In this document: one piece after another, positions 1 through 64,000 of the stretch | Layout of the letters: every line of letters starts with the position of its first letter | Numbering within the stretch: position 1 is the stretch's first letter | Origin: Psychromonas sp. CD1 | GTDB taxonomy: Bacteria; Pseudomonadota; Gammaproteobacteria; Enterobacterales; Psychromonadaceae | Direction: 5' to 3' | DNA length: 64,000 bases | Assembly (NCBI RefSeq): GCF_002239585.1 | Contig: NZ_NDFH01000003.1 | Location: forward strand, 620,001 to 684,000 | The notes under the pieces: generated by a model | What the model was told of the DNA's origin: nothing | Seen by the model: only the letters and a program-made list of their open reading frames with translations | Databases searched by the model: none | Position numbers and translations under genes: made by a program

Positions 1-505
1 TATCTCTGCTCATCCTGGCACAAGTGATCGCGATATGATAAATTTAGCACTCTGGCTTAAGCAAAATAATTATAAATTAGATCAAGTACAAAATTTTTAC
101 CCTTCTCCAATGGCTAACGCTACTACGATGTACCACACTGAAAAAAATCCATTACATAAAGTCAATGCTAACAGTGAGACCGTTATCAGTATTAAGGGGG
201 CAATACAACGTAAATTACATAAAGCGATTTTACGTTATCATATCCCTGAAAATTGGCCTCAGATTCGTGAAGTCTTAAAAAAATTAGGCTTGGCACGTAA
301 ACTAATTGGCCGAGGTGCAAACTGTTTAGTTCCCGCCACATCGCGTAACGAAATAAGTCCCCCGCTAAGAAAAGAGAACACACAGATAGCATTAAGCCGA
401 CACAGTGGCTTAGATCAATTTAAAACGAAAAAAAGAGCACCACAAAAAAGTTTAAATCGTAAAAACAAATTAGGCTCAACGCGGAAAATAAAATTAGGTA
501 AATAA
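1..505 (+). CDS. ygiQ: YgiQ-family radical SAM protein, C-terminal part (partial)
   Basis: The gene enters from the left edge: the frame is open from base 2 and reads ISAHPGTSDRDMINLALWLK upstream of the first internal Met at 35. The conserved tail of YgiQ (UPF0313) proteins follows, with the blocks QNFYPSPMANATTMYHT and KAILRYHIPENWP and a basic Lys/Arg-rich C-terminus. The N-terminal B12-binding-like part and the radical SAM CxxxCxxC motif lie outside the window. The family's substrate is not established. A hairpin terminator follows at 559-587. Confidence 0.9.
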   Translation, partial: ISAHPGTSDRDMINLALWLKQNNYKLDQVQNFYPSPMANATTMYHTEKNPLHKVNANSETVISIKGAIQRKLHKAILRYHIPENWPQIREVLKKLGLARKLIGRGANCLVPATSRNEISPPLRKENTQIALSRHSGLDQFKTKKRAPQKSLNRKNKLGSTRKIKLGK

Positions 506-558
506 ACGCATTATCACTTCATACTAAGTGTAAAACGCGGCACTTAAATAGTTAGGAT

Positions 559-587
559 AAACTCAGCCATTATATTTGGCTGAGTTT
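559..587 (+). terminator. Hairpin terminator after ygiQ
   Basis: Perfect 10-bp stem AAACTCAGCC/GGCTGAGTTT with a 9-nt loop. It lies 54 nt after the ygiQ stop and is followed by ATTGCCTTTTTAG. It may also end leftward cysB transcripts, whose stop is at 661. Confidence 0.75.
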
Positions 588-660
588 ATTGCCTTTTTAG
601 TCGCATACATTTACACCGTATAAAGAGCCTTCCCATTATCTAAGTGTAAAGATAATCATC

Positions 661-1668
<1,008 letters not shown>

Positions 1669-1816
1669 TCATCACTAATTCGGTGTTAAAAAAGCAACTA
1701 TATTAAGTTACTTTTTTATTATTTAAATAAGCAAAATCTCATTTTATTAGAGCAATAATTAGATAAATCACATTGCTCTAATTGCATTTCAAAACGAGTA
1801 ACAATTAGATTTTAAC

Positions 1817-2158
1817 CTAAAAAGGCATTTTAAAGCCCGGTGGCAATTCCATGCCCCCCGTTATCGAACCCATTTTATTTTTATTCACTTCTTCAATTCG
1901 ACGCACCGCATCATTAACCGCTGCGGCGATTAAATCCTCTAACATTTCTTTGTCATCAGTCATCAATTCATCATCAATTTCAACTTTACGTACGTTGTGA
2001 TTACCTAAAAGAGTAATTTTAACTAAACCCGCACCCGATTCACCAACGACTTCTGTATTGGCGATTTCTGCTTGCGCTTTTTGCATGTTTGCCTGCATTT
2101 CTTGAGCTTTTTTCATTAAATCGCCCATACCACCTTTACCACCTTTACCACTAAACAT
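1817..2158 (-). CDS. ybaB: Nucleoid-associated protein YbaB/EbfC
   Basis: 113-aa YbaB/EbfC family DNA-binding protein, which forms a tweezer-like dimer on DNA. Visible features are a Gly/Lys-rich N-terminus, the [15 protein letters not shown] helix, [26 protein letters not shown] and the invariant end [11 protein letters not shown]. In most gammaproteobacteria it sits between dnaX and recR on one strand. Here recR lies between it and dnaX and is divergent, so the ybaB start at 2158 and the recR start at about 2216 face each other across a short shared promoter region. Confidence 0.95.
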
Positions 2159-2215
2159 AATGACTCTCTTTTATAATTAACAATATTAGATTATAACGGG
2201 ATGATACTATTTGCA

Positions 2216-2815
2216 ATGAGCTCAACTTCTTTACTTGATGAATTGATGCAAGCATTACAATGTTTGCCGGGCGTCGGTCCAAAATCTGCACAGCGTATGA
2301 CTTACCATCTTCTCGATAAAAATCGCAGTGGCGCGTTAAAACTCAGTCACTTATTAGAGCGAGCGGTGCATGAAATTGGTCATTGTCAGCAATGTAGAAC
2401 ATTTACAGAATTAGAACTATGCTCTCTTTGCAGTAATGAAAAACGTAAAAAGAATGGCCAAATCTGTGTGGTGGAAATGCCTGTAGATGTAAGAGCCATA
2501 GAGCAAACAGCTCTTTTTTCTGGTACCTATTTTGTTTTAATGGGTCATCTTTCACCACTTGATGGAATTGGCCCAGAGGAGTTAGGGTTAGCATTATTAG
2601 AGACGCAGATATCTGCACCTCACATAGAGGAAGTTATTTTGGCAACGAATCCCACCGTTGAGGGTGAAGCTACGGCTTATTATATTGCTGAAATAGCTAA
2701 AAAGTTCAAGGTGAAAGTGAGTCGTATTGCGCATGGTGTTCCGGTAGGTGGTGAATTAGAGTTTGTAGATAGCACTACGTTATCGCATTCTTTTTCGGGC
2801 CGCTCAGAGATTTAA
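2216..2815 (+). CDS. recR: Recombination mediator RecR
   Basis: RecR works with RecO and RecF to load RecA on gapped DNA. Visible parts are the N-terminal HhH ([18 protein letters not shown]), a four-Cys zinc finger (CQQC...CSLC), a Toprim domain with [13 protein letters not shown], and the conserved tail [17 protein letters not shown] chose the ATG at 2216 (199 aa, protein MSSTSLL), which matches the family start; an in-frame ATG at 2201 would add five residues. It is convergent with dnaX (14-bp gap) and divergent from ybaB, so it is inverted compared with the usual operon. Confidence 0.95.
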
Positions 2816-2829
2816 TATTAAGACTAACG

Positions 2830-4998
2830 TTAGATCTTTGCATCATAATCATCCACAAAATTTTGAATATTTACATCATCACAAATAGCTTGTTTAGCAT
2901 CCTCTACACATTTTTGAAATATATTCGATTCCAACTCAAAAGCACTCAATTTACCTGGAACCTCACCAATTTCAATATACATTGTCGTTTTCTGGCCCAA
3001 CTGAGCTTTCAATGACTTTTGCAATTGTTCGCATAACTGAGTGTTATTTAATAAGTGTTGTTGTTGGCGACAAAGCGTTAAAATAACTTGATTATCAACC
3101 TGTTTAAATACACAGTTTTTAGCTAATAATTTAACCAGACCTACAAGTTGCATTGTTTGAATTAACAATGACCACGGATCAGTTAATTTATTTTGCACGT
3201 ATTGCGCCCCATCGATTTGTATTGTCTCCTTCTCATCGTCAATAAAATAAGAAGGAGCAACAAAATCATCCTGAATCAGTGCACACGTTGAGAGATCATG
3301 CTTATCTTGCTCATCTACTTGCCATGCCTCCTGCAAGGCAACATCTAAAGAAGAAGACAATTGCTGACCGGGCATATCAACCTCGGCAAAGTGTCTATTT
3401 TCTAATTCAACACGCATATTTTTATGTTCAACAGGTGGCATGTCAACATGATTTATATTGGGTATTCGAACACTCTTCATCTTTTCTTTTTCTACTGACG
3501 CGACAACAACAGTGTCATCTTTCGTTGAGGTTGTCGCCAGTGGCTTTTTTGATTTAGAACGTTTTAAACGATGGCTACGCAACATATTACGCGAGTGAGT
3601 TAATTGCTCAACCGATTGCATTGCTAACTCGCTAGCATCTTGAAGGGTATCACTCTCAGGAGCCACCTCAGGTAACTTATTGTCAAGATTAGGAACGCTT
3701 TCATCTTTAATGATAGATTCAGATAATTCAGCAGTGGGTTCGACTAAAGGCTCGGTTAATAAAGTATCAGGTATTGATACTTTATTAACAACAGGCTTTG
3801 CAACAGGTGTCATATTTGATTCAACAGGCATCTCAAGTGGCTGAGTATCATCGATTAAATTTAAAGCACCTATAGAGTCGCCCTGTAATGTGTCCAACTG
3901 ACTTTCATCAAGAGCTATATATTTAGCCGGCTTAAAGGCTAATAAACGCATGACCGTCATTTCAAATGCTATTTTCCCATTAGGTGCAAAAGCATAATCT
4001 TTATAACCCTGTACTGCAATCTGATAATAAAGTTGTAATTCTTCTGCACTTAAGCGATCGGCAAATAATTGTAGTGTGTTTTTTTGTACATCATGAGGAC
4101 GATTTAGCATCTGTAACAGTGCAGTTTGATGGCATAATGTGGCTAATTCCTGATGTAATTTAGCAAAGTCAGCACCTAAATGTACAAATTCTTGTATCTT
4201 CGCAAAGACTTTTTCAACATCACCTGATGCAATAAAATGCAAAAGATAGTGTAAATGATGATTATCGATGGTACCTAACATTTTAAGCACGTCTTGATAT
4301 TTAATGTTGCCAGAGCCAAAAGCGAGGGCTTGATCGGTTAAACTCAAAGCATCTCGCATACTCCCATCGGCGGCATTTGCAATCGCGATTAAAGATGCAC
4401 CATCGAATGTTGCATTCTCTTGCTCTAAAATATAGCGAAGTTGCTTTTCTATTTGCTCAGGTAAAAGAGCTTTTAAATGAAATTGTAAACAACGCGACAA
4501 AACAGTAACAGGTAATTTTTGTGGATCTGTCGTTGCTAATAAAAATTTCACATATTCAGGAGGCTCTTCTAATGTTTTTAATAACGCATTAAAACTATGC
4601 TTTGACAGCATATGTACTTCATCAATAAGGTACACTTTATAACGTCCAACCGTTGGCTTATATTGAACGTTATCGAGCATTTCACGTGTGTCATCCACTT
4701 TGGTGCGAGATGCAGCATCTATTTCTAATAAATCAACAAAATGACCCGCATCAATAGATTGACAAAACTCACATGTACCACAAGGTGTTGCGGTGACGCC
4801 CTGCTCACAATTTAAACTTTTTGCAAGAATACGAGCAATGGTTGTTTTACCCACCCCTCTCGTACCACTAAACAAATAAGCATGATGCACCCTATTTTGT
4901 GTTAAAGCATTCGATAATGCGGTAAGCACGTGTTCTTGGCCTATCACTTCTGAAAAGTTATGCGGACGCCATTTTCTTGCTAATACTTGATAACTCAC
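2830..4998 (-). CDS. dnaX: DNA polymerase III subunits tau/gamma (DnaX)
   Basis: Clamp-loader ATPase of the replicase, 722 aa (E. coli tau is 643). The N-terminal AAA+ module has Walker A GTRGVGKT (about 45-52), a zinc module with four Cys (CEQGVTATPCGTCEFCQ), Walker B LIDEVHML and sensor motif LSRCLQFH. A long, low-complexity acidic/polar linker (about 370-600) and the C-terminal alpha-binding domain follow. A slippery A_AAA_AAG heptamer at codons 483-485 with a downstream stem-loop predicts that a shorter gamma form is also made (separate entry). It lies 5 nt downstream of apt, on the same strand. Confidence 0.97.
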   Translation of the reverse strand: MSYQVLARKWRPHNFSEVIGQEHVLTALSNALTQNRVHHAYLFSGTRGVGKTTIARILAKSLNCEQGVTATPCGTCEFCQSIDAGHFVDLLEIDAASRTKVDDTREMLDNVQYKPTVGRYKVYLIDEVHMLSKHSFNALLKTLEEPPEYVKFLLATTDPQKLPVTVLSRCLQFHLKALLPEQIEKQLRYILEQENATFDGASLIAIANAADGSMRDALSLTDQALAFGSGNIKYQDVLKMLGTIDNHHLHYLLHFIASGDVEKVFAKIQEFVHLGADFAKLHQELATLCHQTALLQMLNRPHDVQKNTLQLFADRLSAEELQLYYQIAVQGYKDYAFAPNGKIAFEMTVMRLLAFKPAKYIALDESQLDTLQGDSIGALNLIDDTQPLEMPVESNMTPVAKPVVNKVSIPDTLLTEPLVEPTAELSESIIKDESVPNLDNKLPEVAPESDTLQDASELAMQSVEQLTHSRNMLRSHRLKRSKSKKPLATTSTKDDTVVVASVEKEKMKSVRIPNINHVDMPPVEHKNMRVELENRHFAEVDMPGQQLSSSLDVALQEAWQVDEQDKHDLSTCALIQDDFVAPSYFIDDEKETIQIDGAQYVQNKLTDPWSLLIQTMQLVGLVKLLAKNCVFKQVDNQVILTLCRQQQHLLNNTQLCEQLQKSLKAQLGQKTTMYIEIGEVPGKLSAFELESNIFQKCVEDAKQAICDDVNIQNFVDDYDAKI
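3500..3550 (-). promoter_or_regulatory. Programmed -1 ribosomal frameshift signal in dnaX
   Basis: On the minus strand the in-frame heptamer A AAA AAG (3550-3544) is followed after 6 nt by an 8-bp stem GCGACAAC/GTTGTCGC (3537-3530 with 3507-3500) and a 22-nt loop. A -1 slip gives ...K-K-A-T-G-D-N-L-N-E-R-stop, a gamma-like product of about 494 aa. The heptamer is the one used in E. coli dnaX. I see no clear upstream Shine-Dalgarno-like stimulator. Confidence 0.8.
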
Positions 4999-5003
4999 TA
5001 AAT

Positions 5004-5549
5004 TTACTCACCCTCAAAGGACACTAAAGAATAATGGGGAACCCCTAAATCGTGTATCTTCTGTGCACCCTTGAGAGCGGGCAATTCAATCACAAATACA
5101 GATTCTATGACTTTTCCACCGAGTCGTTGGATTAATTTAATCGATGCGCCAGCCGTGCCACCTGTCGCTAACAAATCATCCACCAATAAAATACGCTCGT
5201 CTTTTTGTATCGCATCACTGTGTATTTGTAATACGTCACTTCCATACTCTAACGAATAACCCTCTTGAATCGTATCTCTGGGTAATTTACTGGGTTTTCG
5301 CACGGGAACCAACCCAGCGCCAATGGCAAGAGCTAATGGTGCAGCAAAAATAAAACCACGCGCTTCTGTGCCCACGACTTTATCTATTTGTTGATCTTTA
5401 TAACGCTCAATTAAGAGAGACATTGTCAAATGAAACGCTTGCGCATTTTCAAGTAAACTGGTTATATCTCGAAATAAAATTCCGGGTAATGGATAATCGG
5501 GAATACTTGTTATACTATTTTTTATTATTTGTAATGCATCATCACTCAT
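5004..5549 (-). CDS. apt: Adenine phosphoribosyltransferase
   Basis: Purine salvage enzyme converting adenine and PRPP to AMP. The PRPP-binding motif [15 protein letters not shown], the flexible-loop region ([13 protein letters not shown]) and VVGTEARGF are all present. The reading frame is open upstream to 5633, but I chose the ATG at 5549 (181 aa, MSDDALQ): it has GGAT 6-9 nt upstream and fits the family length. It heads the apt-dnaX unit. Confidence 0.95.
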
Positions 5550-5800
5550 AAAAATATCCATATAAAAATTAATAAGTCTAGAATAAATACTCTCCACATA
5601 GAGTGCAAGTAATAGTGTCATGAATTCATCCATTGTGGCGCTTTTTTATTTTAAATAAGAAACAAACGTATACAAAGGATGCTATCTACCTTTATCCTTC
5701 AAACGACCACCACGCTAGACTTATGCTTACAAATAAATTCAAACACATTTTAATTTCATTCATGTATAATTTTGCCTCTTAAAAATGAAAGGTTGGCACC

Positions 5801-6742
5801 ATGAAGATTACACTTGCACCGATGGAAGGCGTTATGGATCACCATATGCGTGCATTACTTACCTCAATAGGCGGGTTTGATTTATGCATCACAGAGTTTA
5901 TTCGTGTGATCTCTCTAACGCTTCCTGCAAAAGTTTACCGGCGCGTAAGCCCTGAGCTTTTTAATCAGAGTAAAACGCATGCTGGTACCCCTGTTCGCAT
6001 TCAGTTATTAGGCCAAGATCCACAGTGCTTAGCCAATAATGCAAGAAAAGCACTATTGGTCGGCTCGGACGGCATTGATCTTAATTTTGGCTGTCCCGCA
6101 AAAGCCGTCAATAAAAGCCGAGGGGGAGCGATATTATTAAAATCACCCGAAACTTTATATAAAATAGTTAAAGAGGTGCGTACAAGCATGCCTGCATACC
6201 AAACACTAAGCGTTAAAATACGCTTAGGTTATGCAGATAAATCCTTGGCAATTGACAATGCACAAGCGATTTATGAAGCGGGAGCAAATGAACTTGCGGT
6301 ACATGCGCGCACCAAAGAAGAAGGCTACTTGCCCCCTGCTCATTGGCACTGGATAGCAAACATTCGAGAATCTATTGCTATTCCCGTGATTGCTAATGGC
6401 GATATTTTTAACGCACAAGATGCCATACGCTGCCAAGAAATAAGTGGTTGTGATCGTTTAATGATAGGACGAGGGGCATTAGCCATGCCTAATTTAGCGC
6501 AAGTTATCAAAGGTATTGAAGAGCCTTATAGTTGGCCACAAATACTTACATTAATGAGTCAATATTTAGTCATACAAACACAAGGCGATAAAGAAAAATA
6601 TTTGCCGAGTCGCATTAAACAGTGGCTAACCTTTATGCGACTACAACAAATTCAAGCACTGCCTTTTTTACAAACCATACGTAAAATAAAAACAACACAA
6701 GAGATGTTTGATGCAATTGAACATGCTCGCAGAACTGCTTAA
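5801..6742 (+). CDS. dusC: tRNA-dihydrouridine(16) synthase DusC
   Basis: FMN enzyme reducing uridine 16 of tRNA. The start (MKITLAPMEGVMDHHMRALL) is typical of DusC. The core motif GIDLNFGCPAKAVNKSRGGA carries the catalytic Cys, followed by VKIRLGY, ELAVHARTKEEGY and IANGDI. Its 313 aa match the DusC subfamily (E. coli 315). It is a single gene with its own upstream region (GAAAGG ahead of the ATG). Confidence 0.93.
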   Translation: MKITLAPMEGVMDHHMRALLTSIGGFDLCITEFIRVISLTLPAKVYRRVSPELFNQSKTHAGTPVRIQLLGQDPQCLANNARKALLVGSDGIDLNFGCPAKAVNKSRGGAILLKSPETLYKIVKEVRTSMPAYQTLSVKIRLGYADKSLAIDNAQAIYEAGANELAVHARTKEEGYLPPAHWHWIANIRESIAIPVIANGDIFNAQDAIRCQEISGCDRLMIGRGALAMPNLAQVIKGIEEPYSWPQILTLMSQYLVIQTQGDKEKYLPSRIKQWLTFMRLQQIQALPFLQTIRKIKTTQEMFDAIEHARRTA

Positions 6743-6896
6743 TAGTAAAGATTTTTATATTTCCTTACACTTGAAAATCCAGCTCGATAATATTCGACTT
6801 ATTGGTGCTGGCTCTTTTTCCCTCAAATAAATTTGTCAATAATACGATCTAACAAATCTATTCGTCTTGATTATTCAGATTATTCTTGCTATTTTA

Positions 6897-8612
6897 TTAA
6901 GTCATATATATAACATCCCTCGACAGTTGCATTTTGTAAGATATTTTTTTTGGTGTTTTAAGCACTTTAGCTTTAACTGTTTTAAGCGTTTTTTCTACTT
7001 TTATCGGCTCTTCACTTTGTAATTTATGGCGTAATGCATCTTGATAGCCACCCACAAATTGAGAAATATGCCCATTACCATCAAAAAACCACGTATGGGT
7101 AACGGTATTATCCACAAAACTACGATCATGGCTGACTAATAACAACGTACCGTGATAATTTGCGAGTAACTCTTCTAATAATTCCAGTGTTTCGACATCC
7201 AAATCATTCGTTGGTTCATCCAAAATCAATAAATTATTCGGTTTTAAAAATATTTTCGCTAATAACAGACGATTTTTTTCACCACCTGATAACGCTTTAA
7301 CCGGTGTTCTTGCACGCTCTGGATGAAATAAGAAATCTTGTAAATAACCTAATACATGCCGTTTTATGCCATTTACTTCAACTTCTTGTCGGCCTTCGGC
7401 TAAATTATCCATGACTGATTTTTCAGGATCTAACTTGTCACGATATTGGTCAAAATAAGCGACTTCTAACTTAGTTCCACATTTCATGGTGCCTGAATCA
7501 GGTTGGAGTTGATCGAGAAACAACTTTAAGAGTGTACTTTTACCACAACCATTACGCCCAATAAAAGCAATTTTATCTCCACGCATAATAGTAGTTGAAA
7601 AGTTTTTGATAATCGGTAAATCACCATAAGCATAAGAGATGTTATCTGCCTCAAAAATGATTTTCCCAGAGCGACTTCCGGAATCTATATTGATTTTTGC
7701 TTTACCTACCACATTTTGACGATCAGCGCGCTCATTACGTAATGCTTTTAACTCGCGTACGCGTCCTTCATTACGAGTGCGACGTGCTTTAATACCTTGA
7801 CGTATCCATTTTTCTTCAATCGCCAATTTACGGTCAAATTCTGCATTTTGATCTTCTTCTACGCGTAAGGCTTCTTCTTTTGCCACTAAATATTCGTCGT
7901 AACCACCGGGCCATGAACTTAAATTACCACGATCAATATCTATAATACGCGTCGATAATCGACGAATAAATTCTCTATCATGACTAATAAAAATGATAGA
8001 GCCCTTGAAGCTCATCAAAAATTGCTCTAACCATTCAATCGTACCGACATCTAAATGGTTCGTTGGCTCATCTAACAATAATAAGTCAGGATCATTAACT
8101 AAAGCTTTAGCCAACGCTACTTTTCGTAGCCACCCTCCTGAAAGAGATTCTAAGCTAATATCTGGCGCGATGCCTAAACGATCTAAAATTTGATTTATTT
8201 TACTGTCTAATTGCCAGCCATCAAGTTGATCTAATTTTTCTTGTAGTTTTGCAAGTTTATTTAATTCTTTTTCACTGCAATCTTCCACAATCACCACTAA
8301 TTGATGTTGATAAGCCTTTAGGACCTCACCGACATCATCCATGCCTGATGCAACGTAATCATACGCACTCATACTGCTTGCACTCGGTGGATCTTGCTCT
8401 AAACGTGCAATTTTAACATCCTTATTAATCAGTAATGAGCCATCATCTAATTGAATTCGACCATCTAATACTTTTAATAATGTAGATTTTCCCGCGCCAT
8501 TACGCCCGACTAAACAGACTCGTTCATTCGGCTCAATTACAAAATTTGTTTTATTCAATAATGGATGCTCGCCAAAAGCGAGTTCCGCATTATGTAAGGT
8601 TAATAGTGCCAC
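6897..8612 (-). CDS. uup: ABC-F ATPase Uup, lacking the usual C-terminal coiled-coil domain
   Basis: ABC-F family ATPase linked to ribosome function and tandem-repeat stability. Two full ABC domains are present: Walker A GRNGAGKST near 37-45 and GRNGCGKST near 354, signatures LSGGWLRKVALAKAL and LSGGEKNRLLLAKIF, and Walker B LLLLDEPTNHLD and LLILDEPTNDLD. At 571 aa it is about 60 aa shorter than E. coli Uup. Similarity stops at KKISYKMQ, where the C-terminal domain normally begins, and nine unrelated residues lead to the stop. I could not recover the missing domain in other frames of 6743-6896. It follows the glutaredoxin-like gene without a gap. Confidence 0.93.
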   Translation of the reverse strand: MALLTLHNAELAFGEHPLLNKTNFVIEPNERVCLVGRNGAGKSTLLKVLDGRIQLDDGSLLINKDVKIARLEQDPPSASSMSAYDYVASGMDDVGEVLKAYQHQLVVIVEDCSEKELNKLAKLQEKLDQLDGWQLDSKINQILDRLGIAPDISLESLSGGWLRKVALAKALVNDPDLLLLDEPTNHLDVGTIEWLEQFLMSFKGSIIFISHDREFIRRLSTRIIDIDRGNLSSWPGGYDEYLVAKEEALRVEEDQNAEFDRKLAIEEKWIRQGIKARRTRNEGRVRELKALRNERADRQNVVGKAKINIDSGSRSGKIIFEADNISYAYGDLPIIKNFSTTIMRGDKIAFIGRNGCGKSTLLKLFLDQLQPDSGTMKCGTKLEVAYFDQYRDKLDPEKSVMDNLAEGRQEVEVNGIKRHVLGYLQDFLFHPERARTPVKALSGGEKNRLLLAKIFLKPNNLLILDEPTNDLDVETLELLEELLANYHGTLLLVSHDRSFVDNTVTHTWFFDGNGHISQFVGGYQDALRHKLQSEEPIKVEKTLKTVKAKVLKTPKKISYKMQLSRDVIYMT

Positions 8613-8849
8613 TTATGATTTCTCTTCTTGTATATAATTGTAGAGTTGCTGCAATGTAAAAGGCCAATTTAATGACGATTTACCTTCTTGTTTTACAACA
8701 GGGATCCGTGTTGCATAGCGCCGCATTAAATCGGGCTGAGCAAGAATATCGACTTTTTGATAAGGCGCATTGGCAATCTCCAATAACGCCATGGCATCAT
8801 CGCATAGATGACACCTATCAGTATGAAAAAGGGTTAACCGTTTAGTCAT
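8613..8849 (-). CDS. Glutaredoxin-like (DUF836) protein
   Basis: 78-aa thioredoxin-fold protein with a redox motif CHLC near residue 14 in TLFHTDRCHLCDDAMALL, and a cis-Pro segment RIPVVKQEG near residue 49. Small glutaredoxin-like proteins of this family commonly sit between rlmKL and uup in related bacteria. It overlaps the end of rlmKL by 8 bp and abuts uup, so the three form one unit. Its partner is unknown. Confidence 0.85.
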   Translation of the reverse strand: MTKRLTLFHTDRCHLCDDAMALLEIANAPYQKVDILAQPDLMRRYATRIPVVKQEGKSSLNWPFTLQQLYNYIQEEKS

Positions 8850-11085
8850 GTTTCGTTAATATCCAACATTGATGTATCTTATAATTGCGCTTAAAGTCTT
8901 CAGGTATCGTACTTTTTGTAATATCTTTCACGTAAAAACCAAGGGCTTTGATAGCGTCAATATCAAGTTTGAAATTACGTTTGTTATTCGAAAATATAAT
9001 CTCTCCATCCGCATTTAAACAAGCACTCGCAGAGGTTAATAAACTAACATGATCATCTTGCACATCAAAGATGTCTTTCATGCGTTTAGAATTAGAGAAT
9101 GTAGGAGGATCAATAAAGATAAGATCATATTTCTCATGGCTATGTTGTAACCATTTGATACAATCCTGCTGAATAAAATCATGCTTTCCTTTTATATCAT
9201 TTAAAGCAAAGTTCTTTTCTCCCCAAGCAATATAAGTATTTGACATATCAATGCTGGTTGTTGACTTTGCGCCACCTAATGCTGCATGTACCGATGCAGT
9301 TGCGGTATAACAAAATAGATTTAAAAAATCTTTGCCTTGCGCCATTTTTGCTATACGTAATCGAATAGGACGGTGATCTAAAAATAAGCCTGTATCTAAA
9401 TAATCCTGCAAATTAACAATCAATTTAGCATTACCTTCATGCATAATTAAAGACTGTTTTTTACTGTCCATTTTTTCATACTGCTTACGTCCCTTTTGAC
9501 GCTCACGAACTTTTATCACCAACTTATCGTCAGAAAGATTTAACATATAGCGTACAGTCGAGACGACATCTAAGAAACGTCGGCGTACTTTGCCTAATTC
9601 AATCTCTTTTGGCGCGCGATATTCTTGAATAATAATATACTCACCGTATCTATCAATCGCTACATTATATTCAGGTAAATCTGCATCATACATACGATAA
9701 CATTCAATGTTTTCACGTTTTGCCCATTTTTCTAATTTTTTCAAATTCTTCGAAAGTCGATTTGCAAAAGCTTCAGAAAAAATAGCCGGCTTTATTTGTT
9801 TAACTTCTTTAAAAACACGTTCAGATTCGCTTTCCTCTCCCATGTCAAAAGCATCCGCATCTTTACCCATTGTCCAAGGGTTTATTTTCCCTGTACTTGT
9901 CGTTGCGGGAGTATCGGTGATAACATCACTCTCTTTATCCACTCGCTTTGCTGAAATTCGATAATTTTTTAAGACACATTCAAGTGGCCCATTGAAAAAT
10001 TTAAAGCTTTTAGCTGCACGCATACCTAAACAACTAAGCAATTCAGTATCCATTGCAAACATAGATAAATTCCAACCAGCAAAAGCATCTTTAAAATGAT
10101 AACCAAGCTCAGTATAGAGTGTGATAGTGTCACTAAAACCCCCTAAACGCTCACCATATGGTGGATTGGAAACAAGCATACCGGTTTCCAGCTCTTCAGG
10201 TGGTAACACTTTTTTTGCATCTTGCACTGAAAATTCAATTAATTCGCCAACGCCTGCACGCTGAGCATTTTGCTTGGCAATTTTAATCATCTCCGCGCTT
10301 ATATCAGAGGCATAAAATTTATTATCACAATCTTTTACCGATTTCTTAGCGTAGACTTGCGCTGATGTTTTTAACGTTTTCCAACATTCCGCATCATGTT
10401 TTTTCCATTTATCAAAACCAAAACGGGGACGCATTGAACCGGGTGCAATATTAAGAGCCATCATCGCAGCTTCAATAATCAAAGTACCTGAACCACACAT
10501 TGGATCTAATAACGCTTCGCCTTTCCAGCCACTACGTTTAATAATACCCGCGGCCAAAGTTTCACGTAACGGCGCTTCACCAGCAATACTACGATAACCA
10601 CGAATATGCAAAGGAGAGCCAGACAAATCTAAATAAATGCTCACTTTATCTTTCCATAAACGACCATTAAAGCGAATATCTGCATCGCGTTTTTCAACGT
10701 TTGGTCGCGCATCACATTTAGTACGAAAACGATCCACGATCGCATCTTTAATTTTTAATGCACCAAATTGGGTGTTACGAATTTCATCATTCGTACCAGA
10801 AAAATCAATTGAGAACGTATTAGTAACGTCAAAATGTTCTTCCCAATGTATATTGCTTGCTCCCAAATAAAGATCCATGGCGTCAATTACTTTAAATTCA
10901 CTTAATTTAAGCAATACTTTTGAGCCGAAACGTGACCATAAACACACTTTATAACCTTGCTCCAATGAGCCATCAAAAGATACCCCGCCATTGATTTGTT
11001 TACTGTTTTCGATGCCCATCTCGAGCAACTCAACCTCAAGTAATGGCGCTAAACCTTTGGCGGTTGGTATAAAATAACTTAACAT
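8842..11085 (-). CDS. rlmKL: Bifunctional 23S rRNA methyltransferase RlmKL (m7G2069/m2G2445)
   Basis: 747-aa fusion of two rRNA guanine methyltransferases (E. coli RlmL is 702 aa). A THUMP domain lies in the first 160 residues. The m2G2445 domain has LLDPMCGSGTLIIEAAMMA and the NPPYGERL catalytic motif. The C-terminal m7G2069 domain has NLFCYTATASVHAALGGA and FIDPPTFSNSKRM. A hydrophilic insert (about 375-410) between the halves explains the extra length. It is first gene of rlmKL-grx-uup. Confidence 0.96.
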   Translation of the reverse strand: MLSYFIPTAKGLAPLLEVELLEMGIENSKQINGGVSFDGSLEQGYKVCLWSRFGSKVLLKLSEFKVIDAMDLYLGASNIHWEEHFDVTNTFSIDFSGTNDEIRNTQFGALKIKDAIVDRFRTKCDARPNVEKRDADIRFNGRLWKDKVSIYLDLSGSPLHIRGYRSIAGEAPLRETLAAGIIKRSGWKGEALLDPMCGSGTLIIEAAMMALNIAPGSMRPRFGFDKWKKHDAECWKTLKTSAQVYAKKSVKDCDNKFYASDISAEMIKIAKQNAQRAGVGELIEFSVQDAKKVLPPEELETGMLVSNPPYGERLGGFSDTITLYTELGYHFKDAFAGWNLSMFAMDTELLSCLGMRAAKSFKFFNGPLECVLKNYRISAKRVDKESDVITDTPATTSTGKINPWTMGKDADAFDMGEESESERVFKEVKQIKPAIFSEAFANRLSKNLKKLEKWAKRENIECYRMYDADLPEYNVAIDRYGEYIIIQEYRAPKEIELGKVRRRFLDVVSTVRYMLNLSDDKLVIKVRERQKGRKQYEKMDSKKQSLIMHEGNAKLIVNLQDYLDTGLFLDHRPIRLRIAKMAQGKDFLNLFCYTATASVHAALGGAKSTTSIDMSNTYIAWGEKNFALNDIKGKHDFIQQDCIKWLQHSHEKYDLIFIDPPTFSNSKRMKDIFDVQDDHVSLLTSASACLNADGEIIFSNNKRNFKLDIDAIKALGFYVKDITKSTIPEDFKRNYKIHQCWILTKHD

Positions 11086-11367
11086 AATGACTCTCTAAAA
11101 ATACGCTTAAAAATGAGCTTCATTATACGCATATCGCTTATAAATGCGAAGCCCAAAGCAAAAATACTCTTAATGTTCAAATAAACAGCAAACAATGCTT
11201 TCTTATTTCCAATTTTTTTTGCTCATAATCCCACACAACATCCCTCGATATAAAACATGACAAGTGACAAAATTATTATTTATTGTTTTTTTGTATAAAA
11301 AGAATTCACTTTTAGATAAAACCTTGATATTGTCAAGTTAATGAAATTTAAAGAGATTTGTATAACC
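11086..11367 (+). promoter_or_regulatory. his operon upstream region
   Basis: AT-rich stretch between divergent rlmKL and the his leader. A TATAAA-like -10 candidate lies near 11293, and a weaker TTGATA-17-TTTAAA pair lies just upstream of the leader ORF. A small hairpin CTTGA/TCAAG lies near 11322-11336. I could not fix the transcription start. Confidence 0.35.
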
Positions 11368-11430
11368 ATGAAAAATATTAACCTGAAAGCACTACACCAT
11401 CATCATCATATGACGTGATCTTTCATGGAG
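11366..11430 (+). promoter_or_regulatory. Candidate leader hairpin masking the hisD ribosome-binding site
   Basis: Perfect 8-bp inverted repeat CCATGAAA (11366-11373) and TTTCATGG (11421-11428). The left arm holds the hisL start codon and the right arm reaches the hisD Shine-Dalgarno. A ribosome on the His codons would occupy the space between the arms and stop them pairing. A translational switch is my inference; the complementarity is directly visible. Confidence 0.5.
11368..11418 (+). CDS. hisL: his operon leader peptide, five consecutive His codons
   Basis: A 16-codon ORF reads MKNINLKALHHHHHMT and stops with TGA at 11416-11418. Five adjacent His codons (11395-11409) just before a biosynthetic his operon are the hallmark of ribosome-mediated his attenuation. 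Unlike the classic E. coli leader, no intrinsic terminator follows: the stop is only 18 nt from the hisD ATG. The sequence CCATGAAA around the leader start (11366-11373) is perfectly complementary to TTTCATGG (11421-11428), which overlaps the hisD Shine-Dalgarno GGAG (11427-11430). Confidence 0.85.
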   Translation: MKNINLKALHHHHHMT

Positions 11431-11436
11431 TAAAAA

Positions 11437-12765
11437 ATGCAGACTAAAATGAAAATCGTATATTGGTCAAATTTATCTAAAGAAGAAAAAATTCAATTAC
11501 TTACCCGTCCTGCGATGCTTAATAACACACAAATTCGCCAGCAAGTTAACACCATTATCAAGACGATTCGTAAAAAAGGTGATGACGCTTTATTTGACTA
11601 CACAGAACGCTTTGATAACTACACCATAAATAAGAATATAAAAAAAACAAAAGAAGATATTATACAAGCAACTCAGCGCCTTGACTGTAATATTAAAACA
11701 GCAATAAAGAGTGCATATCAACAGGTTCTCAAATTTCACCAAGCCCAACAAACACCAACCATCCGCGTAGAAACATTACCGGGTGTCATCTGTGAGATGC
11801 ACACTCATGCTATTGCATCGGTTGGTTTATATATCCCAGGAGGGAGCGCGCCACTACCTTCAACGGTGATAATGACAGCAACACCTGCGCAAATTGCCGG
11901 CTGTTTGCGCATTGTATTATGCTCTCCGCCACCGATTGCGGATGAAATTCTCTATGCTGCATCTCTATGTGGCGTGAATGAAATTTATAGCGTTGGTGGC
12001 GCGCAAGCTATTGCAGCGCTCGCTTACGGCACCACCAGCATTGCCTCTGTGGACAAAATATTTGGCCCAGGCAATGCTTATGTTACCGAAGCTAAACGTC
12101 AAGTTAGCAGTGATTTAAAAGGTGCCGCTATTGATATGCCTGCGGGCCCTTCAGAAGTATTAATCATTGCCGATAAAGATGCAGATGCAACTTTTATTGC
12201 GGCCGACCTGTTATCACAAGCCGAACATGGGCATGACTCACAAGTTATTTTAGTCACCCCAAGCAAAGCGCTTGCCCAACAAACCTTAATTGAAATAAAA
12301 CAACAACTGCACGTTTTAACACGTCGTGATATTGCCCAACAAGCTTTAGCAAACAGCGTATGTATTATTAGTGACGATATTGCACAAGCCATTCGTATAT
12401 CCAACCGCTATGCCCCCGAGCATTTAATTGTGCAATGTGAAAATGCTCGTGATTTATTACCCCAACTTAAAAATGCTGGCTCTATTTTTTTAGGTCAATG
12501 GACCCCAGAGGCTGTCGGTGATTATGCAAGTGGCACCAATCACGTATTACCCACCTACGGTGCGGCGCGCACTTATTCAAGTTTAGGCTTAGCTGATTTT
12601 ATGCGCAGGTTTAGCGTACAAGAGGTGAGTTGCCAAGGCTTACGTCATCTTGCACCAACGGTGACCTGTCTTGCAGATGCCGAAGGCCTAGATGCACATA
12701 AATATGCCGTTACGATTCGTCTCGACAAATTAATTGCACAGGAAGTTAACCATGAATCCGATTAA
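11437..12765 (+). CDS. hisD: Histidinol dehydrogenase
   Basis: Catalyses the last two oxidations of histidine synthesis (histidinol to histidine, zinc and NAD dependent). 442 aa, full length. Conserved blocks: ASVGLYIPGGSAPLPSTVIM, FGPGNAYVTEAKRQV, DMPAGPSEVLIIAD, LLSQAEHGHDSQ with zinc ligands Gln/His, and the GDYASGTNHVLPTYG core. GGAG lies 6 nt before the ATG. It is the first structural gene here, whereas hisG precedes hisD in enteric operons. Its 3' end overlaps hisC by 14 bp. Confidence 0.97.
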   Translation: MQTKMKIVYWSNLSKEEKIQLLTRPAMLNNTQIRQQVNTIIKTIRKKGDDALFDYTERFDNYTINKNIKKTKEDIIQATQRLDCNIKTAIKSAYQQVLKFHQAQQTPTIRVETLPGVICEMHTHAIASVGLYIPGGSAPLPSTVIMTATPAQIAGCLRIVLCSPPPIADEILYAASLCGVNEIYSVGGAQAIAALAYGTTSIASVDKIFGPGNAYVTEAKRQVSSDLKGAAIDMPAGPSEVLIIADKDADATFIAADLLSQAEHGHDSQVILVTPSKALAQQTLIEIKQQLHVLTRRDIAQQALANSVCIISDDIAQAIRISNRYAPEHLIVQCENARDLLPQLKNAGSIFLGQWTPEAVGDYASGTNHVLPTYGAARTYSSLGLADFMRRFSVQEVSCQGLRHLAPTVTCLADAEGLDAHKYAVTIRLDKLIAQEVNHESD

Positions 12766-13822
12766 ATGCTTAGCCCGAAAAAACATACAATCTTTAACCC
12801 CTTACCTTTCGGCTAGGCGCATTGGTGGCAGTGGTGAAATTTGGCTTAATGCTAATGAAGCACCTGATTGTAGCGTTTATCAATTAGAAGATCAGCATTT
12901 CAATCGTTATCCCGAATTCCAGCCGGCTCAATTGATCCATGCCTATGCAAAATATGCATCAGTTAAAAACGAGCAAATATTGAGCACTCGTGGTGCAGAT
13001 GAAAGTATTGAATTATTAATTCGCACCTTTTGTGAACCCAATCAAGACCGAATTATAATTTGTCCTCCAACTTATGGAATGTATGCCATTAGCGCGCAAA
13101 CATCCGCAGTCGGTGTTTGTGAGATTGCCTTAGATACTGATTTTAATGTTGACTATAAAGCCATTGAACAAACACTGTTAAATGAAAAAAATAATATAAA
13201 AATCGTTTTTTTATGCTCGCCGAATAATCCCAGTGCAAATATGCTCGATAAAGTACAATTAATTAATTTATTACATAGTGCAAAAAATAAAGCTCTGATT
13301 GTTATTGATGAAGCGTATATTGAATTTTGCAATGTACAAACGCTGGTCAATTTAATTGCTGAGCATGAAAATTTAGTGATCTTACGTACTTTATCCAAAG
13401 CCTTTGCCCTCGCCTCCATTCGTTGTGGGTTTAGTCTCGCACAAGAACATATTATCAATATGCTCGCAAAAGTCATTGCTCCGTATCCCATACCTTCACC
13501 CGTAGCGAAAATTGCGACACAAGCTCTCTCAACACAGGGCATACAAACGATGCTTACCCGCGTTGCATTACTGAATAAAAACCGTCAAATACTCTATCAA
13601 GCTCTGCAAGCTCTCCCCTGTGTCGACACAATATTTTGTAGCACCGCTAACTTTTTGTTAGTACGTTTTAATGATGCACCAACCGTTTTTAATGCATTGC
13701 ATCAAGCGGGAATTGTAATGCGTGACTTTTCTAATCAACCACGTTTACACAACTGCATTCGTATCAGTATTGGCTCAAAAGCTGAGATGACAGCCACTCT
13801 CTCTATTTTAAATTCTCTTTAG
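12752..13822 (+). CDS. hisC: Histidinol-phosphate aminotransferase
   Basis: PLP enzyme of histidine synthesis. The fold-type I motifs are clear: WLNANEAP, NRYPEFQP, STRGADESIELLIRTF, CSPNNPS, IDEAYIEF and the PLP-lysine segment LRTLSKAFALASIRCGF. I chose the ATG at 12752 (356 aa, MNPIKCLARKNI) with AGGA about 8 nt upstream; it overlaps the hisD stop. A longer in-frame start at 12734 is less likely. Confidence 0.96.
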   Translation: MNPIKCLARKNIQSLTPYLSARRIGGSGEIWLNANEAPDCSVYQLEDQHFNRYPEFQPAQLIHAYAKYASVKNEQILSTRGADESIELLIRTFCEPNQDRIIICPPTYGMYAISAQTSAVGVCEIALDTDFNVDYKAIEQTLLNEKNNIKIVFLCSPNNPSANMLDKVQLINLLHSAKNKALIVIDEAYIEFCNVQTLVNLIAEHENLVILRTLSKAFALASIRCGFSLAQEHIINMLAKVIAPYPIPSPVAKIATQALSTQGIQTMLTRVALLNKNRQILYQALQALPCVDTIFCSTANFLLVRFNDAPTVFNALHQAGIVMRDFSNQPRLHNCIRISIGSKAEMTATLSILNSL

Positions 13823-13831
13823 GAGCATCAT

Positions 13832-14902
13832 ATGAACAAGCAAAAATTTCTTTTTATTGATAGAGACGGCACGTTAATTGATGAGCCAAATATCGATAAA
13901 CAAGTCGATAGCTTAGAGAAACTTGTTTTTGAAAAGGATGTTATTCCAAGCTTATTAAATTTACAAAAAGCAGGATTTGTTTTAGTACTCATTTCTAATC
14001 AAGATGGTCTTGGATCAGCAAGTTACCCGCAAGCTGACTTTGATTTGGCACAGAACAAAATGATAGAAATATTCACCTCACAAGGTGTACATTTTGAAAA
14101 TATTCTAATTTGCCCTCACTTAGCGAGTGATAATTGTACCTGTCGTAAGCCTCATCTGGGCTTGGTTCGTGGATACCTTAAATCTGGGCGCATTGATTTC
14201 ACCCATTCTTATGTTATTGGTGATCGGAATACCGATATCGAGTTAGCTGAAAACATGGGCTTAACCGGAATTCTTTATCATAAAAAAATTAATTCTTGGC
14301 GCGCTATTGTCAATCAGTTAACTCAAATCAAACGTTATGCATCGGTTATGCGATGTACAAAAGAAACCGAGATTTACGTTTCTGTCGATTTAGATAACCA
14401 AGGTGAAAATAACATCAATACCGGCATTGGTTTTTTTGATCATATGCTCGACCAGATCGCAACACATGCCGGATTTAAAATGCAAGTGGCCGTAACTGGC
14501 GACTTACATATTGATGATCATCACAGCATTGAAGATACAGCTTTAGCTTTAGGTGAAGCGCTAAATAAAGCACTGGGTGATAAACGAGGAATTGGTCGAT
14601 TTGGTTTTGTCTTGCCCATGGATGAAACTAAAGCAAGTTGCACTTTAGATTTATCTGGGCGTCCTTATCTTAAATTTTCGGCGACTTTTCCTCGTGCCAT
14701 CGTAGGTACTATGTGCACTGAAATGGTTGAACATTTTTTCTACTCATTGAGCCAAAGTATGCATGCCACACTGCATATGGACGTGACCGAAGGTAATACC
14801 CACCATATGGTCGAAGCATTATTTAAAACATTTGGACGCACTTTGCGTCAAAGTATTCAAATAGTCGATACTACATTGCCATCGAGTAAGGGTGTTTTAT
14901 GA
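13832..14902 (+). CDS. hisB: Bifunctional histidinol-phosphatase / imidazoleglycerol-phosphate dehydratase
   Basis: 356-aa fusion typical of gammaproteobacteria. The N-terminal HAD phosphatase has the DxD motif [10 protein letters not shown], the zinc-binding Cys/His cluster [14 protein letters not shown] and VIGDRNTD. The C-terminal dehydratase (from about residue 170) has metal-binding His motifs [32 protein letters not shown] and [13 protein letters not shown]. An AGGAG lies just before the ATG, and its stop overlaps the hisH start (ATGA). Confidence 0.97.
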
Positions 14903-15498
14903 TTGTTATCATTGATACAGGATGCGCTAATCTAGCGTCTTTAAGATTTGCCATTGAACGTTTAGGTTATAAAGTTTGTATCAGCTCTGATGCAAAGATA
15001 CTAACGCAAGCGAGTAAACTTTTTTTACCCGGTGTTGGCACCGCGAGCGAAGCCATGAAAAACTTAACCGCGAAAAATTTAATTGCACCGATTAAAGCTC
15101 TCACACAACCTGTTTTAGGTATCTGCCTTGGTATGCAACTTATGATGCAATGCTCAGAAGAGAACGGGTCAACATCAAAGCCAGTAAAAACATTAGGCAT
15201 TATTAAAGGTGCAATAAAAAAGATGCACGTTACCCCTTTACGCCTGCCACATATGGGTTGGAATAAAGTTCACGCACGTGAAAATGAAGCGCTTTTTAAA
15301 AACATTCCTACTGATAGCTATTTCTATTTTGTACACAGTTATGCACTAGGCCCCCATAAAAATAGCCGAGCAAATTGTGAATATGGCGCAACATTTAGCG
15401 CCACTATTCAACAAAATAATTTTTATGGTGTGCAATTTCATCCTGAGCGCTCCGCATCTGTCGGATCCCAATTAATAAAAAACTTTTTGGAACTATAA
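14899..15498 (+). CDS. hisH: Imidazole glycerol phosphate synthase, glutaminase subunit
   Basis: Class I glutamine amidotransferase that feeds ammonia to HisF. The 199-aa protein has the nucleophile Cys in [12 protein letters not shown], the oxyanion-strand region [13 protein letters not shown], and the catalytic His/Glu in GVQFHPERS. Overlap with hisB is 4 bp, and one base separates it from hisA, indicating translational coupling. Confidence 0.96.
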
Positions 15499-15499
15499 A

Positions 15500-16228
15500 A
15501 TGATTATTCCTGCATTAGATTTAATTGATGGCAAAGTCGTACGTTTATACCAAGGTGATTATTCCCAGAAAAAAGTTTATGCCAATGACGCTCAAAGTCT
15601 TTTCCATCTTTATCAAAAAGAAGGTGCAAATTGGTTGCACCTTGTAGATTTAGATGGCGCAAAAGACAGCAGTAAACGTCAATTTAAAAGCATCTCGGCT
15701 CTGATTAGAAATACAAATGCCAACATTCAAATTGGAGGGGGTATTCGTACCGAAGACGATGTGATAAACCTTTTAAAGATAGGAGCAAAACGCGTTGTTA
15801 TTGGATCCCTTGCTGTGCAACAACCAAGACTGGTTGCTTCCTGGTTACACAAATATGGCCCTGAGAAGATTGTCTTAGCCTTAGATATTAATATTGACGC
15901 ACAAGGCAATAAAATGATCGCAATTTCAGGTTGGCAAGAAAAGAGCAAACAAAGTATTCGCTCTTTACTTGAGATTTATTTACCCCTTGGTTTAATACAT
16001 GTGCTCTGCACTGACATTTCAAAAGATGGCACTTTACATGGATCTAATGTCTCACTTTATCAAGAACTCAGTAGTGCTTACCCACAAATACAATGGCAAG
16101 CATCAGGTGGCATTGGTCATTTAAATGATATCCGTGCGGTTGCAAATTCTGGAGTCTCGGCCGTTATCATTGGACGCGCTCTTCTCGAAGATAAATTTAA
16201 TGTGCGCGAGGCAATACAATGCTGGTAA
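15500..16228 (+). CDS. hisA: ProFAR isomerase
   Basis: (beta/alpha)8-barrel isomerase acting on ProFAR, the step before HisFH. The 242-aa protein starts [20 protein letters not shown] with catalytic Asp 7 (IPALDL), and carries phosphate-binding [13 protein letters not shown] and [11 protein letters not shown] plus the second catalytic-Asp region [10 protein letters not shown]. It lies one base after hisH. Confidence 0.96.
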
Positions 16229-16277
16229 AAAACACATCACAAATAATGATTATATACATTAAAAATAAGGTGACGTT

Positions 16278-17051
16278 ATGTTAGCCAAAAGAATTATTCC
16301 TTGCTTAGATGTACGAAATGGAATGGTGGTCAAAGGCGTACAATTTCGAGATCATAAAATTGTAGGCGATATTTTAACGCTTGCGCAGCGCTATGCTGAA
16401 CAAGGGGCAGATGAATTGGTTTTTTATGATATCAGCGCAAGCACAGATAACCGTGTTGTTGATAAAAGTTGGGTAAGGCGTGTTGCAGAAGTGATTGATA
16501 TTCCCTTTTGTGTTGCAGGTGGCATCAAAACATTACACGATGCACAACAAATTTTACAATTTGGCGCCGATAAAATATCCATCAATAGCCCCGCTTTAAA
16601 TGACCCGAATTTAATAAATAAACTCAGTGAAAAATTCGGAGTGCAATGTATCGTTATTGGAATTGACTCGTTTTTTGATGTTAAAAGTGGCCAATATCAC
16701 GTGAAACAATTTACCGGTGATGAAAAAAAAATACGCACGACAAAGTGGAACACTCTTGACTGGATATCTGAAGTGCAGAAACGTGGTGCAGGAGAGATAG
16801 TCCTAAATGTCATGAATAATGATGGCGTACGCAATGGTTACGATATTGCACAATTAAGCAAAGCACGTAGCCTTTGCCATGTGCCACTTATTGCCTCAGG
16901 AGGCGCAGGGAAAATGTCTCATTTTAGTGATGTTTTTAAACAAAGTGACGTTGATGGCGCCTTAGCTGCCAGTGTTTTTCATCAACAGATTATAGATATT
17001 CACACCTTAAAAACTTACCTTAAACAACAACAAATAGAGATCCGCTCATGA
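16278..17051 (+). CDS. hisF: Imidazole glycerol phosphate synthase, cyclase subunit
   Basis: Barrel partner of HisH, making IGP and AICAR from PRFAR and ammonia. The 257 aa are full length. Catalytic Asp motifs are in [16 protein letters not shown] and [14 protein letters not shown]; phosphate binding is in VAGGIKT and [10 protein letters not shown] 49-nt gap separates it from hisA, unlike the overlap usual in enterics, and it has its own ribosome site (AAGGTGACG). It overlaps hisI by 4 bp. Confidence 0.96.
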
Positions 17052-17686
17052 CCCGTAAATTAATGGATGAACAACAATTTAACGCCCTCAACTGGGAAAA
17101 AGTCAATAATCTTATGCCCGTTATTGTACAAAACCGTGATTCGGGAAAAGTACTCATGCTCGGTTATGTTAATCAACAAGCATTAACGCATACCCTTCAC
17201 TCAGGTAAAATGACTTTTTTTAGTCGAAGTAAACAGCGCTTATGGCGCAAAGGGGAACAGTCGGGTAATTTTCTAAATGTCATTGAAATAAGCAGTGATT
17301 GCGATAACGATTCACTGCTTGCACTTGTTGAGCCTATTGGCCCTACCTGTCACTTAAATACGGAAAGTTGTTTTAAGAATAAAGAAAAACTCGCTCTTAG
17401 TTTTTTTGCCGATCTAGAAAAAATTGTGGCAAGTCGCAAAGGCGCAGATCCTAAAAGTAGCTATAGCGCAAGCTTATATGCACAAGGCACGAAACGTATT
17501 GCGCAAAAAGTAGGGGAAGAAGGCGTTGAAGTAGCTTTGGCAGCCATGGGAAAAGATCGGGATGAACTCACGAATGAAAGCGCAGATCTTATCTATCATC
17601 TCATTGTGTTATTACAAAATGAAGGTTTAAACCTACAAGATGTTGCATGCAAACTCCAACAACGTCATCAAATATCTAAAGAATAA
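17048..17686 (+). CDS. hisI: Bifunctional PR-AMP cyclohydrolase / PR-ATP pyrophosphatase
   Basis: HisIE fusion of 212 aa catalysing steps 2 and 3 of histidine synthesis. The N-terminal cyclohydrolase has [30 protein letters not shown], the metal site SDCDNDS and GPTCH. The C-terminal pyrophosphatase has [20 protein letters not shown] and [17 protein letters not shown]. It ends the operon. Step 1 (HisG) is not encoded nearby, so the operon as seen cannot start the pathway alone. Confidence 0.96.
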
Positions 17687-17693
17687 TTATTTA

Positions 17694-17719
17694 AAGCCCG
17701 AGCTTTCCATCTCGGGCTT
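17694..17719 (+). terminator. his operon terminator-like hairpin
   Basis: Perfect 9-bp GC-rich stem AAGCCCGAG/CTCGGGCTT with an 8-nt loop, 7 nt after the hisI stop. The following sequence CAGCGTCTTGA is not U-rich, so termination strength is uncertain. Confidence 0.65.
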
Positions 17720-17790
17720 CAGCGTCTTGAATAATGCATAATTTAAGCTCATGTAATATGCATATTTCCTAAAATTCGACATAAAAACAC

Positions 17791-18351
17791 TTATTGGCGT
17801 AACAACACACTGACATCACTATGTTCAAAAATTTTACCATGATTATCTAATATCATGGTTTGCTTATCAGACAATTTATCGCCTTGTAATGTTAATTGTT
17901 GTTTAAAATCACGCATTTTAGCATTTTTTAACATAAAGGGAGATTGAATCAATTGCCAATCTCCCTTTTCAATACTCGCGTGTACATCAAAAACAAATGC
18001 CTTTTCCTGGTTGACCGCCACACTGCCCCCCGCAAGTACACAAACACCTCGAGGGATAGCTAATGAACGCATCACACTATTATTGTTTGCATCCCACATC
18101 CAATATCCAGTTTCACAATGGATGATTTTATTATCACTCCGACGCTGCACTTGTTGCATATAATGAACTGCGCTGATGCTTTGTTCTTCGGCATTGCTCA
18201 CTTCACCAGCGGCACTAAATGTAATACTTTCATAATACAGCGAGGTTTGGAGTCCATCGGGATCAAGCGCGACACCAAGGCCTTTTTTACCACTCCACGT
18301 ACCTATTAATCCCGTCAACGGACCATAATTAACACTGTCAGATTTGTTCAT
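17791..18351 (-). CDS. Heme-binding beta-barrel (nitrobindin/FABP-like) protein, copy 1
   Basis: 186-aa protein of the heme-binding beta-barrel family (THAP4/nitrobindin-like, DUF1794). Family-type blocks are VNYGPLTGLIGTWSGKKG near the start, the Glu-Thr-Gly-Tyr-Trp strand in HCETGYWMWD, SLAIPRGVCVLAGG, and the DWQLIQSPFML region. No signal peptide is seen, so it is likely cytoplasmic. It is a close paralogue of the gene at 18934-19494: same length, colinear, same strand. The natural ligand is unknown, and I did not identify a definite heme-ligating His. Confidence 0.75.
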   Translation of the reverse strand: MNKSDSVNYGPLTGLIGTWSGKKGLGVALDPDGLQTSLYYESITFSAAGEVSNAEEQSISAVHYMQQVQRRSDNKIIHCETGYWMWDANNNSVMRSLAIPRGVCVLAGGSVAVNQEKAFVFDVHASIEKGDWQLIQSPFMLKNAKMRDFKQQLTLQGDKLSDKQTMILDNHGKIFEHSDVSVLLRQ

Positions 18352-18933
18352 ATATTACCCCAAAATAAAGAATAAACGCTTACACTAAACTCAATCTGAT
18401 ATATGCACACTTTAAATATGGTTATATGTGTATTCATTAACTAAAAATGCACTGAACTTCACATATTATTGATATTTAATCCTGCTTATTTATTAAGTGC
18501 CCGATAAAACTAATATATACATAATTATTTAAAAACACATGCGTGGCACGCATAAAAAAGATAATACATCTCGGCTTTATCGGCGATAATCTAAATTTAG
18601 CACATGCACATATAGCGTATTAAAATACGTTAAAAACCGAGATAACAGCTCTCTTTTCTAGCAACAAACAAGTAAAAAAAGCGCAAGGAATGTGCTCTTT
18701 GAGGAGTTATGGATAAGAGAAAAATAAGCTCCCCTACCCCTTTGTTTGTCATGATCTAGTGGATTTTAGAGAATTAATATTTTCATATTAAGGCCGACTT
18801 TAATGCACTTTATTTATACGAATGTAGGATAATTAGAAGCCCTCAATGCTTTGTTTTGGGCTTCTACATTAAAATCACACATCTAGACTAATGAGTGACC
18901 CTTTATTGCAATTTTTGCTCGAACATAAAGATA
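18352..18933. other. 582-bp spacer between the two nitrobindin-like paralogues
   Basis: No conserved gene recognised. It holds a hairpin TAGAAGCCC/GGGCTTCTA (18834-18866), downstream of the 18934-19494 gene, and separated repeats ATCTCGG/CCGAGAT near 18570 and 18636. A 16-codon ORF at 18709-18759 (MDKRKISSPTPLFVMI) has a strong GAGGAG just upstream on the plus strand. Whether any of this is expressed is unknown. Confidence 0.4.
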
Positions 18934-19494
18934 TTATTTGCGCAAGAGCGTACTGCCATCCGTATGCTCAAAAATCTTACCATAAATATCTAAGAGCATG
19001 GTTTGCTTATAAGATAATGTATCCCCATTCAGCGTCAATTGTTGCGCATAATGTGTCATTTTCGCTTTTTTTAACATGAAGGGGGATTGAATCAATTGCC
19101 AATCTCCTTTTTCAATACAAGCTTGTACATCAAAAACCAACATGTTTTCTTGGTTTTTGATCACATTTCCACCCGCGAGCACACACATACCTCGCGGAAT
19201 AGTTAACGAATGCATCACACTATTATCCTTTGTACCCCACATCCAATAGCCAGTTTCACGATGAATCACTTTATTGTTACTAATTCGGCAAACTTGCTGT
19301 ATATAATGAACCGCGCTAAGACATTGTTCTTCTGCATTACAGACCTCACCCGCTTCACTAAACGTAATATTTTCATAATAAAGATTAGTCTCTGTTCCAT
19401 CTGGCTCAGGCGCAATATCCGTGCCTTTTTCCCCATGCCAATCGCCGATTAACCCCGCCAATGGTCCATAATTAACACTGCCATCTTTACTCAT
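18934..19494 (-). CDS. Heme-binding beta-barrel (nitrobindin/FABP-like) protein, copy 2
   Basis: Second 186-aa member of the family. It shares SVNYGPLAGLIGDWHGEKG, YYENITFSEAGEVCNAEEQ, HRETGYWMWG, LTIPRGMCVLAGG, EKGDWQLIQSPFMLK and IYGKIFEHTDGS with copy 1. The pair is best explained by tandem duplication followed by moderate divergence. This copy is closer to the family consensus as I recall it (PEPDGTE, DIYGKIFEHTD). No signal peptide. Confidence 0.75.
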   Translation of the reverse strand: MSKDGSVNYGPLAGLIGDWHGEKGTDIAPEPDGTETNLYYENITFSEAGEVCNAEEQCLSAVHYIQQVCRISNNKVIHRETGYWMWGTKDNSVMHSLTIPRGMCVLAGGNVIKNQENMLVFDVQACIEKGDWQLIQSPFMLKKAKMTHYAQQLTLNGDTLSYKQTMLLDIYGKIFEHTDGSTLLRK

Positions 19495-19661
19495 ACTTTG
19501 ACCTCAAAATAAATATAGATAGATAGATAATAATCATTCTATCTTATACAAAGCACACTTTAAATCGCATCGTTTTTTAAAAATCGCGAACTTGATGTCG
19601 ATGAGCATGAAATAAAACACAAAGCAGTGTAAAATAAGCCGAAATTATAGGAGATAAGCAA

Positions 19662-20693
19662 ATGATCACTTTAAGCCTTACCCGCCCTGACGATTGGCAC
19701 TTACATCTACGCGATGGAGATGTACTTAACGACACCGTCGAAGACAGTAGCCGTTATATGGGACGCGCCATTATAATGCCAAATACCGTCCCGCCTATCT
19801 GTACAACAGATTTAGCACTAGCCTATAAAAAACGTATTATGGCAACTAACCCCTCTGCCTCTTTTACTCCACTAATGACTCTTTATTTAACCGATAATAC
19901 AACACCTGAAGAGATCCGTAAGGCAAAAGAGTCTGGATTTATCTATGCGGCAAAGCTATATCCTGCAGGCGCTACGACAAATTCAGATTCGGGGGTCACT
20001 TCAACTGATAAAATTAAAGATGTATTACAAACAATGCAAACACTTGGCATGCCTTTACTCGTTCACGGTGAAGTCACTGCGAACGATGTAGACATTTTTG
20101 ACCGTGAAAATGAATTTTTAGAACAAGTTTTAAGACCCTTAATTAAAGAATTCCCTAAACTTAAAATTGTACTCGAACATATTACTACCGCCGAGGCGGT
20201 CAAGTTTGTAAATAACGCCGGATCTAACGTAGCAGCAACGATAACACCGCATCATTTATTATTTGAGCGTAATGACATGTTAGTCGGTGGCATAAAACCC
20301 CATTTTTATTGTCTACCTATCCTAAAGCGTAAACGTCATCAACAAGCATTAATCGCAGCCGCAACGAGTGGCTCTCCACAGTTTTTCTTAGGTACCGATT
20401 CCGCTCCCCATACACAACAAACGAAAGAGTCAGCATGTGGTTGTGCCGGATCATACAGCGCGTTTGCACCTCTTGAATTATATGCAGAGGTATTTGATAA
20501 CGCTGGCGCTTTAGAAAAACTGGAAGCTTTTGCAAGTTTTTATGGCCCAGACTTTTATGAACTGCCTCGAAATATTGATAAAATAACATTACAAAAGAAA
20601 GCATGGCAAGTGCCTAAAGAGCTCAACTTTGGTAAAGATAAAGTGATACCGGTTAAAGCCGGTGAAACATTATCGTGGCAAGTCGTTATTTAG
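19662..20693 (+). CDS. pyrC: Dihydroorotase
   Basis: Class II dihydroorotase of pyrimidine synthesis, 343 aa (E. coli 348). Zinc ligands are His 13 and His 15 in [11 protein letters not shown]. The carboxylated-Lys segment is [19 protein letters not shown]; further ligands are in LLVHGEV and VLEHITT, and the catalytic Asp is in [14 protein letters not shown] lies upstream of the ATG. A terminator hairpin follows 7 nt after the stop. Confidence 0.96.
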
Positions 20694-20700
20694 TCTATCC

Positions 20701-20727
20701 AAAGGCCTACGTATAAAATAGGCCTTT
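20701..20727 (+). terminator. Intrinsic terminator after pyrC
   Basis: Perfect 9-bp stem AAAGGCCTA/TAGGCCTTT with a 9-nt loop, followed by GTTTTAA. It sits between convergent pyrC and the phnA-like gene and may act in both directions. Confidence 0.8.
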
Positions 20728-20740
20728 GTTTTAATCATGC

Positions 20741-21334
20741 TTACGCATCAAATTTTGGCATTTTTTTCAAATAGCGAGTCAATAAAACAATACGAACACC
20801 ATTAACACGCCCTTCAATATGTTCTGGATTATCGGTTAATGAAATATTACGTACCGGCGTACCGCGTTTCGCTGTAAAATTACCACCTTTAACATCTAAA
20901 TCTTTAATCAACGTAACATTATCTCCAGAGACTAAAACACTGCCATTCGAGTCACGCGTCGGGACAACATCTTCGATGTTATCGGCAGCAACACCATACT
21001 CAGCCCAAGCCATTACACCCTCATCAAGGTACATCATATCTAATAAGTCTTGCGCCCAGATATGCGCTTTAGCTAAACGCGTTAATAAACGAAAAGCGGT
21101 CACTTGCACTGCTGCGACTTGACTCCACATGCAGTCATTTAAACAGCGCCAATGATCACTGTTCATTTCGATCGTTTTATTAAGTTGTGACTCACAGGTC
21201 TGGCACACTAAAATAGATTTATCTGAATTGTGCTCTTTGACCGGAGGTACTTCAAAAACAACTAAACCTTTTTTTTCACTACACAGTTCACAAGAAGCGT
21301 TACTACGCTCATTAAGCGCCGTTAAAATGGGCAT
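20741..21334 (-). CDS. PhnA/YjdM-like zinc-ribbon protein
   Basis: 197-aa long-form PhnA (YjdM) family protein. The N-terminal zinc ribbon is seen as CELCSEKKG and CQTCESQLNK. The C-terminal PhnA domain has VLVSGDNVTLIKDLDVKG, RGTPVRNISLTDNPEHIEGRVNG and IVLLTRYLKK. Despite the name, this family is not required for phosphonate use in general; the function is unknown. Convergent with pyrC. Confidence 0.85.
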   Translation of the reverse strand: MPILTALNERSNASCELCSEKKGLVVFEVPPVKEHNSDKSILVCQTCESQLNKTIEMNSDHWRCLNDCMWSQVAAVQVTAFRLLTRLAKAHIWAQDLLDMMYLDEGVMAWAEYGVAADNIEDVVPTRDSNGSVLVSGDNVTLIKDLDVKGGNFTAKRGTPVRNISLTDNPEHIEGRVNGVRIVLLTRYLKKMPKFDA

Positions 21335-21526
21335 AATTTAATACCTTAATATAAATGATGAATTTAAAAAAACCGCATTATGCGCGTATTTCGATACGGC
21401 GGCAAATGCTAACGTAGCAACACATTAAAATGACACCATTATAAAAATAATATTGCTTACCTAAATGCACAAAGCACGTTAAAATGATGTTCAGATTAAT
21501 TTATCTCTTATATTAGGCAATATTCT

Positions 21527-22678
21527 ATGAATGAACTACTCAGCATTGCAAACCAAAACTTAGTTTTGCACCGCCATCCAAAAAACAAAAAAGAAACTCT
21601 GCAAGCATGGGACTCTGCTGATGAATATTTGATCAATTATTTTATGGATAACCATCTGGAAGAAAAACTAGAAGGAGAGGAACAACTCCTTATCCTTAAT
21701 GATGGATTTGGCGCATTAAGTTGTTTTTTTAATGACATTAAGCGCACGACAATCACTGACTCGTATCTGTCTCTTAGTTCGATTAAACTTAATATGCAAC
21801 GTAATAGATGTATTGAATCACATCTATTATTACAAGATAGCTTACAATCTTTCCCTGAAAACATTAAAGTTGTTCTGATAAAGATCCCGAAAACAAATGC
21901 CTACCTTGAGTTTTTATTACAAAAACTACAAGGGAAGATTTCAGCAGACACTATCGTGATTGCAGCGGGCAAAGTCAACATGATCCATAACTCAACACTG
22001 CAACTCTTTGAACAATATATAGGCACCACGAAAACATCTCTTGCTAAGAAAAAATCCCGTCTTATTTTTAGCCAAGTCGATGCAAAAAAAGAAGTCGAAG
22101 AAAAAGACATCGCTGTTACCTGGGAAATAGAAAAACAGCAATGGAAAATCCATAATCATGCGAATGTTTTTTCACGTAATCATCTCGACATTGGTGGTCG
22201 CTACTTAATGGATAATTTACCTGAAGGTGATTTTAGTAAAGTTGTCGATTTAGGTTGTGGTAACGGTATTGTCGGCATGGCGGCATTGCAACAATATACA
22301 GATGCCCAAGTTACTTTTATTGATGAATCTTATATGGCCGTTGATTCTGCTCGTATTAACACATTAAAAAACTTTGAAGAAGAGCGCAGTGATAATGCAC
22401 GCTTTGTTGTAAATAATGGACTTGTTGGTTTTAAAGCGCGTAGCTACGATCTTATTTTATGCAACCCTCCTTTCCATCAACAACAAACTATCACAGATAA
22501 TATTGCTTGGAGCATGTTTAACGATGCCTATTTTTGTTTGCAAGATGGTGGGGAGCTAGTCATCGTTGGCAATCGTCATTTAGATTACCAAGATAAACTA
22601 ACCCGTATTTTTGGACACTGTGAATTAGTCACTGAAAACCAAAAATTTGTGATATTACGAGCCATTAAAGAAAGCTAA
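21527..22678 (+). CDS. rlmG: 23S rRNA m2G1835 methyltransferase RlmG
   Basis: 383-aa SAM-dependent guanine-N2 methyltransferase of the RsmC/RlmG family (E. coli 378). An N-terminal inactive Rossmann-like domain is followed by the catalytic domain: NVFSRNHLDIGGRYLMDNLP, SAM motif VVDLGCGNGIVGMAAL, and the catalytic NPPF motif in LCNPPFHQQQTITDNIAW. This last stretch is diagnostic for RlmG. It is a single-gene unit ended by a strong terminator. Confidence 0.95.
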   Translation: MNELLSIANQNLVLHRHPKNKKETLQAWDSADEYLINYFMDNHLEEKLEGEEQLLILNDGFGALSCFFNDIKRTTITDSYLSLSSIKLNMQRNRCIESHLLLQDSLQSFPENIKVVLIKIPKTNAYLEFLLQKLQGKISADTIVIAAGKVNMIHNSTLQLFEQYIGTTKTSLAKKKSRLIFSQVDAKKEVEEKDIAVTWEIEKQQWKIHNHANVFSRNHLDIGGRYLMDNLPEGDFSKVVDLGCGNGIVGMAALQQYTDAQVTFIDESYMAVDSARINTLKNFEEERSDNARFVVNNGLVGFKARSYDLILCNPPFHQQQTITDNIAWSMFNDAYFCLQDGGELVIVGNRHLDYQDKLTRIFGHCELVTENQKFVILRAIKES

Positions 22679-22695
22679 TGCCCCTTAATTATCTC

Positions 22696-22727
22696 AAAAA
22701 AAACGGATCCTAGGATCCGTTTTTTTA
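22696..22727 (+). terminator. Bidirectional intrinsic terminator between rlmG and zapC
   Basis: AAAAAAAA-CGGATCC-TA-GGATCCG-TTTTTTT is nearly perfectly symmetrical, with A and U tracts on both sides. It can therefore end rlmG (plus) and zapC (minus) transcripts. Confidence 0.9.
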
Positions 22728-22739
22728 TGTTTAATAAAA

Positions 22740-23285
22740 TTAAAAACACAAACGATATAAACTTTCAATACAAGTTATTTTGTCTAAACTCACTTTAACA
22801 ATCTGCCCTTGCCGAAAGGTTTTTCTTGACGTAATAGGGTGTGTCACATCCACTAATAAACATAATGCAAAATGTTCATCACAATCAATCACAAAATATT
22901 TTGCCCTGACATTTGACTCCGCAGAAGTTAAATAAACACATTCTCTGCTTTCTATATATGATACATCTTGACTCTGAGTCTGAGTCTGAGTCTGAAATAA
23001 CCAACTCTTGGGCATAATCGGTTTATGGAATAATGTCACGGCCAAAATGTGTAAAATAATATGACAAATTTGCTCATCAGAATATTCATCGACAGAAAAT
23101 TGCTCACTCAGTAATGAGTAATTTGCAACATCATCAAGACTAAAATACAGTGTCTTTTGCGGAAAGGGGATAAACATTCGCGCTTGATACACGATATCGA
23201 CACTGTGTTCACCCATTAAAACTTTTACACTGTTATCCTCTGTATCAACGCTCCATTGCCAATTAGCTTGAGGTAAAGAAACCAT
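22740..23285 (-). CDS. zapC: Cell division protein ZapC
   Basis: 181-aa FtsZ-associated protein that promotes protofilament bundling. The family block PIMPKSWLF and the C-terminal CLLVDVTHPI/GQIVKVS region match ZapC, and it lies next to pyrD as in E. coli. A hexanucleotide repeat (TGAGTC units on the plus strand, 22973-22995) encodes TQTQTQSQ after KSWLFQ, in what should be a surface loop. Overall similarity is modest, so context supports the call. Confidence 0.82.
   Translation of the reverse strand: MVSLPQANWQWSVDTEDNSVKVLMGEHSVDIVYQARMFIPFPQKTLYFSLDDVANYSLLSEQFSVDEYSDEQICHIILHILAVTLFHKPIMPKSWLFQTQTQTQSQDVSYIESRECVYLTSAESNVRAKYFVIDCDEHFALCLLVDVTHPITSRKTFRQGQIVKVSLDKITCIESLYRLCF
22973..22995. 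repeat. Hexanucleotide microsatellite in zapC
   Basis: Three perfect TGAGTC units (22975-22992) with partial flanking units. Being 6 bp, changes in copy number would keep the frame and only lengthen or shorten a Thr-Gln run. Confidence 0.8.
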
Positions 23286-23389
23286 TAGTCCTTCCTTCGT
23301 CTGTGACTTTTATTCATCCATATCATTGATTGTAGACTAATATTATTCATTCACTTTCAGTCTACAATCACATCTAAATCGGTTTTCTT

Positions 23390-24400
23390 CTAAATATTAT
23401 TGATTATATTTTTGACTAATTTAGGTCCATGATAAATAAAACCACTATATATTTGAACTAAACTTGCACCTGCATTTATTTTCTCTTTTGCTGCAATCAC
23501 ACTGTCAATTCCCCCTACTCCAATGATAGGAATTTTACCGTGTAAATGTAAGGCAAACTTTTTAATGACTTCTGTACTCTTACTTTGTAATGGACGACCA
23601 CTTAAACCTCCCGTTTCACCCGCGTGTGACATACCTTGGATCATGCTTCTGTCTAACGTCGTATTGGTTGCTATTAGGCCATCTATTTTATATTTTAATA
23701 ACGCATTGGCAATCGACTCTATTTCTGTATCACTCAAATCAGGCGCTACTTTTAATGCTAAAGGCACATATTTATTATGCTTTTTACATAACTCTGTTTG
23801 GCGCTCTTTAAGTGCTTCGAGTAATTCATCTAACGCATCTCCATACTGTAGTGAACGTAATCCTGGCGTATTAGGGGAGGATATATTAACGGCAATATAC
23901 CCTGCATACTGATAAACTTTATCCATACAAATAAGGTAATCATTTTTACCTTCATCTACAGGCGTTGCACGATTTTTACCGATATTAATACCGATAACAC
24001 CTTTATAATTACTCTCTTTAATTTTAGTAATCAGTTGATCTACACCCTCATTATTAAACCCCATGCGGTTAATGATACCCTCTGACTCTAAAACCCGAAA
24101 TAAACGAGGTAATTCATTACCTTCCTGCGCAACAGGCGTCACCGTACCGACTTCAACATGACCGAACCCCATTGAACCAAATGCATCTATACATTCTCCA
24201 TTTTTATCCAGTCCGGCAGCAAGGCCAAGGACATTTGGAAAGGTTATCCCCATCACTGTCAATGGACGATCTTGTACTTTTTGACGGTAAAACATATCTA
24301 ATAAAGTACCATGCGTTAATTTTAATTGTTTAATAGAAATTTCATGAGCTTTTTCTGGTGAAAGCATAAATAAAAAATAGCGCATAATGCGATAAAACAT
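23390..24400 (-). CDS. pyrD: Dihydroorotate dehydrogenase (quinone)
   Basis: Class 2, membrane-associated DHODH, 336 aa as in E. coli. An N-terminal amphipathic segment ([20 protein letters not shown]) is followed by the FMN barrel: [36 protein letters not shown], the catalytic-Ser strand [12 protein letters not shown], and GVGGIDSV. Upstream of zapC on the same strand, as is common. Confidence 0.97.
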
Positions 24401-24450
24401 AATAAAAACCTTATTTAAATGAATAGACTATGGTGTACTCATTATACCGC

Positions 24451-25254
24451 TTATTCACGCTCAGATGAAGTAATATGCAACGTTTGATAAGCATGAACAC
24501 GTATTCGCCAACCTTTTAACCAGTGAGATTCATCGTTGGAAGCATTTTTCACTCGCCGTGTTAATAGCTCATCTGCGCTAAAAGAAAAAACGCGCAAAGG
24601 ATTTTTATAATGAATAGGCATATTTAATAACACTTGCTTTAGCCCCCAACCCTGCCCTTGATATGTTTCATTAGCAAGTAACCCTTCCCCTTTAAAATTA
24701 ACATAATCTAAAAGTGCAAAAACCCCTTCCGGCATTGCGATGAGCCGTTGAACATTTTCTTGTATACGCAGTTTCTCTTGCGCTGTTGCACTGCTCAATA
24801 TAGCAGGAATACTTGCCGTTAAACGTTGTGCAATAAAGGCTGCTTGTAAACGCAATTGCTGATTTAACAGTGTGCGTAATTTTGTTAATTGAGGTTTATC
24901 AAATTGCGCATAAAATTGTTGCCGAGTTTTCCAGGGCGCAAGTTTAGCGTTCACAAGCCAAGGAGGCAAAATAACGCCGTGTGCGGTAAAATAACGGAGT
25001 AATTGTGGAAACTGTTCTTTAAACGGACCTTTATTTTGAGTAGGATACCAAATAAAATGACCGATCCCCAAAGAAGGGAAAGCTTCACCTACATTCCAAT
25101 GCGTTAGATTTTTTATTTTTTGCCCCCCCTCATTTTTCCAAATAAGTGAGCCCAATATATCTAATTGCTGAGCATTTAATCTGAGTGAAAATTTATCTGA
25201 AGCAAAGCTAAAAGAGCTAAATAGTAATAAAAAAAAGATAACAAGCCGAGTCAT
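24451..25254 (-). CDS. Exported protein of unknown function, lysozyme-like in its N-terminal part
   Basis: 267 aa with a clear signal peptide (MTRLVIFFLLLFSSFSFASD, cleavage near residue 18-20), so periplasmic or secreted. The segment IWKNEGG...LTHWNVGEAFPSLGIGHFIWYP resembles the Glu...Gly-x-Gly-His arrangement of lysozyme/lytic-transglycosylase folds; this is inference from pattern only. I recognise the protein as a conserved hypothetical but know no assigned function. It is a single gene between pyrD and a small hypothetical gene. Confidence 0.6.
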   Translation of the reverse strand: MTRLVIFFLLLFSSFSFASDKFSLRLNAQQLDILGSLIWKNEGGQKIKNLTHWNVGEAFPSLGIGHFIWYPTQNKGPFKEQFPQLLRYFTAHGVILPPWLVNAKLAPWKTRQQFYAQFDKPQLTKLRTLLNQQLRLQAAFIAQRLTASIPAILSSATAQEKLRIQENVQRLIAMPEGVFALLDYVNFKGEGLLANETYQGQGWGLKQVLLNMPIHYKNPLRVFSFSADELLTRRVKNASNDESHWLKGWRIRVHAYQTLHITSSERE

Positions 25255-25284
25255 TAGGCTTCCTTATGTTATTTAAAATAAAAC

Positions 25285-25584
25285 TTAGACAACAAAATGA
25301 AACCCCATACTTTCCATTATCTCATCACGTTTTTGCTGCGTTGAAATTTGTAAGTAAGCATTGAGCGCACCCTGTTGCTTATAACTCGGTTGATCATAAC
25401 CTAACGTTTGGTATAGCGTATCTTTCTGTGTGTCAGAGAGCTCCTTTGAGAATTGAGATGATGGAGACTTTTTGCCAATCGGTGCAAGTTCACTTTTTGG
25501 CGCAGATGTGATTTTTTTAAAGTCATTACTTGGCTGCATTTTTAATGGTTTTAACAGCGAGTTTGCACTCTTAATCACATTCAT
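25285..25584 (-). CDS. Small hypothetical protein
   Basis: 99-aa hydrophilic protein without signal peptide or membrane segment. The first 50 residues are Ser/Pro/Lys-rich and look disordered; the C-terminal half (QTLGYDQPSYKQQGALNAYL to MESMGFHFVV) looks folded and helical. It lies just downstream of tsaB on the same strand (30-bp gap) and may be cotranscribed with it. Family not recognised. Confidence 0.55.
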   Translation of the reverse strand: MNVIKSANSLLKPLKMQPSNDFKKITSAPKSELAPIGKKSPSSQFSKELSDTQKDTLYQTLGYDQPSYKQQGALNAYLQISTQQKRDEIMESMGFHFVV

Positions 25585-25614
25585 AGCCTTCCCTATCTGC
25601 CCATCTCGATATTA

Positions 25615-26325
25615 TTATTTTCCGGGTAGTTTTTTCCACGTGACGGTATCACGTAGATAAACTGGCAAAGCATCTTCTGGAAATTGCGTTTGATGCATTT
25701 CAATACCCTTTTCAACTTGTTTCAACATAAAACGAGCACCCGGATACTCTATATCCAACATTTTTAAATTTGAAAAATATGTTTCTAATTCCGGGTAAGC
25801 CTTCCAGCCCGTACCAACCAAACAAATTGGTCCATCTACATTTAATTTTAAAGCTAGCAAATCTGAAGGGTGAATAACTCGCTCTACATCGACAAGTGTC
25901 ATTAATTCACCATCATATCGATAATGCGCAAAATAAACTTCTCCCATTCGGGCATCAATCGCCGCATATACCTCTTTGACCTGTTCTACTTCATATGCTT
26001 GCTGCGCCATTGCTTGCAGTGTTGAAACACCTAGCATTTTTTTATCAATGCCAAATGCTAGTCCTTGAGCAATACTAATACCAATTCTAACTCCCGTAAA
26101 ACTACCCGGTCCTCGACCATAAGCAATCACATCAATATCATTTAAAGAAATATTAGCTTCTTTTAATATTAATTCAATCGTTGGCAATATTTTACGAGTA
26201 TGCTCACGTGGAGCGAGCATAAAATGATCACTTATTATGTTTTTTTGTTCGTTTTTTATAAGTAATGCAACGGAGCATGCTTCTGTTGATGTATCAACAC
26301 ATAACACTTTTAATGTTTTAGTCAT
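25615..26325 (-). CDS. tsaB: tRNA threonylcarbamoyladenosine synthesis protein TsaB
   Basis: TsaB (YeaZ) partners TsaD and TsaE in t6A37 formation. The 236-aa ASKHA-fold protein shows CVDTSTEACSVAL, REHTRKILPTIE, the signature YGRGPGSFTGVRIGISIAQGLA, and AAIDARMGEVYFA. It lies 21 nt downstream of yoaA on the same strand, an arrangement common in related genomes. Confidence 0.95.
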   Translation of the reverse strand: MTKTLKVLCVDTSTEACSVALLIKNEQKNIISDHFMLAPREHTRKILPTIELILKEANISLNDIDVIAYGRGPGSFTGVRIGISIAQGLAFGIDKKMLGVSTLQAMAQQAYEVEQVKEVYAAIDARMGEVYFAHYRYDGELMTLVDVERVIHPSDLLALKLNVDGPICLVGTGWKAYPELETYFSNLKMLDIEYPGARFMLKQVEKGIEMHQTQFPEDALPVYLRDTVTWKKLPGK

Positions 26326-26346
26326 TTTTAACCTGTTTATTATCTT

Positions 26347-28269
26347 TTAATCAATATTTTTTAAAAATTCAATCGCGTTTTTTAAAGATCTCGTTCGGGG
26401 CATAGCGGGTAAGCTATTTAAGAAAAGATCACCATATTTCCGTGTTACTAAACGATTATCACAAACAATCAATACCCCTTTATCTTTCTCAGCACGGATC
26501 AAACGGCCGATGCCTTGCTTAAATGCAATAACAGCTTGAGGTAGTTGCACATCAAAAAAGGGATCTTTGCCTTTTAATCGCGCATCTTCAATGCGAGCTT
26601 TCAATAATGGTTCCTCGGGCGAGCTAAATGGCAATTTATCAATGATCACACAAGACAATGTTTGACCACGAACATCTACGCCTTCCCAGAAGCTATTCGT
26701 TGCCACCAATAAAGCATTACCATGCTCTACAAACTCTTTTAATAATGCTTGTTTACTTTTTTCTCCTTGTAATAATACAGGCAAAGTTAAGGTTTGTCGA
26801 AATCCTATCGCAAGCTGATTCATCATGGCGTGGCTAGTACAAAGAAAAAAACAACGGCCCTTACTCGCGCGAATAACGGGTGCCAATTCCTCAACAAGTT
26901 TATTCGCCAAACCCGGCGTTCCAGGTTCCGGTAATAGCCGAGGAACAACAAATAAAGTTTGCTCGGCATAATTAAACGGACTACTTAATTGTACAGCTTT
27001 ACTCTTTTGTAAGCCAAGCAACTCCATGAAATGTGTAAATTCACCTTTTACGGATAATGTCGCAGAAGTAAAAATCCAAGCTGCATTTTTTTTATTACAT
27101 TCCAGTTGAAAACGCGTTGCCACACTCAATGGAGTAATATGCAACGTGACGTGCTGCGCCGAACAATCAAACCAATAGCTAAACCCACTACTATTCACAT
27201 CATTTAATTTTTTAAATAGAAGACTAAAGGTCGCTAAACGTTCAAAACAATGATCTAATAATTCACTTTTTCCTAAACGCTCTAATAATACGGCATTTAA
27301 AAATTGCATTACTTGTAATAAGCGTTGTACATGTAACTGCATTAAACGTTGCTTTGATTTTTCACGCCAACTTCCGGTACCTTTATCCATCGCAAAAGCT
27401 AAACGAAAATCAAGTGCTGAAACACGTAATTGGTCTGCAGCTTTCGCCATCTGTTTCGCTTCACGAAGTTCCATACGATAAACAAAATCAATATCTTTAG
27501 CTAAGTCAATTAATTGCCGTGTCGAAAGCGACTCTCCAAAATAAATACTAGCAATATCTGGCAATTGATGCGCTTCATCAAAAATATACACCTTTGCTTC
27601 TGGAATAAGCTCACCAAATCCTGTTTCCTTAACCGCCAAATCCGCAAAGAAAAGGTGATGATTGATAACCAACAAGTCCGCCTGCATCGCTTTTTTTCTA
27701 GCTTGTACAATAAAACAATCTTCAAAACAAGGACATTCACGGCCTAAACAATTATCATTATTACTAGTAATGGCAGACATAATAAAAGCATCTTCAGCTA
27801 AAAAATCAATTTCTGAGACATCCCCCATTTTTGTTTTCAACGACCAGTTTTTTATTTTAACCAATGTTATTTGTAATGCTTTTTCTTTTCTCTGACTCTC
27901 TAGCATAAAGCGATTTAAACGCTCTCTACAAAGATAATTACTGCGCCCTTTTAATAAACTTACCGAACCCGTAAATCCGGTTGCTTCAATTAAAAGAGGC
28001 AAATCTTTTAAATATAATTGTTCTTGAAGTGCCTTACTACCCGTTGAGATAATAATCGAAGCATCATTATCTTTATTGTAAGAGAGTAGTGCCGGCGCAA
28101 GGTACGCAAATGTTTTTCCCGTACCCGTTTCAGCTTCGACTAATAATTGTGTTTTTTTATCAATTGCAGAGGCAACTTCTTCCGCCATTTCAACTTGTGC
28201 TTCACGAGGAATATAATGCGTTAATTTTTGACTTAAGGCGCCATGCTTTGCAAAAAAAGATGAAATCAA
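26347..28269 (-). CDS. yoaA: DinG-family ATP-dependent DNA helicase YoaA
   Basis: XPD-like superfamily 2 helicase, 640 aa (E. coli 636). Walker A is EAETGTGKTFAYLAPAL near 45-55. Fe-S-cluster cysteines lie in GRSNYLCRERL and NDNCLGRECPCFEDC; the DEAH box is IFDEAHQLPDIAS. C-terminal helicase motifs are FTSATLS, NSFWEGVDVRGQTLS and GIGRLIRAEKDKG. The frame begins with a TTG codon; no better ATG is seen before the conserved region. Known homologues help overcome replication blocks. Confidence 0.94.
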   Translation of the reverse strand: MISSFFAKHGALSQKLTHYIPREAQVEMAEEVASAIDKKTQLLVEAETGTGKTFAYLAPALLSYNKDNDASIIISTGSKALQEQLYLKDLPLLIEATGFTGSVSLLKGRSNYLCRERLNRFMLESQRKEKALQITLVKIKNWSLKTKMGDVSEIDFLAEDAFIMSAITSNNDNCLGRECPCFEDCFIVQARKKAMQADLLVINHHLFFADLAVKETGFGELIPEAKVYIFDEAHQLPDIASIYFGESLSTRQLIDLAKDIDFVYRMELREAKQMAKAADQLRVSALDFRLAFAMDKGTGSWREKSKQRLMQLHVQRLLQVMQFLNAVLLERLGKSELLDHCFERLATFSLLFKKLNDVNSSGFSYWFDCSAQHVTLHITPLSVATRFQLECNKKNAAWIFTSATLSVKGEFTHFMELLGLQKSKAVQLSSPFNYAEQTLFVVPRLLPEPGTPGLANKLVEELAPVIRASKGRCFFLCTSHAMMNQLAIGFRQTLTLPVLLQGEKSKQALLKEFVEHGNALLVATNSFWEGVDVRGQTLSCVIIDKLPFSSPEEPLLKARIEDARLKGKDPFFDVQLPQAVIAFKQGIGRLIRAEKDKGVLIVCDNRLVTRKYGDLFLNSLPAMPRTRSLKNAIEFLKNID

Positions 28270-28345
28270 ATGATATTGCTCTTGATGGACGAATAATTAT
28301 CTGTATTCTACGTGAGTTAGCACAAATTAATAAGAAGAATATACG

Positions 28346-28741
28346 ATGTATAATTTATCGGGTAAATTAGGTGTTGAATTCAAAACCATACATGCAATGG
28401 TTAATATTTATTGTCAACACGAGCATCGCACAAAGAAAATATGTGAACACTGTCAGACCTTTTTAAGCTATGCCAACAAAAAATTAGATAGGTGTCCTTA
28501 CGGACAAATAAAACCAATCTGTAGTAAATGCCCTATTCATTGTTATAAAAAGAAACAGCGTGAACAAGCACAAGTTATCATGCGCTATGCAGGCCCCAAA
28601 ATGTTACTTTGGCACCCGCTACTAGCATTTAAACATCTTGTGGGAAAAAAGCACCCTATCCCTAAAAGAGTGCCCGAAAAAGCATCGCATCGTCACCATA
28701 GAAAATTAAACGGTTCAAAACCCGCCAATATTAAACGGTGA
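28346..28741 (+). CDS. ygbA: YgbA-like (nitrous oxide-stimulated promoter family) protein
   Basis: 131-aa cytoplasmic protein rich in paired Cys and His: YCQHEHRTKKICEHCQTFL, LDRCPYGQIKPICSKCPIHCY. These cysteines suggest a metal or Fe-S site. The family is NsrR/NO-regulated in E. coli, but I do not see a clear NsrR box upstream here. The Arg/Lys/His-rich C-terminus is variable. Its last 11 bp overlap the 3' end of the convergent gene at 28731-28985. Confidence 0.8.
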   Translation: MYNLSGKLGVEFKTIHAMVNIYCQHEHRTKKICEHCQTFLSYANKKLDRCPYGQIKPICSKCPIHCYKKKQREQAQVIMRYAGPKMLLWHPLLAFKHLVGKKHPIPKRVPEKASHRHHRKLNGSKPANIKR

Positions 28742-28985
28742 CATCTATCTCAGTGCCTTTACTCTTGTTTTGTTCCTCCGATGACTCTGCATGGGAATTT
28801 GCGCCCTGCTTTGTTTCTATTTGTTTTAATGAATGCACACTTTCAGCGACGTCTTCAGGAGAGCAGTTATTCTCCTGTTTAGACGCTTTATATTTTTTCA
28901 CTTTATGATTAACTATTTTTTCTCCATTAATCGATTGGAAAATGGCATTCGGAGGAATAAATTGGGTGATCAAATGTTGACTCAT
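28731..28985 (-). CDS. Small hypothetical protein
   Basis: 84-aa hydrophilic protein starting MSQHLITQFIPPNAIFQSIN. A perfect Shine-Dalgarno AGGAGG sits 5 nt before the ATG, which argues that it is truly translated. The C-terminal half is Glu/Ser/Lys-rich and probably disordered. No family recognised. It overlaps the end of ygbA by 11 bp in convergent orientation. Confidence 0.55.
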   Translation of the reverse strand: MSQHLITQFIPPNAIFQSINGEKIVNHKVKKYKASKQENNCSPEDVAESVHSLKQIETKQGANSHAESSEEQNKSKGTEIDVTV

Positions 28986-29152
28986 AAAACCTCCTTTTCT
29001 TTTATATCGGCTGTATTTATGATTTCTTGATACTTTTAAAATAACAAATCTTTTATTGACTCTAAAATAGAGTCCTCGGTTTATGCTTTAATCAAATGCA
29101 TCACTAATTTAACGCGATTGTCTTTTATAAAAGCCACGGATTTCATTAACGG

Positions 29153-29191
29153 TTGACTTAGCCGTCTAGATGTCTTAATGTCTATAGTAAT
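29153..29191 (+). promoter_or_regulatory. MetJ operator (three met boxes) upstream of metNIQ
   Basis: Tandem 8-mers AGCCGTCT, AGATGTCT and TAATGTCT (29160-29183) follow the MetJ consensus AGACGTCT, with a degenerate fourth unit ATAGTAAT. A -35-like TTGACT lies at 29153-29158. MetJ with SAM represses metNIQ in E. coli, so control here by methionine/SAM level is well supported. Confidence 0.85.
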
Positions 29192-29217
29192 CAATATACA
29201 ATAATTTTTGAGTGGAT

Positions 29218-30252
29218 ATGATAAAAATTCAAAATGTACATAAAATATTTTATCAAGGAGAAAAAAAAATCTCCGCTTTACAAGATATTAATTTAAATAT
29301 TTCACAGGGTTGTATTTATGGTGTGATAGGCGCATCGGGTGCCGGAAAAAGCACATTGATCCGCTGTGTTAATTTATTAGAGCGTCCAACTATCGGAAGC
29401 GTAATAGTTGATGGTGTCGATTTAACGGCTTTATCCGCACATAAACTTACCCTTGCTCGACGTAAAATTGGTATGATTTTCCAACATTTCAATTTACTTT
29501 CATCGCGTAATGTTTTTTATAATATCGCTTTACCGCTTGAACTTGCAGGCACCGATAAAGAAACTATTCATATAAAAGTAAATGCTTTACTCAAATTAGT
29601 TGGCTTAATGGATAAAAAAACAACCTATCCTGCCAATTTAAGTGGCGGACAAAAACAACGCGTCGCTATCGCCCGTGCATTAGCCTCTGATCCTAAAGTA
29701 TTATTATGTGATGAAGCAACAAGCGCACTCGACCCAGCAAGCACCCTTTCTATTCTGAACTTATTGCGTAAAATAAATAAAACATTAAACATCACTATTT
29801 TATTAATAACCCATGAAATGGCCGTTGTTAAAGGCATATGCCATGAAGTGGCTATTATTGGTGATGGCAAATTAGTTGAACATGGCAAAGTTGGTGATAT
29901 CTTTGCTCACCCAAAAACAACCTTAGCACGTGATTTTATACGCTCAACATTAAATTTAACGATTCCAGAAGACTACCAAGTACGTTTACATGCAACTCAC
30001 ATTCCTAATAGCTACCCACTACTACGCTTAGAATTTACGGGAAAATCTGTTGATGTACCAATAATCAGTCAAATAGCAAGAAAATTTAACATTGATATCA
30101 ACATATTAAGCTCCAACATGGATTATGTAGGAGGGCTTAAATTCGGTTTAATGTTAGCCGAGATATTGGGCGAACCGGAAGCTGCAATAGAAGCCATCGC
30201 ATTTTTAAAAGAGAACAAAATAGAAGTCGAGGTATTAGGATATGTCGTTTAA
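29218..30252 (+). CDS. metN: D/L-methionine ABC transporter, ATP-binding protein MetN
   Basis: 344-aa ATPase of the methionine importer. Walker [21 protein letters not shown], signature [16 protein letters not shown] and Walker [14 protein letters not shown] are present, with the C-terminal NIL regulatory domain (from about 270). I chose the ATG at 29218 ([11 protein letters not shown]), which matches the E. coli start; the frame is also open from a GTG six bases upstream. Overlaps metI by 11 bp. Confidence 0.96.
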
Positions 30253-30928
30253 TTTCATTCTTCAATGGTGGGAAAGTAATGCTCCCATGATACAGCTACT
30301 TATCGATGCACTCGGGCAAACCTTAAATATGGTATTTGCTTCTGGTCTTATTGGTTTTGCTCTTGGCATCCCATTAGGTGTTCTACTCCACGTGAGTAAG
30401 AAAAAAGGTCTACTTGAAAATCATATATTAAATAAAGTATTGGGTATTATTGTTAATATTGGCAGATCTATCCCTTTTATTATTCTATTAGTTGCCATTA
30501 TTCCCTTTACTCGCTTTTTAGTTGGTAGCTCAATAGGCACAGCTGCCGCCATTGTACCTTTAACCATTGGCGCAATCCCTTTTATAGCGCGCCTTGTAGA
30601 AGGCGCTCTATTAGAAGTGCCAAGCGGTTTAGTTGAAGCCGCACAAGCAATGGGAGCGACGCCTTTACAAATAATTTGCAAAGTCTTATTACCCGAAGCA
30701 CTACCGGGTATTATTAATGGAATTATCATTACCTTAGTGACACTCGTTGGATACTCAGCAATGGCTGGAACAGTCGGTGGTGGTGGACTCGGCGATGTCG
30801 GTATTCGCTATGGCTATCAACGATTTGATGCAGGTGTTATGCTGATCACGGTGATTATGCTGGTTATTTTAGTACAAATTATTCAATCCCTTGGCGATCA
30901 TCTGGTCAAACGCTTTGATCATCGTTAA
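30242..30928 (+). CDS. metI: Methionine ABC transporter permease MetI
   Basis: 228-aa inner-membrane permease with about five transmembrane segments (for example 20-45, 60-80, 87-110, 150-175, 195-218). The EAA-loop motif that contacts MetN is [27 protein letters not shown]. It sits between metN and metQ as in other gammaproteobacteria. Confidence 0.96.
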
Positions 30929-30961
30929 AAAACACTTCGTTAATACAAAAAGGAACATCAT

Positions 30962-31780
30962 ATGACATTAAACATTAAATCTATTTTAACCGTTGTAGGT
31001 CTCGCCTCATGCATTGCCTTAACTGGGTGTAATGATAACAAAGAAAAAATTGTCGATAATAATAAAATAAGCATCGCAGTGATTGCCGGAGCGGAAGCAC
31101 AAATTGCAGAAATCGCAGCAAAAGTTGCCAAAGAAAAATATGGGTTAGAAGTAAACATCATTACCTTTTCTGATTATATTACACCGAATGCAGCGCTCGA
31201 CGAAGGCTCGGTTGATGCCAACGTGTTTCAGCATAAACCTTATTTAGATCAGCAAATTAAAGATCGTAACTATGCTTTTTCGATTGCGGGAAATACCTTT
31301 GTTTACCCTATTGCAGGTTACTCAAATAAAATAAAATCTTTAGATGAGCTACAAGATGGAGCGCAAATATCTGTTCCCAGTGACCCTTCAAACTTAGGAC
31401 GCTCTCTCATTTTACTTGAAAAACAAGGCCTTATTCGTTTAAAAGAAGGTTCAGGTTTAAATGCAACGGTACTCGATATTATTGAAAACCCAAAGCATTT
31501 AAAAATAGTAGAGCTTGAAGCTGCACAGTTACCACGCTCACTCGATGATGTCGTCCTTGCAATTATTAATACGACTTACGCAAGTAGCATTAATCTTGCT
31601 CCTGAAAAAGATGGTCTGTTTGTTGAAGAGAAAGATTCACCTTACGTTAATTTAATTGTTGCACGTACTGATAATGTTAATGCACTCAATGTACAAACAT
31701 TTGTAAAAGCATATCAATCCGAAGAAGTATACCAAGGTGCACTTGAAATCTTTAAAGATGGTGTCGTAAAAGGCTGGTAA
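30962..31780 (+). CDS. metQ: Methionine-binding lipoprotein MetQ
   Basis: 272-aa NlpA/MetQ-family substrate-binding protein. The signal peptide ends in a lipobox ALTGC (Cys about residue 21), so it is a lipoprotein. Family blocks: ITFSDYITPNAALDEGSVDANVFQHKPYLD, SVPSDPSNLGRSLILLEKQGLI and PRSLDDV. It is preceded by AAAGGAACATC and a 33-nt gap from metI. Confidence 0.96.
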   Translation: MTLNIKSILTVVGLASCIALTGCNDNKEKIVDNNKISIAVIAGAEAQIAEIAAKVAKEKYGLEVNIITFSDYITPNAALDEGSVDANVFQHKPYLDQQIKDRNYAFSIAGNTFVYPIAGYSNKIKSLDELQDGAQISVPSDPSNLGRSLILLEKQGLIRLKEGSGLNATVLDIIENPKHLKIVELEAAQLPRSLDDVVLAIINTTYASSINLAPEKDGLFVEEKDSPYVNLIVARTDNVNALNVQTFVKAYQSEEVYQGALEIFKDGVVKGW

Positions 31781-31813
31781 ATAGAACTTAAATCTCTCTA
31801 CTTTATAGCCTCA

Positions 31814-31856
31814 CCAAAGCTTTCGGTCATAAAAGTTTGACCGCCGAAAGCTTTGG
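31814..31856 (+). terminator. Long inverted repeat after metQ, possible terminator
   Basis: Arms CCAAAGCTTTCGG and CCGAAAGCTTTGG form a 13-bp stem, with a competing inner pairing CGGTCA/TGACCG. It lies 33 nt after the metQ stop. No U-run follows, so it may stabilise mRNA rather than terminate. Confidence 0.5.
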
Positions 31857-32146
31857 ATAACTCCTCTCCTCCCATCCCTAGGATATTACCCATCACCACT
31901 CATGTAGGCGAATAGATAAGCCATTAATAAAACATTAACTTTTTTAAAAATAATTTAGACCTCGATCCTTATTCGTTGAAATACAAAATAGAAGATGATT
32001 ATAAATAACCGTGCGATAAAAAATAGTAAGATATTACCTCCTATATTTTAAAAGCGTGTGTTTGCTCTTTATCAAATTCTTCATCCATCATTTTTTAACT
32101 GTTTCCTTGAGTTACTAAACGGCTTACTTTATCTATTTGTACTACT
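31857..32146. other. Noncoding stretch between metNIQ and sirB2
   Basis: AT-rich. I see no ORF with a credible ribosome site and no recognised RNA family. It follows the inverted repeat at 31814-31856 and separates two convergent units. Confidence 0.5.
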
Positions 32147-32533
32147 TTAACCTACTAATAATATCGCTTGTTTCATGGTCACTAACTGCATAATATAACC
32201 TAACCAAGCCAAAGCACCGACAAAAGAAAGCCATTGCATATAACGAGATTTTTGAGCATCTAAAGCCACATGAACAATAAACAAATAAACCACAAATGCC
32301 ATCATTTTTTCTAGCATCCAAAAGCCAGAATGCACAAAAGGGTCAATGTTTAAAAGCCAAAGTAATGCCATACCAAAAACTAAAATCGCTAAATTAAAAC
32401 ATAATAGTATTTTTTTAAAAATAACCTTTTGTGCGTTTTTATGCCCCCATTGTAACCAAAAAAAGTTAAGCATAAACAAGATAAGCGCAATTAAAATTAA
32501 GGTTAAATGCGCATGTTTTAAAAAAGCATACAT
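32147..32533 (-). CDS. sirB2: SirB2 family membrane protein
   Basis: 128-aa integral membrane protein with four predicted helices (about 5-27, 40-62, 72-92, 98-120). The KHAHLTLILIALILFMLNFFWL start and HSGFWMLEKMMAFVVYL segment match the SirB2/YchQ family. It directly follows prmC (2-bp gap), as in the E. coli hemA-prfA-prmC-ychQ unit. Function unknown; the original Salmonella invasion-gene link is indirect. Confidence 0.85.
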   Translation of the reverse strand: MYAFLKHAHLTLILIALILFMLNFFWLQWGHKNAQKVIFKKILLCFNLAILVFGMALLWLLNIDPFVHSGFWMLEKMMAFVVYLFIVHVALDAQKSRYMQWLSFVGALAWLGYIMQLVTMKQAILLVG

Positions 32534-32535
32534 AA

Positions 32536-33369
32536 TTATTTCAATCCTCTATAAATCGCCATACTAATTCGCTCATTTTGCGCATAGTCGTGCACTGTTT
32601 TTATCTCATCAAAATCAAATAAACGCAATATATTACGAACTTCCTTTCCTTGCTCAAAACCATGCTCAATCATTAATGTCGCATTTTCATTTAAATGTGA
32701 ACGCGCATCAGCGACAATGATACGAATATCCGCAAGTCCCTTTTGGGGGGCAACTAATGCAGATAAAGGTTCAAAACGCACATCCCCTTCGCCTAAATGA
32801 TGATCGTTTTTATCAATATAAGGGGGGTTACTCACAATCAGATCAAAACGACCTTCTACTTGACTAAACCAATCACTTTGATAAATATTGACATTATTTA
32901 GCTTCAATATTTGTCTGTTTTCTATGGCTAATTGTACCGCATCTGCATTAAAATCAACGCCACTACATCTCGCATTGGGTAATTCACTCGCAATCGATAA
33001 AATAATAGCCCCGGTTCCGGTACCTAAATCTAAAATACGTGCTTGAGGTGAACAAATCTTTAATGCGTATTCCACTAAAATCTCTGTATCTGGTCGTGGA
33101 ATTAATGTTGAATTATTAACTTTAAAAGGTAATGACCAAAACTCACGAATGCCCGTCAAATATGCAACGGGCACCCCTTTAATTCGCTCAACAAGCAAAA
33201 CTTCATAAGCTTTTTGTTGAGACTCAGTTAAATGTTTCTCCGGCCAAGTCATCAAATAAACACTCTCTTTTTGTAAAACAAAAGAGAGTAATACTTGAGC
33301 ATCAAGTAATGCACTGTCACTCTTAATTAATAAAGATTTAGCTCTTAAAACAGCCGCATCTATACGCAA
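32536..33369 (-). CDS. prmC: Release factor glutamine methyltransferase PrmC
   Basis: Methylates the GGQ glutamine of RF1/RF2; here immediately downstream of its substrate gene prfA. The 277-aa protein has an N-terminal helical domain, REFWSLPFKVNNSTLIPRPDTE, SAM motif ILDLGTGTGAI and the catalytic NPPY in IVSNPPYIDKND. The start codon is TTG (33367-33369), directly after the prfA stop, with GGAG in the prfA tail; no in-frame ATG gives the expected N-terminus. Confidence 0.95.
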   Translation of the reverse strand: MRIDAAVLRAKSLLIKSDSALLDAQVLLSFVLQKESVYLMTWPEKHLTESQQKAYEVLLVERIKGVPVAYLTGIREFWSLPFKVNNSTLIPRPDTEILVEYALKICSPQARILDLGTGTGAIILSIASELPNARCSGVDFNADAVQLAIENRQILKLNNVNIYQSDWFSQVEGRFDLIVSNPPYIDKNDHHLGEGDVRFEPLSALVAPQKGLADIRIIVADARSHLNENATLMIEHGFEQGKEVRNILRLFDFDEIKTVHDYAQNERISMAIYRGLK

Positions 33370-34461
33370 TTAAAAATCACTCCGCGCAAGGGCCGCTAAT
33401 TTATCCGCCTGATCTTCTAATAAAATTGGGTCTAATAACATATCTAACTCGCCCTCTAAAATATCATGCAAACGATATAAAGTTAAATTAATGCGATGAT
33501 CACTCACTCGTCCTTGTGGGTAATTATAAGTACGAATACGCTCACTACGATCGCCACTGGCCACAAGGCTACGGCGTAATGTTTGCTCTTCTGCTTTATT
33601 CTTTTCATCTTCGGCTTGTTGTAAACGTGCCTGTAATACCGACATTGCTTGCGCGCGATTTTTATGCTGAGAACGTTGATCTTGACACTCTACAACTGTA
33701 CCAGTCGGTATATGCGTAAGTCTCACTGCAGAATCAGTTTTATTAACGTGCTGGCCCCCTGCTCCAGAAGCCCGAAAAGTATCCATTTTTAAATCAGCAG
33801 GATTAATAGACACAGCTTCTGCTTCAGGTACTTCAGGCATTACAACAACGGTACAGGCGGAGGTATGAATACGACCTTGAGATTCAGTTTCAGGCACGCG
33901 TTGTACACGATGTCCCCCCGACTCAAACTTCATAATACCGTAAGCGCCTTCGCCTTCGATTTTAGCGATAATTTCTTTGTAGCCACCTTGCTCACTTACG
34001 TTGGTATTCATAACCTCTAAGCGCCACTTTTTAGAGTCAATGTATTTACTATACATTCTAAATAAATTACCCGCAAAAATAGCGGCTTCATCGCCCCCCG
34101 CGCCAGCTCTAATTTCCAGATAACAGTTACGATCATCATTAGGATCTTTGGGTAATAATAAAATTTGTAATTCAGCCGAAAGTTCATTATACCTCGCTTT
34201 CGCTTCTTTAATTTCATCTATCGCCATTTCTTGCATGTCTGGATCGTCGTCTTCTAACATCATTTCAGCGGTTTCGACATCTTCGACTGCACGTTGATAA
34301 TCTTTAAAACAAAGCACTACGACTTCAAGTTGCGAGTATTCTTTCGTTAATTTACGATATTTATCTTGATCTGCCATAGTTTCTGGATCGCCAAGTAACG
34401 CTTGAACTTCTTCATAGCGTTCAACTAACCCTTCTAATTTTGCAACAATCGATGCTTTCAT
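33370..34461 (-). CDS. prfA: Peptide chain release factor 1
   Basis: RF1 recognises UAA and UAG. 363 aa. Domain 3 carries the catalytic loop [20 protein letters not shown] with GGQ; the codon-recognition tripeptide region lies in [10 protein letters not shown]. The N-terminal helical domain and C-terminal coiled region are complete. hemA-prfA-prmC-sirB2 run leftward as one unit with gaps of 21 bp or less. Confidence 0.97.
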
Positions 34462-34482
34462 ATTTTTCTCTTTTTTAACGTT

Positions 34483-35739
34483 TTATTCATCGTTCAAACC
34501 TAATGCTGAACGTAATATTTGTAATTCATTATCATCTTCAGAGCAAGCTGCAAGCCTTAATGCTTGGCTCGGATCATGAATAATTTTATTAGTTAACTTA
34601 AAAGCCAATTCACGCATCACCTTCTCAGGTGCTTTACCATTATGTAATGCTACAATGGCATTGTGTAATAAGGCATCACGTAAGCATTCATTTTTTTCTC
34701 TATAAATGCGGATACTCTCAACCGCTTTGAGTGATTCAATCCAATGAGAGAAATCAATCACACAACTGTCTATAATTTTTTCTGCTTCAATCGCCGCATC
34801 TTGTCGTGCTTGTTTATTTTCGTCAATAATACCATGTAGATCATCAACGCTATACAAATACACATCATGCAATTCATTGACTTGCTCTTCAACATCTCGA
34901 GGCACTGCAATATCGATAAATAACATCGGCTGATTACGCCGCACTTTTAACGCACTTTCAACCATACCTTTACCAATAATAGGTAAAGGGCTTGCCGTTG
35001 ATGAGATAATAATATCCGCAGAGGCTAAATGTTTGGGGATCTCTTCAAGCGTAATAGCTTGTGCATTAAATTGCTCAACTAAATCCATCGCTCTTGATAA
35101 CGTACGATTAGCAATCGTAATATTAGGCACATTATGCTCAACCAAATATTTACCGACCAACTCAATCGTCTCCCCAGCACCAATTAATAAAACTCGGCTC
35201 TGCGCAAGATCACTAAATATTTGCTTTGCCAAACACACGGCGGCAAAAGCAACGGAAATTGCATTGGCACCAATTTGCGTATCAGTGCGCACTTTTTTTG
35301 CAACACCAAATGTTTGTTGAAACAATTTCTGCAACATTTTATGCACACTTTTAGCCTGTCCGGCACGGACAAATGCTTGCTTTATTTGTCCCAATATTTG
35401 AGGCTCACCTAAAACTAAAGAATCAAGTCCCGATGCCACCCGAAAAAGATGTTGCACCGCTTTATCATTCTTATAGCAATATAAACTCTCAATGATGTCA
35501 TCAATGACGACATTATGAAACGCACATAGCCAATTAACCACACTTTGACTACAGTCAGTTTTCAAATAACAATATATTTCACTACGGTTACACGTAGAAA
35601 CAATAACCGCTTCTAATACACCCTCTAGTTTTAATAAACTTTGATATGTATCTGCTAATGCATCGGGTGCAAAAGCCACTTTTTCACGTAATGCGACAGA
35701 GGCTGTCTGATGGTTAATTCCAATAGCAAATAAAGGCAT
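34483..35739 (-). CDS. hemA: Glutamyl-tRNA reductase
   Basis: First committed step of C5-pathway heme synthesis, reducing Glu-tRNA to glutamate-1-semialdehyde. The 418-aa length is that of E. coli HemA. Catalytic Cys 50 lies in VSTCNRSEIYC; substrate site FRVASGLDSLVLGEPQILGQIK; NADPH motif VLLIGAGETIELV; then the dimerisation helices. The Lys/Leu-rich N-terminus seen in enteric HemA is not obvious here. Heads the hemA-prfA-prmC-sirB2 unit. Confidence 0.97.
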   Translation of the reverse strand: MPLFAIGINHQTASVALREKVAFAPDALADTYQSLLKLEGVLEAVIVSTCNRSEIYCYLKTDCSQSVVNWLCAFHNVVIDDIIESLYCYKNDKAVQHLFRVASGLDSLVLGEPQILGQIKQAFVRAGQAKSVHKMLQKLFQQTFGVAKKVRTDTQIGANAISVAFAAVCLAKQIFSDLAQSRVLLIGAGETIELVGKYLVEHNVPNITIANRTLSRAMDLVEQFNAQAITLEEIPKHLASADIIISSTASPLPIIGKGMVESALKVRRNQPMLFIDIAVPRDVEEQVNELHDVYLYSVDDLHGIIDENKQARQDAAIEAEKIIDSCVIDFSHWIESLKAVESIRIYREKNECLRDALLHNAIVALHNGKAPEKVMRELAFKLTNKIIHDPSQALRLAACSEDDNELQILRSALGLNDE

Positions 35740-35960
35740 TCAATAATTTCACAAGACAAGTTAGGTAAATATAAATGAATTCTACTGATATTTATCGTAA
35801 ATTTAAAGTGGAAGCACGTTTCCTACGCATTTATATCCCTTTTATTGTAAAAAAAAGCACTTTAAGCAAAAAACTGCCCCTTTGAGTAATTTACAACGTC
35901 CTCAGCCTTGGGTACTATTCAAGCTCTTTCTTGTTATTACTTAAAGTTGCTATCAAAATC

Positions 35961-36332
35961 ATGCTAATCAAAAAAACTATCGCTTCTCTTTGTCTTATCG
36001 GTGCGCTTTCTGGCTGTTCATCCCTTTACGATACTTTCGTTTATCAAATTGATGTTACACAAGGTAACTACATTGATACACAAAAAATGGCACAACTTGA
36101 AATAGGCATGAATCAGCAACAAGTCATTTTTCTTTTAGGGTCGCCCATGTTAATCGACCCCTTTGATTCGTCTACTTGGTACTATATTCGGTATATCAAA
36201 CCAGGAGGTGAAAAAATACAACAACAAAAAGTCGTCCTTACCTTTGAAGATAAAATATTACAAAAAATTCAAAGAAAGAAAGAAATTGAAGTTAGCCCGC
36301 TTATTACAAAAATGCAAAATGAGGCGAAATAA
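35961..36332 (+). CDS. bamE: Outer-membrane assembly lipoprotein BamE
   Basis: SmpA/OmlA-family subunit of the BAM complex. The ATG at 35961 gives [21 protein letters not shown], a lipoprotein signal with lipobox LSGC; 123 aa. Conserved features are [20 protein letters not shown], the [14 protein letters not shown] loop and WYYIRY. The frame is open ten codons further upstream, but those would spoil the signal peptide. It heads the bamE-ratB-ratA-smpB-ssrA neighbourhood. Confidence 0.92.
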
Positions 36333-36370
36333 GAACGAACAAACAGGTTAAAAGAAGAGGAAATTCACCT

Positions 36371-36676
36371 TTATTTCTCCTTCTTGGCCATTTTGGCTGC
36401 GCGCAATTTACGCATCGCTTTGGGATCTGCCGTCAAAGGTCGGTAAATCTCAATTCTATCACCCGTTTTCACCAAATAATCTAAATTTTCAATGCGACTA
36501 AAAATACCCACCTTAGCCTTATTTATAATAATTTCAGGGAAATGTTGCGTTATACCTGAAAGATGCAAGCATTGCTCAATAGAAGTACCCTTCGGTACAG
36601 ATACAGTCAAAAGCACCTGCTTATGAGGTAGCCCGTAAACCACCTCTATATCAATCATTTCACTTATTGTATTCAT
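36371..36676 (-). CDS. ratB: RatB/RnfH family protein
   Basis: 101-aa ubiquitin-like-fold protein of the RnfH/RatB family: IDIEVVYGLPHKQVLLTVSVP, KVGIFSR, DRIEIYRPLTADPKAMRKLRA. It lies 8 bp downstream of ratA, as in the E. coli ratA-ratB pair next to smpB. Its role is not firmly established. Confidence 0.88.
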   Translation of the reverse strand: MNTISEMIDIEVVYGLPHKQVLLTVSVPKGTSIEQCLHLSGITQHFPEIIINKAKVGIFSRIENLDYLVKTGDRIEIYRPLTADPKAMRKLRAAKMAKKEK

Positions 36677-36684
36677 ATCACGTC

Positions 36685-37122
36685 CTAACGAATGCCATAA
36701 ACAAATTTAGCGCGCACCGCAAAAGAATTGACCATTGAGCCAACCAATTCGTTAAAAATTCGTCCAAATGCGAATTCAATCAGTTTACTGCTAAATTCAA
36801 ATTTTAAATCGAAAATTACTTTACACGCTTGATCATCTAAAGGTATAAAAACCCAACCTCCACTAAGCGATTTAAAGGGGCCTTCAATTAAACGCATTTC
36901 AATTTGTCGACCGGGAGTTAATTTATTCTCCGTCGTAAAACTTTGACTGATTCCCGCTTTTGATACTTTAATACAAGCACGCATTAAATTGTTCTCATGC
37001 ATTAATAATTGTGCGCCTACACACCCAGGCAAAAACGCCGGATAAGACTCCACATCATTAACCAATTGGTACATTTCATCTGCGCTATACATCAATAACG
37101 CACTACGGGATACTTCAACCAT
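36685..37122 (-). CDS. ratA: START-like/coenzyme Q-binding family protein RatA
   Basis: 145-aa protein of the polyketide cyclase/START-like family (RatA, related to Coq10). Blocks: SALLMYSADEMYQLVNDVESYPAFLPGC and EMRLIEGPFKSLSGGW. E. coli RatA was reported to inhibit 70S assembly as a toxin, while Coq10 homologues bind quinone; sequence alone does not decide. Divergent from smpB. Confidence 0.9.
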   Translation of the reverse strand: MVEVSRSALLMYSADEMYQLVNDVESYPAFLPGCVGAQLLMHENNLMRACIKVSKAGISQSFTTENKLTPGRQIEMRLIEGPFKSLSGGWVFIPLDDQACKVIFDLKFEFSSKLIEFAFGRIFNELVGSMVNSFAVRAKFVYGIR

Positions 37123-37228
37123 TCGCTCAGCTCTTTAATAAAAAAAACAGTTTATACTATCTCACTATTGAAAAAAAACAATTTAGACATATATCTAGTT
37201 TAATTATTTCCGGTTACAATATGAGACT

Positions 37229-37714
37229 ATGGCTAAAAAAAAATCAAAAACTAAAAACAATGAAAATACGATAGCACGTAATAAACGCGCTAGTCACGAA
37301 TATCACCTAGAAGAACGCTTTGAAGCAGGCCTTGAGTTGCAAGGTTGGGAGGTGAAATCATTGCGAGCAGGCAAAGCAAATATCGCAGATAGCTATATTT
37401 TCCTTAAAAATGGAGAAGCATGGTTATTAGGTGCATCTTTCCCTCCTCTTGATGCTGCATGCTCTCATGTTATCTGTGATCCCATGCGTTATCGTAAGCT
37501 TTTATTAAAAAGACGCGAATTAGATAACCTACTTGGTAAAGTTGAACGCCAAGGTTATTCAATTATTCCTATCTCCTTGTATTGGAAAAAAGCATGGGTG
37601 AAAATATCCTTTGCCTTGGCAAAAGGTAAACAAGCTCATGACAAACGCAATGCTGATAAAGATCGTGAATGGAAAGTACAAAAAGAACGCATGATGAAGC
37701 ACAGCGTTCGTTAA
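37229..37714 (+). CDS. smpB: SsrA-binding protein SmpB
   Basis: 161-aa trans-translation cofactor. It shows the [20 protein letters not shown] start, [18 protein letters not shown], and a basic C-terminal tail ([20 protein letters not shown]) that mimics mRNA in the decoding centre. Its RNA partner ssrA begins 95 bp downstream on the same strand. Confidence 0.97.
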
Positions 37715-37809
37715 ACCAGCAACTAGACACTCATTGTAAGATAACCCTATCTAGCATCGATTGTCTTTGCTATACTATTTGGGTAGACAATGCAGTTGTT
37801 TACCACTGT

Positions 37810-38164
37810 GGGGATGATTTAGGACTCGACGAGATTCTTGAAACCCTAGGTGCATGCCGAGGTGACGGCTGGCCTCGTAAAAAGCCGTCAACGTTATAGT
37901 TGCAAACGACTCTAACTACTCTCTAGCAGCTTAGGCTAGCTAGCCTTCCACCCAAGTTTCTCCTATGGGCAGGGATTCGGAAGGTCATTTACATTTGGAT
38001 AGCGAGGGAACCTTGTTCGAGGGTGAACCGCGAAATAGTATCGGACTCGCTCTTTGCAATCCTGTCTGTCGGAGTGTCGAGAGTTAACTAAAAGATAGAC
38101 TAAGCATGTAGTACCGAGGATGTAGGCTTTTCGGACGGGGGTTCGACTCCCCCCATCTCCACCA
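37810..38164 (+). ncRNA. ssrA: Transfer-messenger RNA (tmRNA)
   Basis: About 355 nt. The 5' end GGGGATGATTTAGGACTCGA and 3' end GGTTCGACTCCCCCCATCTCC-ACCA form the tRNA-like domain, with GGGGATG pairing to CATCTCC (one G-U). CGAGGTGACGGCTGGCCTCG and GTAGTACCGAGGATGTAGG are typical tmRNA stretches. The tag ORF (37902-37934) encodes ANDSNYSLAA followed by TAG, close to E. coli ANDENYALAA. The 3' end is a common integration site, and the accessory region starts here. Confidence 0.98.
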
Positions 38165-38169
38165 CCTAC

Positions 38170-38205
38170 AAGCCCCTGCAATCAATAGGTTACAGGGGCT
38201 TTTTC
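38170..38205 (+). terminator. Intrinsic terminator after ssrA
   Basis: 9-bp stem AAGCCCCTG/CAGGGGCTT with a 14-nt loop, followed by TTTTC; begins 6 nt after the CCA end of tmRNA. Confidence 0.9.
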
Positions 38206-38550
38206 GATCTAATGACCACATTGTGTCCACGCTCGCTTAATTTAGCTAATCAATTAAATTACTTTTTTAACTTTCATCGATACAATTAATACTACGAGTG
38301 ACCTCCTGCTTTAATGAGTATTCCTAATCCGCATGCTGAAAATGCAATAAAATCATTAAATATAAGCATGTTAGTTATTTACAAATTTAATGGTTTTCAG
38401 ACGAGAATGGATTTAGATAGTTTCAATGAAAATAAAAGTTCATTTTATATGACTGGCACGATTATAGTGTTAATTGATTCATAGCTGAAATTAAAGAGAT
38501 TTTAGTTATTATTTTAAAATTTTGGACAACACCAAGTACAACGCATTTAA
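38206..38550. other. Non-coding start of the accessory region
   Basis: 345 bp with stops in all useful frames. No repeat of the ssrA 3' end was noticed. It leads into the DUF1254/1214 remnant and may contain further degraded parts of that gene. Confidence 0.4.
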
Positions 38551-38898
38551 ACATTTAGTAAAAGTTTATGTTTTTTCAAAATTTTAAATGGGCAAGATAG
38601 CTATGAGATAATAGTTCCGGCTAATGGACTTATTAAAAATGATCAAGGATATTGGACGATGACTATCTACAGTTCTCAGAATAGGTTTCTTATTCCCAAT
38701 ATAGGAGATGTTTATTATATTTCTTCATATAATGTGCAAGCGGATGCCGATGGTACATATCGGATACATATTAATCCTGAGGGTACAGGCGTTAATGCGA
38801 TACCCTCTAACGGGGTCGATTTTTATGGTGTATTTAGAGTGTATGAGCCCCTTGGCAAAGTTAAATTTCCCAGTATAAAAAACATATCGGAACAATAA
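38551..38898 (+). pseudogene. DUF1254/DUF1214-domain protein, C-terminal remnant
   Basis: The frame is open from 38551 (after a TAA) and encodes IIVPANGLIKNDQGYWTMTI, NRFLIPNIGDVYYISSYNV, then DFYGVFRVYEP. This YWTMTIY...IPN...RVYEP pattern is the C-terminal end of DUF1254/DUF1214 proteins, which are normally over 350 aa. Only about 115 aa remain and no start with ribosome site is evident, so I call it a decayed fragment. Confidence 0.6.
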
Positions 38899-39164
38899 TA
38901 TTTAAGATAAACGTGGGCTGTGGCGCTAGATACAATGACCTATTTAGTGTGGCCCACAGATGCTTGTTATGTTGATGTGAGGGTTAAATTGCATGAGTCT
39001 GCAATATGAGATATCAGCCCTAAATTTAGGTACTATGCACTAGCGTAGCGTATATAATCTGAAACGATAAAATAAAACGCTATACAAATAATCATGGCTA
39101 ATAAAACATAAATAAAGGTATCGCCAAGTTTAATAACATTCTCGTGCTCAGGATATCTACACTC

Positions 39165-40034
39165 TTATCGTTTACGTTCCCATTGTGTAATAAAAGCAAC
39201 GGAGGCAATGATAATTGCAGCACCTAGCCATAAACGTCCAGGTGGTACCCAACCAAACACCAGCCAACCTGCCAATACATTTAAGGGTAATTTAGCATGA
39301 TCAAAGGGTTGAACAAAAGAGGCATCTGCCACTGAATAGGCTTTTACTATGGCCCATTGTGCGAGAGCCGTCATAGCTCCTGCTCCGATTAATAATAGCC
39401 AAATATTAATATCCGTAGGTGTTTGCCATTCAGGTAAAGCGAGTAAAAAATTAAAGGGTGTAATTAATATTAATAAATAGACGACCATCGTAGACGGTGA
39501 ATCGTTTGCCGACATTTTTTTTACCATTAAAGAGTAGCAAGCCCAGAAAAATGCAGCCCCTACCGGCAATAATGTCGCCCATGTAAAGTTATCTGCCCAC
39601 GGCTCTAAAATGATCATTGTGCCAACAAAGCCTGCTAAAGTTGCCCCCCAGCGGGCCATACTTACTTTTTCTTTTAAAAAGATGCCTGAGCCTATGGTGG
39701 CAAATAAAGGTGAGGTCATTAACAACGCAATGCCTTGCCAAATAGGGACGGGGTAAGCCAATGCCCATAACCATAATTGGATGCCAATTACAGCGATAAA
39801 TACCCGTAATAAATGCATGCCGAAATAGTCTGTTTTGAGTGAGTTTCTGATACCTAAAGTACGTAAATAAGGCAATATAACAAGAAGGGCGATTGAGTAT
39901 TGAATTAAAGCTACCATCGTAGACGGTAATCCAAAGGTAATCGTTAAATATTGAGCAATACTGTTAACAATAGCAAAAGCAAGACCTGCGCTTAGCATCC
40001 AAGAGGCACCTTGAACGGGTTGGTGTTGTAACAT
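39165..40034 (-). CDS. EamA/DMT-family transporter
   Basis: 289-aa drug/metabolite-transporter protein with ten predicted membrane helices as two EamA repeats. Examples are AIVNSIAQYLTITFGLPSTM in helix 1 and LLIGAGAMTALAQWAIVKAY in the second repeat. Substrate unknown. A short open stretch on the same strand just downstream (39033-39164, ending ...FYFIVSDYIRYASA) looks like the tail of another membrane protein, without a start. Confidence 0.85.
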   Translation of the reverse strand: MLQHQPVQGASWMLSAGLAFAIVNSIAQYLTITFGLPSTMVALIQYSIALLVILPYLRTLGIRNSLKTDYFGMHLLRVFIAVIGIQLWLWALAYPVPIWQGIALLMTSPLFATIGSGIFLKEKVSMARWGATLAGFVGTMIILEPWADNFTWATLLPVGAAFFWACYSLMVKKMSANDSPSTMVVYLLILITPFNFLLALPEWQTPTDINIWLLLIGAGAMTALAQWAIVKAYSVADASFVQPFDHAKLPLNVLAGWLVFGWVPPGRLWLGAAIIIASVAFITQWERKR

Positions 40035-40391
40035 AAATTAATGATTCTCAATAAAAAATGTATCAGAGCATACGACTTATTCGTCTCATTTACCAATGGA
40101 TTGTAGTATAAGATCGGATTTTATTGAACGGGGATGATTAATAAAAAGGTTTGATAACTAGATTGAAAAGAGTTGAGCTATTTACACTGCGTATATTAAA
40201 TTTAAGTATGTAAAAAGTGAGTATAAAGTAACTCTATTTATACTCACTTTTTACATTTTGTCGGCATGTAAATTGGGTAGAGCGCTAATCAGCAACATTA
40301 TAGGCAATCATGAAATACATAGTTATAAGACAGGCAATTATAACTATGTATCTTTAGTTGTATTTTACAAAGCCTTTTATGAGTTGTACCT
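40035..40391. other. Noncoding spacer with a 20-bp perfect hairpin
   Basis: No gene seen between the EamA gene and the glycoside-hydrolase remnant. It contains the strong inverted repeat annotated separately at 40208-40256. Confidence 0.5.
40208..40256. repeat. Perfect 20-bp inverted repeat
   Basis: Arm ATGTAAAAAGTGAGTATAAA (40208-40227) and its exact complement (40237-40256) flank the 9-nt loop GTAACTCTA. It could form a cruciform or RNA hairpin. Possible roles are a bidirectional terminator, a repeat-family member or a mobile-element end. I saw no second copy in the window. Confidence 0.75.
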
Positions 40392-41413
40392 TTATTTTTG
40401 TACCGTCGCATTAAAGACAATTATCTCAAGGGGCTGTAATGTTATCACGATGGCTTCGGTGTAATTAGCAGGAATAGTATTATTGTCTCCATAAATCGCC
40501 TTTAATTTAAAATTGCTACTTCTACCGGTTGGTATTTCAAAATCATGTTTCAAATTTAAGTAGTAAGTTTGAACTTTATCCGAGGGATTACGTAAAGAAA
40601 AAATGGCTTTATTTACACTCCAAGAAGCCCAACCATATATTTCCATTTTAGTCGGATCACCACCAATCCAGTGCGTATCAACGAGAACATTTGTATTTTC
40701 TCTTGACCATTTAGCCGCTTTTGCGAGTATATCCCATTTTGTTTTATTAAGCATGCTCGGTGTTATATACATTTCTTGAAGCTGTGTCCCCGTTGCAAAA
40801 TAACTCCAAACTTGATCCGAAAAATCACTGTCGGTTTGAATCTTTTCAAGGCCATAATAGGAATTTTTAGCACTGACAATACCATGTAACATTAAAGAGT
40901 TTAGTGGAAATAAAGGACCTTTTAAAACAATAGAACGATATGTTTCAGCATCCCGATAAGTTATCCACTGTTGTACATTCGAGCCATCACCGTATAAATT
41001 AATGTCATCGCCTTGTCGCCAAATTGAATCTGCAAAAAATAGCCATGATGGGCTCGCATTTGTGCCAGTTGTCAGATTGATAAATAAATTGTTATTTGCT
41101 TTTCGCATATTTTTTATCAACGCGACAGATGCATCAAAGTCGGATGCGAACTTGCTACCTGTGATGTGCGATCCTGCATTACCCATTCCATTAGTTTGAA
41201 GGAAGTAATATGTTCATTTTTAATCAGATTAACAATTTTCGAATTGAAATTTGTAAAATAATTTGGACCCGACAATGCAAATTTGCCATCAACCGTTTCA
41301 AAAGCAAACTCTTTAGCATGAGAGACGCGGATAGCGAGGGGTTTATTGTATCCACCCCAAGGTGATAACCACAACCCAACGGGACCCTGTAAATAATTCT
41401 GTGTAATTACCAT
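40392..41413 (-). pseudogene. Glycoside-hydrolase-like (alpha-galactosidase-type barrel) gene, truncated and frameshifted
   Basis: Two overlapping frames make one broken gene. The upstream frame (41413 to about 41190) begins GPVGLWLSPWGGYNKP and reaches HITSFKL. A one-base change then moves reading to the second frame (NGMGNAGSHITGSKFASDFD, LFINLTTGTNASPSWLFFAD, ADAETYRS-type motif YRDAETYRSIVLKGPLFPLN), which runs to the stop at 40392. LWLSPWGGY and FKL-[D/N]-G are typical of GH36/alpha-galactosidase-type catalytic strands. The N-terminus is missing, cut off at the IS256 fragment. Confidence 0.65.
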
Positions 41414-41414
41414 T

Positions 41415-41505
41415 TTACAGGTGGCGCTTTAAACGGTCTTCAAACTCAATTATAAACCGATTCATCGCAGCTCTCCAGTTTTGAATTGGTTTTGACCATT
41501 TTTGT
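41415..41505 (-). mobile_element. IS256-family transposase C-terminal remnant
   Basis: The minus strand encodes AFIQKWSKPIQNWRAAMNRF then IIEFEDRLKRHL and stop, the typical last about 30 residues of IS256-type (Mutator) transposases. It lies exactly between two 5'-truncated genes (the glycoside hydrolase and torA-like), which suggests that insertion of an IS and later deletion removed both N-termini. No terminal inverted repeats identified. Confidence 0.7.
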
Positions 41506-42711
41506 ATGAATGCGGGTAAAGCGCCGGCGAATAGCCCTGCACCAATCCCCGTAGCTCGTATTACAGAAGCCATCTTACACCCTGGTAGAAGTATTCAATT
41601 TAATGGTAAAAAAATCACTTATCCGGAAATTAAAATGGTTTATGTTGCAGGTGGAAACCCTTTCCATCAGCAACAAGATATTAATCAATTGTTAAAAGCA
41701 TGGCAAAGCCTTGATACTATCGTGGTGAATGAACCTTATTGGACAGCTTCCGCTAAGCACGCTGATATAGTTTTACCTACAACAACATCTTACGAACGTA
41801 ATGATATCTGCATGGGTGGCGATTACTCTCAGTTATACGTTTTCCCAATGCATAAAGTCGTTGAACCCCAATTTGAGTCTAAAAGTGACTTTGATATCTT
41901 CAGTGCCATCGCAAAAAAACTGAACGTTGAAGGTGCCTATACTGAAAACAAAAATGAAATGCAGTGGTTAAAAAGTATGTATGATGCAATGGCTAAACAA
42001 GCACGCCAGAATCGTATTCCGTTACCACCTTTTGAAATGCTTTGGAAAGCTAATGATTACATTAAATTTCCGATACCAGAAGCCAATCAAAAATGGACAC
42101 GCCATGCGGATTTTAGAGAAAATCCATTATTGAATCCTTTAGGCACTCCATCTGGGCGCATCGAGATTTATTCTGAAACAATTAAAAAAATGAATTACAA
42201 AGATTGTGCACCACATGCTAAATGGTTTGAGCCTAAAGAATGGTATAAATCTTCGATTGCCAAAAAATATCCTTTATCGCTTAATACCTCTCATCCGTCT
42301 CATCGTTTGCATTCGCAACTCGATAATACACCGCTAAGATTAAAGTATGCAGTTGCTAATCGTGAGGCCATTTTGATCAATAGTAAGGATGCAAAATCAC
42401 GGGGTATTTCTAACGGTGATTTAGTTAGAGCATTTAACGAGCGAGGCGAAATATTAGTTGGCGCAAATGTTTCTGATGCCATTCTTGAAGGTGTTGTACG
42501 TATTTGTGAAGGTGCATGGTTTGACTCTTCTACGCCGGGCAAAAGTGGCGGTTTGTGCCGTAATGGTTGTATTAATCTACTTACCTTTGATGTGGGCAGT
42601 TCAGAGTTGAGCCAAGGTAACTGTGGAAATATGACACAATTAGAAGTTGAAAAGTTCACCGGAAAACCGCCGGTAAATAATGCGCATGCGGTTCCTCGTG
42701 GCGCGGCATAA
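41506..42711 (+). pseudogene. TorA/BisC-family molybdoenzyme, C-terminal half only
   Basis: About 400 of the roughly 830 residues expected. Remaining motifs: IPVARITEAIL, VAGGNPFHQQQDINQL, VNEPYWTASAKHADIVLPTT, GTPSGRIEIYSE, LNTSHPSHRLHSQLD and the molybdopterin-binding C-terminal domain ending SSELSQGNCGNMTQLEVEKF. The Tat signal, the N-terminal domain and the Mo-ligand Ser region are absent, and an IS256 tail abuts the break. It cannot make a working reductase. No torC/torD-like partners are nearby. Confidence 0.85.
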
Positions 42712-42730
42712 CTATAAAAACAATAAAAGA

Positions 42731-42760
42731 CGCGCACATAACAAATATGTGTGCGTTTTT
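42731..42760 (+). terminator. Intrinsic terminator after the torA-like remnant
   Basis: 10-bp stem CGCGCACATA/TATGTGTGCG (one G-U), loop ACAAA, followed by TTTTTATTTTT. Confidence 0.9.
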
Positions 42761-42899
42761 ATTTTTAATAATGTTTTGCCATCACCCCCTACCCCGCTAT
42801 TACAGACTCATCATCTAAAAATGATGCATCAATTTATATTGGTAACTTCACTATCTGTTACACATAAACGTCACTTTTTATTAATTTTAAAGATACGAC

Positions 42900-42947
42900 T
42901 TGTTATCCTATAAATCGTATCCTATACTAATCGTGTTTTAACGATTA
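42900..42947 (+). promoter_or_regulatory. ars operon promoter with ArsR-type operator
   Basis: TTGTTA (42900-42905), 17-nt spacer, TATACT (42923-42928). Overlapping the expected start point is the inverted repeat TAATCGT-6 nt-ACGATTA (42928-42947), a good candidate operator for autorepression by ArsR. The operator role is inferred from position and symmetry. Confidence 0.65.
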
Positions 42948-42965
42948 ATAGTAATAGGATTGAAA

Positions 42966-43310
42966 ATGCAAATGACGCACTGTGTTGCAGCCAATAACCC
43001 CGTATTTTCCTCAACAAAACAAGAACTGGTTGAAGAGAAGAACTTTGCCACATTATCAAAAGCACTTTCTCACCCTGCACGTATTAGGATCCTTTCAATT
43101 TTATTGAAACTTGATAAGTTAGGTGGCTGTTTAAATAGTGATTTAGTTTCTAAGCTTGGTTTAGCACAATCGACAGTTTCTGAGCATTTACGTATTTTGA
43201 AGCAAGCACAATTTATTAGTGCAGAGCCAATACCACCTAAAATGTGCTATCGCATTAATAAAAAGAACATAAATGCTTATTTAAGCTTATTTTCTAGCAT
43301 ATTGAATTAA
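42966..43310 (+). CDS. arsR: ArsR/SmtB-family arsenic-responsive repressor
   Basis: 114-aa winged-helix repressor. The DNA-binding helix is LAQSTVSEHLRILKQAQFI, preceded by ALSHPARIRILSILLKL. The site that usually holds a Cys-x-Cys pair is GGCLNSDLV here, with a single Cys; other Cys are near residues 5 and 98, so the As(III) site is not the classic one. I chose the ATG at 42966, six nt after AGGA; the frame is open from a TTG at 42960. Confidence 0.88.
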   Translation: MQMTHCVAANNPVFSSTKQELVEEKNFATLSKALSHPARIRILSILLKLDKLGGCLNSDLVSKLGLAQSTVSEHLRILKQAQFISAEPIPPKMCYRINKKNINAYLSLFSSILN

Positions 43311-43416
43311 TTTTATTAAAGAGAGTCACTACGTTTTTCGCCCATTAGGTAATACGTTAAAGTCTCTTTTTTATTTGCAATAATCGTCTATCGGCGATAC
43401 ACGAACAGAGGTAATT

Positions 43417-44472
43417 ATGAGCACCATACAACCGGCACCTAAATTAAGTTTTTTAGATAGATTTTTAACTTTATGGATATTTTTAGCCATGGCAATAGGT
43501 ATTACTTTAGGTGTTCAGTTTCCGGAGACTATCACCCATTTTAATACCTCTTTTTCCGTAGGTAGTACAAATATTCCTTTAGCTATTGGATTGATTTTAA
43601 TGATGTACCCACCACTAGCCAAAGTAAACTACAGCCTAATGAGTAAAGTTTTTGCCGATAAAAAAGCAATTAGTCTATCCCTTTTGATGAATTGGCTTGT
43701 TGGCCCTATTCTAATGTTTAGCTTAGCTATTTTGTTTTTAGGTGATTACCCACATTTAATGACTGGCGTTATTTTAATTGGTTTAGCCCGCTGTATTGCT
43801 ATGGTCTTAGTTTGGAATGATATTGGTGGGGGCAATAAAGAATACGCAGCTGCATTAGTCGCATTGAATAGCATTTTTCAAATATTTACTTATAGTTTTA
43901 TGGCATGGTTGTTTATTACTGTATTACCGCCCTATTTTGGGGTGACAGGTCAGCTAATTGATATTTCAATCTTAGATATTACACAAAGTGTTTTAATTTA
44001 CTTAGGTATCCCTTTTGTTGCCGGTTTTTTAAGTCGCAAAATATTAGTCGCCAAAAAAGGCGCTCAATGGTACAACGACACTTACCTACCTATCATTTCA
44101 CCGATCACGCTTATTGCACTGTTAGGCACTATTATATTAATGTTTAGCCTCAAAGGTGAAATGATTATCGAGCTACCTATGCAAGTTGTTTTGGTCGCTA
44201 TCCCTTTAACTATCTACTTTTTCTTAATGTATTTAATTAGCTTCTTTAGTGCAAAAAAAATGGGTATTCCTTTTGATAAAAACGCATCGATTGCTTACAC
44301 CGCAACAGGCAATAACTTTGAACTTGCCATTGCCGTTGCCATCGCCGTTTTTGGTATTAATTCACCCGAAGCTTTTGCGGGGGTTATTGGCCCCTTAGTA
44401 GAAGTACCCGTCTTGATTGCACTGGTAAATATCACCTTGAGACTGAAAAAAAATTATACAAAAAATGCTTAA
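43417..44472 (+). CDS. acr3: ACR3-family arsenite efflux permease
   Basis: 351 aa, ten predicted membrane helices, bile/arsenite/riboflavin transporter superfamily. The ACR3 signature with the conserved Cys is [30 protein letters not shown]; also FEL-containing [17 protein letters not shown] and [12 protein letters not shown]. It exports As(III)-hydroxide. Second gene of the ars operon. Confidence 0.94.
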
Positions 44473-44506
44473 TTCAACAATAAAACTCACTAATAGGAAA
44501 ATAAAC

Positions 44507-44863
44507 ATGCTATCTATCCAAATATTTGAACCTTCAATGTGTTGTTCCAGTGGCATCTGTGGCTCAGATGTTGACCCATTATTATTAGCTTTTTCTGCCG
44601 ATGTTAAATGGCTAAACCAACAAAATATTCAGCTCGAACGTTTTAACCTAGCACAACAAGCAATTGCGTTTGCGCAAAATTTAAAGGTGACCCATTTCCT
44701 TGAGGAAAATGGTGTTGATGGATTACCACTTACCATCGTCAATGATGAAATTGTCTTAACTGGCCGTTATCCTACTCGGCAAGAACTAGCATCTTGGTGT
44801 GCGTTAACATGTTCGAGTACAAACAACGACAAAGCAATCAAATCTAGCTGTTGCTCTTCATAA
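44507..44863 (+). CDS. arsD: Arsenite metallochaperone ArsD
   Basis: 118-aa protein that hands As(III) to ArsA. The N-terminal thioredoxin-like domain contains the essential cysteines in EPSMCCSSGICGSDVDP (vicinal Cys pair plus third Cys), and another Cys pair closes the protein (SSCCSS). I start it at the ATG 44507, with AGGA about 8 nt upstream. Followed closely by arsA. Confidence 0.93.
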   Translation: MLSIQIFEPSMCCSSGICGSDVDPLLLAFSADVKWLNQQNIQLERFNLAQQAIAFAQNLKVTHFLEENGVDGLPLTIVNDEIVLTGRYPTRQELASWCALTCSSTNNDKAIKSSCCSS

Positions 44864-44886
44864 ATACCCATAAAAAGGATATACAG

Positions 44887-45789
44887 ATGCTTGAATTTTT
44901 AATCAACCCTCCTCCTTTTCTTTTTTTTACCGGTAAAGGAGGGGTCGGTAAAACATCTATTGCATGTGCGAGTGCATTACTTTTAGCCGAGCAAGGGCAA
45001 AATGTATTATTAGTCAGTACCGACCCAGCGTCTAATATTGGGCAAGTATTCGCCACTGATATTGGTAACAAAATCACTCCTATCGTGAAGATTAAGGGCC
45101 TTTTTGCTTTAGAAATAGACCCACAAGCTGCAGCCGAAGCTTATCGCGAAAAAATACTGGCTCCCGTAATAGGAAAGTTACCCGACGCGGTCATCAACAA
45201 TATAAAAGAGCAATTGTCAGGCGCTTGTACGACAGAAATAGCGGCTTTTGATGAGTTTACCGCACTTTTAACCGACCCTATACTACGCGAAACATATCAA
45301 TATATTATTTTTGATACCGCACCGACAGGGCACACTATTCGCCTATTGCAACTACCCGGTGCATGGAATGAATTTTTAGAGTTAGGTCAAGGCGATGCAT
45401 CTTGCTTAGGCCCTCTGGCGGGTTTAGATAAACAACGTGATAAATATGCTCAAGCCGTACACGCATTATCTGATGCACAGCAAACACGCTTAATTTTAGT
45501 TGCACGAGCACAAACATCCACCTTACTAGAAGTCGCACGTACTCATATTGAGTTAAGTAATATCGGTTTGAAAGATCAATATCTTGTGCTTAATGGCCTT
45601 TATCCGCAACAACAAATAAACAATGACACACTCGCAGAGGCAATTTATCAACAAGAACAAGATGCATTGCTGATGATGCCCGAAACCTTAAAAAAATTAC
45701 ACCTAGATAAAATACCTCTACTTAGCAACAATATTATCAGCCTAAATAGCCTGCGTACGTTGATTGGTTCACCGACACACAAGTGTTAA
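44887..45789 (+). CDS. arsA: Arsenite-stimulated ATPase ArsA, single (N-terminal) half
   Basis: 300-aa ATPase of the ArsA/GET3 family. P-loop TGKGGVGKTS (residues 15-24), switch DTAPTGHTIRLLQLPGAW. Metalloid-ligand cysteines equivalent to C113 and C172 of the R773 protein are present in LSGACTTEIAAF and GDASCLGPLAGL. Canonical bacterial ArsA is about 580 aa with two halves joined by a linker; the second half, with the third Cys ligand, is missing. It may be a homodimeric form or a truncated gene. ATG chosen at 44887. Confidence 0.85.
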   Translation: MLEFLINPPPFLFFTGKGGVGKTSIACASALLLAEQGQNVLLVSTDPASNIGQVFATDIGNKITPIVKIKGLFALEIDPQAAAEAYREKILAPVIGKLPDAVINNIKEQLSGACTTEIAAFDEFTALLTDPILRETYQYIIFDTAPTGHTIRLLQLPGAWNEFLELGQGDASCLGPLAGLDKQRDKYAQAVHALSDAQQTRLILVARAQTSTLLEVARTHIELSNIGLKDQYLVLNGLYPQQQINNDTLAEAIYQQEQDALLMMPETLKKLHLDKIPLLSNNIISLNSLRTLIGSPTHKC

Positions 45790-45861
45790 ATATACATGAT
45801 GCACAATCAACATCGCTAAAAAATTAATACCAGTACAATGTAGACACAATAAATATTGTGT

Positions 45862-46326
45862 CTATGATTCTATCGCATCTCGCTGATAGTACAATATACC
45901 TTTACTTTCTTTCTGAATTTGCTTCATTCCCACAAATTCAGCTATTTTAGCCGAAGCTACATTGCCTTTTTTTAACTCTGCACAGATTGGCGCTTTAATT
46001 TCATTCGCCAGTATACTTACCATTTGCTTACCTATACCTTGCCCTCTGTACTCTGCAGCAACAGTCCAGGATAATTCGTATCGACCGAGTTCCAGCACAG
46101 ATCGAAGCGAACCGACGGCTATTTTGTTTTTTTCAGCAATGTAGAGTTTACGTAAAGGATCTTGTAATAATATTCTTAACCATTGCACATGTGTTGAGTA
46201 TTTTACGGTACTCGTTATATGACTGGCCATTTGAGTGGTCGTATCATTACGCAATTTAAGTAATAAATCTGCATCATTTACTGTCGCGAGACGTAAACAA
46301 ATCTCCGTTTGGAATCGGTTTAACAT
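45862..46326 (-). CDS. GNAT-family N-acetyltransferase
   Basis: 154-aa acetyltransferase. LRLATVNDADLLLKLRND opens the fold; the acetyl-CoA loop (motif A) is AEYRGQGIGKQMVSILANEI; ELKKGNVASAKIAEFVGMK closes it. The substrate is unknown, though the N-terminal layout resembles PseH-like amino-sugar acetyltransferases. Single gene between arsA and an EamA exporter. Confidence 0.82.
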   Translation of the reverse strand: MLNRFQTEICLRLATVNDADLLLKLRNDTTTQMASHITSTVKYSTHVQWLRILLQDPLRKLYIAEKNKIAVGSLRSVLELGRYELSWTVAAEYRGQGIGKQMVSILANEIKAPICAELKKGNVASAKIAEFVGMKQIQKESKGILYYQRDAIES

Positions 46327-46412
46327 ATATTACCTTTTTGTTTTTCTATTCGTCATCATGAAGAGGTTAATATCTAACACATTGAATTGTTTGTATATAT
46401 TTACAGTTAACG

Positions 46413-47357
46413 CTACGGAAACTTTTTAAATGATATAGAGTAACACTTGATTTTAATTTTATTTAACGTTGAAAGAGGTAGTTTACACATAAATACCCCC
46501 AATAATAATATAACACTTAACAAATAAGAATCGTGACTAATATTACGTCCATTAACCAAACTATCTAATGCTAATGCAATCACTGGAAAAATCAAAAAAC
46601 ACAGAGAGGCTTGAAAAGGGCTCGCCATTTTATTTAATTGAAAATAAGCCATAATGCCACCAATCCCTGCTATTACCCCTAAATAAATAACTGCACCAAA
46701 AGATAAAAGAGTAAATGTCTGCCACTGAGGTTGCTCTAATATAGTCCCGACTACTAATAATAATCCAGCAACAAGACATGGTACGGCATTATAAGTGAGA
46801 ATATGTATTCCCTTGCATCGATTTTGTACACTGCTGTATATACTCGCGTGCATTAAAACAGCTGAAAATAATGCAATAACACCAAATATACTGCCATTGG
46901 CCTTGATACCTATTTCATTACTAATTATCATCATCAAACACACTAACGCTACGCCCAACCCTAAACATTGATGAAATTGAATTTTTTGTTTATGTCTAAA
47001 TAGTGAAAAAACCAACATTATTACAGGCATATTGGCAAAAATAAGAGAGGCGAGACCCGATGAAATATATTGCTCGCCATAAATCATCAATGTAAACGGA
47101 AACGCAAAATAAAATAAACTGATTAAGATGAACTCTTGTTTTTTATCCTTCGGAAAAAATAAGGGAACTTTACATTTACAGGCTAATAAAATTAACAATG
47201 GGGCACTAAATAGAAAGCGTAAACCTGTCGCGGTAATAGCTGGGATGGATTGCACCGCCATCTCCATTGCCATCCAAGTAGTTCCCCATATAACACAAAC
47301 AGATACAAATAATAACGTGGTAATTATTTTTTTATTCATCATATTTACTCTTTGCAA
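46413..47357 (-). CDS. EamA/DMT-family transporter
   Basis: 314-aa ten-helix transporter with two EamA repeats. VCVIWGTTWMAMEMAVQSIP in helix 1 is the typical family start; GEQYISSGLASLIFANMPVI follows in helix 3-4. Only distantly related to the EamA protein at 39165-40034. A start four codons inside (MNKKIITTL) is an alternative. Substrate unknown. Confidence 0.85.
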   Translation of the reverse strand: MQRVNMMNKKIITTLLFVSVCVIWGTTWMAMEMAVQSIPAITATGLRFLFSAPLLILLACKCKVPLFFPKDKKQEFILISLFYFAFPFTLMIYGEQYISSGLASLIFANMPVIMLVFSLFRHKQKIQFHQCLGLGVALVCLMMIISNEIGIKANGSIFGVIALFSAVLMHASIYSSVQNRCKGIHILTYNAVPCLVAGLLLVVGTILEQPQWQTFTLLSFGAVIYLGVIAGIGGIMAYFQLNKMASPFQASLCFLIFPVIALALDSLVNGRNISHDSYLLSVILLLGVFMCKLPLSTLNKIKIKCYSISFKKFP

Positions 47358-47400
47358 ATTAAGACATAATTATATTGCATTTAAATGGAAATATGATTCC

Positions 47401-47699
47401 TTAGATTCAATAGAGCCTTTGATGTTGAGGACACATTCGGAGCGCCTGAGTTATTAAAAAGACTGTATCCAGTTCCGAAGTCAACAATGCCTTTTGTTAT
47501 TTTCGACTTTGATAAAGATGCAACTCCCTCCGTGCAAGCAACTCAAGTTATATTAGCGGCTTCAAAGGGCTTCATAGCTCCAGACGTAGCGAATATATTT
47601 ATTAACTCGATAGCTTCAATGCTTAAAATAGATGAAGTGACAGAGCTACAACGCAGACTTGCATCAATAGAAGAATCGTTAGGTGTTGGAAATGCCTAG
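47401..47699 (+). pseudogene. Phage protein fragment upstream of terminase (DUF5681/small-terminase-like)
   Basis: The frame is open before the first usable Met (47487) and encodes FDVEDTFGAPELLKRLYP, then ATQVILAASKGFIAPDVANI and ELQRRLASIEESLG. The helix-rich end followed by a large terminase gene suggests a packaging-associated protein whose N-terminus is lost. The family assignment is weak. Confidence 0.45.
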
Positions 47700-48430
47700 C
47701 GCCATGCTTAAAAGATTAGCTAGAATTGAGCCGATTGCAAAAGCAGCTTCAGGAAAGCTTGAGCCTAGCATTTACGGCGTTGTTGATAGAGTTGACATAG
47801 TTGATGGTGAAAAAGTACCGCACTTTATAAGAAAATGGAAAGGAACTATCGGTAACATGATTGCTACTGATGAAGAGCCCACTATTTATTTGATTGAAAA
47901 ACTTGAGCCGATGATACTAAAGCACAAAAAATATAAGTGCATGTTCGGTGGGAGAGCTGGTACAAAGTCAAGGTTTGCGCAAGACATAATGTCGGGTGAG
48001 ATCAATTCCTGTGGCTCTAAAGTTTACGTGTTACGAGAAAGAATGAAGTCGCTTAAAGAGTCCATATATGCAGGGATAAACAAGTCAATTAAAGACTTGA
48101 GCTTGAAAGGGTTCTTACCGGTTCCATCACATTGGGAGATACGTCACAAGACTGGCGGAGTGTTCACCTTTGGCGGAATGGGGAACATTATAGATATGAA
48201 AGGTGCGAGCAATTACAAGTTTTTTTCTGATGGAAGAAGCCGCTCGAACTAAACAATCAACAATAGATACTTTGGGGGCCCTACATTACGAGACACGCCC
48301 CGGCGCTGAACTTTGGGTATCTTTTGGGAATAATGAATCGTCATCTGATGCAATGAGCCAAGAGTTTATATACCCTTTCAAGCTGAAATAGATCGGATGG
48401 ATACTATGAGGATGAATAATCATTTTGCAT
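47692..48430 (+). pseudogene. Phage terminase large subunit (PBSX-type), frameshifted remnant
   Basis: The first frame has an adenine-loop/Walker A-like MFGGRAGTKSRFAQD and VYVLRERMKSLKESIYAGI. After ASNYKFF it shifts frame to LMEEAARTKQSTIDTLGALH and AELWVSFGNNESSSDAMSQE, then stops. A further shift near 48390 shows DRDGYYED-like coding. At least two frameshifts and no nuclease domain: a decayed prophage fragment of about 0.75 kb. Confidence 0.75.
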
Positions 48431-48522
48431 CAAGTGGGCTTCAGAATAACCTTTCTTTATAGATTTACAAATTACCCATCTATAGCTCCGTTCATTGTTT
48501 GCAATATTAGAGTTTAAAAAAG

Positions 48523-49980
48523 TCAGCTTAAATCCACGCCTTTCGTACCAAAAAACCATGTTGCCAGAAATCCGGCTACATATGAAATAAGTAGCCCTAT
48601 AACAAACACACCCATCGCCACAAAGATACCGTGATTTGACGTCATTAAAGGTATTGCCACTACACCAGATGGACCAAACACAGTGTTAAGCCCTATAGGT
48701 AGTCCCATATATGAAACTAAACCGATAAAGAAACCACCGCTGGCACCACCTACACACGCAGTAATAAAAGGTTTTACACGTGGCAAGGTAACGCCATAAA
48801 TAAGAGGCTCGCCGATTCCAAAGATACCCGGCACAATCGCCCCTTTAATTTGAGCGCGTGTTGTAGAGCCTTTTTTAGCTTTAAAAAACAACGCTACCGA
48901 AGCCCCTACTAATCCACCACCAGCCATGGCTAGAATAGGAAATAAAGAGTTAAATCCCTGTGCTTCCATTAAAGCAAAATAAACAGGTACAAAACCTTGA
49001 TGTATTCCAAACATTACCGCGACGAGAAATAAGCCAGCTAAAATAGCACTACCAATGGGATTCCCGTTAAGGTGAAGGAATAGCCAAGACATGCTAGAGA
49101 AGAGCAGTCCACCTATTGGCATAATAACGAGAAATACCAACACCCCCATTATTAGCAATGTTATTAGTGAGGTTAGAATCATATCTAAACTATCAGGTAC
49201 AAACTTTCGTACCTTACGTTCGACCCAAGCCCCCACAATAGCCGCAATTAAAACGCCTATAATATTTCCACGTGGATCAATCGCATAACCAAAGAAATCA
49301 CTCATTCCCGAGTACACACCAAGCACAGTATCCGGGTTATAGTTCATTACAAATAGCGAAGCTAAAATAGCCCCGTTGACACCAGAACCACCAAAAGCTT
49401 GTTGTGCATTATAGCCAATCAATATACTTAGAAAGGCAAACAACCCAGTGCCAAACACTCTCATATATTGTAAAAGTTCAACTAATTGCGTATTAGGTAG
49501 TGTATTACCAACAACCCAAATTTGTTCAAATAAAGTAGCAAAACCAAGTAATAACCCTGCGGCAATAAACCCGGGAATCAAAGGCGTAAAAATAGTTGAA
49601 AATTTACTTAGAAACCGCTGAGCTGAGCTACTTTGCTTTTTCTTTATGTTGTTTTTTTTCTGCAATGTAATGTCAGATAAACTTTCTTGCGACTGATGAT
49701 AGTTGTGATTATCACAACTATTGTTAACATATATTTTTTCATTAATTAATTCGGCGGCCTGCTGAGCTTTACCTACGCCTAATATAATTTGTAATTGACA
49801 ATCACTTTCAACGACCCCGAGAACACCGGCTATTAGCTTTAGCGCTTCAACATTAACCACATTCTCGTCAATAATAGTTAAGCGTAAACGTGTCATGCAG
49901 TTAGTACATTTCGCAATATTATTAATGTTACCAATTGTTTTGGTTATTTTATCTATCATATCCAATGTGATTTTAGCCAT
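48523..49980 (-). CDS. murP: N-acetylmuramic acid PTS transporter, EIIBC
   Basis: 485-aa PTS permease for MurNAc. The EIIB domain (1-90) has the phospho-Cys 28 in [15 protein letters not shown] linker (about 95-130) is followed by the EIIC domain with about ten membrane helices and the sugar-site region [21 protein letters not shown]. No EIIA domain is fused, so phosphate would come from a separate glucose-type EIIA. It overlaps murQ by 8 bp. Confidence 0.9.
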
Positions 49981-50881
49981 GATATCCCTCTAATGTTTGA
50001 CGGATGAAACCGTGATTGTCCTTTAACTTTTGCTTCGCTGTAAGCACGTCTAAATCAAGTAATATCATCACAATAGCCGTTTTACAATGAAGGTCACATG
50101 CTTCTAGGGTTTTTTCAGCTAGTTCTAATGAACAATTTGTTGCTTGTACCACTATATTTTTTTGACGCTGTACAAGTTTTGCATTAGTTGCATCAACATC
50201 AACCATTAAATTACCAAAAACCTTTCCCATTTTTATCATCGCACCTGACGTGATCATATTAAGTACCAGTTTTTGAGCCGTTCCAGCCTTCATACGTGAA
50301 GATCCGGTTACAACTTCTGCGCCTACAATTGGGGATATTGCAATAGCGGCAAGCGTTGCCATTGAGCTATTTGGGTTACAGCTAACACTCGCAACGATTG
50401 CACCTAAAGAAGTAGCATACTTCATTGCAGATAACACGTAAGGAGTCCGCCCACTCGCGGATATACCGACCAGTAGATCATTTTTATTAAATAAAATTGT
50501 TTTTAGGTCTATGACGGCAAGTTCTTGATCATCCTCTGCATTTTCTACGGCACTTAAAATAGCTTTATCTCCTCCTGCAATTAGACCTCGTACAAGTTCT
50601 GGTGAAGATCCATAAGTTGGCGGGCATTCGCTGGCATCTAAAACACCTAAACGGCCAGACGTACCAGCCCCAATATAAATAAGTCGCCCTTTCATTTGAA
50701 AGGTTTTCACTACCGCATCAACGACTTTTACTATGTCTGGCAAGCATTCTTCTACCGCGAAGGCCACTTTTTTATCTTCATCATTAATCACTTTCAACAT
50801 GTCAATGGTTGATAATGTATCTATTTTTTCAGAATCACTATTACGACTTTCTGTAACTAATTTAGCTAAATTAATATCCAT
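49973..50881 (-). CDS. murQ: N-acetylmuramic acid 6-phosphate etherase
   Basis: 302-aa SIS-domain lyase that removes lactate from MurNAc-6-P to yield GlcNAc-6-P. Signature stretches are [38 protein letters not shown], and [23 protein letters not shown]. First gene of murQP, which together recycle cell-wall sugar. A SIS-type murR regulator, adjacent in E. coli, is not present here. Confidence 0.95.
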
Positions 50882-50896
50882 GCATTATCCTCAGGT

Positions 50897-50915
50897 AAAC
50901 GTTCGGTATACGTTT
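50897..50915 (-). promoter_or_regulatory. Possible operator upstream of murQP
   Basis: Imperfect palindrome AAACGT-7 nt-ACGTTT lies 16 nt upstream of the murQ start. Position and symmetry suggest a repressor site. The cognate regulator is not identified. Confidence 0.3.
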
Positions 50916-50950
50916 GTTTGTCTGCATAATACGTAATCTTATTAAGTAAA

Positions 50951-51293
50951 TTATGATAACCATCACAAAAAAATCATTCCAGAAGTTCTTGAACATGGAA
51001 TAATTAATTACATAAAAGCCAATAGTAGCTGCAATGTACTAGACAACAAAAGAGTCACCGAAGGAATAATAAAAAATAAAGTGGAATATATAGTTAAGAA
51101 AATTCAACGTGAAGTGCGTAACCACAAAGCAGCAATAACTGCCATATGTTCAACTATTAGTTTGGCTGCCGTTTTGTACTTAAGTTTCTTTCTTGCTCTA
51201 TCATTAAGCTTCACTATTACATCTTCAATTGCTGATTGCGATGCTTTTTTAAAATCCGTGAATTTCGGAAGTATTGTCGTAATAGGCCGTTAG
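50951..51293 (+). pseudogene. Unrecognised ORF fragment with membrane segment
   Basis: The frame is open for about 114 codons, with no credible start: KIIPEVLEHGIINYIKANSS, then a basic helix and one or two hydrophobic segments (AAVLYLSFFLALSLSFTI). The first possible start in the conserved-looking part is a GTG at 51081. It may be the end of a displaced membrane-protein gene. I cannot name a family. Confidence 0.3.
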
Positions 51294-51299
51294 TATTTC

Positions 51300-51682
51300 C
51301 ATTCAAATTCCGTTACCATGAACAATATGGATCTGCGAAGTAAACGCCACATTCATGTATTCAGTCATCACTTCATGATATGAAAATTCTTTACCGTTAT
51401 CTGCTGTAACAGTAAAGACTGCCCCTTTAAATATCTATAATAACGCAATAGTCGTTGCGGTCACTAATCTCTCTGATTTATCGTCAACCCGCATAGATAC
51501 AGTAAAACTAATTTTCCGTTCGATAATAGTGACCAATGCTCCACTGCGGTCATTGCCAATAACCAAGTATATTTCCCAATCATCAATATTCACACGGTTT
51601 TGAATCAAGTCTTTTCTGCGTAAATGCTGAAATAGTTGTCCACGCATCTTCTATCTTCCCATATAATAGTTTCATAACTAAT
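51300..51682 (-). mobile_element. IS30-family transposase remnant
   Basis: Minus-strand pieces match the IS30 DDE core: QLFQHLRRKDLIQNRV, DDWEIYLVIGNDRSGALVTI, ERKISFTV, then (other frame) AVFTVTADNGKEFSYHEVMT. Parts between these blocks are deleted and frames are broken, so it is inactive. Its right side abuts the MITE-like element. Confidence 0.75.
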
Positions 51683-51935
51683 TAACCTGAGTTCTGGATA
51701 AGAAAAAACAACCAACTTAAAATCGGAATAATGTGAGTAAAATTCACTTAAAAATCATAAGGTTAAATTTTTAATCATACAGTATTGTATAGTTAAAGGT
51801 AAATAAGCATAGTAATCTCAGGTTGATTTTTAACGCAGAAACAAACAAAAATAGTGACTTTGTATCGATTTACTTATCCTGAGTGCACTACCCGTTTGAA
51901 ATTTAACTGGAGTTCTTATCCAGAATTCAGGTTAT
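51683..51935. mobile_element. IS630-type MITE-like element with TA target duplication
   Basis: A 249-bp noncoding segment (51685-51933) is bounded by 20-bp terminal inverted repeats, ACCTGAGTTCTGGATAAGAA and its complement with one mismatch. It is flanked on both sides by TA (51683-51684, 51934-51935). TA duplication is the mark of IS630/Tc1-mariner elements. It contains no transposase ORF and so would depend on one in trans. It lies between IS30 and IS630 debris. Confidence 0.7.
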
Positions 51936-52127
51936 CGATTATAAATCTCCTACCATACTCTCCAGAACTCAACCCTATAGAGCAAGTATGGAATAGGATG
52001 TGACAATACCACTTATGCTTCAAGGATACGACAATATAGTTGATGACGTTTGTGATGTATGGAATGACTTTATTAGCATTCCTGCTAGGGTTAAAAAATG
52101 TGTACTAGAGATTGAATGGAACTGATC
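51934..52127 (+). mobile_element. IS630-family transposase C-terminal remnant
   Basis: LSIINLLPYSPELNPIEQVW is the third-acidic-residue motif of IS630-type DDE transposases; after a frame change come YDNIVDDVCDVWNDFISIPA and VKKCVLEIEWN with a TGA at 52122-52124. Only about the last 65 residues survive. The left border coincides with the right end of the MITE-like element. Confidence 0.75.
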
Positions 52128-52437
52128 AATTAATTAAGCGGATTGGTAATAAGCTACGTTTAATTGCTGTGCAATTTTATTTAATGCATAAATCTACCAT
52201 CCTAGCTCTGTTATTGATATTTTTTCATTATTGCATCTATTGCTGGAGAAAAGCTTTTTTAGATCTAGTCGCTGTCATAGAAAATTTGCCATAACTAGCT
52301 CGTTCTATGTAATTACGGTCGCTTTAACACCACCTAAAATAGTAATGTTCCGTTGTATGCTTTTGAGTGTTAGTGGGCATTCGTCGCTAATCATTAGCAA
52401 AAAATTATTTACAGGCTCGAAGAAACAAAGATACTCA
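52128..52437. other. Unassigned accessory sequence
   Basis: 310 bp without a gene that I can recognise, between the IS630 remnant and the truncated integrase. The break in the integrase suggests this is the inner edge of an insertion or deletion. Confidence 0.4.
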
Positions 52438-53208
52438 TTAAAATTTACAGTTCAACACAGATGGTCGAGTCATTGTATGTAATTGCCATTCTAATAAGCA
52501 TCGAGTTGTATATTTAATACTGGCAAAACTAATGGCTCTCATTAATTCTGGAAGCTCTTCTGGTTTTAATGATGGTTGATTGGTTACTTTAGCGGTTTCA
52601 AATGCTTTACCAATGCCCGCTAACTTATTGTGCTCAATAACACCTGTATTAACTGCAAAAGTCATGATTTCATTTAAGTTACGACACAAACGACCAACCG
52701 TTTCAAATTTACCTTGATTAGCAATTGGCTTTAATACTTTAATCGCCTGCGGTGCTGTTATCTCACCAATGAGTAACTTACCGAGTTCAGGCAATAAATA
52801 TTTATCAATACGTTGTTTTAGCTTTTTTGCTGTCAGTGCTTTAATACTTGTTTGCTTAACGGCAAGCCAATCATCAAAAACAACCTGCAACGTATTAGTT
52901 AAAATAGCTTGCTGAGCGCTTAATGTCTGATCACGATGAACTTTAGGATCAATACCATCAGCTAATAGGTGTCTTGCTTCTAATGCTTTGGTTCTTGCTT
53001 TCGCTAATGATAGGTCAGGGTATTTACCTAATGCTAAATTGGCTCTTTTATTACTAACAGGTCGATAATAAGCAAAACGCCAAAGTTTAGTTCCTATTGG
53101 CATTACTTTTAAAGATAAGCCATCACCATCACCTAAATTATATTCTTTATCTTTAGGTTTAGCTTTTAGTACTTGAGTTGCAGTTAATGGATTTATTTTA
53201 ATCGCCAT
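52438..53208 (-). pseudogene. P4-type tyrosine integrase, catalytic C-terminus missing
   Basis: 256 aa of about 400. The N-terminal arm-binding DUF4102 domain (GDGDGLSLKVMPIGTKLWRF, LALGKYPDLSLAKARTKALE) and core-binding SAM-like domain are present. Similarity stops just after the first catalytic Arg in LHTMTRPS; the His-x-x-Arg and Tyr motifs are lost. It begins 173 bp from the 3' end of the tRNA gene, the usual layout of an island integrase next to its att site. It is inactive as it stands. Confidence 0.88.
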
Positions 53209-53381
53209 GACGTAACCTCTGAATTTAGTGATATTAAATAGGTTACGTTATAGGTTACTTCAATTCATGGATTTTACAAGACGACAAAAGACGCTAATAG
53301 ACTGAATATAGATAAATACATTGAATTTAAAGGCTTTGTATGGGGTTTATAGACGTTATGGGAAGGTATTAAACTAGATAA

Positions 53382-53456
53382 TGGTGCTCGCTACTGGGTT
53401 CGAACCAGTGACAACCTGCATGTCGAGCAGGGACTCTACCACTGAGCTAAGCGAGC
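53382..53456 (-). tRNA. tRNA-Val-like gene, anticodon GAC, unusual C33
   Basis: Folds as a cloverleaf: acceptor GCTCGCT/AGCGAGC, D arm GCTC-AGTGGTA-GAGT, anticodon stem CCTGC/GCAGG with loop TCGACAT, T arm ACTGG-TTCGAAC-CCAGT, discriminator A and encoded CCA. The anticodon GAC and A73 suit valine. Position 33 is C instead of the near-universal U, so it may be impaired. The 3' end faces the integrase and likely contains the island attachment core. Confidence 0.8.
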
Positions 53457-53698
53457 ATTTAGTGGATAGCTTTGAAAGCAAGGTGATTGTGCATTATTGT
53501 CTTTCAACTGTCAAACTCTCTTTTATGTTTATGATCTGTTTGATGTTTTTTTAAGCAACTCTTCGTTATCTATTCAAAATAACAATGTCATCTTCTCTCT
53601 AGATATCAAATAATTAAAGATTATTTACTCTTTTTTTATGGCTAGTTTTAAGATGTTACTTTATACTTGCGTTTTTTTTATACACAGATATTCAATAT

Positions 53699-54331
53699 AT
53701 GTTATTAACTATCCTTTATATTATCGGTATCACAGCGGAAGCCATGACTGGAGCCATTTCGGCAGGCAAAAGAAAAATGGATTGGTTTGGTGTAATGTTT
53801 GTTGCCAGCGCAACAGCTATTGGTGGCGGAACTGTTCGTGATATTATTTTAGGGCATTACCCCGTTGCTTGGGTAAAACATCCTGAATATATTATCATCA
53901 CTTGTATTGCTGGAGTGGTCACCACTTTGATTGCTCCATGGGTTGAACGCAATCATCGTCTATTTTTAGTTTTAGACGCTATTGGACTCGTCGTATTTAG
54001 TATAATCGGTTGTCGAATCGCATTCGATATGGGTCTTTATCCTATTATATGTCTCATCGCAGCCATTATTACTGGTGTTTTTGGTGGATTACTACGCGAC
54101 CTGATTTGTAGCCAAAAACCAATGGTCTTACATAAAGAACTCTATGCTTTTGTTGCTTTATTTTCCGGCATAATTTACCTCCTATTATTGCACTATAAGG
54201 TAGAAGAGAGTTTGACTACACTGATAACTCTAATCGCAGGCTTCAGTTTGCGTATGACAGCATTACATTTTGCGTGGAGCTTGCCTGTTTTCCATTTTGA
54301 CTTACATGACACCACAGAACATAAAAAATAA
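53699..54331 (+). CDS. Trimeric intracellular cation channel (TRIC/UPF0126) family protein
   Basis: 210-aa membrane protein with about seven helices made of two UPF0126 repeats. Each repeat shows the glycine-rich kink: ATAIGGGTVRDIILGHYPVAWV and ITGVFGGLLRDLICSQKPMVL. Bacterial members form trimeric K+-permeable channels. The family includes E. coli YicG. A terminator follows. Confidence 0.9.
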   Translation: MLLTILYIIGITAEAMTGAISAGKRKMDWFGVMFVASATAIGGGTVRDIILGHYPVAWVKHPEYIIITCIAGVVTTLIAPWVERNHRLFLVLDAIGLVVFSIIGCRIAFDMGLYPIICLIAAIITGVFGGLLRDLICSQKPMVLHKELYAFVALFSGIIYLLLLHYKVEESLTTLITLIAGFSLRMTALHFAWSLPVFHFDLHDTTEHKK

Positions 54332-54369
54332 AAAAAATGCGTATCGATTTTATAACCCACGATACGCAT
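54331..54369. terminator. Bidirectional terminator between the TRIC and DUF3010 genes
   Basis: 10-bp stem ATGCGTATCG/CGATACGCAT with a 13-nt loop. An A-run on the left (U-run in minus transcripts) and CATTTTTC on the right. It serves convergent genes. Confidence 0.8.
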
Positions 54370-54377
54370 AACATTTT

Positions 54378-54812
54378 TCATTTAAGTGACTGTTGTTCTA
54401 AATAAGAAAATGCCGTTAACATTGCTTGCTCTTGAAACTTTTTCATTCCTAGCTCTACCGCAATAGGATCGGCTTGTGCCCCCGACAATCCTTCTTTAAT
54501 ATAAGCGGCAGAAATAACATGAACATTTAATTCTGGCATCAATTGCAATGCGCCTTCTATTTTAAAGCTTAAAGCACTACCCGCATATTTCCCTTTTAAT
54601 GCTCGTTGTTTGATAACAACCGTATCCACTTTATAATCTTTCATTAATTGTATAAAATCAAACTGAAACTTCTTTAAAGGGATGGTATTAATCGCATCCA
54701 CTAAAGTAAATTTATTAGTACGTACGGCCGGTACATCATACAATCCATTTTTTAACTGCATAATTGCAATAACAGCTTCGTTACCAATTAGCTCTACACC
54801 ACACACTCTCAT
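54378..54812 (-). CDS. DUF3010 family protein
   Basis: 144-aa protein of unknown function. The ATG at 54812 (MRVCGVELIGNEAVIAIMQL) has AAGGA 8 nt upstream and fits the family; the frame is open 30 codons further, which I reject. Also VIKQRALKGKYAGSALSFKI and ADPIAVELGMKKFQEQAML. The first strand looks RNase-H/ASKHA-like (CGVELIGNEAVIAI), but function is not known. Confidence 0.8.
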   Translation of the reverse strand: MRVCGVELIGNEAVIAIMQLKNGLYDVPAVRTNKFTLVDAINTIPLKKFQFDFIQLMKDYKVDTVVIKQRALKGKYAGSALSFKIEGALQLMPELNVHVISAAYIKEGLSGAQADPIAVELGMKKFQEQAMLTAFSYLEQQSLK

Positions 54813-55051
54813 CTTTTTTTTCCTTAATTTAAACAAGCGCATTATCAGTGATCTTTTACTGACAAGCAAATACAATCCGGTTTTATCACTACTATTTTTC
54901 ACACTCTAAAAGATACAGTGCTTTTTCTATCAATATCCTTTAACCTACCCCTAAATAGGCATTGAGTTCAGCTTTTTTTACGCGTTAGGAAATAAACATC
55001 CCGTATCAGAGCAAACTTAACTCCACTATAATAATAATATAGGAATTTTAT

Positions 55052-55486
55052 ATGCTTCCATTGCCACATTACTACCACGTAAAATCACATACTTCATCCA
55101 GTAATTATTTAAAGCTACAAAGTCAGCATTTACCTGATCTAAATGTTGCGCCTCCTTTTGAATTTGATGGTCCTGGCGATCAATGGTCTGCTGAAACATT
55201 ATTGATATCGGCTTTAACAAGTTCATATCTTCGATCTTTTAAAGCGCTTGCTAAAAATGCCACATTAAATTGGATTGATATTGATTGCCTTTCAAAAGGT
55301 ATCCTTGATTGCACTGAAAATACGACGCAATTTGTAAAAATAAAACATATTATATTACTAAAAATCAATAACGACACATCCGAAAAAGAAGCTTTGTCTT
55401 TGCTAAAAAAAGCAGATGAAATGTGTTTTATCAGCCAATCCTTAAAATGTAAAATTGAATTAGACTGCAATATTGCAGTTGTCTAA
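55052..55486 (+). CDS. OsmC-like protein lacking the usual first cysteine
   Basis: 144-aa OsmC/Ohr-fold protein. The family block PPFEFDGPGDQWSAETLLIS is clear. The place where OsmC proteins have the peroxidatic Cys (as in ...DCF...) reads LTSSYLRSFKALAKNA here, without Cys; the second conserved Cys region is DEMCFISQSLKCK. So thiol peroxidase activity is doubtful. Single gene with its own upstream region. Confidence 0.78.
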   Translation: MLPLPHYYHVKSHTSSSNYLKLQSQHLPDLNVAPPFEFDGPGDQWSAETLLISALTSSYLRSFKALAKNATLNWIDIDCLSKGILDCTENTTQFVKIKHIILLKINNDTSEKEALSLLKKADEMCFISQSLKCKIELDCNIAVV

Positions 55487-55788
55487 TATCTAAAAGGTGC
55501 GCAGTAAATATAACGTGCCTTTATTTTTATTTAAAGAAAAAGATTAATAAAAAACATTACGTGTCTCATCGTTTGCTCATTCAAAGCATATAAATATACG
55601 CCAACTAACCAAAGAATAAAAAGATAATATCTTCTACTGAACAAAATATTTTTATAACTAAATTCCTTTGAAAATAGCTTTTTTCAGTCCTTTTTTCTTT
55701 ACGATTTTTACAAAAACACAATAAAATAGATGCTTTATTATATTTTACGGTAAGATAGACTTTCTTGATTACTTAGCTTGGAATAACA
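55487..55788. other. Noncoding region upstream of rnd
   Basis: 302 bp, very AT-rich, with no ORF or recognised RNA. It presumably contains the rnd promoter, though I could not assign one confidently. Confidence 0.45.
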
Positions 55789-56907
55789 ATGCAATTTGAT
55801 ATGATCAACACACAAGCACAGCTCCATCGTTTTATACAAACACTCGATAATAGCCCTCTTTCTCTTGATACTGAATTTGTACGCACACGCACTTATGTTG
55901 CTAATTTAGGCTTATTACAAGTTTCTCAAAATAAAAAAATATCTTTAATTGACCCGATTGCTATACCTGATCTCTCTGAGTTTTGGCAAGCGATGGATAG
56001 TAAAGAATGCATTCTACATGCCAGCAGTGAAGATTTAGAAATAATTCGCGATCATAAAGGGGACCTCAATATTACTCTTTTTGATACTCAAATTGCCTGT
56101 TCTTTTCTTAATTTAGGCGCCTCACTTGGCTACGCTAAAATGGTAGAAACACTGCGAGGCATAAGCGTTGACAAAGGTGAATCACGTACCGATTGGTGCA
56201 AACGCCCCTTAACTGAGAAACAAGTTGATTATGCGGCCATTGATGTTCTACATTTACAGCCTTGCCTTGATATTTTAAAGAAACAACTTGATGAAAAAAA
56301 CATGCGCGCATTTTTTGAACTTGAATGTAAAAACACCCTAATTCAAAAAATGCAGAAACCAGACCCTGAGAATGCCTATAAATTACTGAATAATTTATAT
56401 AAACTCGACCGACAAGGCCTTGCTATTATTAAAGCGCTTGCAAAATGGCGTTTTCTAACCGCTATCGAGCGTAATTTAGCGCTTAACTTTGTGGTTAAGG
56501 CAGATAACCTATGGTTACTTGCTCATTACCGCCCAAGCACTCTACAAGATTTACAGCGCTTACATTTATTACCCAATGAAATGCGCATACATGGGCAAAA
56601 AATACTTACGATTATCAAACAAGTGGGTAGTCTTGAAGAAAACGATTATCCTCCTCTGATCTCACGTCTTGTCGACTTCCCAGCTTATAAAAAAACATTA
56701 AAAGACATACGCGCTCAAATTGTTATCTGTGCTGAAAAGTACCAGTTACCGATTGAACTAATCGCGTCAAAACGTGTCATTAATGAATATTTAAGTTGGT
56801 GTTGGAAATTAAATAGTCAACAACGTCAAACCGCCAAAACACCCAAATTGTTATGTGATTGGCGCCTAGAGCTCGTTGGTTATCAATTGGATCATCGCCA
56901 ATCTTAA
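55789..56907 (+). CDS. rnd: Ribonuclease D
   Basis: 3'-5' exoribonuclease for tRNA 3' maturation, 372 aa. DEDD motifs: Exo I LSLDTEFVRTRTYVANLGLL, Exo II near TLFDTQIACSFL, and Exo III with Tyr in KRPLTEKQVDYAAIDV. One HRDC domain (from about 205) is recognisable, with a second less conserved region at the end. Followed by ampG after an 80-bp gap. Confidence 0.95.
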   Translation: MQFDMINTQAQLHRFIQTLDNSPLSLDTEFVRTRTYVANLGLLQVSQNKKISLIDPIAIPDLSEFWQAMDSKECILHASSEDLEIIRDHKGDLNITLFDTQIACSFLNLGASLGYAKMVETLRGISVDKGESRTDWCKRPLTEKQVDYAAIDVLHLQPCLDILKKQLDEKNMRAFFELECKNTLIQKMQKPDPENAYKLLNNLYKLDRQGLAIIKALAKWRFLTAIERNLALNFVVKADNLWLLAHYRPSTLQDLQRLHLLPNEMRIHGQKILTIIKQVGSLEENDYPPLISRLVDFPAYKKTLKDIRAQIVICAEKYQLPIELIASKRVINEYLSWCWKLNSQQRQTAKTPKLLCDWRLELVGYQLDHRQS

Positions 56908-56986
56908 AGTTATCTTTAATACAAACAATGAACTTTTCCCCACGCAGATATCGATGATAGCCTAAGTACTGTCAACAGGAACAACT

Positions 56987-58360
56987 ATGCAAAATACATT
57001 ATTCAAAGGCAAACACTCATGGAAAGAGAGTGTTTTAAGTTATATAGACAAACGCCTTCTATGGATTTTTTTACTTGGTTGCGCCAGTGGTTTTCCTTGG
57101 GTTCTAATTGGCTCTAATATGTCGGGTTGGCTAAAAGATGCGGGACTCACTCGGACCGCTATTGGTTATTTTGGCTCAGTATTTACTGTTTATGCTATCA
57201 ACTTTTTATGGGCTCCTCTTATCGACCGAGTCAAATTACCCTTTTTGCACTCTTTACTCGGACAACGGCGTAGTTGGATATTTTTATGCCAAATAATAAT
57301 TTTAATCAGCACGCTATTTATTGCAGGCATTAACCCTGCAATAAATTTAATGCAAACGTCTTTCTTAGCTCTCATTATTGCTCTCGCATCCGCGACACAA
57401 GATATTGCTATTGATGCCTATCGTATTGATACATTTCCACGAGCTTTGAGCAGTAAGCTACCACAAGCATCCGCGATGACTGTTATTGGTTGGTGGACGG
57501 GCTATTCTCTACCTGGATATTTTGCCTTTAGTAATGCGGACAGTATTGGTTGGAACAATGTCTACTATGGCATGGCAGGCGTCGTTGTATTGCTTATGCT
57601 CTTTACCCTATACGTTAAAGAGCCTCAAACCGAACGTGAACATTTACAGAGTAAAGCGACACATCGTTATGCAAAAATGTTTTCATCTCCAACACTGACT
57701 TGGTTTAGTGTGACAATTATTGAGCCGTTTTGGGACTTTTTTAAACGTAATGGTATAAAGGTTGCCTTAAGTATTTTATTATTTGTATTTTTATTTAAAA
57801 TAGGTGAAGCGTTTCTCGGACGAATGTCGATTGTTTTTTACAAAGAAATCGGCTTTAGTAATGCACAAATAGGCTATTATTCTAAATTAATTGGCTGGGG
57901 TGCGACGATATTTTTTACCTTTTTAGGCAGTCTAGTCAATGTGAGATTTGGTATCGTACGTGGCTTAATGATCGGTGGAAGCGCAATGGCTCTAAGCAAT
58001 TTAATGTTTGCTTGGATTGCAAATGTAGGTCCTAATGAACATCTTTATTTAGCAACAATTCTTGTCGATAACTTTACCACTGCATTCTCAACCGTCGCTT
58101 TTGTTTCCTTTTTAACTATGTTAACCGGCTCCGCTTTTTCTGCTACACAATATGCATTACTAGCATCATTAGGCAATCTAGGCAGAACCACCTTAGCCTC
58201 TTTCAGCGGAGAATTAGTCGACCTTTTAAATAACTGGTCAAACTTCTTTATTCTCACCGCAGTGATGGTCTTACCAAGTCTATTCTTACTGTATTCTCTG
58301 CGTCATTTATTTGATCGACTCAGTGATCAGAAAATAGCAGCAAATAGCAATAAAGAATAA
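56987..58360 (+). CDS. ampG: Muropeptide permease AmpG (MFS)
   Basis: 457-aa inner-membrane permease for anhydromuropeptides, part of cell-wall recycling. FLLGCASGFPWVLIGSNMSGWLKDAGL is the AmpG-type start; also SATQDIAIDAYRID and the SAFSATQYALLASLGNLGRT segment. 12 or more membrane helices. The last 54 bp overlap the convergent, truncated pomB frame. Confidence 0.93.
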   Translation: MQNTLFKGKHSWKESVLSYIDKRLLWIFLLGCASGFPWVLIGSNMSGWLKDAGLTRTAIGYFGSVFTVYAINFLWAPLIDRVKLPFLHSLLGQRRSWIFLCQIIILISTLFIAGINPAINLMQTSFLALIIALASATQDIAIDAYRIDTFPRALSSKLPQASAMTVIGWWTGYSLPGYFAFSNADSIGWNNVYYGMAGVVVLLMLFTLYVKEPQTEREHLQSKATHRYAKMFSSPTLTWFSVTIIEPFWDFFKRNGIKVALSILLFVFLFKIGEAFLGRMSIVFYKEIGFSNAQIGYYSKLIGWGATIFFTFLGSLVNVRFGIVRGLMIGGSAMALSNLMFAWIANVGPNEHLYLATILVDNFTTAFSTVAFVSFLTMLTGSAFSATQYALLASLGNLGRTTLASFSGELVDLLNNWSNFFILTAVMVLPSLFLLYSLRHLFDRLSDQKIAANSNKE

Positions 58361-58825
58361 AAACAAAAAGCCATCTAACGAGCTTAGATGGCTAAATAAA
58401 GCATGCTGCACCGCTGAGGCTGATTTCTCACTTTTAGACGAGCTTTGCGCAGGAGTCTCTGTTTTACTATTTTCATCACCGCCAACACGTGCAGCATCGC
58501 CATCTTGAAAATCTAATTTCACTTCGGTCATATCAATAGTGTTTTGTCTAATCACTTCTATCGGTGTCGGTTCCGGTTTACCAGGACTAAATTCTTGTGC
58601 AATGACAGAGGTCCCTTTGGGGATGTCCTTGACCTCTATCATATTTTGCACACCAAAGGCATATTTCATCGAACCCGCTATTTGTTTAAATTTAAGTACA
58701 TCCATCTCTGAAAAAGACAATAATAAAACAAAGAAACACATCAATAATGACATTAAATCAGCAAAAGTAGCCAGCCACGCAGGTGCTCCTTCGGGGGGAC
58801 AATTGCAATCATGTTCATCATCCAT
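58307..58825 (-). pseudogene. pomB: Flagellar stator protein PomB, truncated: no OmpA/peptidoglycan-binding domain
   Basis: 172 aa instead of about 310. The N-terminus is intact: cytoplasmic DCNCPPEGAPAW, the single membrane helix with the ion-binding Asp in ATFADLMSLLMCFFVLLLSF, the plug and EVKDIPKGTSVIAQEFSPG. Similarity ends near residue 130 (KSEKSA); the OmpA domain that anchors the stator is gone. The frame then runs through the hairpin at 58369-58393 and into antisense ampG. Its start overlaps the pomA stop (TAATG). An unanchored stator should not drive motility. Confidence 0.88.
58359..58393 (-). terminator. Intrinsic terminator lying inside the truncated pomB frame
   Basis: Minus-strand stem AGCCATCTAA/TTAGATGGCT (10 bp, 5-nt loop; plus coordinates 58369-58393) is followed directly by TTTTTGTTTTT. 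It lies 60 nt or more before the pomB stop codon (58307-58309), so most pomAB mRNA should end without a pomB stop. Confidence 0.85.
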
Positions 58826-59598
58826 TATGAATCACCTTTTCCTGCACTACCATCGCTACGCTTTGACTCGGGTAAGTAATTACGCAAGAGAGCTTCTATG
58901 ATTCGCGGATTTTGACCATCTTGTATACCCAACACAGCATCAAGAATCAAACTTTTATTTAATTTTTCTTCTGCTGCGCGTAATTTTAATTTGTCACAAA
59001 TAGGTAAACACACCATATTTGCAATCATTGCACCATACAATGTTGTTAACAAAGCCACCGCCATCGCAGGACCAATTGATTTTGGATCATCCATATTTGA
59101 TAGCATCGCCACCAAGCCTATCAATGTCCCTATCATTCCCATTGCGGGAGCAACATCGCCAAATTGTTTAAATATCCCAGCGCCCACCTCGTGACGTGCT
59201 GCCGTTAATCGAATATCACTCGAGAGTGAGGCGCGCACCACATCAGCATCATGTCCATCGACTAACATGTCCACCCCTTTTTGCATAAAAGCATTGCTTA
59301 TTTCCGCTTCTTCTAATGCTAAAAAACCTCCTTTACGAGCAGCATCTGCCATTTCAACCGCTTTTGCAATCAATTCTTCTGGTGTATCCGATTTATATAT
59401 AAAAGCCTTCATGGCTATTTTTACGGCCCCAAAAAACTGTCCAAGATTATATTTCATCATAACCACAAACAAAGAGCCACCAAACACAATCAATATCGAC
59501 GTTGTATCGATAAACATGTCTAGTGAACCACCTAGCAACATGGCCATGACAATAAAACCAAACGAACCAATTATTCCAAGCAGCGTAGCTAAATCCAC
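58825..59598 (-). CDS. pomA: Sodium-driven flagellar stator protein PomA
   Basis: 257-aa MotA/TolQ/ExbB-family protein, full length, with four membrane helices (about 5-22, 30-50, 150-170, 180-205). Family motifs are LIVFGGSLFVVMMKYNLGQF, the cytoplasmic loop with charged residues, and GDVAPAMGMIGTLIGLVAML. Typical of the Na+-driven PomA type. Its partner pomB is damaged. The gene pair diverges from xseB-ispA. Confidence 0.94.
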   Translation of the reverse strand: MDLATLLGIIGSFGFIVMAMLLGGSLDMFIDTTSILIVFGGSLFVVMMKYNLGQFFGAVKIAMKAFIYKSDTPEELIAKAVEMADAARKGGFLALEEAEISNAFMQKGVDMLVDGHDADVVRASLSSDIRLTAARHEVGAGIFKQFGDVAPAMGMIGTLIGLVAMLSNMDDPKSIGPAMAVALLTTLYGAMIANMVCLPICDKLKLRAAEEKLNKSLILDAVLGIQDGQNPRIIEALLRNYLPESKRSDGSAGKGDS

Positions 59599-59940
59599 GA
59601 AAGTTTCCTTTTTCTAATAGAAGATCATGACAATAATTCTCATTTTACTCTGAGCGTTTGTTGACGTTAATCACGTTATTACTCTAGTTGATTATACCCG
59701 ATAGAAAAATACATTTATTATCCAATATAAGCACGTTTTATAAAAAAACAAGACCAATTATAAAAACATGATATAGATTTTTATAACATAATCACCGTTT
59801 TATTATTAAATATTCACAAATGGTTGTTTTTTTTAACTAACCTTTGAGGAACTCGTCATTATTTTAAAATATTTATCACGGTTATTGACTTATATTCATC
59901 TCAAGGTAACCTTGTTAAAACAATTATAATTGAGAGTCGA
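59599..59940. other. Divergent promoter region between pomA and xseB
   Basis: 342 bp, strongly AT-rich, no ORF. A TATAAT-like hexamer lies near 59926, just upstream of xseB, but without a good -35. I could not identify a flagellar-type promoter for pomA. Confidence 0.4.
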
Positions 59941-60177
59941 ATGGCACTAAAAAAACCTGAAAATATGCTTTATGAAGAAGCAAATAGCGAATTAGAATCA
60001 ATTGTATCTTTATTAGAAAAAGGTGATTTAAGTTTAGCTGATGCATTGAAACAATTTGAACGTGGTATTTCACTCGCACGCAGCAATACTAAAAAATTAA
60101 ATCAAGCTCAACAACAAGTCAGCATTTTAATGCGGCAAGATGTTAATAGCCCTTTACAAGATTTTACACAAGAATAA
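59941..60177 (+). CDS. xseB: Exodeoxyribonuclease VII small subunit
   Basis: 78-aa helical protein that assembles with XseA. YEEANSELESIVSLLEKGDLSLADALKQFERGISLA is the family core. The spacing of 3 bp to ispA, followed by dxs further on, is the standard xseB-ispA-dxs order. Confidence 0.95.
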   Translation: MALKKPENMLYEEANSELESIVSLLEKGDLSLADALKQFERGISLARSNTKKLNQAQQQVSILMRQDVNSPLQDFTQE

Positions 60178-60180
60178 TAT

Positions 60181-61071
60181 ATGACGCTTTTGCTAAAAAC
60201 ACTCACTCAATACCAATTACGTATTAATCAACAATTAATCCAATACATTGACTTACAAAATCCTCTTTGCTTAGCTTTAAATCAAGCAATGCATCATGGT
60301 GTATTATTAGGTGGAAAACGCATCCGTCCTTTTTTGGTCTATGTGGTTGGTGATATGCTCGGTAGCCAATTAACAACACTCGATCCACTTGCTTGTGCAG
60401 TGGAATGCCTGCACGCCTACTCTTTAATTCATGACGATTTACCCGCAATGGATGATGATGCTTTACGCAGAGGACAAGCAACATGCCATATAAAATTTGG
60501 TGAAGCACAAGCAATTTTAGCCGGTGATGCATTACAAACATTAGCCTTTGATATTTTATCTCAAGAAAATAAAGCATTAAATACCAAAACACAGCTACAA
60601 ATGCTGAATATTCTTGCTAAAGCCTCTGGAAATCAAGGTATGTGTGCTGGCCAAGCGTTAGATCTTGCAGCCGAAAATAAAAACATTGATTTAAAAACAT
60701 TAGAAAAAATTCATCGAGCCAAAACAGGTGCATTAATTCAAGTTGCTATTGAACTCGCAGCATTAAGTAAAACAGATTTAAAAACTGAGCATAAAAAACA
60801 CTTACTGACCTATGCGCGTGCCATTGGTCTAGCTTTTCAAGTGCAAGACGACATTTTAGATATTACCTCGGATAGCCAAACATTAGGAAAACCACAAGGC
60901 TCAGATCTCATTGCCAACAAATCAACTTATCCAGCATTATTAGGTCTTGCCCAAGCACAACAAAAAATGCAACTTCTTTATGAAGAAGCGATCATAGCCT
61001 TAGACAAATTACCTTATAACACGCAAATTCTCGCGCAATTTGCTCTGTATATAATTAGTCGAAAAAACTAG
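60181..61071 (+). CDS. ispA: Farnesyl diphosphate synthase
   Basis: Isoprenyl chain-elongation enzyme, 296 aa (E. coli 299). First Asp-rich motif LIHDDLPAMDDDALRRG, second QVQDDILDITSD, plus LGGKRIRPFLVY and KTGALIQVA. Makes FPP from DMAPP/GPP and IPP. A reversed ridA-like gene separates it from dxs. Confidence 0.96.
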   Translation: MTLLLKTLTQYQLRINQQLIQYIDLQNPLCLALNQAMHHGVLLGGKRIRPFLVYVVGDMLGSQLTTLDPLACAVECLHAYSLIHDDLPAMDDDALRRGQATCHIKFGEAQAILAGDALQTLAFDILSQENKALNTKTQLQMLNILAKASGNQGMCAGQALDLAAENKNIDLKTLEKIHRAKTGALIQVAIELAALSKTDLKTEHKKHLLTYARAIGLAFQVQDDILDITSDSQTLGKPQGSDLIANKSTYPALLGLAQAQQKMQLLYEEAIIALDKLPYNTQILAQFALYIISRKN

Positions 61072-61080
61072 CTCTATACT

Positions 61081-61431
61081 TTATTTTTGAGTCGCAACAA
61101 TCGATATTTCAACAAGTAACGATTCGCGTGCCATACTTGCCATCACGCATGCACGTGCCGGTGCAAAACCTTGTGGGACCCAGTTGTCCCACACATTATT
61201 CATACCTTCAAAATCTTGCATACTTTTAATGTAAATAGTCGCAGATAATATATGCTCACGAGAACTACCTGCCTGCTCTAGTAAAACATCTACTTTATCA
61301 AGCATGCTTTGTGTTTGCTCAGTGATCCCTTTTGTTGCATCAGCACAAACTTGCCCACATAAATAAATTACACCATTATGTTTAACGATACGGCTCATAC
61401 GTTGCTTGGTTTCCATTCTTTCGATTGTCAT
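61081..61431 (-). CDS. RidA family protein (YoaB-like)
   Basis: 116-aa YjgF/YER057c/UK114-fold protein. [59 protein letters not shown] and the end [20 protein letters not shown] match the YoaB-type subgroup; the Arg that binds imine carboxylates in RidA is in APARACV. The ATG at 61431 fits the family, although the frame is open to 61527. It is antisense between ispA and dxs and interrupts that operon. Confidence 0.85.
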
Positions 61432-61730
61432 TTGTTTACTCTTTATCTTTAAATTCAATTTACCCGATAATAACATGCCAACCGAGTTATGTTCTAACAT
61501 ATAATATGATGTGCGAACAAAAAACAAACAGAGATAGCCCAGTAATGCGTCTTTTCACTAACAAATCATTCACAAACTGAAAAAAGACATAAAAATAACA
61601 ATACAGAACATATTTGTCGCCCAACTCAGAGCAAATTTTATATAATTTATGCCCACTTAATGCTAATATTTACAGGTATCGTTTATCCTCTTACGAGTTT
61701 TTTATTCTTCTTTAACCGCGACTAATACTT

Positions 61731-63590
61731 ATGCCTTTGGATTTAAAAAATTACCCTCTTCTTGCTAACATTAATTATCCGGAAGATTTACGCCTATTAA
61801 AAAAACAACAACTGCCTAAATTATGTGATGAATTGCGCCAGTTTTTACTTAATAGTGTCAGTCAAAGTAGTGGTCATTTTGCTTCTGGTTTAGGTGTGGT
61901 TGAACTCACTGTTGCGTTACACTACGTTTATAACACCCCTTTTGACCATCTTATTTTTGATGTTGGTCACCAAGCTTACCCGCATAAAATTTTAACGGGC
62001 AGACGCAATAGAATGGCAAGTATTCGAACATTTAAAGGCTTACACCCCTTCCCTTGGCGCCAAGAAAGTGAGTATGACACCCTAAGTGTCGGTCACTCTT
62101 CAACCTCCATTGGGGCGGCACTCGGGATGGCAATTGCCGCAGAAAAAGAACAACAAGGCCGAAAAGTGGTTGCCGTTATTGGCGATGGTGCTATTACAGC
62201 GGGTATGGCTTTTGAAGCAATGAACCATGCAGGAGCATTACATAATGATATGTTGGTGATTCTGAATGATAATGAAATGTCCATTTCTGAAAATGTAGGC
62301 GCCCTTAACAATCATCTTGCCAAAATATTATCGGGTGATCTCTATACTCATTTACGTGAAAGAAGTAAAAAAATGCTCTCTAATATTCCGCCTATTAAAG
62401 AGTTTGCTAAACGCACAGAAGAACATCTCAAAGGCTTAGTTTCTCCCTCTACCATTTTTGAAGAGTTTGGCTTTAATTATATAGGTCCTGTTGATGGGCA
62501 TAATGTCATTGACCTTGTGGACACTCTGCATAATATGCGCAACCGTTCGGGACCGCAATTTTTACATATTATGACAAAAAAAGGGAAAGGCTATAAACAA
62601 GCAGAATTAGATCCCATTGGCTACCATGCGGTGCCAAAATTTATGCCCGAACAAGGGATCCTTAACCCCAGCAAGAGTTCTCCGACTTTTTCGGCGATTT
62701 TTGGTGACTGGTTAAATGATATGGCAGACATCGATCCTAAATTAACAGCGATAACTCCAGCGATGCGCGAAGGTTCCGGAATGGTAAAGTTTTCTCAACG
62801 CCATCCTGATAAATACTATGATGTTGCTATTGCAGAGCAACACGCTGTCACCCTAGCGGGAGGCATGTCCATTGCCGGCTTACACCCTGTCGTTGCCATC
62901 TATTCTAGTTTTTTGCAACGAGCATTTGATCAAGTTATCCATGATGTTGCCATCCAAGAGCAAGGTGTGCTTTTTGCCATCGATAGAGCCGGTATTGTAG
63001 GTGCCGATGGACCAACTCACCAAGGTGCATACGACCTCACTTTCCTACGTTGTATCCCAAATTTAGTGATAATGACACCTTCCGATGAACAAGAATGTCG
63101 AGATATGCTGTACACGGGCCACCTATTAAAAGGTAAACCTGCGGCGGTACGTTATCCTCGAGGAATTGGTACTGGCTTAACCATTAACAAAAAAATGAAA
63201 GCATTTAATATCGGTGAGGCAAGAGTGATTAGAGAAGGTAAAAAACTGGCTATTTTATGTTTTGGTACTTTTTTACAACAAGCTATTCCCGTTGCCGAAG
63301 AAATGGACGCCACTCTAATCGATATGCGTTTTGTAAAACCCTTAGATGAAGCCTTATTATTGCGTTTAAGCAAAACCCATGAACATTTTGTAAGCATTGA
63401 AGAAAATTGTATTATTGGTGGAGCAGGCTCGGCCGTGAATGAATTCTTTATGGCACAAAAAATAAAACTAAATGTGCTCAATCTAGGTTTACCCGATTAT
63501 TTTGTAGAGCAAGGCACACAGCAAGAGATATACCAGCTACTTGGTCTTGATAGTGCAGGTATAAAACGTCAAATCAACGCTTATTTTTAA
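61731..63590 (+). CDS. dxs: 1-deoxy-D-xylulose-5-phosphate synthase
   Basis: First enzyme of the MEP isoprenoid pathway, ThDP-dependent, 619 aa (E. coli 620). [36 protein letters not shown], the ThDP motif [18 protein letters not shown]...[27 protein letters not shown] and VRYPRG are all present. It must have its own promoter, since ridA lies antisense upstream. The 3' end overlaps the convergent gene by 17 bp. Confidence 0.97.
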
Positions 63591-64000
63591 GTCTTAAATC
63601 CTGCCAATACGGAATAACATTAATAGAAAATATGTTTTTAAATGCATATTTTTTATCTACCCCCCAGCGTTCATCCACTGAAAAGAGAACGATTATACGT
63701 TGCTCTTGCAATAATTTATTAAAGAAATCACTTCTATTAAGTATCTTTTGCTCTGTATACAATGGCTCTAAATAAGGCGTTAGAGGACTATTTAAAAATA
63801 AACTTTTATATATGTTTTTAGGATCCCTTAAACTTGTTTGCCATGCAGATAACGTTAAATCATATTTATCCATCGTTTCAAGCCACTCTTCTTCAGAGCT
63901 AATTTGACTAATTAACAAATTAATACCAATACTTTTAAACATGTTTTTTAATGCTTGTAATACATCACTATGATCTACTTTTTCATTTTTAAAGCTAAGT
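63574..64000 (-). CDS. Substrate-binding-protein-like protein, C-terminal part (partial)
   Basis: The frame stays open to the right edge ([20 protein letters not shown] upstream of the Met at 63942), so about 142 C-terminal residues are seen. [20 protein letters not shown] followed by a [16 protein letters not shown] tail resembles the end of SBP_bac_5-type peptide-binding domains, including SgrR-like regulators. The N-terminal part is needed to decide. Confidence 0.45.

Follow-up and report, generated by a model that had tools for sequence, protein, structure and literature searches.

Introduction

Attenuators of the His_leader family (Rfam RF00514) are widespread in Psychromonas, their gathering score being reached in 21 of the 23 congeners (19 of 19 plus 2 of 4) of the bacterium considered here. 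The his locus of Psychromonas sp. CD1 resembles those of its matching relatives in its leader ORF with a run of His codons, its upstream context and the A arm of its attenuator. In contrast, it lacks the rest of the attenuator beyond the middle of the B arm, terminator included, as well as nearly all of hisG, and RF00514 has no match at the gathering score in the window (the whole stretch of 64,000 nucleotides that was analysed) or in the genome's own HisD locus (L111), nor at E up to 10 between positions 11250 and 11500. A leader of the form CTGAAA...TTTCAGG is found in 22 of the 23 congeners. The remaining one, G017 (locus L134), is the sole congener in which the ORF test recognises no His leader ahead of hisG; like G014, it has no RF00514 match.

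Another arrangement without hisG between the leader and hisD occurs in Actinobacillus genomosp. 2, where a full His_leader attenuator directly precedes hisD (L099:2802-3010). There, hisG, which is present elsewhere in that genome, became separated from the operon independently, and the RF00514 attenuator was kept. Psychromonas sp. CD1 has neither.

Leader ORFs can also act on translation. In the macrolide translational attenuators (erm leaders), a stalled leader ribosome opens an inhibitory stem-loop. The same role for a stalled leader ribosome has been proposed for the present locus, with the difference that any effect of stalling is a predicted one here. In the passages on the LEU element of Actinobacteria in PMC1262725, a leader ORF rich in the amino acid of the pathway is described, with possible pairing to the Shine-Dalgarno (SD) sequence of the first structural gene, as in the locus described here. 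Nevertheless, the Leu codons of that element themselves pair with the leuA SD across species, unlike the arms of the present locus, which lie outside the His codons and occur in one genome, and the same passages of PMC1262725 express doubt about a mechanism based on leader translation.

The his operon and its source genome

The Psychromonas sp. CD1 assembly (1,688,234 bases in 3 contigs) matches that of Psychromonas sp. CDP1 as presented in the main text of PMC5893861 (3 contigs, 1,688,241 bp), a gut symbiont with a reduced genome from the hadal amphipod Hirondellea gigas of the Challenger Deep. According to that text, the CDP1 genome was derived from a metagenome, its gaps were closed by PCR and its parts were linked by hand; its completeness is given there as 99.3%, vs 79.9% in the present analysis. 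We compared the HisD loci of 24 genomes of the genus, namely that of CDP1 and those of 23 relatives. The nearest relative, G010, we take to be Psychromonas sp. CNPT3, and a second one used below, G005, is presumably P. ingrahamii 37.

Downstream of the leader lie seven his genes, namely hisD, C, B, H, A, F and IE (Table 1), and all seven reading frames are open. The leader ORF has five His codons, and its product, MKNINLKALHHHHHMT, is identical in G010, the two DNA sequences differing by 2 synonymous substitutions. This bears out the original prediction that it is a true his leader peptide, and both the scans and the coordinates agree with its further claim that the hisD ATG lies 18 nt past the leader stop with no terminator or hisG in between.

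Table 1. Features of the his locus of Psychromonas sp. CDP1, in window coordinates
Feature	Position	Strand	Basis
Candidate promoter: -35 TTCACT (11305-11310), 17-nt spacer, -10 TATTGT (11328-11333)	11305..11333	+	Hexamers assigned by eye; weak consensus match
5' arm CCATGAAA at the leader start	11366..11373	+	Complementary to 11421-11428
his leader ORF encoding MKNINLKALHHHHHMT, 16 codons; ATG at 11368, stop TGA at 11416-11418	11368..11418	+	Alignment with G010
A arm of the ancestral his attenuator, CCTGAAAG, within the leader ORF	11382..11389	+	CTGAAA in 23/23 aligned leaders
TCTTTCA, left over from the B arm of the attenuator; forms the left flank of the junction (base 11425 on both sides)	11419..11425	+	Alignment with G010 TGATCTTTCAGGATC
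3' arm TTTCATGG, chimera made by the junction	11421..11428	+	Perfect complement of CCATGAAA
ATG GAG TAA, last two hisG codons and stop, right side of the junction	11425..11433	+	hisG ends ATGATGGAGTA(A/G) in 23 relatives
hisD, histidinol dehydrogenase; ATG at 11437	11437..12765	+	PF00815, E 1.2e-163
hisC, histidinol-phosphate aminotransferase (named from operon position)	12752..13822	+	PF00155
hisB, bifunctional phosphatase/dehydratase	13832..14902	+	PF00475 and HAD-like domains
hisH (named from operon position)	14899..15498	+	PF00117
hisA	15500..16228	+	PF00977
hisF	16278..17051	+	PF00977
hisIE	17048..17686	+	PF01502 and PF01503

The terminator scan reported 0 terminator-like sites between 11250 and 11600. 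As a control, the identical scan of G010 returned 2 overlapping sites at the matching place, which correspond to the attenuator terminator. With no terminator, the operon of CDP1 would be read through regardless of histidine, and, judged from the structure of the locus, transcription attenuation is lost. The ancestral A arm remains, and its CTGAAA is complementary to the TTTCAG found past the leader stop in 22 relatives. The distance from the leader stop to the hisG motif is 363 nt in G016 (L120) and 195 nt in G013 (L128), vs 135-143 nt in the other relatives.

The candidate promoter falls in a block that aligns with the 22 relatives that keep the leader. A scan for consensus promoters (at least 9 of 12 matching positions) reported its hexamers neither in the window nor at the G010 counterpart. 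The same scan gave 3 sites in the window vs 1.9 in shuffled sequences; this is the level of chance, and a consensus promoter was rejected.

No HisG was found in the three-contig, 1,688,234-base assembly with PF01634. Searched with the HisG sequence of G010 at E up to 10, the assembly likewise returned nothing, not even fragments, although the same query has matches in both G010 and G005. Thus, the alternative left open in the original prediction, that hisG lies at another site, is ruled out for this assembly. PF01634 detects HisG in 23 of 23 congeners and in 55 of a set of 60 genomes to which CDP1 itself belongs. The four other HisG-less genomes among these 60 are all devoid of HisD as well, which leaves CDP1 as the sole keeper of HisD among the five. 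Without an ATP phosphoribosyltransferase, de novo histidine synthesis would lack its entry step. Given the two completeness values, hisG could conceivably lie in a gap of the assembly.

The probable deletion junction

Alignment with G010 delimits the missing segment. On the left, G010 reads TGATCTTTCA/GGATC and continues into the attenuator; on the right, the end of its hisG reads AAAGATGA/TGGAGTAA, followed by hisD. The window reads TGATCTTTCA/TGGAGTAAAAAATG. In other words, the attenuator sequence TGATCTTTCA is joined to (A)TGGAGTAA, which comprises the last two hisG codons and the stop codon, the latter being TAA or TAG across the junctions of the 23 relatives. A segment of 1000 bp of the G010 sequence is missing in CDP1, and a single nucleotide (A) is common to both sides. 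The SD of hisD, GGAG at 11427-11430, located 6 nt before its ATG, is the old tail of hisG.

Based on this comparison of sequences, the locus very probably bears the mark of a single natural deletion in the shrinking genome of a symbiont, by which hisG and the attenuator were lost together. The joint loss had been surmised in the original prediction and can now be placed to the base. The deletion would have run from within the B arm of the attenuator through the third-last hisG codon, and the 1-nt overlap of the two sides suggests illegitimate recombination as its route. It would have spared the promoter region, the intact leader ORF with its five His codons, the last two codons of hisG with their stop, and hisDCBHAF(IE). 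The leader peptide is a survivor of the deletion.

It is very unlikely that the junction is an assembly artefact, i.e. that the organism has hisG and its attenuator and that they were skipped in the metagenomic assembly. In favour of an artefact, the sequence comes from a single metagenome-derived assembly with the PCR gap closing and hand linking described in the main text of PMC5893861, and the downstream his genes look fully constrained. However, the two sides of the junction share 1 nt, which is too little for a k-mer join and gives poor support to a mis-join of this type, and no fragment of hisG occurs anywhere in the assembly.

Literature searches returned no description of a deletion of hisG and its attenuator in CDP1, and the word 'histidine' occurs 0 times in the main text of PMC5893861. 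That main text reports the loss of torCAD from the same genome, which is likewise an operon loss in CDP1 relative to other Psychromonas. Nevertheless, the reported loss of torCAD is that of an operon, whereas the his operon lost only its first gene and its regulator and is otherwise intact. A natural deletion at this site would offer a base-level view of the decapitation of a pathway, in which one short event took the committed enzyme together with its end-product control, while the genes further along the operon can still be read. The locus, in which seven enzymes appear intact, may capture an early stage in the loss of a pathway by an animal symbiont.

Translation of hisD behind the leader

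In the relatives, the hisD start codon lies no more than a few to roughly a dozen nt from the hisG stop, and its translation was therefore probably coupled to that of hisG before the deletion. Where hisD translation formerly started close behind the hisG stop, it would now begin at an ATG 18 nt past the end of the leader ORF and might draw on ribosomes coming from there. Compatible with the deletion scar, ribosomes that end at 11418 could reinitiate at hisD, so that its output would track translation of the leader with no RNA switch, and hisD output would be predicted to fall under histidine starvation. The short gap, the position of the GGAG 6 nt ahead of the ATG and the spacing in the relatives all fit this proposal, while the presence of an SD of its own in front of hisD argues against it. 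On balance we regard it as quite plausible, if a little short of probable. Compared with a switch opened by stalling, such coupling would be the simpler route by which the leader might act on hisD.

Possible pairing of the leader start with the hisD Shine-Dalgarno sequence

The coordinates agree with the 8-bp perfect complementarity between CCATGAAA and TTTCATGG that was originally pointed out, and the 3' arm covers the GG of the hisD SD. According to the original prediction, translational control replaced attenuation: the leader start and the downstream arm would mask the SD, and ribosomes stalled at the His codons would keep the two arms apart and expose it. We regard such a mechanism as unlikely. 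Five His codons in the leader ORF would be suitable end-product sensor codons, and several predictions point in its direction. The duplex of CCATGAAA with TTTCATGG has a predicted energy of -8.3 kcal/mol, and a perfect stem of at least 8 bp touching the SD turned up in 51 of 2000 leader shuffles that kept the SD end, so that the complement taken alone is modestly unusual (about 2.6%). The predicted exposure of the SD (as unpaired) at 37 C is 0.36, vs 0.74 for the native hisD in G010.

Other results argue against an evolved switch. The 3' arm is composed of TTTCA inherited from the attenuator, which provides 5 of the 8 pairs, and of ATGG from hisG, and it thus represents a chance chimera. It is present in none of the 22 relatives with a leader and is confined to the CDP1 genome; therefore, co-variation of the arms cannot be shown, and the alignment with related leaders that was originally suggested reveals no conservation of this arm. 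The leader-hisD region folds no better than shuffled sequences (z = -0.78, with 46 of 200 shuffles equally stable). At 4 C, the exposure of the native SD in G010 (0.20) is no higher than that of CDP1 (0.24). Of 399 simulated junctions, 371 were at most as accessible as the real one at 37 C, a number that falls to 96 at 4 C. The real junction is not unusually masking, and selection for it was rejected. Of the original proposal of translational control in place of attenuation, the loss of the attenuator is supported, and an evolved switch is not.

The ancestral A arm can also pair with the bulged remnant of the B arm in the window, with a predicted energy of -5.9 vs -10.8 for the A:B duplex of G010. 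Two weak and mutually exclusive helices, one between the A arm and the broken B arm and the other between the leader start and the scar, might therefore cover part of the SD. We found no indication of selection for helices that cover it.

The position of the stalled ribosome bears on the original mechanism too. A ribosome whose A site holds the first His codon covers about 11377-11408; the ancestral A arm lies inside this footprint and the 5' arm CCATGAAA outside, so that a stall at the His codons leaves the latter uncovered. When pairing around the ribosome is allowed, stalling changes the predicted SD exposure little: it becomes 0.37-0.45 at 37 C (0.36 without a stalled ribosome) and 0.23-0.31 at 4 C (0.24 without one), and slightly different footprints give agreeing values. 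When pairing across the ribosome is forbidden, exposure reaches 0.45-0.70 at 37 C, in favour of a switch, and ranges from 0.11 to 0.51 at 4 C, where one stall position lowers it (0.11). Opening of the SD by stalling thus rests on a steric assumption, and, since most stall positions would leave the SD more exposed if cross-ribosome pairing were sterically impossible, these results weaken the idea of a switch without going further. Slightly less probable still is a one-step conversion of the attenuator into a rudimentary His-responsive translational switch, in which the cut arm of the pause helix and the hisG codons would partly cover the SD, the His5 leader would exert control and the seven genes of the operon would still be under selection.

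Constraint on the remaining his genes

Having lost hisG, the operon might be expected to decay. We compared pN/pS to G010 for 50 gene pairs, i.e. the 7 his genes and 43 other genes of the window, two neighbouring genes of which share one G010 partner. The medians are 0.20 for the his genes and 0.16 for the others (p = 0.12). By dN alone, the his genes evolve faster (p = 0.05). G005 was used as a third sequence for the 32 of these 50 pairs that have a usable orthologue in the G005 loci fetched (6 his and 26 others); hisIE, which has no match in the G005 stretch, was left out. The ratio of residues unique to CDP1 to those unique to G010 is 105:119 (0.88) in the six his genes vs 289:240 (1.20) in the 26 others, with a Fisher p = 0.056 toward less change in CDP1 and a gene-wise Mann-Whitney p = 0.29. 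Accordingly, the raised dN of the his genes comes from both the CDP1 and the G010 branches. Decay of the remaining his genes was rejected, as the pN/pS difference gives p = 0.12 and the three-way counts run the opposite way.

The conserved positions of HisD were also compared, using a motif that picked out HisD in 70 loci out of 104; 80 of these 104 loci were drawn from the matches listed. At the 154 highly conserved columns, CDP1 departs at 4, a number reached by 4 of the 68 other sequences among the matches listed. All four departures are common to G010; over the same columns and among the matches listed, none is specific to CDP1 and 3 are specific to G010.

By these measures of substitution, the six testable his genes appear free of signs of relaxed constraint, and the intactness of the remaining genes is different from what simple decay predicts. 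This would mean that the deletion is recent relative to the split of CDP1 and G010, that it is polymorphic or that the enzymes are still useful. The present data fit a young deletion, a polymorphism and a retained use alike and do not separate them.

As a specific form of retained use, hisDCBHAF(IE) could have been kept for a function with another starting point than ATP and PRPP, such as the conversion of an imported late intermediate, e.g. histidinol. Consistent with it are the lack of relaxation on the CDP1 branch and the finding that the four other HisG-less genomes of the order are without HisD too. However, histidinol would not require hisB, H, A, F or IE, and a very recent deletion accounts for the same data; we consider this proposal unlikely. 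SBP_bac_3 domains number 1 in CDP1, 5 in G010 and 13 in G005, counts that say nothing on histidine import.

Two features of the window outside the operon were noted in these comparisons. Two neighbouring genes on the minus strand (17791-18351 and 18934-19494) code for proteins with THAP4-like heme-binding domains. Within the G010 stretches retrieved, both are closest to one and the same gene, with 69% and 78% identity, respectively, and they apparently represent a duplication retained within a shrinking genome. Lastly, the stretch 51102-51582 matches nine places in G005, in whole or in part, at 72-83% DNA identity, and thus belongs to a multi-copy element or a gene family.
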